Of a stretch of DNA of 46,476 nucleotides, positions 1 through 46,476 are shown piece after piece (position 1 is the first letter of the stretch; every line of letters begins with the position of its first letter). Source of the stretch: Steroidobacteraceae bacterium. GTDB lineage: Bacteria; Pseudomonadota; Gammaproteobacteria; Steroidobacterales; Steroidobacteraceae. A program made the translations under genes and the position numbers. Below the pieces are notes generated by a model. It did no database searches, was not told the DNA's origin, and worked only from the letters and a program-made list of their open reading frames with translations. Location of the stretch: NCBI GenBank assembly GCA_019634915.1, contig JAHCAN010000020.1, forward strand, positions 1 to 46,476. The letters are read 5' to 3'.

Positions 1-2439
1 GGCGCCGGGCTCGCCGGCCGCATCGGCCCGGGTCCGGTAGCCGTTCATCGTCGCACCGAGCGCGCGCGCCTGGTCGGCCATCGATTCACTGGCAGCGGCG
101 GCCTGTTCGACGAGTGCGGCGTTCTGCTGCGTCAGCTCGTCGAGCTGCACGACGGCCTTGTTGACCTGCTCGATGCCGGCCGACTGCTCGCGGCTCGCCG
201 CGGCGATCTCGGCGACGATGTCGCTCGCCTTCTTCACCGCGGCGACGATCTCCTCGAGCGTCTGACCCGACTGCAGCACGAGCGTCGAGCCCTCCTCGAC
301 GCGGCGTTCGCTGTCCTGGATCAGGCCCTTGATCTCGCGTGCGGCCGCCGCGCTGCGCTGCGCGAGATTGCGCACCTCGCTCGCGACCACCGCGAAGCCG
401 CGGCCCTGCTCGCCGGCCCGCGCCGCCTCGACCGCGGCATTGAGCGCGAGCAGGTTGGTCTGGAAGGCGATGTCGTCGATCACGCTGATGATGTCCGCGA
501 TCCGGCGCGACGCCTCGTTGATGCCGCCCATCGCCTCGACCGCGCGCTGCACGACGCTGCCGCCGCGATCGGCCTGGTCACGGGCCGCGATCGCGAGCTG
601 GTTCGCCTGTGCCGCGTTGTCGGCGTTCTGCCGCACCGTCGTCGTCATCTCCTCGATCGCGGTAGCGGTCTCCTCGAGGCTCGACGCCTGCTCTTCGGTA
701 CGCTGGCTCAGGTGCGCATTGCCCTGCGAGATCTCCTCGGCGCCGGCCAGCACTTCGTGCGCGGCGTCACGGATGCGCATGACGATCTGCTCCATGTTGT
801 CGAGCAGCGCGTTCATGCCGGCCGACAGCGTGCCGAAGAAGCCGGTCTTGCCGGCAAGCTCGATGCGCCCGCCGAGATCGCCCGCGACCGCGCCGGCGAC
901 GAGCGCATTGACCTCGCGCTCGATCGCGATGGCCTCGGTGCGATCGCGCCACTCGACCGCGACGCCGACCCGCTCGCCGTTCGCGTCGATCACCGGCGTG
1001 ACCGTGAGCCTGAAGGTCAGCGGGCCGATCGCGACCTCGGACGCCTGCGACAGCGCCGCGCCGTGCAGGTTGACCGGGCTGCCGATCAGGCCCGCCGGGT
1101 CGAAGCCCGGCACGACCTGGCGGAACTGCGCCGCGCAGCGCTCGAACAGCGCCTGCGCGGCCTCGTTGGCGTAGACGATCCGGTCGCCGGCATCGCCGAC
1201 GACGACCGCCTGCGCGACCTTGTCGAGCGACTGGCGGATGCGCAGGTTCGCGTTGGCCTGCTGCCTGTCGGCCTCGATGCGCGCACGCAGCGTCGACTGC
1301 ATCGCGCCGAGCGAGCGCAGCACTTCGCCGAGCTCATCGTGGCTCGTCTCGCCGACCGCGTCGTCGTAGTGGCCGGCGGCGATCCGCTCGAACAGATGGA
1401 TCGCGCGGGCGAGCGGATGCGTGACGGCGCGCGTGATGATCCAGGCAAGCGCCGCGGCCAGCGCGAGCGCCAGCAGCGAGGCCGCGACCATGATCTGCAG
1501 CTGTCGCGTGGCCCGCGCCGAGCGGGCCGCCACTTCGTCGCGCATCACGTCGTAGGCCGCGCGCGCGAGCGCGACGAAGGCATCGAGCGCCGGCGCCGCG
1601 GCGGCAAACACGCTGGCGCCGGGTTCGGCGAGGCTTTCGGCGCCGAGCAGGCGCTGGTCGACGAAATCGCCGAACGCCGCGAACTCCCGGCGCGCCGCCT
1701 CGAAGGCGGGACGGACCGAGGCATCGACGCGCCCGACACCGGCGCCCGCCTGGGCGAGCCGCCGGTCCACGTCGCGCAGCACCGCGACCACGTCGGCGTG
1801 GCTCGCCTCGATCACGACGCGATCGGCCTCGGCGAGATAACCCTTGAGCGCACTGCCGGCGGCCTGGACCTGCGCGCGGCCCGCGATGTCGAGCGCCGAC
1901 GGCACGGCCTGCGTGACCACGTCGATCAGGCTGTTGGTCGCCGAAACCGGGTCCACGGCGAGACCGGAATTGACGACCACGAGGTCGGTCAGGTGCGCGA
2001 CACTGTCGATCAGTTCATTGTGGCGGCGGTAGCTCTGGTCGGCGGAGAGCTCCGGCAGCGCGGCGCGCAACGCGATCCAGTCGCGCCGCAATGCCTGCCA
2101 GTCCGCGCTGGTCCCGAGGCCGGCGCCGTAGTCGGCATCGATCCGCCCGAGCGCATCGACGGCGGCATCGCCCGCGGCCCGCGCGGCCGCGACGCCCGCG
2201 CGCTGCGTGTCGTCGCCGTCGGCAGCCATGCTCGCCGCGCCGCGCTCGCGCACCAGCGCGACCAGCAGCTGGCCGAGCGCCTGAGTGTACTCGGCGCCCG
2301 ACAGCTCGTCGCGCGCCAGCTGCGCCGCGGCATCCGCCGCCCGCAATTGCACGATCACCAGAATCGCGAGCGGCACCAGCATCGCGGCGACCAGCACCGC
2401 GAGCTTCTGCCACACCCTCAGCCGACCCAGTACAGCCAT
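1..2439 (-). CDS. Methyl-accepting chemotaxis protein, 3' end cut off
   Basis: This is a membrane chemoreceptor that would control CheA through CheW. The frame is open for 813 codons and leaves the window without a stop. The first transmembrane helix is at about residues 12-34. The periplasmic part of about 280 residues begins with a helical stretch containing VRERG, which resembles NIT-type sensing domains (tentative). The second transmembrane helix is at about 316-335, followed by HAMP, a PAS-like domain at about 400-500, a second HAMP-like stretch at about 505-560 and the signalling hairpin. The hairpin tip at about residue 655 carries [20 protein letters not shown], which is diagnostic. 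The ATG follows a GGAGAGG ribosome site, 13 bases after the small upstream gene. The ligand is unknown. Confidence 0.95.
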
Positions 2440-2452
2440 CGTTGCCTCTCCA

Positions 2453-2785
2453 TCAGCCGTGCAGCGACTTGAAGACGTGCACCTGTTCGTTGAACTGTTC
2501 CGCGATCTCCTTCAAGCGCTCGATCGCCGCGTTGTGCAGGCGCTCGCGCTCGACGATCGAGATGCGGTTGCGCTTGAGCTCGAACTCGAGGCACTTGACG
2601 TAGGCGTTGACGTCGCCGTCGTAGCGCTTGAGTGTCGTCATCGCCGTCAGCATCTCGGTCTTGCTGGCCGACGCACCGTCCGGCAGCCTGCTCGGCGCCA
2701 CCGGCGCATTGCAGGCGGCGAGTGCATCACCCGCGGCGAGCCAGGCGAGCGCCAGCAGCGGCGCCAGCACTTGCAGTCGCTTCAT
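2453..2785 (-). CDS. Small exported helical protein of unknown function
   Basis: This 110-residue protein is not assigned to a named family. Residues 1-23 look like a signal peptide with possible cleavage after ALA. The run LAAC at 22-25 could also be read as a lipobox, so the mature form may be periplasmic or lipid-anchored at Cys25. Only one other cysteine, Cys65, is present, and a Cys25-Cys65 disulfide is the alternative. Residues 40-110 are charged and look helical or coiled-coil. Its ATG overlaps the cheW stop (ATGA) and the chemoreceptor gene follows 13 bases later. A role with the receptor's periplasmic domain is suggested by position only. Confidence 0.75.
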
Positions 2786-3228
2786 GTTCCCCGTTCCTCC
2801 TGTACGAGCCCGGCCGGCTCGAGCAGCATCACCGTGCGTCCGCCGAGCGTCGCGAGTCCGAGCAGATCACTGTTGTCCCGCGTGCCGACCGGCGGCAGGT
2901 CGCGCACCGAATCGGGCGCGAGTTCGAGCACGTCGGCGACGCTGTCGACGACGAGACCGACCTCACGGCGGCCGCGCGCACCCTGCAGCGACAGCACGAC
3001 GATCACCGTCGACGGCGTGATCCCCGCCTCGACGCCGAAGCGCACGCGCATGTCGATCACCGGCACGATCGTGCCGCGCAGGTTCAGCACGCCCGACAGC
3101 TGCGACGGCGAATTCGGGATGCGCGTGACCGGCGACCAGCCGCGGATCTCGTGGACGCACAGGATGTCGATCCCGTAGGTCTCCCCTCCGACGCAGAACG
3201 TCAGCACCTGGGCGGGCACCGCGCTCAC
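2782..3228 (-). CDS. cheW: Chemotaxis coupling protein CheW
   Basis: CheW is the cytoplasmic adaptor that links chemoreceptors to the CheA kinase. The 148 residues form a single CheW/SH3-like domain. Near the start it has FCVGGETYGIDILCVHEI, then SGVLNLRGTIVPVIDMR at about 44-60, and GLVVDSVADVLEL at about 90-102; these are the usual conserved blocks. It starts with GTG overlapping the cheA TGA (GTGA), and its own stop overlaps the ATG of the small exported-protein gene. Coupled translation with CheA and the receptor is therefore expected. Confidence 0.95.
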   Translation of the reverse strand: MSAVPAQVLTFCVGGETYGIDILCVHEIRGWSPVTRIPNSPSQLSGVLNLRGTIVPVIDMRVRFGVEAGITPSTVIVVLSLQGARGRREVGLVVDSVADVLELAPDSVRDLPPVGTRDNSDLLGLATLGGRTVMLLEPAGLVQEERGT

Positions 3229-5171
3229 GCCCGCACTCCCGGCCGCCGCTGGCCCGCCGTGCGCACCAGCGCCGGCACGTCGAGGATCAGCGCGACGTTG
3301 CCGTCGGCGGTGATCGTCGCGCCCGACACGCCGTCGACGGCCTCGTAGTTGGCCTCGATCGACTTGATGACCGCCTGCAGCTGGCCCTCGACATCATCGA
3401 CGAACAGGCCGGCACGCCGGCCGTCGCCCTCGACCACCATGATCAGGCCGCTGTGCAGTTCATCCGCCGCGGGCTGCACGCCAAACAGCTCGTGCAGGCG
3501 TACGACCGGCAGGTAATCGCCGCGGAACGTGAACACGTCGCCGCCGCTGCCGGCAACCCGCGTCGCGGCGCCCGGCGCGAGGCGCAGCGACTCGACGATC
3601 GAGGTGACCGGCACCACATAGCGCTCGCCGCCGACCGCGACGGTCTGCCCGTCGACGATCGCAAGCGTGAACGGCAGCGTCAGCGTGAAGCGCGCGCCCT
3701 CCCCGACCCGCGACTCGACTTCGATCGAGCCGCCGAGCGCCTTGACGTTGCGGCGCACGACGTCCATGCCGACGCCGCGCCCCGAGACGTCGGTCGCCTG
3801 GTCCGCGGTCGAAAAGCCGGGAGCGAATATCAGCTCGTTGACCGCGAGTTCGTCGGGCTCCTCGTCTGCGACGAGCAGGCCCAGCTTGCGCGCGCGCTCG
3901 ATGATGCGCCGCCGGTCGAGGCCGGCGCCGTCGTCCCTGACCTCGACGACGATGCAGCCGCCGCGCTGGCTCGCGTCGAGGTGGATCGTGCCGACCGGAT
4001 TCTTGCCGCGCGCGGTGCGCACGTCGGGCGGCTCGATGCCGTGGTCGATGCTGTTGCGCACGAGGTGCACGAGCGGGTCGCCGATCTTCTCGAGCACGGT
4101 CTTGTCGAGCTCGGTGTGTTCGCCGCCGAGCTGCAGCTCGATCCGCTTGCCGAAGCGCTGCGCGAGGTCGCGCACCAGGCGCGGGAAGCGGCTGAACACG
4201 GCGCTGATCGGCAGCATGCGCACCCGCATCACGCTCTCCTGCAGCTCGCGCACGTTGCGCTCGAGCTGCAGCAGGCCGCGGTGCAGCCGCTCGTCGAGGC
4301 CGCCCGTGGCGCCAGCGACCTGCGCGAGCATGGTCTGGGTGATCACGAGTTCGCCAACCGAGTTCATCAGGTCGTCGAGCTTCTCGACGCCGACGCGGAT
4401 CGAGCCGGCGTCGGGCGCACCGGCGGCGGCCGTGGCCGGGCCAGCCCCTGGTACCGCAACAGGCGCAGCGGGCACGGCGGGTGCGGATGACGCGGCCGCA
4501 GCGGGCCCTGCGTCGATCTCGACGTGCCCGTCGTGGTCCATCCATTCGAACACGTGCGCGATCGCCTCGCGCGGTGCCGCGGTATCTGCGGTGATCTCCC
4601 AGGCGAGATGGCAGGTGCCCGGATCGAGGTCCGCGAGCGGCGGCAGGGACGCGATGTCCGCGCGCACCGTGACGCGACCGAGCTTCGCGAGCTCGCCGAG
4701 CACCTGCAGCGGATCATTGCCGCGTCGATGCAGGTCGAGACCCGGGCGCAGGCGGATGCGCGCGGCGGGTGCCGGCGCCGCGGGCTGCGCGACGAGCAGT
4801 TCGAGATCGAACTGCAGGTCGGCCATGCGTTGCAGGTCGACGGGCTGGCCGGCGCGCGTCGCTTCGAGCATGCCGCGCAGCAGGTCGACCGAACCGAGCA
4901 GCAGCCCGGTCAGCGCGGCGCTCGTCTGGAGCCGCCGCCCGCGCAGCGCGTCGAGCACGGCCTCGAGCGTGTGCGTGAACGAAACGATGTCGTGGAAGCC
5001 GAACATGCCGGCGCCGCCCTTGAGCGAATGCGCGACGCGGAACACGGTGTTGATCGTCTCGGCGCCGGTGGCGCCGGCCTCGAGGCGCAGCAGTGCGGCC
5101 TCCATCGTCGCGAGCGACTCGAAGCTCTCGTCGAAGAAACTGTCGTGGAAGCGCGCGAGATCGACCGTCAC
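3225..5171 (-). CDS. cheA: Chemotaxis histidine kinase CheA
   Basis: CheA phosphorylates CheY in response to receptors. Starting at the GTG that overlaps the STAS gene stop gives 648 residues; a longer frame reaches 5429 but runs through the STAS gene and lacks homology. Domains in order: an HPt domain with the phospho-histidine in VAHSLKGGAG (His48); a second domain at about 155-235 beginning near GNDPLQVLGELAKLG; an Ala/Pro linker; the P3 dimerisation helices (KLDDLMNSVGELVITQ); the ATPase with N-box HLVRNSIDHG and G-box RDDGAGLD and GRGVGMDVV; and a C-terminal CheW-like domain. No canonical CheY-binding P2 domain or receiver is evident. Kinase residues look intact. Confidence 0.95.
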   Translation of the reverse strand: MTVDLARFHDSFFDESFESLATMEAALLRLEAGATGAETINTVFRVAHSLKGGAGMFGFHDIVSFTHTLEAVLDALRGRRLQTSAALTGLLLGSVDLLRGMLEATRAGQPVDLQRMADLQFDLELLVAQPAAPAPAARIRLRPGLDLHRRGNDPLQVLGELAKLGRVTVRADIASLPPLADLDPGTCHLAWEITADTAAPREAIAHVFEWMDHDGHVEIDAGPAAAASSAPAVPAAPVAVPGAGPATAAAGAPDAGSIRVGVEKLDDLMNSVGELVITQTMLAQVAGATGGLDERLHRGLLQLERNVRELQESVMRVRMLPISAVFSRFPRLVRDLAQRFGKRIELQLGGEHTELDKTVLEKIGDPLVHLVRNSIDHGIEPPDVRTARGKNPVGTIHLDASQRGGCIVVEVRDDGAGLDRRRIIERARKLGLLVADEEPDELAVNELIFAPGFSTADQATDVSGRGVGMDVVRRNVKALGGSIEVESRVGEGARFTLTLPFTLAIVDGQTVAVGGERYVVPVTSIVESLRLAPGAATRVAGSGGDVFTFRGDYLPVVRLHELFGVQPAADELHSGLIMVVEGDGRRAGLFVDDVEGQLQAVIKSIEANYEAVDGVSGATITADGNVALILDVPALVRTAGQRRPGVRA

Positions 5172-5485
5172 GGCGCATCCCCGCCCGCCGCGAGCGCTAC
5201 CGTTTCGGCAAGCCCCAGCGCATCGAAGGCGGCCTGCAGCACGGGGCCGGCCCCGTACCAGGCGACGCCGCGTCCGGTCGCGCGCCGATCCCGCCAGAAC
5301 GCGACGAGCAGCTGCACGCCGGCGGTGTCGACGCGCTCGACTGCCGAGGCATCCAGCGTGACCGATCCTTTGCTCGCCAGCGCGCGCAACAGCCCCGCCT
5401 GCAGCGCCGGGGCTTGCTCGAGGCCGCACACGGGCGGCAGCGCGACGGCGGACCGCACGCGCCTGGCTGGCTTTTTTCGTGGCAT
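5168..5485 (-). CDS. STAS-domain (anti-anti-sigma-like) protein before cheA
   Basis: This is a 105-residue protein with a single STAS fold, the type found in SpoIIAA and MlaB. The segment around TLDASAVERVDTAGVQLLVA matches the STAS strand-helix that carries the phosphorylatable serine of SpoIIAA. Here that position appears to be Thr (VDTAG). I chose the ATG at 5485, with GGAG upstream, over the ATG at 5551, because the extra N-terminus is only basic low-complexity sequence. Its stop overlaps the cheA GTG (GTGA), so the two are translationally coupled. A regulatory or scaffold role in the CheA complex is inferred from that coupling alone. Confidence 0.8.
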   Translation of the reverse strand: MPRKKPARRVRSAVALPPVCGLEQAPALQAGLLRALASKGSVTLDASAVERVDTAGVQLLVAFWRDRRATGRGVAWYGAGPVLQAAFDALGLAETVALAAGGDAP

Positions 5486-5552
5486 GGCAAACGGATCGCT
5501 CCGGGGAAGATATCGGCGGCGTCGCGGCGATCCTTGAGCGACGCGCGTCACA

Positions 5553-5984
5553 TTAGCCGGCCGCGGCGACCCTCGCTCCGGCGCCGCGGCTCGCGGGCCC
5601 GTGCAGCCGCACGGCGAGTTCCGCCTCGTGGCGGCTCATGCCGCAGTGGGCCATCAGCTCCTCGCGGCTCGAGCCGTTGCGCGCAAGGCGCAGCGCGATG
5701 TCGTAGCTGCGCGCGGCCGCGGGCGCCGGCGTGGCGGCCGGGGTGCGCTGTCCGGCCTCGAGCCGGCCGCGCAGTTCGGCGAGCGCCGTGAGCAGCGAGG
5801 CCTGCGACTCGGCGAGGCCATGCAGCTCGCCGACGCAGAGGTCGAGCTGCTCGAAGAGGCGCTGCAGGTCGCGGCGCGTGGCGGCACGCGAGCGCGCCGC
5901 GAGGTGCGCCGACACGGCGACGCCGGCGCCGACGAGCGTGACCGCGAGCGCCAGCCATCCGATCCATTCAGCCGAGATGGTCAT
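5553..5984 (-). CDS. DUF2802 family membrane-anchored protein
   Basis: The 143-residue protein has an N-terminal transmembrane helix (about residues 8-27). A charged helical stretch follows at about 35-75, consistent with a short coiled coil, then a Pro/Ala linker. The C-terminal segment YDIALRLARNGSSREELMAH, with the following CGMSRHEAELAVRLH, is the DUF2802 signature. It resembles a small winged-helix or HTH module. Members of this family often sit in Pseudomonas-type chemotaxis operons, but I know of no established function. The ATG at 5984 follows GGGAGAGTGG. About 100 bases without a gene separate it from motD. Confidence 0.8.
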   Translation of the reverse strand: MTISAEWIGWLALAVTLVGAGVAVSAHLAARSRAATRRDLQRLFEQLDLCVGELHGLAESQASLLTALAELRGRLEAGQRTPAATPAPAAARSYDIALRLARNGSSREELMAHCGMSRHEAELAVRLHGPASRGAGARVAAAG

Positions 5985-6086
5985 CGTCCACTCTCCCGTG
6001 ACGCAGTTCACATCGACCGCCAGCGCGCCGACGTCCCTGCTGCAATGGAGTGGTGGGATGCAGGAAGCGTGCCCGCGCTGCGGCCT

Positions 6087-6953
6087 TCAGCGTGCAGCGA
6101 GGGTCGGCTCGGCCGGTATGCCGGTGACGACCAGCAGGACCCGCCGGTTGGCATTGCGCCCCTCGGCGCTGTCGTTGCCGGCAACCGGGCGGAACTCGCC
6201 GTAGCCGAGCACCGCGAGCCGCCGCGGATCGATCTCGCGCTCGCTCATCAGCCGCACGACGGTCGCCGCGCGCGCGGCGGACAGCTCCCAGTTCGAACGA
6301 TATTCGCGCGTGCGGATCGGCACGTTGTCGGTGTGCCCCTCGACCCGGATCGCGTTCGGAAACGGCGCGAGCGCATCGCTCAGCCGCTCGATGATCACGC
6401 GCGCCTCGGGCGCGAGCGTCGCCACGGCGCTCGGAAACAGGATGTCGGTGCGGATCTCGACCTCGACGCGGTCGGCGTAGCGCCGCACGCGCACCTGTTC
6501 GCGATCGACGAGATCCTGCATCGCCGTCTCGACCTCGCGCGCGACGCGCTCGAGCATCCGCGTCTGCTCCTCCGACGCGAGGTCGGGCAACGGCAGGTTG
6601 ACGCCCATGCGGCGCGGCGCGTTGTGATGCGGCTTGTCCTCGGCGATCGGCACCGCCTCGAGCATCTGCCGCGGCTGGCCCTCGAGGGCCGAATTCTGCA
6701 CCAGCGTCATCCTGATGTCGGCGCCCGAGCCGACCTGCTTCTCGCCGACCTGGATCGGCTCCTGCGTGCGCGGCGTGCCGCGAAACGCGGCGACCAGCGA
6801 GTCGGAGAGGATGCGGTACTTGCCCTCGTTGACCGACGAAATCGCGTACATCACGACGAAGAACGCGAGCAGCAGCGTGATCAGATCGCCATAGGGGATC
6901 GCCCACGCCTCGTGGTTGGTGTGCTCCTCGTGCTTCTTCCTGCGGCGTGACAT
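6087..6953 (-). CDS. motD: Flagellar stator subunit MotD (MotB family)
   Basis: MotD is the peptidoglycan-anchoring half of the MotC/MotD stator. The 288 residues start with a basic cytoplasmic tail and a single transmembrane helix at about 21-41. The helix begins YGDLITLLLAFFVVMYA, in which Asp23 is the expected ion-binding residue. A plug or linker follows, then an OmpA-like peptidoglycan-binding domain at about 155-275 with VEGHTDNVPI and NRRVLLVV. It lies 12 bases after motC, as in Pseudomonas. Tyr rather than a polar residue near Asp23 does not decide between H+ and Na+. Confidence 0.93.
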   Translation of the reverse strand: MSRRRKKHEEHTNHEAWAIPYGDLITLLLAFFVVMYAISSVNEGKYRILSDSLVAAFRGTPRTQEPIQVGEKQVGSGADIRMTLVQNSALEGQPRQMLEAVPIAEDKPHHNAPRRMGVNLPLPDLASEEQTRMLERVAREVETAMQDLVDREQVRVRRYADRVEVEIRTDILFPSAVATLAPEARVIIERLSDALAPFPNAIRVEGHTDNVPIRTREYRSNWELSAARAATVVRLMSEREIDPRRLAVLGYGEFRPVAGNDSAEGRNANRRVLLVVTGIPAEPTLAAR

Positions 6954-6965
6954 CGTGCGCAGCCG

Positions 6966-7709
6966 TCAGCCGTGCGTGAAGCTCTGCAGGCGCGACTCGA
7001 TCGCCCGCGGGTTCTCGCCCTGGGCAATGCCGATCAGCCCCTCGATGATCATCTCGCGCGCCTGCGACTGCGCCGCGATCGCGCTCTTCAGCTTCGACGC
7101 CATCGGCAGGAACACGAGATTCGCGAGCCCGATGCCGTAGATCGTCGCGGTGAACGCCGCGGCGATGCCCTTGCCCAGCTTGCTCGGATCGGCGAGGTTC
7201 TGCATCACCGCCATCAGGCCGAGCACGGCACCGATGATGCCGAGGGTCGGCGCGTAGATGCCCATGCCCTCGAAGACCTTCGCGCCGGCGGTGTCGGTGT
7301 GCTCGCGCGCGCTCAGCTCGACTTCCATGATGCCCCGCAGCGTGTCCGGCTCGCTGCCGTCGACGACCAGCTGCAGGCCCTTCTTCATGAACGGGTCGCT
7401 CTCGCGTTCGATCAGCGGCTCGAGGCCGAGCAGCCCCTGTTTGCGCGCGATGTTGCTCCACTCGACGATCTTGCGGATCGTCGAGTTCGAGTCGATCTGC
7501 GGCGGACGGAAGACCCAGCCGGCGATGCGCAGCGCATGGCGCATGACCGGCAGCGAGGTCTGGATGAAGATCGCGGCGATCGTGCCGACGACGACGATCA
7601 TGAACGCGGCGCTCGAGCCGAGCGCCTTGATGCCCGCGCCCTTCAGCACGGCGCCGACGATGATCGCGATCGTCGCGAGGAAGAATCCGGAGAGTGACAG
7701 GATATCCAT
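6966..7709 (-). CDS. motC: Flagellar stator subunit MotC (MotA family)
   Basis: MotC forms the ion channel with MotD. The 247 residues contain four hydrophobic segments, at about 1-22, 33-52, 150-170 and 182-205. The cytoplasmic loop carries charged residues (NIARKQGLLGLEPLIERESD) that would contact FliG. The segment ADPSKLGKGIAAAFTATIYG matches the MotA signature with the conserved Pro. The gene follows cheY after 21 bases. In Pseudomonas and Xanthomonas cheZ commonly follows cheY, and it is missing here. Confidence 0.93.
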   Translation of the reverse strand: MDILSLSGFFLATIAIIVGAVLKGAGIKALGSSAAFMIVVVGTIAAIFIQTSLPVMRHALRIAGWVFRPPQIDSNSTIRKIVEWSNIARKQGLLGLEPLIERESDPFMKKGLQLVVDGSEPDTLRGIMEVELSAREHTDTAGAKVFEGMGIYAPTLGIIGAVLGLMAVMQNLADPSKLGKGIAAAFTATIYGIGLANLVFLPMASKLKSAIAAQSQAREMIIEGLIGIAQGENPRAIESRLQSFTHG

Positions 7710-7730
7710 GATATGCGGGTCGGCCCTGCT

Positions 7731-8123
7731 TCAGCGCGCCGTCACGCGGCTGCCGAGGATCTTGTCGAGCTTCTTCTTCAGCGTCTCGGCGCTGAACGGC
7801 TTGATCACGTAGCCGCTGACGCCCGCCTGGGCCGCGGCGACGATCTGGTCGCGCTTCGCCTCGGCGGTCACCATCAGCACCGGGATCTCCTTGAGGCTGT
7901 CGTCCGCGCGGATCGCCTTCAGCAGGTCGAGGCCCGGCATGCCGGGCATGTTCCAGTCGGTGACGACGAAGTCGTAACCGCCCTTCTGCAGCATCGGCAG
8001 CGCGCTCGTGCCGTCGTCGGCCTCGGCGACATTGGAGTAGCCGAGGTCGTGCAGCAGGTTCTTGACGATGCGGCGCATCGTCGAATAGTCGTCGACGACG
8101 AGGAACTTCAGGTTCTTGCTCAT
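7731..8123 (-). CDS. cheY: Chemotaxis response regulator CheY
   Basis: This 130-residue single-domain receiver would bind FliM when phosphorylated and switch the motor direction. The acidic pair is in [18 protein letters not shown], the phospho-acceptor Asp in [18 protein letters not shown] (about residue 57), Thr in [13 protein letters not shown] (about 87) and Lys in [16 protein letters not shown] (about 109). The ATG at 8123 fits the usual CheY N-terminus ([12 protein letters not shown]); the longer frame to 8171 only overlaps fliA. The gap to fliA is 7 bases. Confidence 0.97.
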
Positions 8124-8130
8124 GCCGTTC

Positions 8131-8847
8131 TCACCCGGCGCACGCGTCCCGCCAGCCCGCGAGGCGCGCACGCAACCGGACCAGCGCCTGTCCGTGCAGC
8201 TGGCATACGCGTGATTCGGTGACGCCGAGCACCGCGCCGATTTCCTTCAGATTGAGCTCGTCGTCGTAGTACAGCGACATCACCAGTTTCTCCCGCTCGG
8301 GCAGCCCGTCGACGGCGGCCGTCAGCGCGCGCCTGAAATCCTCGTCGGCCGCGTCGCGGAACGGATCGGTCTCCGTGTCCGCCGCGCTGCCCGCGGTCGC
8401 GTCGTCGAGGCTCGCGATCTGGCACCAGGCCGCGTTCTGCACGATCGAGTGGTATTCCTCGATCGGCAGCTCCATCCGCGCCGCGATCTCCGCGTCGCGC
8501 GCCTCGCGCCCGAGTTCGCCCTCGACCACGCGCACCGCCTCGGCGACTTCGCGTGCCCGCCGATGCACCGAGCGCGGCGCCCAGTCGAGCCGGCGCAGCG
8601 CATCGAGCATCGCCCCGCGTATGCGGATCCCCGCATACGTCTCGAAACTCGCGCCGCGATCGGCAACGAAGTTGCCGGCGGCTTCGAGCAGGCCCAGCAT
8701 CCCGGCCTGGATCAGGTCGTCCACCTCGACCGACGGCGGCAGCCGTCCGACCAGGTGATAGGCGATCCGCTTCACCAGCTCCGCGTGCCGCGCGACCAGC
8801 GCGTCGGCCTCCCGCGGATTCTCCGTGACGTAGGCCCGCGCACCCAT
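8131..8847 (-). CDS. fliA: Flagellar sigma factor FliA (sigma-28)
   Basis: FliA directs transcription of late flagellar genes such as fliC. The 238 residues show region 2 ([12 protein letters not shown], then [19 protein letters not shown]), region 3, and region 4 with an HTH at [19 protein letters not shown] near the C-terminus. The ATG at 8847 shares one base with the fleN stop (TGATG). Candidate target promoters are present in this window in front of fliC (36991-37017) and fliS (34031-34057). The anti-sigma factor gene flgM is not in the window. Confidence 0.96.
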
Positions 8848-9734
8848 CACTGCACGACTTCGAGCCGCCGCTCGCGGCGCCCGACGAGCCGCTCCATGAA
8901 AAATTCGACGTTGCCGCGCGGCCCCGCCGGTACAGGCCACTTATCGACCGCACCCGCCAGTTTCTTGAATGCGATTGCCGCGGGACTGCCGGGCGCGACC
9001 TCGAGAACCGTGCGCTGTTCACGGTTTGCGCGCGGCAGCCAGGGGTCTTCCGGGATCGTGCCGGCGAATTCCAGCGTCACGTCGAGGAAGCGCGTGGTCA
9101 CGCGCTCGAGATTGCGGTACAGCGACTCGCCGCCGTCCGCCCCGCGAATCCGGTTGGCCAGCACGCGGAAACTGCGTACGCCATGATTGCGACTCAGCAC
9201 CTTGACGAGCGCGTAGGCATCGGTCAGCGAGGCGGGCTCGTCGCAGACGACGAGCAGCACCTGCTGCGCGGCCTGCGAGAACTGCAGCACGCCGTGCGCG
9301 ATGCCCGCGGCCGTGTCGACGATCAGCACGTCGAGCCCGGTCGCGAGGCTGCTGAAGCCCTGCACGATGCCGAGATGTTCGGCGGCGCCGAGTGTCGCGA
9401 GGGCTGCGACGCCGGAGGCGCCGGGCACGACCTTGAAGCCCTGCGGCGTGTCGAGCACGACTTCCTCGAGCCTGCGCTCGCCCGACAGTACCTGTGCCAT
9501 CGTATGGCGCGGCGTCAGACCGAGGAACACGTCGACGTTGGCGAGCCCGAGATCGCCGTCGAGCAGCATCACGCGCTGCCCGCCGGCCGCGAGCGCCGTG
9601 GCGAGCGACACCGCGACGCTGGTCTTGCCGACGCCACCCTTGCCGCCGGTGACGGCGATGACCTTGACCGGTCGCATGCCCTGCACCGCGCCTCCTCGCA
9701 CCACCCGCAGGCCGCGGATCTCAGGCGAGCGCAT
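8847..9734 (-). CDS. fleN: Flagellar number regulator FleN/FlhG (MinD-like ATPase)
   Basis: FleN limits flagellar number; in Pseudomonas it antagonises FleQ, and it acts with FlhF. From the ATG at 9734 it has 295 residues. The deviant Walker A GGKGGVGKT is at 30-38, the switch region at LDGDLGLANVDVFLG and Walker B at DVLIVDTAAG. The C-terminal part is divergent. The ATG at 9677 (MRPVKVIAVTGG) is an alternative that resembles the short Pseudomonas N-terminus. The longer form overlaps flhF by 14 bases and adds a basic segment ending GLRVVRGG. That segment only loosely recalls the DQAxxLR activation helix of other FlhG proteins and lacks its glutamine. Confidence 0.93.
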   Translation of the reverse strand: MRSPEIRGLRVVRGGAVQGMRPVKVIAVTGGKGGVGKTSVAVSLATALAAGGQRVMLLDGDLGLANVDVFLGLTPRHTMAQVLSGERRLEEVVLDTPQGFKVVPGASGVAALATLGAAEHLGIVQGFSSLATGLDVLIVDTAAGIAHGVLQFSQAAQQVLLVVCDEPASLTDAYALVKVLSRNHGVRSFRVLANRIRGADGGESLYRNLERVTTRFLDVTLEFAGTIPEDPWLPRANREQRTVLEVAPGSPAAIAFKKLAGAVDKWPVPAGPRGNVEFFMERLVGRRERRLEVVQ

Positions 9735-10914
9735 GCGCGAGACCTCCGAAGCGGCGCTGCAGCAGGTCCTCGTCGGCGCTCGCACCCGACTTCTCGGCCA
9801 GCGTGACGGCGCGCACGACGAGCTGGTGGGCCCGCGCGGGCACGAGATCCTCGGGAATGCGCTGCCCCTCGCTGACCCAGGTCAGCGGCAGTCGCGCATG
9901 GATCAGCGCCGACAGCACGCCGCCGAGGCTCGCCGCCTCGTCGAGCTTGGTCAGCAGGCAGCAGGACAGCCGCACCGACGCGAAGCGCGCCAGCGACTCC
10001 TCGGCCGCACCGGCCTGGGCACTGGCGGCGAGCACGAGTGCCATTTCGAGCGCCGGATGCGAGCCCGCGATCGCCTCGAGCTTCGCGCCGAGGCGCAGGT
10101 CACGCTGGCTCGTGCCGGCCGTGTCGATCAGCACGAGCGGCACGTCGGCGAGATCGGCGAGCAGTTGCTCGAGCTCGCGACGATGCTCGACCGCATGCGC
10201 CGGCACGCCCAGCAGGCGGCCGAGATTGTGGATCTGTTCCTGCGCACCGAAGCGCACGCCGTCGGTCGAGACCAGCGCGAGGCCCTGCGGGCCGCGCTCG
10301 AGCACCCAGCGCGCGGCGAGCTTGGCGATTGCAGTCGACTTGCCGACGCCGGTCGGACCGACGAACGCCACGCGGCCCCCGCCCGTGAGCCAGCGGTCGG
10401 CGGCGACCGGAATCTTCTGCGCGAGCACGGCGCGCGCACGGTGCTGCGCACGCTGCAGATCGAGCCGCGCCGGCAGGTCCGCGATGATCGAGGCCGCGAT
10501 GTCGTTCGCGAGGCCCATCTGCGTCAGTTCGGTGAGCACTTCGGCCTGCACCGGCGCGCGGCGGGTCAGGTCGTTCCAGGCGAGTGTCGCGAGCTGGCCC
10601 TCGAGCAGCCGGCGCAGGCTGCGCAGCTCCGACTGCATGTCCTCGGCGCTGCCGCCGGTCGTGCCGGGAGCCGCGCGCGCGCCGCCGGGCGCGACATGCG
10701 CCGCGAGTTCCGCGAGCGCGACCGAGGCGGTCGTGTCGGCGGCCGCGGCCGGCGCGAGATCGGCCGGCTGCAGGTCGAAGTCCATCGCGGCGACCACTTC
10801 GACGCCGCCCTCGACCTTGCGTGTCGAGAGAATGACGGCATCGGGCCCCTGGGCGTCGCGGATCTGGCGCAGGCACTCGGCCATGTCCTTCCCGACGTAA
10901 CGTCTCATGTTCAT
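9721..10914 (-). CDS. flhF: Flagellar placement GTPase FlhF
   Basis: FlhF is the SRP-family GTPase that marks the pole for flagellar assembly. The 397 residues begin with a B-domain, MRRYVGKDMAECLRQIRDAQ then GPDAVILSTRKV. An Ala-rich linker and the NG domain follow: P-loop GPTGVGKS at 186-193, LIDTAGTSQRDL for G3 and LLTKLDEAASLG for G4. A start at the second Met (codon 3) is equally possible. The neighbours flhA upstream and fleN downstream are the standard arrangement for polar flagellates. Confidence 0.95.
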   Translation of the reverse strand: MNMRRYVGKDMAECLRQIRDAQGPDAVILSTRKVEGGVEVVAAMDFDLQPADLAPAAAADTTASVALAELAAHVAPGGARAAPGTTGGSAEDMQSELRSLRRLLEGQLATLAWNDLTRRAPVQAEVLTELTQMGLANDIAASIIADLPARLDLQRAQHRARAVLAQKIPVAADRWLTGGGRVAFVGPTGVGKSTAIAKLAARWVLERGPQGLALVSTDGVRFGAQEQIHNLGRLLGVPAHAVEHRRELEQLLADLADVPLVLIDTAGTSQRDLRLGAKLEAIAGSHPALEMALVLAASAQAGAAEESLARFASVRLSCCLLTKLDEAASLGGVLSALIHARLPLTWVSEGQRIPEDLVPARAHQLVVRAVTLAEKSGASADEDLLQRRFGGLAHALA

Positions 10915-10936
10915 GCGGTTCGTCTCCGTTGCGCGC

Positions 10937-13027
10937 TCAGCGACCGATCGCCGTCACGAGGCGCACCCTGCGGTTGTCCGGGATCTCGTTCCAGGCGAGC
11001 ACGTGCAGGCCCGGGACTCCCGCGCGCAGGAAACGCGCCAGCGTCGGCCGCAGCTGCGGCGGCGCCAGCAGCACGGCGGGTTCACCGGCCATTTCCTGGC
11101 GTCGCGCGGCATCCGCGACCTGCTTCTGCAGCCGTTCCGCGAGCCCGGGCTCGAGCCCGGGCGTCACGGCACCGCCGCTTTGTCCTGAACCTTGCAAGAG
11201 CTGTTCCAGCTCGGGCTCGAGGGTCATCACCGGCAGCTCCTCGGCGAGCCCGGCGATGTCCTGCACGATCTGGCGCCCGAGCGCGATGCGCACCTGCGCC
11301 TGCAGCGCCACCGGATCCTGGGTGCGCAGCGCGTGCTCGGCCAGCGCCTCGACGATCGCGCGCGTATTGCGGATCGGAATGCGCTCGGCGAGCAGCCCCT
11401 GCAGCACGCGCACCAGCACGCTGAGCGGCAGCAGCTTCGGCACGAGATCCTCGACGAGCTTCGGCGCGGTCTTCGCGAGCGTCGCGACCAGCTGTTGCAC
11501 TTCTTCGTGGCCGAGCAGCTCGTGGGCGTGCTGGCCGATCACGTGCGACAGGTGGGTTGCGATCACGGTGCCCGGGTCGACGACCGTGTAGCCGAGCGTC
11601 TGCGCATGCTCGCGCGCGGCCGGCTCGATCCACACCGCCTCCATGCCGAAGGCCGGATCGCGCGTCGCGATGCCGTTCACGGCGCCGAACACGCGGCCGG
11701 GATTGATCGCGAGCTCGCGGTCGGGATGCACGACGCCCTCGCCGACCGTGACGCCGGCGAGGTTGATCCGGTAGGAGTTCGGGCCGAGCTCGAGGTTGTC
11801 GCGGATGTGCACCGGCTGCACCAGGAAGCCGAGCTCCTGCGAGAGCTTGCGGCGCACGCCGCGGATGCGCGCGAGCAGGTCGCCCGCCTGCGCGCGATCG
11901 ATCAGCGACACGAGGCGATAACCCACCTCGAGCGAAATCGCCTCGACCGGACGCACGTCGTCCCAGGAGACGTCCTGCGGTTCCGCCGGCATCTCGGCGA
12001 CCGCCGCCACGGGCGCCGGCGCGGCTCGCGCCACGCGTTCGCGCTGCTGGCGCCACCAGGCCGCTCCTGCGCAAATGGCGGCCATCGTGAGGAAGGCCGC
12101 GTTCGGCATTCCGGGAACGACGCCCATCACCGCCAGCAGCCCGGCGGCCGTCCACAGCGCGCGCGGCCGGCCAAACAGCTGCCGTGCCACCTCGCTGCCC
12201 ATGTCCTGCTCGCCCGACATGCGCGTGACGATCAGTGCGACCGCGGTCGACAGCAGCAGCGCCGGCAGCTGCGCGACCAGGCCGTCGCCAATCGTCAGCA
12301 GCGCGTAGTTGCGCGCCGCATCGCCGGCGGCCATGTCGTGCATCATCGTGCCGATCGCGAGCCCACCGACCATGTTGATGACCACGATCAGGATGCCGGC
12401 GACCGCGTCGCCGCGCACGAACTTGCTGGCGCCGTCCATCGAGCCGTAGAAATCCGCCTCGGCGCGCACTTCGGTGCGGCGCTTGCGCGCCTCGTCCTGC
12501 GTGATCAGGCCCGCGTTCAGGTCGGCGTCGATCGCCATCTGCTTGCCGGGCATCGCATCGAGCGTGAAGCGCGCGCTCACCTCCGAGATGCGGCCCGCGC
12601 CCTTGGTGACGACCACGAAGTTCACGATCGTCAGGATCACGAACACGACCACGCCGACGACGTAGTTGCCGCCGATCACGAACTCGCCAAACGATTCGAT
12701 CACGTGGCCCGCGGCGCCGGTGCCCTGGTGGCCGTGCATCAGCACGACGCGCGTCGAGGCGACGTTGAGCGCGAGCCGCAGCAGCGTCGCGAGCAGCAGC
12801 ACCGACGGAAACACGCCGAACTCGAGCGGCCGCGCGACGTAGAACACCGCCATCACGATCACGATCGACAGCGCGATGTTGAACGTGAACAGCGCATCGA
12901 GCGCGAGCGGCGGCAGCGGCACGATAACCATCGCGAGCACCGCGAGCAGGCCGATCGGCACGCCGAGGCCTGAACGCAGCAGCGTGGTGAGCGAAGGCAT
13001 TGCGAAAGCGGGTGTGGTGGCAGCCAT
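10937..13027 (-). CDS. flhA: Flagellar export gate protein FlhA
   Basis: FlhA is the large export-gate subunit that forms a nonameric cytoplasmic ring. The 696 residues have an N-terminal half with about eight transmembrane helices. The conserved loop RFTLDAMPGKQMAIDADLNAG identifies the FHIPEP family. The cytoplasmic domain at about 340-696 follows after a poorly conserved linker and ends in QLRPTLARFLRAGVPGLHVL. The length is normal. It starts 5 bases after the flhB stop, so it belongs to the fliL-flhA transcription unit. Confidence 0.96.
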   Translation of the reverse strand: MAATTPAFAMPSLTTLLRSGLGVPIGLLAVLAMVIVPLPPLALDALFTFNIALSIVIVMAVFYVARPLEFGVFPSVLLLATLLRLALNVASTRVVLMHGHQGTGAAGHVIESFGEFVIGGNYVVGVVVFVILTIVNFVVVTKGAGRISEVSARFTLDAMPGKQMAIDADLNAGLITQDEARKRRTEVRAEADFYGSMDGASKFVRGDAVAGILIVVINMVGGLAIGTMMHDMAAGDAARNYALLTIGDGLVAQLPALLLSTAVALIVTRMSGEQDMGSEVARQLFGRPRALWTAAGLLAVMGVVPGMPNAAFLTMAAICAGAAWWRQQRERVARAAPAPVAAVAEMPAEPQDVSWDDVRPVEAISLEVGYRLVSLIDRAQAGDLLARIRGVRRKLSQELGFLVQPVHIRDNLELGPNSYRINLAGVTVGEGVVHPDRELAINPGRVFGAVNGIATRDPAFGMEAVWIEPAAREHAQTLGYTVVDPGTVIATHLSHVIGQHAHELLGHEEVQQLVATLAKTAPKLVEDLVPKLLPLSVLVRVLQGLLAERIPIRNTRAIVEALAEHALRTQDPVALQAQVRIALGRQIVQDIAGLAEELPVMTLEPELEQLLQGSGQSGGAVTPGLEPGLAERLQKQVADAARRQEMAGEPAVLLAPPQLRPTLARFLRAGVPGLHVLAWNEIPDNRRVRLVTAIGR

Positions 13028-13032
13028 GATCG

Positions 13033-14136
13033 TCAGTTCATCCTCGGCGGGGGCGGCAGCGCGGTGCCGGCATCACGGGCGGCACGCAGCTGGAAGACAT
13101 AGGTGAGTACCTGGGCGACCGCCGCATAGAGCGCGGCCGGGATCTCGCTGCCGATCTCGACACTGCGATGCAGCGCGCGAGCGAGCGGCGGCGCCTCGAC
13201 GATCGGCACGGCGTGTTCGGCGGCGAGTTCGCGGATCCGCGCGGCGATCAGGTCCGCGCCCTTGGCGACGACGACCGGCGCGCGCATGCGGCTGTCGTCG
13301 TAGCGCAGCGCCACCGCGTAGTGGGTCGGGTTGGTCACGACCACGTCGGCGGTCGGCACGTCCTGCAGCATGCGTCCTTGCGCGAGCGTCTGCTGGATCT
13401 GGCGGATGCGGCCCTTCACTTCCGGCGAACCGTCGGACTCGCGGTACTCGCGCTTGACCTGATCGCGCGTCATGCGCAGCTCGCGCGCGTGGCGCCACAG
13501 CTGGTAGGGAACGTCGACGCCGGCGATCAGCACGAGCGCCGCGGCGAGCACGATCAGGGTCGTGCCGACGAGACCGAACGCGGCGGCGATCGCGACCTCG
13601 GTCGGCTGGGCGCCGAGCCCGAGCAGCTGCGGCGCGCTGCGCCACAGCGACCAGACGGCGAGCGTGGCGACCAGCCCGAACTTGGCGAAGGCCTTGCACA
13701 GCTCGACGAGGCCGCGCACCGAGAAAATGCGCTGCATGCCCTTGAGCGGATTGAGGCGGCCGAACTGCGGCTGCAGCGCCTTGGTCGTGAAATTCCAGCC
13801 GCCGATTGCGAGCGGCGCAAGCAGCGCGGCCAGCACGACGATCACGAACACCGGCAGGCAGGCGAGACCGACCTCGAGCAGCGCGCTCGACAGCGCCGGG
13901 ACCATGCGCGTCTCGTCGAGCGCCTCAGCCGGTGCGATCGCGAGCCCGTGGCGCAGCGCATCGAGCACCGCAGTGCCGAGATGGCCGCCGAGCAGCGTGA
14001 TCGCGGTCGATGCCGCGACCAGCACGACGCAAGCCGACAGCTCCTGCGAGCGCGCCACCTGACCGTCGCGGCGCGCTTCCTGGGCACGCTTCGGTGTAGC
14101 TCGTTCGGTGCGTTCCTGCTGGTCGTGCTCCGCCAT
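13033..14136 (-). CDS. flhB: Flagellar export switch protein FlhB
   Basis: FlhB changes export specificity from rod/hook to filament subunits after self-cleavage. The 367 residues have a charged N-terminus (ERTERATPKRAQEARRDGQV), four hydrophobic segments at about 33-52, 88-110, 150-168 and 185-208, and the cytoplasmic domain. The autocleavage motif NPTH is at residues 269-272, the same numbering as in Salmonella as I recall it. It is followed by YAVALRYD. The tail beyond the FlhB core ends in a proline-rich LPPPPRMN. All critical residues are present. Confidence 0.96.
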   Translation of the reverse strand: MAEHDQQERTERATPKRAQEARRDGQVARSQELSACVVLVAASTAITLLGGHLGTAVLDALRHGLAIAPAEALDETRMVPALSSALLEVGLACLPVFVIVVLAALLAPLAIGGWNFTTKALQPQFGRLNPLKGMQRIFSVRGLVELCKAFAKFGLVATLAVWSLWRSAPQLLGLGAQPTEVAIAAAFGLVGTTLIVLAAALVLIAGVDVPYQLWRHARELRMTRDQVKREYRESDGSPEVKGRIRQIQQTLAQGRMLQDVPTADVVVTNPTHYAVALRYDDSRMRAPVVVAKGADLIAARIRELAAEHAVPIVEAPPLARALHRSVEIGSEIPAALYAAVAQVLTYVFQLRAARDAGTALPPPPRMN

Positions 14137-14146
14137 CCCCCGCCCC

Positions 14147-14917
14147 TCAATGCGTGAAGCCGGCCAGCACGGCGGAGGCTTCGCCCAGCAGCGTGATGAA
14201 GCCCGACTGCACGGCCGGCAGACCGAGCAGCACGACGGCGAGGCCGAAGGCGAGCGTGACCGGGAAGCCGACCGCGAACAGGTTCAGCGTCGGCGCCGCG
14301 CGGCTCATCACGCCGAAGGCGAGATTGGCGACCAGCATCGCCGTCATGCCCGGCAGGGCGACCATCAGCGAGCCGGAGATCACGCGGCCGGTCCAGATCG
14401 CAAGCGTCCAGAGTTCATCGGTGCCGAGGCCGCCGGCGCCGGGCGGCAGCGTCTGCAGCCCGCGGGCGAGCAGCTCGACCAGCGCGAGGTGACCGTCGAG
14501 CGCGAGGAAGGTCAGCACGACGATCAGCGTGTACAGCTGGCCCAGCACCGGCGTGCTGACGCCGCGCACCGGATCCATGTTGAACGCGAACGACAGGCCG
14601 CTGGTATTGGCGAGCAGCTGCCCGCCGAGGCCGACGGCGTCGAAGACGACCTGCAATGCAAAGCCGATCGTGACGCCGATCAGCAGCTGCTCGGCGATCA
14701 GCAGGACCGTGGAGGCCGACAGCAGGTCGACGGCCGGGGACGACACCAGCGGCGCGACGATCACGGTGATCGCGAGCGCGAGCACGAGACGGATGCGCGC
14801 CGGCACGAACACCGCGCCGAACACCGGCGCGACCATCAGGCAGGCGCCGATGCGCACGAACGGCAGCAGGTAGTCGGCAATCAGTGCAGTCAGCTGTCCT
14901 GTCGTGAGCGTCAGCAT
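14147..14917 (-). CDS. fliR: Flagellar export gate protein FliR
   Basis: FliR forms the export-gate core with FliP and FliQ. The 256 residues contain about six hydrophobic segments and the typical FliR run LPFVRIGACLMVAPVFGAVFV near the N-terminus. The middle part (FAFNMDPVRGVSTPVLGQLY) and the C-terminal hydrophobic segments (NLFAVGFPVTLAFGLAVVLL) also fit the family. It lies 9 bases after fliQ and 10 bases before flhB. Confidence 0.95.
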   Translation of the reverse strand: MLTLTTGQLTALIADYLLPFVRIGACLMVAPVFGAVFVPARIRLVLALAITVIVAPLVSSPAVDLLSASTVLLIAEQLLIGVTIGFALQVVFDAVGLGGQLLANTSGLSFAFNMDPVRGVSTPVLGQLYTLIVVLTFLALDGHLALVELLARGLQTLPPGAGGLGTDELWTLAIWTGRVISGSLMVALPGMTAMLVANLAFGVMSRAAPTLNLFAVGFPVTLAFGLAVVLLGLPAVQSGFITLLGEASAVLAGFTH

Positions 14918-14926
14918 GCCGGTGCC

Positions 14927-15196
14927 TCAGCGGAGCATCCCGGGGATGCTCTCGAACAGCTCGCGCGTGTAGCCGACGATCAGCTTGAGCATCCACGGGC
15001 CCGCGAGCATCAGCGCGACCGCCATCGCGAACAGCTTCGGGATGAACGACAGCGTCATCTCGTTGATCTGGGTCGCCGCCTGGAACACGCCGACCAGCAG
15101 GCCCACCGCCAGCGCGACCAGCAGCAGCGGCGCGGCGAGCAGCAGCGTCACCTCGAGCGCGTGGCGGCCGATCGCGAGCACTTCATCCGGCGTCAT
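14927..15196 (-). CDS. fliQ: Flagellar export gate protein FliQ
   Basis: FliQ is a small helical-hairpin subunit of the export gate. Its 89 residues hold two hydrophobic helices (about 16-40 and 52-75) and the conserved piece [19 protein letters not shown] between them, which is diagnostic. Length is that of the family. Its ATG overlaps the fliP stop by four bases (ATGA). Confidence 0.96.
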
Positions 15197-15945
15197 GGGT
15201 TGAAACTCGCGGCGAGCGTGCCGATCACCAGCGACCAGCCGTCGACCAGCACGAACAGCATCAGCTTGAACGGCAGCGAGATCAGCACCGGCGAGAGCAT
15301 CATCATGCCCATCGACATCAGGATGCTGGCGACCACGAGGTCGATGATCACGAACGGAATGAAGATCAGGAAGCCGATCATGAAGGCGCTCTTCAGCTCG
15401 CTCGTGATGAAGGACGGTACCAGCACCGAGAACGGTACGTCCTCGGGTCCGGCATAGCCCTCGCCACCGGCGATCCGCACGAAGGTCGCGATGTCGCTCT
15501 CGCGGGTCTGGCTCAGCATGAACTGCTTCAGCGGCCCGCCCGCGCTGTCGAGCGCCGCACTCATCTCTATCGTGCCGGCCATGTAGGGCTGCAATGCCTC
15601 GGTGTTGATGCGGTCGAACACCGGCGCCATCACGAACAGCGTCAGGAACAGCGACAGGCCGACGATCACCTGGTTCGGCGGCGCCTGTCCGGCGCCGAGC
15701 GCCTGGCGCAGGATCGCGAGCACGATCACGATGCGCGTGAACGAAGTCATCATCAGCAGGATCGCCGGCAGGAAGGTGATCGCGGTCATCAGCGCGAGCA
15801 CCTGCAACGACAGCGACCAGGTCTGGCCGCCGCCCGGCGCGTTCTCCACCGTGATCGCCGGCAGGCCGGCGGCCGCCGAGGCGAGCGCCGGCAGCAACAG
15901 GGCGCCAGGCAGGCCGAGCAGCGCGATGAGCGCCGGCCGTTTCAC
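15193..15945 (-). CDS. fliP: Flagellar export gate protein FliP
   Basis: FliP is the main export-gate channel subunit. Starting at the GTG that overlaps the fliO stop (GTGA) gives 250 residues with a signal peptide at about 1-25 (ending LASAAAG), as usual for FliP. Three or more transmembrane helices follow. Conserved blocks are [19 protein letters not shown], then [20 protein letters not shown], and [20 protein letters not shown] near the C-terminus. The frame is open much further upstream, but that extension is antisense-type low-complexity sequence inside fliO. Confidence 0.95.
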
Positions 15946-16376
15946 TTGCCGAGCCCCAGGCTGCGACGCAGCAGTGCGCGGAAGTCGGCCTGCGGCGCCT
16001 TCGACGGCAGGCCGGCCGTGTCGGGGCCCGCGCTGCTGAAGGCGTCGGCCGGCACTTCCTGCAGCAGGCTCACCTGGCCTGCGCTGACGCCGATCAGCAG
16101 CCGCGAGCCGCCGCACGCGAGCAGCACTACGCGCTCCTTCTGGCCGACCGCCAGTTCATCGACGATCGCCAGCACGCGCGCGCCGCCGCGCGGCAACCCG
16201 CGCAGGCGCTTCATCGCCCACGCGCAGGCAAAGATCACGAGCAGCACGACGCCGAGCGCGACCAGCACCTCCCCGGCGCCGCTCGCCGCCGACGCCGCGG
16301 CATGGCCGGCGGCCTGCGGCGCAGCGAACGGTGCCGGCGCGGCGGCCGGCACGGCATCAAGCAGCGGCTGGCTCAT
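15942..16376 (-). CDS. fliO: Flagellar assembly protein FliO
   Basis: FliO is a scaffold that helps FliP assemble. The 144 residues have an Ala/Pro-rich N-terminus, one transmembrane helix at about 36-55 ([20 protein letters not shown]) and a small cytoplasmic domain. That domain contains [20 protein letters not shown] and [16 protein letters not shown], the FliO pattern. Sequence outside this core is poorly conserved in the family. It is coupled at both ends, overlapping fliN (ATGA) and fliP (GTGA). Confidence 0.9.
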
Positions 16377-16711
16377 TTGAGCTTGCGGATCCGCTCTGCG
16401 GGGCTGATCACGTCGGTCAGCCGGATGCCGAATTTCTCGTTGACGACGACCACCTCGCCGTGCGCGATCAGCGTGCCGTTGACGAACACGTCGAGGGCCT
16501 CACCGGCGGCGCGCTCGAGCTCGACGACCGAGCCCTGGTTCAACTGCAGCAGGTTCCTGATCGGAATGCGCGTGCGGCCGACTTCCATCGACAGCGTGAC
16601 CGGCACGTCGAGGATCACGTCGAGATTGACCTCGCGCGATGCGGCGGCGTCTTCGTTGAGGGTGGCAAACTCGGCCGCCGGTGCGGCCGCTTCGGTGGCG
16701 GTGGCATTCAT
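16373..16711 (-). CDS. fliN: Flagellar motor switch protein FliN
   Basis: FliN forms the lower C-ring and binds FliH. The 112 residues have a variable N-terminus and a SpoA (surface presentation of antigens) domain: DVILDVPVTLSMEVGRTRI, then IRNLLQLNQGSVVELERAAG, and VVVNEKFGIRLTDVISP. Length and motifs are typical. It lies 9 bases after fliM and overlaps fliO. Confidence 0.96.
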   Translation of the reverse strand: MNATATEAAAPAAEFATLNEDAAASREVNLDVILDVPVTLSMEVGRTRIPIRNLLQLNQGSVVELERAAGEALDVFVNGTLIAHGEVVVVNEKFGIRLTDVISPAERIRKLK

Positions 16712-16720
16712 GGTTGACCT

Positions 16721-17731
16721 TCACTGGCCTCTGGCGAGGCTGTCCTGGGAGGGGCTGGGGGGACGCGAGCGGCGCAGCCGCTCCTCGACCTTGACGGCCT
16801 GCTGGCCGCGCGAGACGCCGAAGCCGCCGCGGAACAGCGGCACCTCCTCGACGAGCACGGTGGCCTGGCCGTTGAAATCGCAGGGCACGATGTCGCCCGG
16901 CTTCAGGTTCAGCAGCTGCGCGAGCGAGAGCTGCGCGCGGCCGAGCAAAGTCTTGATCTGCACCTCGGCGTCCTCGATCTCCTCGCGCAACGTGTGCAGC
17001 CAGCGCTCGTCGTGCTCGGCGCGGTCGCTCTGCACGCCCGAATCGAGCACGTCGCGCAGCGGCTCGATCATCGAGTACGGCAGCGTCACGTGCAGGTCGC
17101 CGCCGCCGCCGTCGAGGTCGACGTGGAACGAGGTGATCACGACCACCTCGGTCGGGCTGACGATCGTTGCGAAGTGCGGGTTCACCTCCGAGGAGAGGAA
17201 TTCGATTTCGATCGGCGCGATGTGCGACCACGCCTCGCGCAGGTCGGCGAACACGCTCTTCAGCAGCATGTGGATCACGCGCGACTCGGTCGCCGTGAAG
17301 TCGCGGCCCTCGATCTTCGCGTGCCGGCCGTTGCCGCCGAAGAAGCTGTCGACGATCGCGAACACGAGCGACGGGCCGAGCACGACGAGACCGGTGCCGC
17401 GCAGCGGCGCGACGCGCACCAGGTTCAGGCTGCTCGGCAGGTGCAGCGTCTGCACGTACTCGCCGAACTTGCGCATCTGCACCGGCCCGACCGACACGTC
17501 GAGCGAGCGGCGCAGCAGGTTGTAGATGCTGGTGCGGAACAGGCGCGCGAAGCGCTCGTTGATCATCTCGAGCGTCGGCATGCGCCCGCGCACGATGCGC
17601 ATCTCGTTGCCGAAGTCGTACGGGCGTGCCTCGCCCGGTGGCGGCGGCGGATCGGTGCCGACGGCACCGCTGTCGACGCCATAGAGCAGCGCGTCGACCT
17701 CGTCCTGGTTCAGAATCTGCTGGCCCGACAT
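16721..17731 (-). CDS. fliM: Flagellar motor switch protein FliM
   Basis: FliM is the C-ring protein that receives phospho-CheY. The 336 residues begin with the CheY-binding peptide ILNQDEVDALLYGV (about 5-18). The middle domain begins near RMPTLEMINERFARLFRTSI and includes the GGxG-type loop region SFFGGNGRHAKIEGRDFTATE. A C-terminal SpoA domain (LLNLKPGDIVPCDFNGQATVLV) follows. It starts 13 bases after fliL. Confidence 0.96.
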   Translation of the reverse strand: MSGQQILNQDEVDALLYGVDSGAVGTDPPPPPGEARPYDFGNEMRIVRGRMPTLEMINERFARLFRTSIYNLLRRSLDVSVGPVQMRKFGEYVQTLHLPSSLNLVRVAPLRGTGLVVLGPSLVFAIVDSFFGGNGRHAKIEGRDFTATESRVIHMLLKSVFADLREAWSHIAPIEIEFLSSEVNPHFATIVSPTEVVVITSFHVDLDGGGGDLHVTLPYSMIEPLRDVLDSGVQSDRAEHDERWLHTLREEIEDAEVQIKTLLGRAQLSLAQLLNLKPGDIVPCDFNGQATVLVEEVPLFRGGFGVSRGQQAVKVEERLRRSRPPSPSQDSLARGQ

Positions 17732-17744
17732 GACGGCGCGGCTC

Positions 17745-18224
17745 CTACTGCATCACGAAGCTGGTGAAGTAGACCGCCTCGATCGCGTCGGGCTTGCCGC
17801 CCTCGCGCGCGGCGACGGCTCGCAGCGTGTCGAGGGCGCGCGCGCGCAGCGCCTCCTTGCCTTCGGGCGTCGCGATCACCGCGTACTGCTGGTTCGAGAG
17901 CAGCATCAGCAGGTCGTTGCGCACGACCGGATCGTGCTGCTTGATGAATTCGATCGCCTGCGGATCGCGGCTCATCACCTCGACGGTGACCTGCAGGAAG
18001 CGCACGAGCTGCTCGGCCTCGAAGTTGACGACGAATGCCGGGTCGAGCTTGTAGTACAGCGCCGGCTGCGGTTTCGGGGCGGCCGGCGCGTCGTGCGCTC
18101 CACCCTTCAGGTACCAGGCGCCGCCGGCACCGCCGCCGACGACGAGCAGCAGCAGCACGATCCACAGGAGTTTCTTCGACTTCGCCGGTGGCGCGGCGGG
18201 GGTTTCGGCCTGGGTTTCGGACAT
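17745..18224 (-). CDS. fliL: Flagellar basal body protein FliL
   Basis: FliL surrounds and supports the stator. I chose the ATG at 18224, giving 159 residues, because GAGGAAG lies at ribosome-site distance and the protein then starts with a short cytoplasmic tail. A transmembrane helix follows at about 19-40 (KKLLWIVLLLLVVGGGAGGA), then a periplasmic domain with LDPAFVVNFEAEQLVRFLQV. The longer frame to 18359 runs through the promoter. In this genome fliL is separated from fliK by a 6.1 kb block with a metabolic cassette, so it has its own sigma-54 promoter at 18269-18284. Confidence 0.94.
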   Translation of the reverse strand: MSETQAETPAAPPAKSKKLLWIVLLLLVVGGGAGGAWYLKGGAHDAPAAPKPQPALYYKLDPAFVVNFEAEQLVRFLQVTVEVMSRDPQAIEFIKQHDPVVRNDLLMLLSNQQYAVIATPEGKEALRARALDTLRAVAAREGGKPDAIEAVYFTSFVMQ

Positions 18225-18268
18225 CTCGACGGCTTCCTCGGGCAAACGCATGCGATCGCGCGAGGTCG

Positions 18269-18284
18269 TGCAAGGCCGATGCCA
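18269..18284 (-). promoter_or_regulatory. Sigma-54 promoter of fliL-flhA operon
   Basis: Read on the minus strand, the element is TGGCATCGGCCTTGCA. The GG and GC dinucleotides are separated by exactly 10 bases, and it matches TGGCAC-N5-TTGCA at every position but one. Transcription would start near 18258, leaving a leader of about 35 bases before the fliL ATG with its GAGGAAG site. In Pseudomonas the fliL operon depends on RpoN and FleQ/FleR-type activators, which are also encoded here. The rest of the 198-base gap (18225-18422) shows only a short GTGTG/CACAC repeat at 18342-18359. Confidence 0.82.
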
Positions 18285-18422
18285 GAGGCGCGTCGGCCCA
18301 CGCAAGTCCATGAAATTACGACGGTAAGCTGACCCGGGGCAGTGTGACGGAGCGCACACGAGGCCGGCGCGACGGAAGATTGGCGCCCTGCGGCAACCGC
18401 CTCCTCCGGGCCGGCGAACCGA

Positions 18423-19835
18423 TCACCGCACGATCAGGTCGATCAGCCATTTCGCCTTCGAATAAGGCGGCCTGAGCAGATCGGCACCGCTGCGCCGCGC
18501 CTGCCACAGCACCGGCAGCAGTTTGCTCATCGCGTCGAAGCCGGCGCGGCCGTGGCAGGCACCCATGCCGCTGGCGCCGACACCGCCGAACGGCAGGCCG
18601 GCGATGGCGAAATGCAGCAGCGTGTCGTTGACCGCGACGCCGCCGGCGACCGTGTCGTGCAGGATCCTTTCGATGCGCGCGCGATCGTGGCTGAACGGAT
18701 ACAACGCCAGCGGGCGGTCGCGCCTGTTGATGCAGGCGATGGCCTCGTCCAGCGTCCGGTAACTCCTGACCGGCAGCAGCGGGCCGAAGATCTCCTCCTG
18801 CATCACCCTCGCGTCATCGCCCGGCTCCAGCAGCACGGTCGGCGGCAGCAGGCGCTGCGCCGGGTCGGCGCTGCCGCCCAGCGTGACGATGTCGATGCCG
18901 CGCTGCCTGGCGTCGTCGAGACAGCCCTGCAGGCGCGCGTACTGGCGCTCGTTGATGATGCGGGTGTAATCGCCGGGATTGTCGAAGTCCGCGCCGTAGC
19001 GCGCCCGCACCTCGCCGCGCAGTGCCTCGACCAGGGCGTCGCGCTTGCCGGCCGGGACCAGCACGTAATCGGGAGCGATGCAGGTCTGGCCGCCGTTGAA
19101 CCACTTGCCGGTGGCGATGCGCGCGGCGGCCTTGTCGATCGGGTAGTCATCGCAGACCAGCGCCGGCGACTTGCCGCCCAGTTCCAGCGTCAGCGGCGCG
19201 AGGTTGGGCGCGGCGGCGGCCATCACCTTGCGGCCCACCGCGGTGGAGCCGGTGAACACCAGGTGATCGAACGGCAGCGCCGCGAACGCCGCGCCCACTT
19301 CCGCGCCGCCGGTGGCGACGGCGACGCGGTCGGCCGGGAACACCTCGGCCAGCAGCTCGCGCAGGAACGCGCTGGTGTGCGGCGTGTGTTCGGACGGTTT
19401 CAGGCAGGCGTGGTTGCCCGCGGCGATCGCCGTCGCGAGCGGCACCAGCGCCAGGTTGACCGGATAGTTCCACGGCGCGATCACGCCGACCACGCCGAGC
19501 GGCACCGGGCGCAGCTGCGCGCGCGCCGGCAGGAAGCGCCAGCCCACGCCGACACGGCGCGGCTTCATCCAGCCGCGCAGATGCCTGACGAGATGGTCGA
19601 TGTCGTTCAGCACGGTCATGCCGTCGGCGATGCGGCTTTCGTCCAGCGAGCGGTGGCCGAAGTCGAGCGCGATCGTGCGCGCCATTTCGTCCAGCCGCCG
19701 CTTCAGCGCCGCGCGCAGGCGACGCAGGTCGTCGCGTCGCTGCGCGTAACCCGGCTTGTTCGCCTGCCAGGCGGCACGCAGGCGTTCCAGCGTCGAGTAC
19801 AGTTCGGCGGTCGGTGTGTCGGCGCGCATGTCCAT
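18423..19835 (-). CDS. Coniferyl-aldehyde-dehydrogenase-like NAD(P) aldehyde dehydrogenase
   Basis: This enzyme would oxidise an aldehyde to a carboxylic acid with NAD(P)+. The 470 residues cover a complete ALDH fold. Asn123 is in PWNYPVN, Lys146 in LKPSEHTP, the catalytic base Glu218 in LELGGKSP and the nucleophile Cys252 in FNGGQTCIAPDYVLV. The motif around the cysteine and the short length resemble the coniferyl aldehyde dehydrogenase subgroup, which acts on aromatic or hydrophobic aldehydes. It is in the same orientation as the flagellar genes but unrelated to them. It is divergent from a three-gene oxidoreductase/ThDP operon across 65 bases. ATG at 19835 or 19829 are both possible. Confidence 0.9.
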   Translation of the reverse strand: MDMRADTPTAELYSTLERLRAAWQANKPGYAQRRDDLRRLRAALKRRLDEMARTIALDFGHRSLDESRIADGMTVLNDIDHLVRHLRGWMKPRRVGVGWRFLPARAQLRPVPLGVVGVIAPWNYPVNLALVPLATAIAAGNHACLKPSEHTPHTSAFLRELLAEVFPADRVAVATGGAEVGAAFAALPFDHLVFTGSTAVGRKVMAAAAPNLAPLTLELGGKSPALVCDDYPIDKAAARIATGKWFNGGQTCIAPDYVLVPAGKRDALVEALRGEVRARYGADFDNPGDYTRIINERQYARLQGCLDDARQRGIDIVTLGGSADPAQRLLPPTVLLEPGDDARVMQEEIFGPLLPVRSYRTLDEAIACINRRDRPLALYPFSHDRARIERILHDTVAGGVAVNDTLLHFAIAGLPFGGVGASGMGACHGRAGFDAMSKLLPVLWQARRSGADLLRPPYSKAKWLIDLIVR

Positions 19836-19900
19836 CCACGGCAGTGTAGTCGGGTAAGCTCCTGCCCAGGAATCGGATCACGACGGGGAGATGGACGCAC
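19836..19900. promoter_or_regulatory. Divergent promoter region of metabolic cassette
   Basis: Only 65 bases separate two divergent genes, so both promoters must lie here or inside the genes. On the minus strand TACACT is a plausible -10 with TTCCTG 18 bases upstream as a weak -35. On the plus strand nothing better than TAAGCT is seen. The plus-strand gene has a clear GGGGAGA ribosome site. No clear operator palindrome was found, and no regulator gene accompanies the cassette. Confidence 0.4.
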
Positions 19901-21514
19901 ATGGCGCAAACGCGCCGCGCCGACGTGCTGGTGGCGGGTGGTGGACTGGCCGGCCTCGTGACCGCGCTGGAATGCCTGCGCGGTGGCCTGCGGGTCACCG
20001 TGGTGGACCGTGACACGCCCGCGCGCCTCGGTGGCCTCGCGCTATGGGCCTTCGGCGGCATGGCCCTGGTCGACACGCCGCTGCAGCGGCGCAGGAAGAT
20101 CGCCGATTCGCCGCAGCTCGCGTTGCGCGACTGGATGAGCTTCGGCGAACTGGACGAGGCGGACACCTGGCCGCGGCGCTGGGCCGAATACTATGTGGAG
20201 CATTCGCGCGCGCGGGTGTACGACTGGCTGCTGGCCCAGGGCATCAGCTTCTTCCCGGCGGTCAACTGGGTGGAACGCGGTTACTCCGGCGAAGGCAACA
20301 GCGTGCCACGCTATCACCTGGTCTGGGGTACTTCACGCGAACTGGCCCGGCGCATGATCCAGGCCATGCACGCAGCCGGCAGCGACGGGCGGTTGACCGT
20401 GCTCAGCGGGCACCGCGTCGTCGCCATCGACAGCGCAGGTGGCAGGATCTCGGGGGCGCAGGTCGAGCGGGAGGCCACGGGCGAAGTGCTGCGCATCGAA
20501 GCGCCGGTGGTGACGCTGGCCATGGGCGGCATCAACGGCTCGCTCGGGCAGGCGATCGCGAACTGGCCGGCCGACCGCCCGCGCCCGGCCGAAATCCTCA
20601 ACGGTGCCCATCCCTACGCCGACGGCAGGCTGCACCGACTCGTCGCCGACGAACTCGGCGGCCGGCTGACCCACGTCGGCGAGATGTGGAACTACGCCGC
20701 CGGCATCCCGCATCCACAGCCGCACTTCCCCGGCCATGGCCTGTCGTTGATTCCGTGCAAGTCGGCGCTGTGGCTCGACCACCGCGGCCGGCGGATCGGT
20801 CCCGTGCCGCTGGTCACCGGCTTCGACACCCGCGACCTGTGCCGGCGCGTGTCCGCGCTGGACGGCGCCTGGACCTGGCACCTGCTGAACCGGCGCATCG
20901 CGGCGCGGGAGCTCGCGATTTCCGGTGCCGAGCACAACCCGCGCATCCGCGACCGGCAGTTCCTGCGCTTCGTGCTGGAAACGATGCTCGGCAGCGCTCG
21001 CCTGGTCGAACGGATGCAGCGCGAGAGCCGGCACTTCCTGGTCGACGACAGCCTTGGAGGACTGGCGGCAAAGATGAACGCGCTGGCCGGCACCGGTGAC
21101 ATCGACCCGGCGACGCTGCAGGCGACCGCCAACGCCTTCGACGCCCATTTCAGTCATGGCTCCTCGCCGGAAGGCGACGAGCAGATTCGCCGCATCCTGC
21201 AGGCGCGACAGTGGGGTCCCGACCGGTTGCGCACCTGCAAGCCGGCGCCGCTGCAGGCGAAGGGCGCCGGGCCCTACATCGCGATCCAGACCCGGCTCAT
21301 CACCCGCAAGAGCCTGGGTGGCCTGCAGACCGATCTGCAGAGTCGGGTGCTGCGCGCCGATGGCAGCGCGGTGCCTGGCCTGTACTGCGTCGGCGAAGCA
21401 TCCGGCTTCGGCGGCGGCGGCGCCAACGGCAAGCGCTCGCTGGAAGGCACGTTCCTGCCGGGCTGCATCCTGACCGCACGCGCGGCGGCGGCCTCGATCG
21501 GCGAGGGTGGCTGA
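19901..21514 (+). CDS. FAD-dependent dehydrogenase, KstD/fumarate-reductase-like
   Basis: This is a 537-residue flavoprotein of the FAD_binding_2 family, which includes 3-ketosteroid dehydrogenases and fumarate reductase flavoproteins. Residues 8-38 form the dinucleotide-binding fold VLVAGGGLAGLVTALECLRG. The family's FAD-closing C-terminal motif is LYCVGEASGFGGGGANGKRS, followed by LEGTFLPGC. The substrate cap lies between about 150 and 400. No signal peptide or heme domain is present, so it is probably cytoplasmic and uses an unknown electron acceptor. Its stop shares a base with the next start (TGATG). Substrate unknown; desaturation next to a carbonyl is the usual chemistry of such enzymes. 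Confidence 0.87.
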   Translation: MAQTRRADVLVAGGGLAGLVTALECLRGGLRVTVVDRDTPARLGGLALWAFGGMALVDTPLQRRRKIADSPQLALRDWMSFGELDEADTWPRRWAEYYVEHSRARVYDWLLAQGISFFPAVNWVERGYSGEGNSVPRYHLVWGTSRELARRMIQAMHAAGSDGRLTVLSGHRVVAIDSAGGRISGAQVEREATGEVLRIEAPVVTLAMGGINGSLGQAIANWPADRPRPAEILNGAHPYADGRLHRLVADELGGRLTHVGEMWNYAAGIPHPQPHFPGHGLSLIPCKSALWLDHRGRRIGPVPLVTGFDTRDLCRRVSALDGAWTWHLLNRRIAARELAISGAEHNPRIRDRQFLRFVLETMLGSARLVERMQRESRHFLVDDSLGGLAAKMNALAGTGDIDPATLQATANAFDAHFSHGSSPEGDEQIRRILQARQWGPDRLRTCKPAPLQAKGAGPYIAIQTRLITRKSLGGLQTDLQSRVLRADGSAVPGLYCVGEASGFGGGGANGKRSLEGTFLPGCILTARAAAASIGEGG

Positions 21515-22692
21515 TGGCACTGCGATTCCCCGCCACCGCGCAGGACTATCGCCGCCTCGCCGTGGCACGGCTGCCGCACTTCCTGTCCGACTACGTGGAC
21601 GGCGGCGCCGGCGACGAGCAGACCCTGCGTGCCAACGAGGCCGCCTGGGCCAGGGTACGGTTGCGCCAGCGCGTGCTGGTCGACGTCGACGGCGTGGACA
21701 CGAGCGCCACTTTGGCCGGACAGGCCTGCGCGATGCCGCTGGCGCTGGCGCCTTTGGGGCTGGCCGGAATGCTGGCGCGCCGCGGCGAAATGCAGGCCGC
21801 GCGCGCGGCCGAGGCCGCGGGCGTGCCCTTCACGTTGTCCACCGTGGGCATCTGCCCGCTGAAGGAAATTCAGCTCGCCGTGGCAAGGCCGGTCTGGTTC
21901 CAGCTCTACATGCTGCGCGACCGCGGCATCGTGCAGGCATTGCTGCAACATGCCTGGGATGCGGGCTGCCGCACGCTGGTGTTCACCGTGGACCTGCCGT
22001 TGCCCGGCATGCGCCACCGCGATACCCGCCATGGCTTGGGCGCGGGCACGTTGCGCGCCCGCATGCTCAGGATCGCGGACCTGCTGTCCCATCCCGGCTG
22101 GGCCTGGGACGTGGGCGTGCGCGGCAAGCCGCACCTGTTCGGCAGCCTCGCCGGGCAGCTGCCCGACGCGCGCGACCTCGACGCATTCAAGGCCTGGGTG
22201 GACCGCCAGTTCGATCCGTCGGTCACCTGGGCCGACATCGACTGGCTGCGCGGGCAATGGCCGGGCGTGCTGCTGCTCAAGGGCATCCTCGACGAAGACG
22301 ACGCGCGCGCGGCGGTGAGCGCCGGTGCGCAGGGGCTGGTGGTCTCGAACCACGGCGGGCGACAACTGGACGGCGTCGCCGCGACCGCGGCGAGACTGCC
22401 GGCCATTGTCCAGGCGCTGGGCGCGCAGGTCGAAGTGCTGGTCGATGGCGGCATCCGCAGCGGTGTGGACGTGCTGCGGGCGCTTGCGCTCGGCGCGCGC
22501 GGCGTGCTCGTCGGTCGCCCGTGGGCGTGGGCACTCGCCGCGGGAGGCGAGCGCGCACTGGCCGCGCTGCTCGCGTCCTGGCAGCAGGAACTGCGGCTCG
22601 CCATGACCCTGGCCGGCGTGCGTCGCCTGGCGGACATCGGCGCCGGCCAGCTGGATCTTTCCCGCTTCGACGACGAGGAGACGACGAGATGA
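21514..22692 (+). CDS. FMN-dependent alpha-hydroxy-acid dehydrogenase/oxidase
   Basis: This enzyme would oxidise an alpha-hydroxy acid to the alpha-keto acid. The 392 residues match the LldD/mandelate dehydrogenase/glycolate oxidase family. FMN and substrate residues include Tyr27 (SDYVDGGAGDE), Asp160 (FTVDLPLPG) and Lys256 (LLLKGIL). The catalytic His280 and Arg283 are in VSNHGGRQLDG, and the phosphate-binding end is VDGGIRSGVDVLRALALGA with GRPWAWAL. It is coupled to the flavoprotein gene in front (TGATG) and the ThDP gene behind (ATGA). The natural substrate (lactate, mandelate or larger) cannot be read from sequence. Confidence 0.92.
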   Translation: MALRFPATAQDYRRLAVARLPHFLSDYVDGGAGDEQTLRANEAAWARVRLRQRVLVDVDGVDTSATLAGQACAMPLALAPLGLAGMLARRGEMQAARAAEAAGVPFTLSTVGICPLKEIQLAVARPVWFQLYMLRDRGIVQALLQHAWDAGCRTLVFTVDLPLPGMRHRDTRHGLGAGTLRARMLRIADLLSHPGWAWDVGVRGKPHLFGSLAGQLPDARDLDAFKAWVDRQFDPSVTWADIDWLRGQWPGVLLLKGILDEDDARAAVSAGAQGLVVSNHGGRQLDGVAATAARLPAIVQALGAQVEVLVDGGIRSGVDVLRALALGARGVLVGRPWAWALAAGGERALAALLASWQQELRLAMTLAGVRRLADIGAGQLDLSRFDDEETTR

Positions 22693-24353
22693 ACGGCGCG
22701 CAGGCCTTGATGAAAACCCTCGCCGATGCGGGCGTGAGCGTGTGCTTCAGCAACCCCGGCACCTCCGAGATGCACTTCGTGGCCGCGCTGGACCGCGAGC
22801 CACGCATGCGCGCGGTACTGACCCTGTTCGAGGGTGTCGCCACTGGCGCGGCGGATGGCTATGCGCGCATGGCGGGCAGGCCCGCCGCCACGCTGCTGCA
22901 TCTGGGGTGCGGCCTCGGCAACGGCCTGGCCAACCTGCACAACGCGCGCAAGGGCCGCGTGCCGGTGGTCAACATCGTCGGCGACCACGCCACCTACCAC
23001 GTCAAGTACGACGCGCAGTTGCAGTCCGACATCGAAACGGTCGCACGCAACGTATCCACCTGGGTACGGACCTCTGCGTCCACCGGCGCGCTGGGCGACG
23101 ACGCGGCGCAGGCGGTGGCGGCCGCGATGGGACCACCGGGCCAGGTCGCCACGCTGATCCTGCCGGCCGACGTGTCCTGGAGCGAGGGAGGCATGCCTGC
23201 GCTGCCGCTGCCGATGGCCTCGCCGCCCGTGGCCGAAGAGGCCACGATCGATGCCATCATCCAGGCTCTTCGCAGCGGCGGCCGCACCGCGCTGCTGCTT
23301 GGCGCGAGGGCGCTGCGCGAACCGGGCCTGCTGGCGGCCTCGCGGATCGCTGCGCACACGGGCGCCGGGCTGTTCGCCGAAGTATTCCCGACCCGGATCG
23401 AGCGCGGCGCCGGCCTGCCGCACGTCGAGCGCCTGGCCTACTTCGCCGAGCTGGCCGCAGTGCAGCTGCATGGACTCGAGCACCTGATCCTGGTCGATGC
23501 CAAGTCGCCGGTGTCGTTCTTCGCCTATCCGGGCAAGGCCAGCGACCTGGTTCCCGAAGGCTGCACGGTGCATACGCTGGCCTCGCCCATCGAAGATGCA
23601 CTGGGCGGATTGCAGCGGCTCGCGACCCGCATCGGCGCCGACGCGGCGGCGCCCGTGCTGCAGGCACCCGTCCGCCCCGACCGGCCCAGGGGCAAGCTCA
23701 CCGCCGAGAAAGTGTGCAAGGCCGTGGGCCACCTGCTGCCCGAGCGCGCCATCATCGTCGATGAAGCCCAGACCTCCGGGGTGCTGCTGCCGCATTTCAC
23801 CCGCGGCGCGCCACGCCACGACGTCGTCACGCTGACCGGCGGCGCGATCGGCCAGGGCCTGCCCAACGCGGTGGGCGTCGCGATCGCCTGCCCGGACCGG
23901 CCGGTGCTGGCGCTGGTGGGCGATGGTTCGGCGATGTACACCCTCCAGGCGCTGTGGACGATGGCGCGCGAGAAACTGAACGTCACGACCATCGTCCTCA
24001 ATAACCGCTCCTACGCAATCCTCAACGTGGAACTGCAGCGCATGGGTGCGACCGGCAGCGGCAACGGTGCGGGGGAGAAGGCGCGCGCGCAGCTGGAGCT
24101 GGGCAATCCCGGTCTCGACTTCGTGCGGATGGGCGCCGGCATGGGCGTACATGCCGTGCGCGCCACCACCGCCGACGAACTGGTCGACGCGCTCGACTAC
24201 GCGCTACGCGCGCCGGGACCGCACCTGATCGAGGCGGTGGTGCCGAGCGCATTCTCGGGGCTGAAACTGCGCCTGCTGCCGCACGTGCTCGGTTCGCTCG
24301 CCAGGCTGCCGCAGCCGCTGGCGCGGGCGCTCAAGCGCAAGGTCTCCCCGTGA
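22689..24353 (+). CDS. ThDP enzyme, acetolactate synthase/benzoylformate decarboxylase superfamily
   Basis: This is a 554-residue thiamine diphosphate enzyme. The N-terminal Pyr domain has CFSNPGTSEMHFVAAL and the activating Glu48 in LTLFEGVATGAADGYARM. A central domain follows. The C-terminal PP domain has the ThDP/Mg motif beginning GDGSAMYTLQALWTMA (about residue 411) and ending VLNNRSYAILNVE. Such sequences are often named acetolactate synthase large subunit, but no small subunit is nearby. Next to an alpha-hydroxy-acid dehydrogenase and an aldehyde dehydrogenase, decarboxylation of a keto acid (as by MdlC) or a carboligation is as likely. The stop codon is one base from the fliK stop on the other strand. 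Confidence 0.9.
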   Translation: MNGAQALMKTLADAGVSVCFSNPGTSEMHFVAALDREPRMRAVLTLFEGVATGAADGYARMAGRPAATLLHLGCGLGNGLANLHNARKGRVPVVNIVGDHATYHVKYDAQLQSDIETVARNVSTWVRTSASTGALGDDAAQAVAAAMGPPGQVATLILPADVSWSEGGMPALPLPMASPPVAEEATIDAIIQALRSGGRTALLLGARALREPGLLAASRIAAHTGAGLFAEVFPTRIERGAGLPHVERLAYFAELAAVQLHGLEHLILVDAKSPVSFFAYPGKASDLVPEGCTVHTLASPIEDALGGLQRLATRIGADAAAPVLQAPVRPDRPRGKLTAEKVCKAVGHLLPERAIIVDEAQTSGVLLPHFTRGAPRHDVVTLTGGAIGQGLPNAVGVAIACPDRPVLALVGDGSAMYTLQALWTMAREKLNVTTIVLNNRSYAILNVELQRMGATGSGNGAGEKARAQLELGNPGLDFVRMGAGMGVHAVRATTADELVDALDYALRAPGPHLIEAVVPSAFSGLKLRLLPHVLGSLARLPQPLARALKRKVSP

Positions 24354-24354
24354 G

Positions 24355-25293
24355 CTACGCGTAGAGGTCGAGCAATCCGACGCGCACGCGCGCCGGCGTC
24401 GCCGCCTCGCCCTCCGGCGCATCACTACGCGACAACCCGCGCAGCGCATGATGGGAGGCCTGGGTCTCGCCGCCGCGCGGATCACGCCCCGAGACATCGG
24501 CGTGCGTCAGCTGCAGGCCCTGCGAGGCGAACATCTCGCGCAGCCGCGGCAGCGCCTGTTCGAGCGCGGCGCGCGTGTCGGCATGGCTCGCGCCGAACGA
24601 CACGACCGCCTCGTCGCCACGCACCGCGATGTGGACCTCGAGAGGGCCGAGATGCGCGGGCGACAGGCGCAGCGACGCGGCCTGCACCCCGTCCTTCGCG
24701 AGCCACACGAGGCGCGCGGAGAGCTCATCGGACCAGCCGGGCGTGCCGACCTGCGAGGACAGCGGCGCCGTATGGCGCGCGATCGCGCCGGCATCGTGCC
24801 CAGTCGTCGATCGCAGCGCGCCCGGCAGGTCGGCGGCCGCCGCAGGCAGCGCCTCGGGCGCGTCCTCGCGTGCGGGCGTGTGCCCCGGCGCGACGGTCGC
24901 CATGGCCGCCTCCTCTGCGGACGTCGACGCCTGCGGCGTCGCCAGTGCGGCCTGCCACTCGGCCTCGATCGATTGCAGCGCCGTCTCGATCGCCTCCGGC
25001 GGCGGCTGCGCGACGGCGGGCGGCGTCACGATGACCGGCCGTGCGAGCACCGCCGTCAGGATCGGCAGCGGCAAGGCGGCCGACGCGGCGGACGCATCGG
25101 GCGACTCCGTCGCCTCGTCCGCCTCGTCATCACCGGCGACCGCGCCCGCGGCGAGCGCCAGCGCTTCGTCGAACCCCTCGCCGGCCACAGCCGTATCGGC
25201 CGTCTCGTCCGGTGACGGTGTCGCGGTCGCGGCTGGCGCCGGCTTCGCCGGCGCCGTGACTATCGTCGGCATCATGCTGGTATCCCGTTTCAT
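24355..25293 (-). CDS. fliK: Flagellar hook-length control protein FliK
   Basis: FliK is the exported ruler that stops hook growth and triggers the FlhB switch. From the ATG overlapping the fliJ stop (ATGA) it has 312 residues. The N-terminal two thirds are Ala/Pro/Thr-rich and poorly conserved. The C-terminal domain is clear: SLRLSPAHLGPLEVHIAVRG, then ALEQALPRLREMFASQGLQL. It ends LLDLYA. It is the last gene of the fliE-K run and meets the ThDP enzyme gene tail to tail with one base between stops; no terminator fits between them. Confidence 0.93.
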   Translation of the reverse strand: MKRDTSMMPTIVTAPAKPAPAATATPSPDETADTAVAGEGFDEALALAAGAVAGDDEADEATESPDASAASAALPLPILTAVLARPVIVTPPAVAQPPPEAIETALQSIEAEWQAALATPQASTSAEEAAMATVAPGHTPAREDAPEALPAAAADLPGALRSTTGHDAGAIARHTAPLSSQVGTPGWSDELSARLVWLAKDGVQAASLRLSPAHLGPLEVHIAVRGDEAVVSFGASHADTRAALEQALPRLREMFASQGLQLTHADVSGRDPRGGETQASHHALRGLSRSDAPEGEAATPARVRVGLLDLYA

Positions 25294-25736
25294 CGGTTGC
25301 TGCGCAGGTGGTGCAACTGTCGCGCGCGCTCGTCCGTCTCGTTCTGCTCGCGGCGCTCGAGCGCGGCGCGCTCCTCCGCCCGCCAGCGCTCCACCACGTG
25401 ATCGACCGATTTGGCGCGTTGCGCCGCGCGGCGCCATTCCTCGTACGCGCGACCGCGCGTGCGGCGCGTGTCTGCGACGATCGCGGCCTGCGCCTCGATC
25501 GCCTGCCCGAGGCGCGCGAGGAAAGCCTGGTAATCGCGCAGTCCGGTCGCGCTGATGCCGCCCGCGATGCGCCGGCCGAGGCCGTCCGCATACTCGGCCC
25601 GGTAGGCTTCGAGGTCGGCGAGGCGCCGCTCGGCGTCGTGCACGAGCCGGTCGGTCTGAGCGAGCGCGGCCGCGCGCTCGTCCTCCTCGTGGCTGACCGC
25701 ACGCACCACCGGCTGCATGCGTTTCACGCGCGTCAC
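25290..25736 (-). CDS. fliJ: Flagellar export chaperone FliJ
   Basis: FliJ is the central stalk of the export ATPase and links FliI to FlhA. The 148 residues are almost entirely charged alpha-helix, consistent with the two-helix coiled coil of the family ([19 protein letters not shown]; then [20 protein letters not shown]). Identification rests on that pattern and on its position between fliI and fliK. It overlaps fliI and fliK by four bases each. Confidence 0.92.
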
Positions 25737-27091
25737 TTGCTACCCTCGTCGGCGAGCACTTCGTCGAGCCCGGCGACGCTCTCGCCGTAGCCGGCGCGCT
25801 CGCGCATCGACTGCTGCAGGAACTTCTGGATGCGCGGCCAGCGCGCGAGCGCCGCGTCGACGCGCGGGTCGCTGCCGGCGCGGTACGCGCCGATTGCGAT
25901 CAGGTCGCGGTTCTGCATGTAGGTCGACAGCGCCTGGCGGAACTGCCGCGCTGCCTCGAAATGCCCGGGCGGCACGATTTCGTGCATCGCCCGGCTGACC
26001 GACGCTTCGACGTCGATCGCCGGATACTGGCCCGCTTCGGCGAGCCTGCGGGACAGCACGAAATGGCCGTCGAGGATCGCGCGTGCGGCGTCGGCGATCG
26101 GATCGTTCTGGTCGTCGCCTTCGGTCAGCACCGTGTAGAAGGCCGTGATTGACCCGCCGCCCGCGGCGCCGTTGCCGGCGCGCTCGACGAGCTGCGGCAG
26201 CCGCGCGAACACCGACGGCGGATAGCCCTTGGTGGCCGGCGCCTCGCCGATCGCGAGCCCGATCTCGCGCTGCGCCTGCGCGAAACGCGTCAGCGAATCC
26301 ATCAGCAGCAGCACGCTCTTGCCCTGGTCGCGAAAATACTCGGCGATCGCGGTCGCGAGCCAGGCGCCGTGCAGGCGCATCAGCGGCGACTGGTCCGCCG
26401 GCGTCGCGACGACCACGGCCCGCCGGCGTCCATCGGGTCCGAGAATGCGATCGATGAACTCCTGCACCTCGCGCCCGCGCTCGCCGATCAGTCCGACGAC
26501 GATCACGTCCGCCGCCGTGTAGCGCGCCATCATGCCAAGCAGCACGCTCTTGCCGACACCGCTGCCGGCGAAGAGACCGATGCGCTGGCCGCGGCCAACC
26601 GTCAGCAGCGCATTGATCGAGCGCACGCCGACGTCGAGGGGCTCGGAAATCGGTCGACGCGCTAGCGGATTGATCGGCGCGCCGCCCATCAGCCGCACCG
26701 GCGTCTCGCAATCGAGCGCGCCGAGGCTGTCGAGCGGCTGGCCCGAGGCGTCGACCACGCGGCCGAGCAGCGCATCGCCGACGCGCACCGTCTGTGTGTC
26801 CCGGTTCGGCACGACGCGCGCATGCGGCGCGAAGCCGTGCGCATCGGCGGTCGGCATCAGGTAGAGGCGCTCGCCGGAGAAGCCGACGACCTCCGCCTCG
26901 ATGTGCTTGCCGCCAGGCGCGATCACGTCGCAGCGATCGCCGACCGCGGCCTCGCAACCGGCCGCCTCGAGCGTCAGGCCGACGACCCGCGTCAGTGTGC
27001 CCTCGACCGGCGGCGGCGGCAGCTCGGCGGCACGGCGCTGGTAGCGCGCGAGACCCTGGCCCCAGGCCGCCTGCCTGTCCATGTGCGTCAT
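25733..27091 (-). CDS. fliI: Flagellar export ATPase FliI
   Basis: FliI is the hexameric ATPase of the export apparatus. From the ATG overlapping the fliH stop (ATGA) it has 452 residues; ATG at 27082 is an alternative. It contains the F1-beta-like core: Walker [30 protein letters not shown], Walker B region [19 protein letters not shown], and [19 protein letters not shown], all diagnostic for FliI. The longer frame to 27205 only overlaps fliH and is not used. Confidence 0.96.
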
Positions 27092-27714
27092 GTCGCGTCG
27101 CGCGCGCTCGCCGAGCGCTCCTCGCCGAGCACGTGCGCGATCGCGGCGTTGATGCGGCTGTCGAGGCTCGCGTCGATGCGCGAGTGGCGGGCCGTGACGC
27201 GGCAACCGCCGCGTGCCATGACCGGATCCTCGACGATCTCCCAGGCCCGGCCGGTGGCGGGCGTGGCCAGCGACCCGGTCACGAGCCGCGCGTCCTCGGG
27301 ATGAAGATGCACGCGTACATCCTGCGCGGCCGCAGGCAGCATCGCGACCGTATCGCGCAGGATGCCGATCACCTGCGACGGCTCGATGCGCAGTTCACGC
27401 CGCACCAGGTGTCGGCCGACCGCCATCGCAAGCGTGGCCAGCTGCTGCACGATCTGCTCGTCGAGCTGGCCGACCGGCTGGCCGAGCGAATCGAGCAGCG
27501 CGGCAACGCGCGCGAGCTGCGCATCGAGTGCCGCGGCGCGCTGCTGCGCCTCCGCCGCGGCGGCCGCGAGCCCGTCGCGCAGTCCCTTCGCGTGGCCCTC
27601 CTCCCAGGCCGCGCGGCCGATGTCGTCGAGTTCGGCCGCCGTCGGGCGTTCCTGGTACCGCGACAGCAGCCGTCCTTCGACGGCCGGTGGCGCCCACAGT
27701 GCCGCCTCAGACAT
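27088..27714 (-). CDS. fliH: Flagellar export ATPase regulator FliH
   Basis: FliH dimerises, binds FliI and docks it to FliN. From the ATG at 27714 it has 208 residues. The N-terminal piece includes [21 protein letters not shown] helical Ala/Glu-rich stalk follows ([20 protein letters not shown]). The C-terminal domain has a V-ATPase-E-like fold, for example [20 protein letters not shown] and [13 protein letters not shown]. It overlaps fliG by 8 bases and fliI by 4. Confidence 0.94.
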
Positions 27715-28717
27715 AGGTTTCTCCGCCCTTGCCGCCGAGTGCGATCGTGCCGGCATCGGCGAGGCGCTTGGCGACCGCGAGGATCTCCTTCTGCGCCGTC
27801 TCCACTTCGCTGATGCGGACCGGTCCCTTGGCCTCGAGGTCGTCGCGCAGCATCTCGGCCGCGCGCTGTGACATGTTCGCGAAGATCTTGTCCTTCAGCT
27901 CCGGGTCGGCGGCCTTCAGCGCGAGCAGCAGCTGGTCGCCGGGCACCTGGCGCAGCAGCTCCTGCATGCCGCGGTCGTCGACCTGGCGCAGGTCGGCAAA
28001 CGTGAAGATCAGGTCCTGGATCTTCGCGCCGAGGATGTCGTCGATCTGGTTGATGCGGCCCATGATGGCCGCCTCCTGGCTCGAATCGAGGTTGTTGATG
28101 ATGTTCGCGGCGACCTTCGGCCCGCCGAACGTCGACGCCTTGGTGGTCGTGCCGGCGAACTGCTTCTCCATCATCTCGTCGAGTTCGTTCAGCGCGTTGG
28201 GCTGGATGCCATCGAGCGTCGCGATGCGCATCAGGATGTCGGCGCGCGCCATCTCGGGCAGCTGCGCGAGCACCGCGGCGCCCTGGTCGGGATCGAGATA
28301 GGCGAGCACGATCGCGACGATCTGCGGATGCTCGTTGCGCATCATTTCGGCGACCGCGCGCGGATCCATCCACTTCATCGCCTCGAGGCCGCGGCTCGAG
28401 CGCCCGCCGAGGATGCGCTCGATGACGCTCGCGGCGCGGTCCTCGCCGAGCGCCGCGGTCATCACCTTGCGCAGATAGTCGTCGACGCCGACCCCGAGCG
28501 AGGTGTGCGTCTCGACCGTCGTCGAGAACTGCTGCAGCACCGCGGACACCTCCTCGCGCGTGACGCCGTCGAGCGCGGCCATCGCGGTGCCGACCCGCTG
28601 CACGTCGCGCGCGCTCATGTGCTTCAGGATCTCGGCCGCCTCCTGCTCGCCGAGCGTCAGCAGCAGGATCGCCGCCTGGTCGGTGCCGCTGCGCCGTGCC
28701 GTTGCCTTGTCATTCAT
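27707..28717 (-). CDS. fliG: Flagellar motor switch protein FliG
   Basis: FliG transmits torque between stator and rotor. From the ATG at 28717 it has 336 residues, the usual length. The N-terminal part binds FliF (DQAAILLLTLGEQEAAEILK). The middle domain has the EHPQ motif in NEHPQIVAIVLAYLD, and a GGPKVAANIINN segment follows. The C-terminal torque helix carries the charged residues FADLRQVDDRGMQELLRQV and LKDKIFANMSQRAAEML. It overlaps fliF by 8 bases. Confidence 0.96.
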   Translation of the reverse strand: MNDKATARRSGTDQAAILLLTLGEQEAAEILKHMSARDVQRVGTAMAALDGVTREEVSAVLQQFSTTVETHTSLGVGVDDYLRKVMTAALGEDRAASVIERILGGRSSRGLEAMKWMDPRAVAEMMRNEHPQIVAIVLAYLDPDQGAAVLAQLPEMARADILMRIATLDGIQPNALNELDEMMEKQFAGTTTKASTFGGPKVAANIINNLDSSQEAAIMGRINQIDDILGAKIQDLIFTFADLRQVDDRGMQELLRQVPGDQLLLALKAADPELKDKIFANMSQRAAEMLRDDLEAKGPVRISEVETAQKEILAVAKRLADAGTIALGGKGGETYV

Positions 28718-30338
28718 CTTTGCCGACCCATGTCTTGACGACGCGCGCGACCCGCTTCGGGTCCTGCGCGACGAGCGATCGCGCCTGCGCGACCTGTTGT
28801 TCGTAGGCAATCGCCGTCGCCTGCGGTGCCGCGCGCGGCGCTTCCTCGACCAGCACGCCGCCGTCGCGGCCCTCGGCGGCCGGCAGCGCGGCGGTGGCCG
28901 GGCGCAGGCGTGTCGCGGGCCCGAGCAGGCCGCGGACCAGCGGCCGCACGACGACGAGCAGCAGCACGATCACGATGCCGGCGCCGGCGAGGATCTTCGC
29001 GAGCTCGCGCACCCAGGGTGCCTGCCACAGCGGCAACTCGTCTTCCTCGATCGGCTCGGCGTGCTCGGCAATGAACGAGGCGTTGACGACGTTGACGCTG
29101 TCGCCACGCTCGGCGTCGAAGCCGACCGCGTCCTTGACCAGGGTCGTGATGCGCGCGAGCTGCTCGTCGGCGAGCGGCTTGCCCTGCACGTCATCGACCA
29201 GCACTGCGACGGTCAGGCGCTGCAGGCGCCCCGCCGGCTGGCGCGAGTACGCGAGCGTGCGGTCGATCTCGAAATTGCGTGTGCTCTGGCGCGAAGTGTT
29301 CTCCGGCGCCGGCGCCACGGCCACAGCTGCTGCGCCGCTGCCGGCCGCGCCGACCGCTGCGAGCGTCGCCGAAGACCCCGGTGGCAGCGCAACACCGCCC
29401 TCCGGTGGCTGATTCGACAGCGAGCCGGGTACGCCCTGCGCACCGCCGCCCTGGCGCGCGCTCTCCTCCGAGAGCTGCTCGCTGCGCACGATCTGGCTGT
29501 CCGGGCGGTACTGCTCGCGAGCCTCCTCGGTGATCGACATGTCGACCTGCGCGACCACCTGGGCGCGCACGCGCCCCTCGCCGACCAGCGGCGCGAGCAG
29601 CGCCTCGATGCGCTGCGTGTACTCGGTCTCGAGGCGATGCGCGAATTCGAACTGCTTTTCCTGCAATGCCGCGTCGCTGCCCTGCTGGCGCGCCGACAGC
29701 AGCCGGCCGGACTGATCGACCACCGTCACGTCACCGGCTTCGAGCTCGGGGATGCTCGACGCGACCAGGTTGACGATCGCGGCCACCTGCTCCGACTCGA
29801 GCCGGCGGCCGGGCTTCAGCTGGATGAATACCGACGCGGTCGCCGGACGGCGCTCGCGCACGAAGACCGACTGGCGCGGGCTCGCGATGTGCACGCGGGC
29901 GCCGGAAATGGACTGCAGGCTCGCGATCGTGCGCGCAAGCTCGGTCTCGAGCGCGTGCTGGTAACGGGCGCCCTCCATGAACTGGCTGACGCCGAAGCCC
30001 GAATCGCGGGCGATGGCCGCGAAGCCGCCGTCGCTTTGCGGCACGCCCTGCGCGGCGAGCGACAGGCGCGCATCGTTCAGGCGGCGGGTTTCGACGCTGA
30101 CGCTGCCCGCGGCGGCATCGGCACGATGCTCGATGCCGGCCGCCTCGAGCGAGCGCGTGACGGCGACGAGGTCGTCGGAATCGAGATGCGTGTACAGCAG
30201 GCTCATCGACGGCCCCTGCGACCACAGCACGACGCTGACGCCCGCCGCCACCGCCGCGGCAAGGCCCAGCAGCAGCAGTAGCGGCCGCGCCCCCGCGCCG
30301 AGGCGCTCCATGACCGGCGATGCAATGTCCGCACTCAT
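28710..30338 (-). CDS. fliF: Flagellar MS-ring protein FliF
   Basis: FliF forms the membrane ring on which the flagellum is built. The 542 residues have two transmembrane helices, at about 18-36 and 440-460 (AKILAGAGIVIVLLLVVV). Between them lie ring-building motifs, including LYTHLDSDDLVAVTRSLEAA and FIQLKPGRRLESEQVAAIVN. The C-terminus ending VARVVKTWVGKDE is the FliG-binding tail. The gene starts 10 bases after fliE. Confidence 0.96.
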   Translation of the reverse strand: MSADIASPVMERLGAGARPLLLLLGLAAAVAAGVSVVLWSQGPSMSLLYTHLDSDDLVAVTRSLEAAGIEHRADAAAGSVSVETRRLNDARLSLAAQGVPQSDGGFAAIARDSGFGVSQFMEGARYQHALETELARTIASLQSISGARVHIASPRQSVFVRERRPATASVFIQLKPGRRLESEQVAAIVNLVASSIPELEAGDVTVVDQSGRLLSARQQGSDAALQEKQFEFAHRLETEYTQRIEALLAPLVGEGRVRAQVVAQVDMSITEEAREQYRPDSQIVRSEQLSEESARQGGGAQGVPGSLSNQPPEGGVALPPGSSATLAAVGAAGSGAAAVAVAPAPENTSRQSTRNFEIDRTLAYSRQPAGRLQRLTVAVLVDDVQGKPLADEQLARITTLVKDAVGFDAERGDSVNVVNASFIAEHAEPIEEDELPLWQAPWVRELAKILAGAGIVIVLLLVVVRPLVRGLLGPATRLRPATAALPAAEGRDGGVLVEEAPRAAPQATAIAYEQQVAQARSLVAQDPKRVARVVKTWVGKDE

Positions 30339-30348
30339 TCAATCATCC

Positions 30349-30681
30349 TCAGATCGGCATGTTCATGATTTCCTGGTACACATTGACCAGGCGGTTACGC
30401 ACTTCGGTCGCGGCGCGGAACGACACGCTCGCCTTCTGCAGTTCGAGCATCACCTGCGGCAGCTCGACGCCGGGCACGCCCTGCTGGAACTGCGTCGCGA
30501 CGTCGGCGGCGCGCTGCTGGGCGGCGTTGACCTGCTCGACGCCCTGCTTCATCAGTGCGGCGAAGCCGCCCGCTTCGGTGGCGGCTCCCGGCGCCTGCGG
30601 CCGGGCCGCCTGCGGCTTCGTGGCCTGCGAGGACAGCGCGCGGATCTGCGCGAGCACCTGCTCGATCGCGAGCTGGCTCAT
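30349..30681 (-). CDS. fliE: Flagellar MS-ring/rod junction protein FliE
   Basis: FliE connects the MS ring to the proximal rod. The 110 residues end in the family signature: LPQVMLELQKASVSFRAATE then VRNRLVNVYQEIMNMPI. The N-terminal half is Ala/Gln-rich and poorly conserved. Its ATG overlaps the stop of the FleR-like gene (ATGA). This places fliE-K in the same transcript as the regulator. Confidence 0.95.
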   Translation of the reverse strand: MSQLAIEQVLAQIRALSSQATKPQAARPQAPGAATEAGGFAALMKQGVEQVNAAQQRAADVATQFQQGVPGVELPQVMLELQKASVSFRAATEVRNRLVNVYQEIMNMPI

Positions 30682-31679
30682 GGGCTCACCGCGAGATCGA
30701 CGCCCGACGCGCGCAGGCGCGCGAGTTTGTGGCGCAGCGTGCGCGGGCTGATGCCGAGCTTCTCGGCCGCGTCGCGGCGGCTCACGCCGTCGCGCAGCAC
30801 TTCGAGGATCAGGTCCCGTTCGGCGCTCGCCAGCGCGGTCGACAGCTGGCGCGAATCGAGTTCGCTGCCACCCACCAGCCGGTCGGTCGCGGCAGGCGGG
30901 TCGTAAGCATCCGCGCCGAAGCGCAGATGCGCCGGTTCGATCACCGCGCCGTCGAGCAGCACCAGCGCGCGCTGCATGACGTTGTCGAGCTCACGCACGT
31001 TGCCCGGCCAGCCCCAGGTCAGCAGCCGGTGCGCGGCGTCGGCCGACACCGCCGGCACCCGGCCACCCGGCGTGCAGTGCGCGGCGAGGCGCTGCATCGC
31101 GAGCGGCAGGATGTCGTCGCGGCGCTCGCGCAGCGGCGCGAGCTGCAGCGGAAAGACGTTCAGGCGGTAATAGAGATCCTCGCGGAAACGCGCCGCGTCC
31201 ACTTCGATCTGCAGCCGGCGGTTGGTCGTCGCGAGCACACGCACGTCGAGCGCGATCGGCGCGCGCGCGCCGAGCCGCTCCACTTCGCGCTCCTGCAATA
31301 CGCGCAGCAGCTTCGCCTGCAGCGCGAGCGGCATCTCGGACACCTCGTCGAGCAGCAGCGTGCCGCCCTGAGCCTGCTCGAACTTGCCCGGCGTCGCGGC
31401 ATGCGCGCCGGTGTAGGCGCCGCGTTCGTAGCCGAACAGCATCGCCTCGAGCATGTTCTCGGGAATCGCCGCGCAGTTGATCGCGACGAACGGTGCGGCC
31501 GCCCGGGCCGAGTGGCGGTGGATGTAGCGGGCCAGCACTTCCTTGCCCGTGCCCGACTCGCCGGCGATCAGTACGGCGCAGTCGCTGGCCGCAACGCGGC
31601 GCGCGAGGTCGAGCAGTGCGCGCGAGCTCTGCGCGCAGGCGACGGGTTCGGGATGTGCATCCCTGTGGTCCTGTTCCAT
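30678..31679 (-). CDS. fleR: FleR/FlrC-like sigma-54 activator without receiver domain
   Basis: This 333-residue AAA+ activator resembles FleR/FlrC, which turn on middle flagellar operons with sigma-54. Walker A GESGTGKE is at 40-47, the sigma-54 contact loop reads GAYTGA at 87-92, and Walker B GGTLLLDE is at 105-112. PGKFEQAQGGTLLLDEVSEM is very FleR-like. A Fis-type HTH lies at about 300-325 (RRDAAEKLGISPRTLRHKLA). Only about 30 residues precede the AAA+ domain, so the receiver of FleR (about 120 residues with a phospho-Asp) is absent. No fleS kinase gene precedes it. The symbol reflects domain similarity, not proven equivalence. Confidence 0.88.
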   Translation of the reverse strand: MEQDHRDAHPEPVACAQSSRALLDLARRVAASDCAVLIAGESGTGKEVLARYIHRHSARAAAPFVAINCAAIPENMLEAMLFGYERGAYTGAHAATPGKFEQAQGGTLLLDEVSEMPLALQAKLLRVLQEREVERLGARAPIALDVRVLATTNRRLQIEVDAARFREDLYYRLNVFPLQLAPLRERRDDILPLAMQRLAAHCTPGGRVPAVSADAAHRLLTWGWPGNVRELDNVMQRALVLLDGAVIEPAHLRFGADAYDPPAATDRLVGGSELDSRQLSTALASAERDLILEVLRDGVSRRDAAEKLGISPRTLRHKLARLRASGVDLAVSP

Positions 31680-31691
31680 GCCCCGGCACGG

Positions 31692-31707
31692 AGCAAGAAG
31701 CGTGCCC
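31692..31707 (-). promoter_or_regulatory. Candidate sigma-54 promoter of fleR-fliE-K
   Basis: On the minus strand the 16 bases read GGGCACGCTTCTTGCT. They match TGGCAC-N5-TTGCT at all but the first position, with the GG and GC exactly 10 bases apart. It lies in the 58-base gap between the FleQ-like and FleR-like genes, where Pseudomonas FleQ drives fleSR. Transcription would begin near 31682, only about three bases before the annotated ATG. The mRNA would be nearly leaderless, or the real start lies further downstream. That proximity lowers confidence. Confidence 0.6.
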
Positions 31708-31737
31708 GCGCCGCTCAGCGGTTTTTCGTGACCGCGC

Positions 31738-32928
<1,191 letters not shown>

Positions 32929-33020
32929 TCATCCGCCCTCTTTGTCGTTGTTGGCGCGCATTATTGTCGTGTGGCGCACGCCCCCGGCGTGACGCAGTTC
33001 CGCGACGCCCCCGCCGCGGC

Positions 33021-33035
33021 TGCGACTGTGTCGCA
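33021..33035. promoter_or_regulatory. Inverted repeat upstream of fleQ-like gene
   Basis: TGCGAC-TGT-GTCGCA is a perfect 6-base inverted repeat with a 3-base spacer. It lies 93 bases upstream of the regulator ATG and 12 bases past the PilZ gene stop. The 118-base gap 32929-33046 also holds, on the minus strand, AATAAT near 32960 as a possible sigma-70 -10 box. The repeat could be an operator for the regulator gene or the weak stem of a terminator; no T-run follows it on the minus strand. Confidence 0.35.
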
Positions 33036-33046
33036 ATACGGAAGAA

Positions 33047-33622
33047 TCAGGCCGGGCGACTGCGGCCTTTCGCCACCTGGCGGCGATGGCGACGGAATGC
33101 GAGCTTCTCGATGATGTCGGCGACGGGTTCGCCGACCGCGTCGAAGTCGACTTTGACGCGCCGCCCGCCGTCGATGCCCGCGACCCGCCCGGGCATCCGC
33201 AGCGGCTGCAGCAGCGACTCGCGCAGGTAGATCTCGAGCACGCCGTGGCTGTCCGGCTCGGGCGCCGTGCCCTGCGCCTGCCACATCGCGCCGCGCGCAT
33301 TGAAGCGTATCGGCAGCAGCTCCGGGACCGGCTGCTCGCGCGCCAGGATCCGCCCGACCAGGTCGAGCAGCAGGTTCACCTTGAACTCGATGCGCTGCAG
33401 GTCGGCCGAGTGCGGCGAATCCTCGTCGGGCTTCTCGACCTGGGCGCTGTCCTCCATCGCGGCGAAGGTCTGCAGCACGCGCAGGTTCTGGTCGATCAGT
33501 GCCGCGGCGCGCTCGACGTCGAGCGCCGCGGCGAGCGGCACCCAGCGTATCGGCAGCACGTCGGCGTACGCGAGCTCCGCGTCGAGGACGATCGTATCCG
33601 ATCCCACATCCATGTCCGTCAC
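33047..33622 (-). CDS. PilZ-domain protein of flagellar cluster
   Basis: This 191-residue protein has a long helical middle (about 35-100) and a C-terminal PilZ-like beta domain. LLPIRFNARGAMWQ stands at the usual [DN]xSxxG position but reads NARG. LEIYLRESLLQPLRMPGRV and GRRVKVDFDAVGEPVADIIE follow, then IEKLAFRRHRRQVAK. The helix-plus-PilZ arrangement recalls the tetrameric PilZ proteins of Xanthomonas flagellar loci, which lack some c-di-GMP residues. A classical RxxxR motif before the domain is not evident. It starts with GTG overlapping fliS (GTGA), or ATG at 33613. It sits where fliT is found in other bacteria. Confidence 0.75.
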   Translation of the reverse strand: MTDMDVGSDTIVLDAELAYADVLPIRWVPLAAALDVERAAALIDQNLRVLQTFAAMEDSAQVEKPDEDSPHSADLQRIEFKVNLLLDLVGRILAREQPVPELLPIRFNARGAMWQAQGTAPEPDSHGVLEIYLRESLLQPLRMPGRVAGIDGGRRVKVDFDAVGEPVADIIEKLAFRRHRRQVAKGRSRPA

Positions 33623-34011
33623 CTCGCGCGGCGCTCCACCGGCATCGCGACCCAGGCGCCCCGCACCTCGAGCAGCAGGCGCGAGACGTCGTCAAGCAGT
33701 TCCACCCGGTTCTCCGCATTGGCGCGCACCAGCTGGCGCGCCATGAAATCATAAAGGCTGTCGAGGTTGCGCGCGATCTCCCCGCCCGCATCGGTATCGA
33801 GGCTCGCCCGCAGTTCCTGCACGATCTCGAGGGCGCGCTGGATCAGCGCGCACTTCTCGGCGATGCGCCGGTGCTGCATGTTGCCACGCGCAGCGGCGAT
33901 CCGCTCGAGCGCGCCGTCGATCAGCATCAGGATCAGCCCGTGCGGATCGGCGACCGCGACCCCGCCATGCGAGGCGACGCTGCGGTAGGCAGCCAGGCGA
34001 CTGGAATTCAT
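33619..34011 (-). CDS. fliS: Flagellin export chaperone FliS
   Basis: FliS binds unfolded flagellin and prevents early polymerisation. It is a small helical bundle with AAYRSVASHGGVAVADPHGL then ILMLIDGALERIAAARGNM, and SLYDFMARQLVRANAENRVE, all family features. I chose the ATG at 34011 (130 residues). The sigma-28 promoter just upstream would start transcription near 34024, which leaves the ATG at 34023 without a leader. The typical FliS N-terminus also places AYRSV about eight residues from the start. Confidence 0.92.
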   Translation of the reverse strand: MNSSRLAAYRSVASHGGVAVADPHGLILMLIDGALERIAAARGNMQHRRIAEKCALIQRALEIVQELRASLDTDAGGEIARNLDSLYDFMARQLVRANAENRVELLDDVSRLLLEVRGAWVAMPVERRAR

Positions 34012-34030
34012 GTAGCCCGTCATGCTGAGC

Positions 34031-34057
34031 TTAACGGCCCGGCCGCCGGGGACTTGA
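34031..34057 (-). promoter_or_regulatory. Sigma-28 (FliA) promoter of fliS-pilZ
   Basis: On the minus strand TCAAGTCC is followed, after exactly 11 bases, by GCCGTTAA. The sigma-28 consensus is TAAAGTTT-N11-GCCGATAA. The -10 box differs at one position, and the -35 core TCAAGT is the form common in Pseudomonas. The element lies in the 53-base gap between the fliD stop and the fliS start, where a secondary late promoter is useful for flagellin chaperone supply. Confidence 0.68.
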
Positions 34058-34064
34058 GGGGGCC

Positions 34065-35435
34065 TCAGCTGCTGACGCCGTTCGCGAGCTGCTGGCTCAG
34101 GTAGCTCGCGGTCGACTGCATCTGGGTCAGCAGCGAATCGAGCGCGATGAACTGCTTGCGGTAGCGGGCCTCGACCACGGCCATGCGCAGGTCGAGCGCC
34201 TCGGTCGCCGCCTTGGTGTCCTTCAGCCCGCGCTGCAGGACGGCATCGCGGGTCGCGAAGCTGCCGTTTGCGCCGAGCGCCTCCTCGATCGCCGCCTTGA
34301 TCGACGAGGCGACGCCACCCTCGCCCGCGAACAGGCGGGCGACGCCGCCGAGATCGGCGGCAAGCGCCGCGTTCAGCTTGCTCTCGTCGATCTTCAGCGT
34401 GCCATCGTTCTGGGTCGAGATGCCGAGGTTGACCAGCATCTGGTAATCGCCGGCGAGGCCGGGCACGGATTGCGTCAGCAGGCTGCGCAGGCGTGACTCG
34501 ATGCCACGCAGCATCGCGTCGCCGAGCAGCGGGCCGGCGACGCCGGTGCCGGCGTCGTAGCTGCGCAGTCCGGCGAGCTTGGTCGACAACGTGTTCCAGT
34601 CGGCGACGAACTTCTTGATGCGCTCGAGCGTGGCACTCGTGTCCACGCTCACATCGAGCGTGATCGGATTGCCGGGCGCCTCGGCCTTCAGCTGCAGCGT
34701 CACGCCGTCGATCGCGCCGTCGATCATGTTGGTCGTCGAGGTCACGTCGAAACCGGCGATGCGTACCAGCGCGTCGGCGGCCGGGCGCAGTGTCGTCCAG
34801 TTCGAGGCCGCCGGCGGTTCGTGCGCGAGCACCGCGAGACCGCCATCGCCGCCGGCCTGCGTCACCGTGATCTCGTTCGCCGCGCCGGTACGTGCCGAGG
34901 TCAGCACGAGCCGCGCACCGTCGTCCGCGGTGATCAGTGTCGCCAGGATGCCGGTATTGTCGGCCGACGCATTGATCGCGTCGCGTATGCCGGCAAGCGT
35001 CGCCTGTTCGTCGCCGATCTCGACGTCGAAGCTCTCGCCGGCGACCGACAGCGTCAGCGTGCCGGCGCCAACCGTCGCGGTCGCGCCATCCGTGAAGGCC
35101 TGCGAGGCGAGCTGCTGCGCCTTCGCGATGCGCACGACCTCCACCTGGTAACTGCCGGCCGCGGCAGCCGCGCCGGCGCTGGCCGTGAACAGCTCTTCGT
35201 TGCCGACCTTCGTCTGGCGCGGCTGCAGGGTGGCCGTGCTGCTGACCGGGTCGAGCCCGGTCTTGAACGCCGACAGCGCGCTCTTGAGCGTCGCCATCGC
35301 GCTCACCTGGGCGTTGAGCGTCGTCTCGCGGCGCGAGATGCGCTGCGCCACCGGGGCCCGCTCGGCCGCGACCAGCTGGCTCACCAGCGAGTTCACGTCG
35401 AGTCCGGATCCGAGGCCCGAGGCGACGATCGCCAT
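34065..35435 (-). CDS. fliD: Filament cap protein FliD
   Basis: FliD is the capping protein that folds flagellin at the filament tip. The 456 residues have the conserved N-terminus ASGLGSGLDVNSLVSQLVAA and the variable middle with beta-rich domains. The helical C-terminus includes YRKQFIALDSLLTQMQSTAS and ends YLSQQLANGVSS. Length is within the family range. It begins 2 bases after flaG. Confidence 0.95.
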   Translation of the reverse strand: MAIVASGLGSGLDVNSLVSQLVAAERAPVAQRISRRETTLNAQVSAMATLKSALSAFKTGLDPVSSTATLQPRQTKVGNEELFTASAGAAAAAGSYQVEVVRIAKAQQLASQAFTDGATATVGAGTLTLSVAGESFDVEIGDEQATLAGIRDAINASADNTGILATLITADDGARLVLTSARTGAANEITVTQAGGDGGLAVLAHEPPAASNWTTLRPAADALVRIAGFDVTSTTNMIDGAIDGVTLQLKAEAPGNPITLDVSVDTSATLERIKKFVADWNTLSTKLAGLRSYDAGTGVAGPLLGDAMLRGIESRLRSLLTQSVPGLAGDYQMLVNLGISTQNDGTLKIDESKLNAALAADLGGVARLFAGEGGVASSIKAAIEEALGANGSFATRDAVLQRGLKDTKAATEALDLRMAVVEARYRKQFIALDSLLTQMQSTASYLSQQLANGVSS

Positions 35436-35437
35436 GG

Positions 35438-35653
35438 CTATTCTCCGTGGTCCGTGGTCGCGGGCGGCATCTGCCGCACGATGTGGCCGGTGGTCAGGTC
35501 GCGCACCGCCGCGACGATCGCGCCGGTCGCCGGATCGCGGCGCAGTTCGAGCCGCCGGCTGACGCCGCGCATGAACGAATCGAGCGGCGCGACGGCCATG
35601 CGCACGCGCATGACGCCTGTCCCGTCCCCGTCAGCCATGTCGGTGTCTGCCAT
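35438..35653 (-). CDS. flaG: FlaG family filament-length protein
   Basis: FlaG is a small protein that affects filament length in several polar flagellates. The 71 residues carry the family pattern LELRRDPATGAIVAAVRDLT then TGHIVRQMP near the C-terminus. The N-terminus is short and acidic. The ATG at 35653 has GGGAGAG at good distance; a GTG at 35656 is also in frame. Between it and fliC lies a terminator hairpin, so flaG-fliD need a promoter in the 88-base gap or read-through from fliC; no convincing promoter is seen. Confidence 0.85.
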   Translation of the reverse strand: MADTDMADGDGTGVMRVRMAVAPLDSFMRGVSRRLELRRDPATGAIVAAVRDLTTGHIVRQMPPATTDHGE

Positions 35654-35682
35654 CACGACTCTCCCGGCTTCACAAACGACCG

Positions 35683-35716
35683 CGGGAGACGGGACCGTTG
35701 CCGGCCCCGCCTCCCG
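35683..35716 (-). terminator. Terminator hairpin after fliC
   Basis: A 14-base-pair stem with a 6-base loop follows the fliC stop. On the minus strand CGGGAGGCGGGGCC pairs with GGTCCCGTCTCCCG, with two G-U pairs and loop GGCAAC. The T-tract is weak (GTCGTTTG about eight bases after the stem), so it may be partial and allow some read-through into flaG-fliD. Strong termination after an abundant flagellin mRNA is expected. Confidence 0.7.
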
Positions 35717-35741
35717 TGGACTTCACGCGTTCCCGCCTGCT

Positions 35742-36923
35742 TCAACGCAGCAGCGCGAGGACGTTCTGCGGCACGGCATTGGCCTGGGCGAGAATCGCCG
35801 TACCCGCCTGCTGCAGGATCTGCGCACGCGTCAGCGAGGCCGTCTCCGACGCGAAGTCCGCATCGAGGATGCGGCTGCGCGACGCGGACAGGTTCTCGAC
35901 CGTCGCCTGGATGTTGGCCACCGTGTACTCGAGACGGTTCTGCTGGGCACCCAGGTTGGCACGCTGTTCGCTGACGAAGTTCAGTGCACCCTCGACCGAG
36001 TCGAGCAGCGCACGCGCGTTGACGACCGTCTGCGCGCTGTTGAAGTCCGACAGCGCCGTGTTGATCGCCGACAGGCCGCTGGTCGCATTGATCTGCACGT
36101 CGACGAACGACAGCGAGATGCGGTTGTCGGCCGAGCTGCTCGAACCGACCTGCACCACCGCCGACGACGCCGCACCGGTCACGACCGTGAGGCCGTTCAA
36201 GTCGGTGCCGACATCCGCGCCGGCCTTGCTGGCCGCCGCCGACACCGTGATCGACACGCCGAGCGAGCTGAAGTCGAGCGTGTAGCTCGAGCCCCCGGCG
36301 ATCGTCACGCCGGTCAGGTCGATCGCCTGCGACTGGCCCGCGCCGTCGTCCAGGGTCACGACGCCCGCTGCGTTGGTCAGCGTGTAGGTCGAGCTGGCGG
36401 TCGCGCCGGCGACGCTGATGCCGGTGATCGCCGCTTCCGCGGTCGTGTCGAGGTTGGTGCCGACCTGCGCGGTCGAGGTGGCGTCGAGGGCCACCGCGAA
36501 CGAGCCGTTCAGCAACTTCTGGCCGTTGAACTCGGTGCGGCCCGCGATCGCGTTGATCTCGTCCTTCAGCTGCTGCATTTCGTTGTTGAGGAAGCCGCGC
36601 TCGGTGGCGCCGACCGTGTCGCTGGCGGCCTGCGTGGACAGCTCCTTCATGCGCTGCATCATGTTCTGGATCTGGTCCATCGCGCCTTCGCCGGTCTGGA
36701 TCATCGAGATACCGTCGTTGGCGTTGCGCACGGCCTGGTTCAGGCTGCGGATCTGCGCCGACATGCGCTGCGAGATCGCGAGGCCCGCGGCGTCGTCCTT
36801 CGCGCTGTTGATGCGCAGGCCCGAAGACAGGCGCTGCAGGGCCACGGCGAGCGAGCCGCTGGACGTCGTGAGGTTGCGCTGGGCATTCAGCGACATCACG
36901 TTCGTGTTGATAACCTGGGGCAT
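35742..36923 (-). CDS. fliC: Flagellin FliC
   Basis: FliC is the filament subunit; 393 residues and a single copy in the window. The N-terminal D0/D1 region begins MPQVINTNVMSLNAQRNL and includes ALQRLSSGLRINSAKDDAAG. The C-terminal D0/D1 includes QRANLGAQQNRLEYTVANIQ and ends QANAVPQNVLALLR. The central part (about 150-285) is a small Ala/Thr/Ser-rich variable domain. An AAGGAGA ribosome site precedes the ATG. A sigma-28 promoter is 68 bases upstream and a hairpin terminator downstream. Confidence 0.97.
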   Translation of the reverse strand: MPQVINTNVMSLNAQRNLTTSSGSLAVALQRLSSGLRINSAKDDAAGLAISQRMSAQIRSLNQAVRNANDGISMIQTGEGAMDQIQNMMQRMKELSTQAASDTVGATERGFLNNEMQQLKDEINAIAGRTEFNGQKLLNGSFAVALDATSTAQVGTNLDTTAEAAITGISVAGATASSTYTLTNAAGVVTLDDGAGQSQAIDLTGVTIAGGSSYTLDFSSLGVSITVSAAASKAGADVGTDLNGLTVVTGAASSAVVQVGSSSSADNRISLSFVDVQINATSGLSAINTALSDFNSAQTVVNARALLDSVEGALNFVSEQRANLGAQQNRLEYTVANIQATVENLSASRSRILDADFASETASLTRAQILQQAGTAILAQANAVPQNVLALLR

Positions 36924-36990
36924 CGAAAATCTCCTTGGCTAAATGGAATCCCGGTGAGCTGACGGCCTTGGCGGTCGCTCTACGGACCCT

Positions 36991-37017
36991 GTATCGGTGC
37001 CCCCCTGCCCAACTTGA
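36991..37017 (-). promoter_or_regulatory. Sigma-28 (FliA) promoter of fliC
   Basis: On the minus strand TCAAGTTG, an 11-base spacer and ACCGATAC are found. This matches TAAAGTTT-N11-GCCGATAA closely, and even more closely the Pseudomonas flagellin form TCAAGTT and CCGATA. Transcription would start near 36984, giving a leader of about 60 bases before the fliC ATG. FliA is encoded at 8131-8847. The rest of the 136-base gap 36924-37059 shows only a short GTGAA/TTCAC hairpin just after flgL. Confidence 0.8.
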
Positions 37018-37059
37018 GGGCGCGGCCCGCGGGATTTCGGGAGTGTGAACGGCTTCACG

Positions 37060-38253
37060 TCAGAGATAGTCGAACAGCGAAAGCTGGGAATAGCGCACAT
37101 AGGACTGCTGCGCGGCCTGCAGGGCGGTGTACTGGCGCGTCATCCGGCTCACCGCCTCGGCATAATCCACGTCGCGCAACTTGCCGACCTCCGTTTCGAG
37201 CTCGACGTCGAGGTCGGCGCGGGTGTCGGCCACGGCGTCGAGCACCGCGAGCCGGGCGCCAACATCGGCGCGGACGTTCAGGAAATGATCGCCGGCCGTC
37301 TCGAGCTGGCGGATCGCGGCCGCCGCCGCCGCATTGAACTGCACGCGCCCGGCCGGCGTGGCCGTCGAGCTCCTGAGCGCGGTCACGGCATCCTGCAGCG
37401 TCGTGAAGATGTCCTCGTTGCCGGCCGGCCGGACGTCGAAGACGTCGCCCGCCACCGGCTGCCCCGCCAGCACGATACGCGCGCCATTGAATTCGATCGT
37501 CCCGCTGCCTTCGTAGGCGCCGCTCGCGACCACGGCGGAGGCGGCGTCCCGCACTTCCCAGGCGGTGGCGGACGTGAACACGATGCGATAGTCGCCAGGC
37601 ACCCAGGCCGCGGCGTTGGTCACCGAATCGGTGCTGAGCGTCGCGCTGCCGGTGTTGGCCGGATCGGCCGCGACGACGAAGGTCCCGTTGCCGGTCATGA
37701 TCCGGCCGAACACCTCGGCTCCGGAATGGCCGTCGGCCACCGTCTGCGACGGCCCGACCTGCTGCAGGCGCACGCCCTGGTCGCCCTGGTAGAGGACCGA
37801 GGCGCCGCTGCGTACGAACGGTTGCGACAGCGTGCTGAAGCCCGCGAACAGGTACTCGCCGCCGGCGTCGCGCCGGTTCGCGATCGCCTCGAGCTCGGCG
37901 ATGCGCGCCTCGACTTCCGCGGCGATCATCGAGCGCCCCTTGTCGTCGACGGCGGCGCTGTTCGCCTCGATCAGCAGTTCGCGCACGCGATCGAGCACGT
38001 TGCCGGCGTCCGCGAGCGCCTGCTCCTCGAACTGCAGGCGGCTGGTCGCGATGTCCGCGTTGCGGCCGTACTGCGCCGATTCCGCGAGCGTCTTCTCGAG
38101 CCCGAGGATGCGCACGGCTGCGACCGGATCGTCCGAAGGCGTGATCACCCGCTGCCCGAGCGCGACCTGCTGCTGGGTCTTCGCGAGTGTCGCCTGCTGC
38201 GTCATGATCGCATCGACCATGCGCTGGTGTGCGCCGATGAAGGACACGCGCAT
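37060..38253 (-). CDS. flgL: Hook-filament junction protein FlgL (HAP3)
   Basis: FlgL joins hook and filament. The 397 residues have flagellin-like ends: N-terminal QQATLAKTQQQVALGQRVIT then PSDDPVAAVRILGLEKTL, and C-terminal RDVDYAEAVSRMTRQYTALQ ending YSQLSLFDYL. The middle is beta-rich. It follows flgK after 2 bases. Confidence 0.95.
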   Translation of the reverse strand: MRVSFIGAHQRMVDAIMTQQATLAKTQQQVALGQRVITPSDDPVAAVRILGLEKTLAESAQYGRNADIATSRLQFEEQALADAGNVLDRVRELLIEANSAAVDDKGRSMIAAEVEARIAELEAIANRRDAGGEYLFAGFSTLSQPFVRSGASVLYQGDQGVRLQQVGPSQTVADGHSGAEVFGRIMTGNGTFVVAADPANTGSATLSTDSVTNAAAWVPGDYRIVFTSATAWEVRDAASAVVASGAYEGSGTIEFNGARIVLAGQPVAGDVFDVRPAGNEDIFTTLQDAVTALRSSTATPAGRVQFNAAAAAAIRQLETAGDHFLNVRADVGARLAVLDAVADTRADLDVELETEVGKLRDVDYAEAVSRMTRQYTALQAAQQSYVRYSQLSLFDYL

Positions 38254-38255
38254 GG

Positions 38256-40148
38256 CTATCTCCTGGTCGCCGCGAGCAGTGATTCGAATACGGCCGACGC
38301 GGTTGCGATCAGCTGCGCAGCGGCCATGTAGGCCTGCTGCATGCGCAGCATGTTGGCGGCCTCCTCGTCGAGGTTCACGCCCGACACCGAATCCACGGCC
38401 GCGCGGTCCTGTGTGCGGATCACGTCCTGCGCGTCACGATTGACCTGCGCCTGCTGCGTCTCGATGCCGATCCGCGCGACGAGGCTGCCGATCGCACCGT
38501 TCACCGACGTCGTGCCGCCGTTCAGCGCCGGCCCGTCGAGACTCGCGATCAGCGAGCGCATGTTGCCGTTGTCGCCGACGCCCGCCGTGTTGGCCGTGAC
38601 GTCGAAGCGATCGCCGGCCAGCGGTGCGCCCGAGATCTGCACGCGCCAGCCGTTCACGTCGATGTCGGTGCCGCTCACGTAGGCGTAGCTGCCGGCACCG
38701 TTGATCGAATAGGTGGTCGGCGTCAGGAACTCGATCGTGACCGCGCTGCCGAGCTGCGGATTCGACGGGTCGAGGACGGCCGGCGCGCCGATCGACGCAT
38801 CGCCGCGGTTCGCCGCGGCCGCGGACGTCGCGACCGGGACCGCGGCCGCGATCTGCGACGGATCGGTGATCAGCACGCCGAGGCCGTCGATCGCGCCGCG
38901 CGTCGGCTGCAGCTGGAAGCGGTCACCGACCGCGGCCGCGCCGCCACCGACGACGATCGACAGGCCGTCGGCACGATACGGGTCGAGCGCCGTGCCGCTG
39001 CCGGCGAGCGGCTTCGTGACGCCGCTCGCGGCATCCCGCAGCGCCCAGCCGCCGGTCGTGTATTCGAGGATGTAGTTGCCGCCGGTCAGCGCGCCCGCAT
39101 CACTGCGCGTGACCGTGATGGCCGCGCTGCCGGTGTTGGCCCGGGCCGGCAGCGCGACCGCATCGCCGGTTGCGAACAGCTCGCCGCCGAGCGCACCGCG
39201 CAGGTCCATGCCCTTGCCGTGTTCGGTGTTGAGCAGGTCGGTCACGGCGACCGTGATGCGGCCGAGTTCGTCGCGCACCGGATCGAGCATTTCACGGCGG
39301 AAATCGAGCAGGCCGCCGAGCGTGCCGCCGGTGATCTGCGAGGTGATGTCTGCCGGCCCGCTCGGCGTGCGCAATGCCACGCCGCGGCGCGCGGCGTCGA
39401 ACGGATCGGCGCTGGTCACGAGCTGCGAGGCGGTGCTGCCGACGACCAGCGGCTGGCCGGTGCCGATGAACACGTTCACGACGCCGTTGCCCTGTGCGAC
39501 GGTGCTCACGTCGACGTGCGTCGCGAGCTCGTCGACCAGCCGGTCACGCTGGTCGAGCAGGTCGTTCGGCGGCTGGCCCATGCGCCCATAGGCTTCTTCG
39601 ATCTCCGCATTCAGGCGTGCGATGCCCTCACCGAGCGTATTGATCGCCACCGTGCCGGTTTCGATGCGCGCGTTCAGCTCCGCGTCCATCGCGCGCAACC
39701 GGCTGTCATAGCCCTGCATGCGCTGCACGAACACGCCGGCCTGCGACAGCAGGCTCTGGCGCGCCGGTGTCGACGCCGGCGAGTTCGCGACACCCTGGAA
39801 GGCCTGGGCGAGATTCTGCAGCGTTGCCGACAGCCCGGTGCCGGAGTCGCCGAGCAGGTTGTCGACGCGCTCGGCCGCCGCCGCGAACGCGTCGAGGCGC
39901 GCGTGGCTGCTGCTGCTGCCGCGCAACTGCGCGACCAGGAAGTCGTCGTACACGCGGCGCACCGACACGACGTTCACGCCGGTGCCGACATAGCCGTTGC
40001 CATAGGCCTGCGCCTGGCGGGTCGCGAGTTCGACACGCTGGCGGCTGTAGCCGTCGGTCGCCGCATTGGCGATGTTCTGGCTCGTCACGTCGAGCGCGCG
40101 CTGGAAGGCGCGCAGCCCGGAGACGGCCGTCGACAGAAGATCGGTCAT
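38256..40148 (-). CDS. flgK: Hook-filament junction protein FlgK (HAP1)
   Basis: FlgK is the first junction protein on the hook. The 630 residues begin with TAVSGLRAFQRALDVTSQNI and ANAATDGYSRQRVELATRQA, and end with GVNLDEEAANMLRMQQAYMA then AAQLIATASAVFESLLAATR, the typical axial-protein ends. The middle carries several beta-rich insert domains, which explains the length. It starts 3 bases after flgJ. Confidence 0.95.
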   Translation of the reverse strand: MTDLLSTAVSGLRAFQRALDVTSQNIANAATDGYSRQRVELATRQAQAYGNGYVGTGVNVVSVRRVYDDFLVAQLRGSSSSHARLDAFAAAAERVDNLLGDSGTGLSATLQNLAQAFQGVANSPASTPARQSLLSQAGVFVQRMQGYDSRLRAMDAELNARIETGTVAINTLGEGIARLNAEIEEAYGRMGQPPNDLLDQRDRLVDELATHVDVSTVAQGNGVVNVFIGTGQPLVVGSTASQLVTSADPFDAARRGVALRTPSGPADITSQITGGTLGGLLDFRREMLDPVRDELGRITVAVTDLLNTEHGKGMDLRGALGGELFATGDAVALPARANTGSAAITVTRSDAGALTGGNYILEYTTGGWALRDAASGVTKPLAGSGTALDPYRADGLSIVVGGGAAAVGDRFQLQPTRGAIDGLGVLITDPSQIAAAVPVATSAAAANRGDASIGAPAVLDPSNPQLGSAVTIEFLTPTTYSINGAGSYAYVSGTDIDVNGWRVQISGAPLAGDRFDVTANTAGVGDNGNMRSLIASLDGPALNGGTTSVNGAIGSLVARIGIETQQAQVNRDAQDVIRTQDRAAVDSVSGVNLDEEAANMLRMQQAYMAAAQLIATASAVFESLLAATRR

Positions 40149-40151
40149 CGT

Positions 40152-41057
40152 TTATGTCTCCGCCCGATCGAACCGCTGCATCGGCGCGGGCGGCGAATTC
40201 TTGAGCGTGCCCTGCGCCCGCAGCTGCGTGACCTGCCCGGCGAGCGCCGCAAGCTTGTTGCCATATTCCGGATCGGTGGCGTAACCGGCCTGCTGCAGCG
40301 CGGCGCCGAACGCACGGGCATCGCCGCCGGCGGCCAGAGCCTCTGCATAGCGCGGCGAACGGCCGATCAGCTGTGTGTAGTCGCGCAGGCTGTCGGCCGG
40401 CGAGCCGTAGGCGCGGAAGCGCTCGGTGCGCGTTTCGGCGGCCCCGCCCAGGTATTCCTGCGTGCGCGCATCGACGCTCGCGCCGCGCCAGCCGGCGCCC
40501 GCCTTGATGCCGAACAGGTTGAAACTGCTCGCGCCGGTCGCGTCGCGCGGCATGTGCTGCCCCCAGCCGGTCTCGAGTGCCGCCTGGGCGACGATCGCCG
40601 TCGGGTCGACGCCGAGCGCCCTGCCCGCCGCCTCGGCCTGCGGCCAGATCTCGTCGACGAAGCGCTGCTGCGCATCGCTGGCCACGGCTGCCGTGGCCGG
40701 TACCGCCGGGGTGGCGGCGGTGGCCGCGGTAGCCGGCTCCGCCGCCGGCGTGCCGCCGAGGCGCGCGCGCGTCAGTTGCTCGACCAGCATCTCGGCGAGA
40801 CCGAGGCCGCTGCCCTTCGACAGCTCGACCGCGAGCTGGTCGTCGTACATGTCGCGATAGAAGCCCTCGCCGTCGCCGCCGGTCAGCGAATCACCGAAAC
40901 TCGCCTCGCGCATGCTCTTCAGCAGCATGCGCGTGAACAGGCTCTCGAACTGGCGCGCCACCTCGCGCAGTGCCTGCGGCGACTGCGTGCGCGCCTCGCG
41001 CTTCAGCGCGGCGAGCGCGGCCGGGTCGTTGACGTTGGTGGCGGCCAAAACGCTCAT
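40152..41057 (-). CDS. flgJ: Rod assembly muramidase FlgJ
   Basis: FlgJ is a rod cap with a peptidoglycan hydrolase that opens the cell wall. In 301 residues it has the N-terminal rod-binding domain (about 30-95: REVARQFESLFTRMLLKSMR) and an Ala/Pro/Thr linker at 101-127. The C-terminal glucosaminidase domain has QAALETGWGQHMPRDATGAS, with Glu162 as the likely catalytic acid, then SFNLFGIKAG. The dual-domain form is the one of Gammaproteobacteria. It starts one base after flgI. Confidence 0.95.
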   Translation of the reverse strand: MSVLAATNVNDPAALAALKREARTQSPQALREVARQFESLFTRMLLKSMREASFGDSLTGGDGEGFYRDMYDDQLAVELSKGSGLGLAEMLVEQLTRARLGGTPAAEPATAATAATPAVPATAAVASDAQQRFVDEIWPQAEAAGRALGVDPTAIVAQAALETGWGQHMPRDATGASSFNLFGIKAGAGWRGASVDARTQEYLGGAAETRTERFRAYGSPADSLRDYTQLIGRSPRYAEALAAGGDARAFGAALQQAGYATDPEYGNKLAALAGQVTQLRAQGTLKNSPPAPMQRFDRAET

Positions 41058-41058
41058 G

Positions 41059-42192
41059 TCAGATCACGATCAGCTCGGCGCGCAGCGCACCGGCGACCCG
41101 CAGGGCCTCGAGGATCGCGACCAGGTCACCCGGCGCCGCGCCGACCTGGTTGACGGCCTTGACGATCTCGTTGAGATCGACGCCGTCGCCGAACACGAAC
41201 ATCCGCGCCTCGGGCTGGTTCACTTCGACGTTGCTGCGCGGCACGGCGACCGTCTCGCCGCGCGCGAAGGCATTCGGCTGACTGACGTCGACCCGTTCGG
41301 TGATCGTCACCGACAGCGAGCCGTGCGCGACCGCCGCCGGGCGCACCTGCACGCGGTTGCCGATCACGACGGTGCCGGTGCGCGAATTGATGATCACCTT
41401 CGCCGGCGCATCGCCCGGCTGCACGTCGATCTCCTCAAGCGTCGCGAGATAGGCGGTGCGCTGGCCGGCATCGAGCGGCGCGGCGACGCGTACCGACACG
41501 GCGTCGAGCGCCTCGGCGGTACCGGCGCCGAGCAGCCGGTTGACGCCGTCGGCAAGGCGCGCCGCGGTCGAGAAATCGGGCGTGTGCAGATTCAGCATCA
41601 GGTATGGCTGGCCCGCGAATGCGGTCGCCACTTCGCGCTCGACGGTGGCGCCGTTCGGGATCCGCCCGCCGCTCGGCACGTTCACGGCGATGCGCGAACC
41701 GTCCTTGCCAGCCGCACCGAAGCCGCTGACGATCAGGCTGCCCTGCGCGATCGCGTAGGTCTCGCCGTCGATGCCGCGCAGCGGCGTCATGATCAGGCTG
41801 CCGCCACGCAGGCTGCCGGCATTACCGATCGAGGACACCGTCACGTCGATCGTCTGCCCGGGCTTCGCGAACGGCGGCAACTCGGCATGCACGGTGACCG
41901 CGGCGACGTTCTTCAGCTGCGGGTTGGCGTTCGCCGGGATCGTGACGCCGAACTTCGCGAGCATGTTCTTGATGCTCTGGATCGTGAACGGCGCCTGGCT
42001 GGTCTGGTCGCCGGTGCCGTCGAGGCCCACGACCAGGCCGTAGCCCACGAGCTGGTTGGTGCGCACGCCCGAGACCGAGGCGAGATCCTTGACCCGCTCG
42101 GCATGGCTCGCCGGTGCCGCGACGAGCGCGAACAATCCGGCGAGGATGATGGCGAGAGGCAGGCGGCGACTGTGCGGCATGGCAGCGTCCAT
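41059..42192 (-). CDS. flgI: Flagellar P-ring protein FlgI
   Basis: FlgI builds the periplasmic P ring. From the ATG that shares one base with the flgH stop (TGATG) it has 377 residues; ATG at 42180 (MPHSRRLP) is an equally good start. A signal peptide ends at APASHAER. Conserved blocks are [20 protein letters not shown] and [14 protein letters not shown], followed by [20 protein letters not shown]. The frame extends to 42393 but only inside flgH. Confidence 0.95.
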
Positions 42193-42863
42193 CAGAACGG
42201 CATCAGCGGTGAATTGAAGAAGCGCGCGAACCAGCTCTGCCGGTTCGCGTCGGCGAGCGCGCCCTTGCCGCCGTAGCCGATGCGCGCGTCGGCGACCTTC
42301 CACGAGGCGATCGAGTTGTCGGGCTCGATGTCGATCGGCCGCACGACGCCCTCGATGCGCACGAACTCGCTGCCCTGGTTCAGCGTCAGCCATTTCTGGC
42401 CGCGGATCACCAGGTTGCCGTTCGGCAGGCGCTGCACGACGGTCGCCGTGATGTTGCCGTTCAGGCGGTTGCTCTGCTCGCTGCTGCCGGCGCCGTCGAA
42501 CTTGTTGTCGTTCTCGACACCCATCGTCAGCACGTCGGTGCCGTTCACGGTGACCGGTCGCCCGGCGATCGTCGGCCCCGGCAGCGACACCGAGGTCGAC
42601 TTCTGCGTCGAGGTGCTCGCCTTCTTCACGGCATTGGTGTTCTCGGCGAGACGCACGATCACGATGTCGCCGACGCGCGTCGCGACCGGGTTCTCGAACA
42701 GCGCGACGTCGCGATAAGGCTGGTAGATCGCGCCCGAGGCGCTGTGCGTGACCGTGCCGTCGACCGGATACGGATCCGGTCCCGGCACGGCCTCGCCGCG
42801 GCTCGCGCAGCCGGCGGCGAACACGAGTACGGCGGTCAGGGCGATGCGGATCATGGCGCTCAC
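42192..42863 (-). CDS. flgH: Flagellar L-ring lipoprotein FlgH
   Basis: FlgH forms the outer-membrane L ring. The 223 residues begin with a lipoprotein signal peptide whose lipobox FAAGC marks Cys19 for lipidation. Typical blocks are [20 protein letters not shown] and [20 protein letters not shown], ending near [20 protein letters not shown]. It starts with GTG overlapping the flgG stop (GTGA), with ATG at 42854 as an alternative. Confidence 0.95.
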
Positions 42864-43645
42864 AGCTGGTTGGTGATGTATTCGAGCATCTGGTCGGTGG
42901 TCGAGATCGCCTTCGAGTTCATCTCGTAGGCGCGCTGCGTCTCGATCATCGTGACCAGCTCCTCGACGACGTTGACGTTCGAGCCCTCGAGCGAGCCCTG
43001 CACGAGCGTGCCGAGGCCGTTCAGGCCGGGCGTGCCGGTCTGCGCCGGGCCGCTGGCCGCCGATTCGAGCAGCAGGTTCTCGCCGCGCGGCTGCAGGCCC
43101 GCCGGATTGATGAAATCGACGAGCTGCAGCGAGCCGACCTGCACCGGCGCGGCCTGGCCGGGCAGCTGCACGCTGACGACGCCGTCGGTGCCGATCGACA
43201 CCGACAGCGCGCCGTCCGGGATCGTGATGCCGGGCTGCACGCGGTAGCCGCTCGAGGTGACGAGCTCGCCCTGCGAGTTCGTCTGCAGGCTACCGTCGCG
43301 GGTATAGCCCATCGTACCGTCCGGCAGCTCGATCTGCAGGAAACCCCGGCCACTGATCGCGACGTCGAGCGCGTTGCCGGTGTTCGTGAGCCCGCCCTGC
43401 GTGTACATCTTCTCGGTCGCCACGACGCGCACGCCGGTACCGAGCGACAGGCCCGAGGGCGCCTCGGTGTCCTGCGAGGTCGCGGCGCCGACCTGGCGCA
43501 CGTTCTGGTAGAGCAGGTCCTCGAACACGGCACGGCCCTTCTTGAAGCCGGTCGTGCCGACGTTCGCGAGATTGTTCGAAGTCACGGCCATGCGCGTCTG
43601 CTGCGCATCGAGCCCGGTCTTGGCGGCCCACAAGGCGGTATTCAT
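42860..43645 (-). CDS. flgG: Distal rod protein FlgG
   Basis: FlgG is the major distal-rod subunit. The 261 residues match the family length. The N-terminus reads [20 protein letters not shown] then [20 protein letters not shown], and the C-terminus [20 protein letters not shown] then [20 protein letters not shown]. These are the usual axial-protein end helices. It lies 27 bases after flgF and overlaps flgH. Confidence 0.96.
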
Positions 43646-43672
43646 GTCGGTTCCTCAGTCATGTCCGTGGTA

Positions 43673-44413
43673 TCAGCGCGAACGCAGCAGCTGCGCCGAC
43701 GAAGCGCCGTTGTCCTCGGCCGCGCGGATCGCCTTGACCTGCAGGTCGAAGCGCCGCGACAGCTCGATCATGTTGACCATCGCATCGGCCGCATTGACGT
43801 TGCTCGTCTCGAGCATGCCCGAGCCGATCTGCACCGCCGCGTCAGCCGGCGCCTCCGCGCCGTCCTTCGAGCGGAACAGCCCGTCGCTGCCGCGCACGAG
43901 CGTGTCGGCCGGCGGGTTCACCAGCTTGATGCGGCCAACGAGCGCGGTGGTCTCCGGCCCCTGGCTGAGCGGCACGATCGAGATCGAGCCGTCGGCGCCG
44001 ATCAGCAGCGAAGCGTGCGGCGGCACGACGAGCGGCCCGCTGTCACCGAGCACGACGCGTCCGGTGCCGTTGGTCACGAGCCCGTCGACACCGATGTGCA
44101 GGTCGCCGGCACGCGTGTACGCCTCGCGCCCGTCGGCGTCCTGGACCGCGATCCAGCCCTCGCCACGCACCGCGACGTCGAGGTCGCGGCCGGTGTCCCG
44201 CAGCGCGCCGCTGGTCGCATCCCAGCCCGGCGACGAGGCGGTCGCATAGACGCGCGAGTCGTAGCCGGCGCCCTCGACCGCGCGCGCCTGGAAGGCCGCG
44301 AGATCGGCGCGAAAGCCGGTCGTGCTGACGTTCGCGAGGTTGTGGTTGTTCGCCGCCTGCGCCTTCAGCGTCTCGCGGGCACCCGACATCGCGACATAGA
44401 GAAAGCGGTCCAT
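43673..44413 (-). CDS. flgF: Proximal rod protein FlgF
   Basis: FlgF is a proximal-rod subunit. The 246 residues start MDRFLYVAMSGARETLKAQA then ANNHNLANVSTTGFRADLAA, the FlgF form of the axial N-terminus. They end with ETSNVNAADAMVNMIELSRR. Length is typical. It lies 6 bases after flgE. Confidence 0.95.
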   Translation of the reverse strand: MDRFLYVAMSGARETLKAQAANNHNLANVSTTGFRADLAAFQARAVEGAGYDSRVYATASSPGWDATSGALRDTGRDLDVAVRGEGWIAVQDADGREAYTRAGDLHIGVDGLVTNGTGRVVLGDSGPLVVPPHASLLIGADGSISIVPLSQGPETTALVGRIKLVNPPADTLVRGSDGLFRSKDGAEAPADAAVQIGSGMLETSNVNAADAMVNMIELSRRFDLQVKAIRAAEDNGASSAQLLRSR

Positions 44414-44419
44414 GGCTTA

Positions 44420-45637
44420 TCAGCGGATGTTGATCACGGTCTGCGTGATCTGGTCGGCGGTCGAGATCATCTGCGCGTTCGCCTGGAAGTTGCGCTGCGC
44501 GGTGATCATGTTGACGAGCTGCGCGGTCAGATCGACGTTCGACGCCTCGAGCGCGCCCGACTGCACGAGGCCGAAGCCGGAGTTGCCGGCGAGACCGCGC
44601 TGCGCGGGCCCCGACGTGAACGTCTCCGACCACGTCGTGTCGCCGAGCTGCTGCAGGCCCTGCGTATTGGCGAAATTGGTCATCGCGACCTGGCCGAGCG
44701 CGAGCGAGCGGCCGTTGGTGTAGCGCGCGCTGACGACGCCGGTGCTGTCGACGTCGATGCCGGTCAGGCGCCCGGTCGTGAAGCCGTCCTGGCTGACCGA
44801 ATTGACCGTGAACTGGCTGCCGTACTGGGTCGCACGGCTGACGTCGACGGTGAGCGAGATCGGTGCCGCGCCGGTCGCCGGCGGATAGGCCGGGAAGCTG
44901 AGCTCGCCGCCCGCGGGCGTCACGAGCGCGCCGGTGTCGGAGAACTCGAGCGGCTGCGGGCCGCCGACCGCGGTGCCGTCCACGTAGAGCCGCGCGCTCC
45001 ACTCGTTGGGATCGGCCGAGCGCGCGAAGTAGTAGCTCGCCGTATGCGCGGCACCGAGCGAATCGTAGATCGTGATCGAGGTCGCGTTGTTGTAGCTCGT
45101 CGGATCGGTCGGATCGAAAGTCGTGCTGGCCGGCGGCGAGGCGTTGGCCGGCAGGTTGAACAGCAGCTCGACCGCGGTGCTCGCGCGCGGCGCGCTGTCG
45201 CCGACGATCAGCTGCAGGTCGGCCAGGCCGCCGGTGTTGAAGCCGCCGGCCGGCAGCGGCGGATACACCTGCAGGCGCATGCCGGCGTTGTTGATCACGT
45301 AGCCGTTGTTGTCGACGTGGAAGGCGCCGGAACGCGTGTACGCGAGTGCCCCCTGGTCGGACAGCGTGAAGAAGCCCTCGCCCGAGACCGCGAGGTCGAG
45401 GTTGTTGTCGGTGAAGTCGATGTTGCCCTGCGTGAACTGCTGCGTGACCGAGGAGACCTTCACGCCGTTGCCGATCGCGGTCTTGGCGACCCCGAACGAC
45501 GAGACGGCGAACAGGTCGGCGAACTCGGCGCGCGAGGACTTGAAGCCCGAGGTCGACGCATTCGCGATGTTGTTGGCGGTGACATTGAGATCCGCCATCG
45601 CGGCGTTCATTCCGGACAGGGCGAGATTGAAAGGCAT
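44420..45637 (-). CDS. flgE: Flagellar hook protein FlgE
   Basis: FlgE polymerises into the hook. The 405 residues start MPFNLALSGMNAAMADLNVT then ANNIANASTSGFKSSRAEFA, and end ASNVDLTAQLVNMITAQRNF then QANAQMISTADQITQTVINI. The central beta domains (about 150-330) include SLGAAHTASYYFARSADPNE, a usual FlgE D1/D2 piece. It follows flgD after 12 bases. Confidence 0.96.
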   Translation of the reverse strand: MPFNLALSGMNAAMADLNVTANNIANASTSGFKSSRAEFADLFAVSSFGVAKTAIGNGVKVSSVTQQFTQGNIDFTDNNLDLAVSGEGFFTLSDQGALAYTRSGAFHVDNNGYVINNAGMRLQVYPPLPAGGFNTGGLADLQLIVGDSAPRASTAVELLFNLPANASPPASTTFDPTDPTSYNNATSITIYDSLGAAHTASYYFARSADPNEWSARLYVDGTAVGGPQPLEFSDTGALVTPAGGELSFPAYPPATGAAPISLTVDVSRATQYGSQFTVNSVSQDGFTTGRLTGIDVDSTGVVSARYTNGRSLALGQVAMTNFANTQGLQQLGDTTWSETFTSGPAQRGLAGNSGFGLVQSGALEASNVDLTAQLVNMITAQRNFQANAQMISTADQITQTVINIR

Positions 45638-45649
45638 GGGTAGTGCTCC

Positions 45650-46315
45650 TTAGAAGATCTCGCGCACGTCGGCGAGATCGAGGGATCCGAGGGTGCTGGT
45701 GTTGAGGGTCAGCGTGCCGGCGGCGCGGTTGATGCTGACGCTGTCGATGTAGCCGGCGGCATAGACCGGCAGCGACTCGGTGTCGCCGCCGATCGTCGCG
45801 AGCGCCTCAACCGTGTATTCGCCCGGCTCGGCCATTTCGCCGGCATTGGTCAGGCCATCCCACGAGTAGCCGGCGGCGCCCGCCTTGGGCGAGAGCTCGA
45901 TGCTGCGCACCAGCTGACCCGCGGCGTCCTTGATCGTCAGCTGCACGCGCGAGGCGCCGGCGGGCACGTCGACTGCGCCGTGCGCGCTGCCGCCTTCGGG
46001 CAGCACCAGCGTGTCGCTCTCGGCGAGCACGCCGCGACCGACCAGCGCCGCGCCGTCCATCACGCGCGATCCGGCGAGCGAATCGGCGAGCGCGGTGAGC
46101 GAGTCGTTCATCTCCTTGATGCCCGACACCTGGCTGAACTGCGCGAGCTGGGTCACGAACTCGGTCGGCTCGAGCGGCTTCAGCGGGTCCTGGTTCTTCA
46201 GCTGCGCGAGCATCAGGCGCAGGAACTCGTCCTGCCCGAGGCTCGTCTTCGACGCGCCGTCGAGCGCACGCGCCGCGGCCGCGCTGCCGGCCACATTGTC
46301 GACCGCGGTGCTCAC
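45650..46315 (-). CDS. flgD: Hook assembly scaffold FlgD
   Basis: FlgD is the temporary cap for hook growth. The 221 residues have the conserved N-terminal block [20 protein letters not shown] then [20 protein letters not shown]. The C-terminal FLG-D/FN3-like beta domain contains [20 protein letters not shown]. It starts with GTG overlapping the flgC stop (GTGA). Confidence 0.95.
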
Positions 46316-46476
46316 GACTGGCCGATCCGCAGCGTCGCGAGCAGCATGTCGCGCGCCGTGTTCATCACTTCGACGTTGTTCTGGTAGCTGCGCGAGGCCG
46401 AGATCATGTCGACCATCTGCTCGACCACGTTGACGTTCGGCGCGAACACGTAGCCGTCGGCGTTCGCGAGCGGATT
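46312..46476 (-). CDS. flgC: Proximal rod protein FlgC, C-terminal end only
   Basis: The last 54 residues of FlgC are present; the gene continues past the window edge. [20 protein letters not shown] then [20 protein letters not shown] is the family C-terminal signature. Its position before flgD agrees with the usual flgBCDE order. Confidence 0.93.

Follow-up and report, generated by a model that had tools for sequence, protein, structure and literature searches.

Four enzyme genes, about 6 kb in all, separate fliK from fliL in the flagellar gene cluster of a Steroidobacteraceae bacterium, and we analysed them within a window of 46,476 nucleotides (contig JAHCAN010000020.1). Taken as a whole, the observations are best explained by a foreign enzyme cassette that arrived at the fliK–fliL boundary, spared the fliL promoter and may encode a 2-hydroxy acid pathway, an account that we hold with moderate confidence.

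Gene content of the fliK–fliL interval

The fliK–fliL interval in the window is about 6.1 kb long, and Pfam matches and coordinates confirm the claim of the earlier note that four enzyme genes lie inside it (18423–24353). Each scores far over the cut-off of its main Pfam family. Nearest to fliL is ALDH, an aldehyde dehydrogenase of class-3-like type (18423–19835, minus strand; PF00171 and solved-structure matches). Three genes on the plus strand follow: FAD, an FAD-binding dehydrogenase with the fumarate reductase/3-ketosteroid dehydrogenase fold (19901–21514; PF00890 and model matches); FMN, an FMN-dependent, lactate-dehydrogenase-like 2-hydroxy acid dehydrogenase (21514–22692; PF01070 and PRK11197); and TPP, a thiamine-diphosphate (ThDP) enzyme resembling benzoylformate decarboxylase (22689–24353; Pfam, NCBIfam and a structure model). 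These three overlap by their start and stop codons at 21514 and 22689–22692. As had been noticed from the sequence, they are the only plus-strand genes called in the window, every call outside the cassette being on the minus strand; the gene caller was a rough script that by itself missed fliK and TPP. None of the four cassette genes is a regulator or transporter.

The inserted segment spans 18386–24354, with ends set, as far as possible, by comparison with congeners. Near fliK, DNA alignments with congeners stop within 24342–24359; near fliL they extend to 18385–18386 for G001, G002 and G004 but no further than 18285–18313 for G003, G005 and G006. The last gene ahead of the insert is fliK (24355–25437, minus strand; PF02120), and the first past it is fliL (17745–18224, minus strand; PF03748 domain at 17748–18056), whose start codon at 18224 was picked by eye in comparison with congeners.

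Enzyme families and predicted chemistry

The TPP protein scores 787.5 bits against the PRK07586 'acetolactate synthase' equivalog (cut-off 363), as expected of genes named acetolactate synthase large subunit or IlvX. It falls short of both the biosynthetic acetolactate synthase model TIGR00118 (124.4 bits, cut-off 538.35) and the benzoylformate decarboxylase equivalog PRK07092 (211.5 bits, cut-off 493). Benzoylformate decarboxylases are nevertheless the nearest fold of its structure model, with TM scores by query of 0.72–0.78 among the 50 matches listed. Its C-terminal tail is conserved (about residues 520–554), and H71 is invariant among the homologues compared; we take this histidine to hold the position and role of His70 in benzoylformate decarboxylase. 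FMN passes the PRK11197 subfamily of lactate-dehydrogenase-type FMN enzymes (489.1 bits, cut-off 376) and stays below NF033901, the FMN-dependent L-lactate dehydrogenase LldD (435.7 bits, cut-off 550). FAD comes close to the PRK12834 FAD-binding dehydrogenase equivalog (444.1 bits, cut-off 476), and its model matches include 3-ketosteroid and cyclohexanone dehydrogenases, among others. The best solved-structure matches of ALDH include fatty aldehyde and class-3 enzymes, but its 25 listed NCBIfam matches, of 41, all fall short of their cut-offs, that to the MdlD benzaldehyde dehydrogenase equivalog included (315.1 bits, cut-off 550).

In the mandelate pathway, mandelate dehydrogenase, benzoylformate decarboxylase and benzaldehyde dehydrogenase (mdlBCD) act in turn. 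Enzymes of the same three kinds are neighbours in the cassette (an FMN 2-hydroxy acid dehydrogenase, a ThDP enzyme resembling benzoylformate decarboxylase, and an aldehyde dehydrogenase), and its chemistry looks like a mandelate-like conversion of 2-hydroxy acid to 2-oxo acid, aldehyde and acid. The FMN enzyme would oxidise an L-2-hydroxy acid to the 2-oxo acid, decarboxylation of this by the ThDP enzyme would give an aldehyde with one carbon fewer, and the aldehyde dehydrogenase would oxidise that aldehyde to the acid; the FAD enzyme would probably dehydrogenate (or reduce) a C–C bond beside a carbonyl, upstream or alongside. Unlike the named members of the mandelate pathway, however, the cassette's TPP and ALDH lie under the respective cut-offs, its FMN is closest to lactate dehydrogenases, and it has an extra FAD dehydrogenase and a ThDP enzyme whose C-terminal tail is conserved.

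In other genomes FAD is the most frequent neighbour of TPP among the three other enzymes. Of 80 TPP loci, some of which end early at contig ends, 72 have FAD no more than 6 kb from TPP, while 27 have FMN and 7 have ALDH at that range. Because 53 of these loci showed no FMN near TPP and 73 no ALDH, the FMN and ALDH steps are not fixed parts of the module, and our expectation of ALDH as a fixed TPP partner was dropped. A GMC-type cluster occurs somewhere in at least 11 of the 80 loci and an AraC-type cluster in at least 31, each label resting on one representative by Pfam; these counts are lower bounds because the gene picking missed genes (it placed FMN in 17 loci rather than 27). Our literature search found nothing direct on the function of this widespread FAD–ThDP enzyme module, which the present analysis brings to light and whose substrate can now be sought. 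In Variovorax paradoxus, an IlvX-named gene (VPARA_05550), which resembles the cassette's TPP by name, is near Fox (VPARA_05580) by locus number; Fox is reported to be a 2-hydroxy acid dehydrogenase, and deletion of that acetolactate synthase gene reportedly caused no negative phenotype with thiodipropionate (PMC6370202). Among the papers listed by our search, none describing the sequence of Fox was found.

The frequency of the FAD–TPP pair also lends weight to a different chemistry, in which these two form a core acting on a ketone or steroid-like ring, TPP serves as a carboligase or C–C lyase, FMN and ALDH are accessories, and there is no 2-hydroxy/2-oxo acid pathway. The 3-ketosteroid and cyclohexanone dehydrogenase matches of FAD and the 'acetolactate synthase' equivalog passed by TPP would fit it. 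The predicted benzoylformate decarboxylase fold of TPP, its H71, the missed TIGR00118 cut-off and an FMN partner of the 2-hydroxy acid type argue the other way, and we regard this chemistry as a real possibility but the less likely one.

The fliL promoter and the fliK–fliL seam in relatives

Upstream of fliL lies a sigma-54-type −24/−12 site, TGGCATCGGCCTTGCA (18269–18284, minus strand), the only exact match in the window. Of the 31 fliL upstream regions scanned, 29 have such a site with a score of 10 or 11 out of 11 (11 in G023 and G118), as have only 3 of 2040 stretches of the window genome; for the two low scorers, G208 and G207, with 7 and 6, the upstream DNA available is only 188 and 43 nt long. 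The relaxed pattern with one mismatch gave 4 matches in the window against 1.44 expected, and the three inexact ones lend no support to other promoters. The insert ends upstream of the exact site, so fliL probably keeps its sigma-54-type promoter despite the insert. In Pseudomonas, FleQ together with RpoN activates the fliLMNOPQ operon (PMC6120874). If the site works as a promoter here, fliL and the genes after it would start from it, and because the fliL unit appears to have a promoter of its own, flagellar gene order and regulation would stay workable.

The earlier note gave fliL as directly following fliK in related loci, which is the usual arrangement (5 of 6 congeners) but not a universal one. 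The congener G004 carries unrelated metabolic genes at the same seam, inserted at nearly the same point as in the window, and other genera of the family also carry cargo there. The survey of the family took in 150 fliK and 150 fliL matches listed, 31 fliL rows having no fliK on the contig and 15 opposite-strand pairs being set aside; among the 104 same-strand pairs listed, the domain gap is at most 1300 nt in 82 and exceeds 2 kb in 19. The pairs of 16–22 kb in genus g7 (8 genomes), one of which (L260) was read, may be rearranged clusters.

Non-flagellar genes are found in flagellar clusters elsewhere too, as foreign genes within a conserved cluster; unlike those cases, the cargo here sits at the fliK–fliL boundary and recurs in one family. 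We found no paper on this seam among titles and the openings of abstracts. These observations suggest that the flagellar cluster, itself strongly conserved, has a seam, set by promoter layout, that takes up unrelated metabolic genes repeatedly. A broader proposal, in which the boundary serves this family as a general landing site for metabolic cargo, safe through the fliL sigma-54 promoter, with the cargo wired to the motility programme, seems to us improbable. In this species, fliK and TPP are convergent with 1 nt between their stop codons, and no terminator was found in 17700–24800 (2.3 in shuffles), nor any sigma-70 promoter (0.3 in shuffles). On this proposal, with the fliK and FAD–FMN–TPP operons converging so closely and no terminator-like site found, read-through from either would run antisense to its partner, so that catabolism would tend to exclude the building of flagella and the reverse. 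Gaps were also compared across 10 genomes chosen for long contigs, a set that cannot rate the fliK–fliL junction itself because three of them (G004, G198, G200) were chosen for that cargo. The flhB–flhA gap is 12–53 nt in G001, G004, G006 and G016 and reaches 14.4 kb in G200, which is at odds with the idea that tightly packed junctions always stay free of cargo.

Foreign origin of the cassette

Once the species had separated from G001, its closest relative among the genomes compared, a segment of about 6 kb would have settled downstream of the fliK stop codon and ahead of the sigma-54-type promoter of fliL. It brought a translationally coupled FAD–FMN–TPP operon of foreign origin and, from another source, a divergent aldehyde dehydrogenase gene. 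Among the features listed for the window, the insert shows none of the marks of a classical genomic island (integrase, tRNA, direct-repeat borders), and the earlier note likewise saw no integrase, IS or tRNA: the window has no tRNA gene, and the four enzyme genes occupy the whole insert. That a mobile element, since decayed, directed the insertion is quite unlikely, even though the insertion points in the window and G004 nearly coincide and the FAD gene of L034, a bacterium from outside the family, begins about 140 nt past a tRNA-Pro gene. Among the repeat families listed for the window (direct, 20 of 27; inverted, 25 of 34), none brackets the insert. TPP matches turned up in 38 plasmid records, 37 of them below 60% identity, and a plasmid vehicle was likewise rejected.

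Although the cassette differs in composition from its neighbours, it is unremarkable within the genome as a whole, and its composition gives no support for acquisition. The codon lean previously seen by eye holds for ACC (.58 in the cassette,.44 in the flagellar neighbours), GTG (.56/.45), TCC (.26/.08) and TCG (.30/.49) but not for AGC (.38/.37); GAA (.48/.23) and CTC (.19/.42) differ as well. Against 211 genes of the window genome, picked by the codon script, codon use stands at the 93rd percentile for ALDH, the 65th for FAD, the 60th for FMN and the 56th for TPP. Tetranucleotide distance exceeds that of all 12 flank windows tested and, among 160 windows of the genome, ranks at the 87th/78th percentile. 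An island of atypical composition is therefore not supported for the genome as a whole. This genome-like composition also argues against an assembly chimera, a catabolic fragment joined into a flagellar contig, as might be feared in a draft of 58 contigs (78.64% complete, 1.02% contamination). Both flanks continue the flagellar genes in G001 order, both joins fall at gene ends, and the separate genome G004 has cargo at the same seam, making a chimera very unlikely.

Acquisition, as considered in the earlier note, is supported by distribution, by identity relative to RpoB and by gene trees. L034 is 83% identical to the cassette in FAD, 84% in FMN and 88% in TPP, whereas its RpoB is only 72.7% identical to that of the window genome (94–95% in the four congeners measured) and its genome has no match to FliM. 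Quick trees join the window with L034 with SH-aLRT support of 92 (TPP), 99 (FMN) and 100 (FAD), against organism relationships; the FliI+FliM+FliL tree makes the window sister to the compact G001 (support 100/99). TPP and FAD orthologues occur in none of 6 congeners, TPP above 70% identity in 4 of 217 family genomes, and FAD above 51% in 1 of 217, the window's own; single absences carry little weight because the window draft is 78.64% complete and completeness of 90% or more, with contamination of 5% or less, is found in only 114 of the 217. The pattern that would have told against acquisition according to the earlier note, the four genes present here throughout the order with congruent trees, did not appear in these comparisons. 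It is most improbable that an ancestor of the genus or family already had the cassette at this seam and that the other members lost it: several genera do hold some cargo there and, by eye, the stretch adjoining fliL resembles that of G004, but FAD is absent from all 216 other family genomes, the three trees group the cassette genes with those of outside bacteria, L034 included, and the flagellar tree would demand repeated losses. On these comparisons of sequence, the cassette is both horizontally acquired and composite, from at least two sources, that of ALDH differing from that of FAD–FMN–TPP: orthologues of ALDH, at 68–72% identity, occur in 3 of 350 genomes of the class, and all three of those loci, 17 kb each, carry it without the other cassette genes.

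Layout and ends of the inserted cassette

Four enzyme genes lie between fliK and fliL of the flagellar cluster, which occupies the minus strand of the window (contig C13 of a draft genome that is 78.64% complete and totals 2.78 Mb over 58 contigs). They encode an aldehyde dehydrogenase (ALDH, 18423–19835, minus strand) and, on the plus strand, an FAD-binding dehydrogenase (FAD, 19901–21514), an FMN-dependent 2-hydroxy acid dehydrogenase (FMN, 21514–22692) and a ThDP enzyme (TPP, 22689–24353). Because start and stop codons overlap from gene to gene, the sequence suggests that FAD, FMN and TPP form a single translationally coupled operon, from which the divergent ALDH is separated by 65 nt. TPP and fliK are convergent, with stop codons 1 nt apart (24353–24355), and a scan of 17700–24800 detected no terminator-like site.

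On the fliL side, DNA alignments reach 18385–18386 with three congeners (G001, G002, G004) and end at 18285–18313 with the others (G003, G005, G006); on the fliK side, alignments with congeners stop between 24342 and 24359. A sigma-54-type site upstream of fliL is common to seven members of the genus (window copy TGGCATCGGCCTTGCA, 18284–18269). Scores of 10 or 11 of 11 were obtained in 29 of 31 fliL upstream regions scanned, made up of 27/27 in one set and 2/4 in a second, whose two exceptions have upstream sequence of just 188 and 43 nt. The corresponding figure for background stretches of 390 nt from the window's own genome is 3/2040. In Pseudomonas (PMC6120874), the fliLMNOPQ operon is activated by FleQ with RpoN, and fliK and fliLM are given as separate, likely FleQ-regulated units. 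Based on this site and these units, the insert probably sits between two transcription units.

Evidence for acquisition

The cassette was very probably acquired into the fliK–fliL seam, as the earlier note had proposed; the distribution of TPP and FAD, their identities relative to RpoB and three gene trees bear this out. Among 217 family genomes, TPP at >70% identity occurs in four (the window's, G179, G030 and, partially, G183) and FAD at >51% only in the window's own; at these thresholds both are absent from all six congeners. The stretches fetched around TPP in G179, G030 and G183 contain no FAD, FMN or flagellar match. Just 114/217 family genomes are ≥90% complete and ≤5% contaminated, and an individual absence therefore carries little weight.

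Among the best 80 TPP loci listed, the closest are L034 (88% identity), L035 and L037 (both 83%). The order FAD, FMN, TPP is kept in L034 (83, 84 and 88% identity) and in L035, and L037 holds FAD and TPP. RpoB identity to the window genome is 72.7% for the L034 genome and 66.9% for the L037 genome, versus 93.9–95.0% for congeners G001, G002, G006 and G003 (G003 over 911 residues); no match to RpoB was obtained in G004 or G005. FliL, FliK, FliM and FliI matched none of the 80 loci (E 1e-10), nor was FliM found in the L034 genome. At L034:6991–7210, a tRNA-Pro gene is followed ~140 nt later by the FAD start.

In quick trees without bootstrap, the window and L034 group together for TPP (88 rows; SH-aLRT 92, below the program's 95 mark), FMN (30 rows; 99) and FAD (76 rows; 100), in a set with L035 and, for TPP and FAD, L037. 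ALDH identity within the family is at most 52%; orthologues at 68–72% occur in 3/350 class genomes, all in another family (f28). Since no FAD, FMN or TPP match lies in the 17 kb around each of these three, the cassette is probably a composite from two sources.

The codon contrast described in the earlier note holds against the flagellar genes but not against the genome as a whole, in which the cassette genes are within range (ALDH at the 93rd, FAD 65th, FMN 60th and TPP 56th percentile among the genome's own genes of comparable length, 211 altogether). Likewise, the tetranucleotide distance of the cassette exceeds that of every one of 12 flank windows, and among 160 windows it ranks at the 87th/78th percentile. 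This leaves two options: the donors had a similar composition, or the difference has been smoothed over time.

Recurrent cargo between fliK and fliL

Direct succession of fliK and fliL, which the earlier note took as the norm, is usual but not general. Among the matches listed, there are 104 same-strand pairs in 99/217 family genomes; the domain gap between the two genes has a median of 528 nt and is ≤1300 nt in 82 pairs and >2 kb in 19. Eleven loci with long or longish gaps (L251–L261) were read, and their cargo includes, by Pfam for chosen genes, CrcB, GNAT, GH43, FAD_binding_4, alpha/beta hydrolase, DsbA-like, aquaporin, glyoxalase, PLP enzyme, histidine kinase, aldo/keto reductase, AMP-binding enzyme and M13 peptidase. 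Five genomes of one genus, g4 (L251–L255), carry 6–10 kb of varied cargo, with a CrcB-like and a GNAT-like gene adjoining fliL in all five by eye (by Pfam in L253 only).

In congener G004, genes in the gap (L141:5689–9397) encode a TonB-dependent receptor and a short-chain dehydrogenase, the latter with a best family identity outside G004 of 59%. Because the window genome is sister to the compact G001 (100/99) and G004 falls in a different clade, the two inserts are most simply explained by separate insertions.

In a rough control of other flagellar junctions from a small, non-random set of 10 genomes, 7/280 instances exceed 1300 nt and four exceed 2 kb: flhB–flhA (G200), the junction after the 31738–32928 homologue (G200 and G033) and one more in G033. 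The flhB–flhA gap in G200 is ~14.4 kb long, and the stretch next to its 31738–32928 homologue measures 7.6 kb (L277, L278). Judged by these counts, fliK–fliL looks like one of few cargo-taking places, perhaps the commonest, and is no more than a candidate for a hotspot in the strict sense. The finding raises a modest question about such seams within flagellar gene clusters.

Predicted function

FMN scores above the PRK11197 cut-off and TPP above that of PRK07586; FAD falls below the PRK12834 cut-off, and for ALDH none of the models listed reaches its own. The TPP structural model (mean pLDDT 84.7, 20 sequences) matches benzoylformate decarboxylases, and the FAD model (81.5, 17 sequences) matches flavocytochrome c, 3-ketosteroid dehydrogenase, urocanate reductase and cyclohexanone dehydrogenase. 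We slightly favor a predicted mandelate-like route comprising the FAD–ThDP pair plus FMN and ALDH.

TPP orthologues share a basic C-terminal tail of ~35 residues, conserved across 83 aligned sequences, and the tblastn segments of four displayed paralogues stop short of it. The tail (24246–24353 in the window; also in L034–L113) looks amphipathic and is without counterpart in those paralogues; it may bind the membrane.

Within 6 kb of TPP in the best 80 loci, FAD occurs in 72, FMN in 27 and ALDH in 7; somewhere in the locus, at any distance from TPP, an AraC-type cluster is present in at least 31 and a GMC-type cluster in at least 11. We read the module as an FAD–ThDP pair with exchangeable oxidation steps. 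In place of FMN, some loci such as L103 (9087–9962) and L110 (9132–10001) have, just before TPP, a gene for either a member of the sodium/bile-acid symporter family or a short-chain dehydrogenase.
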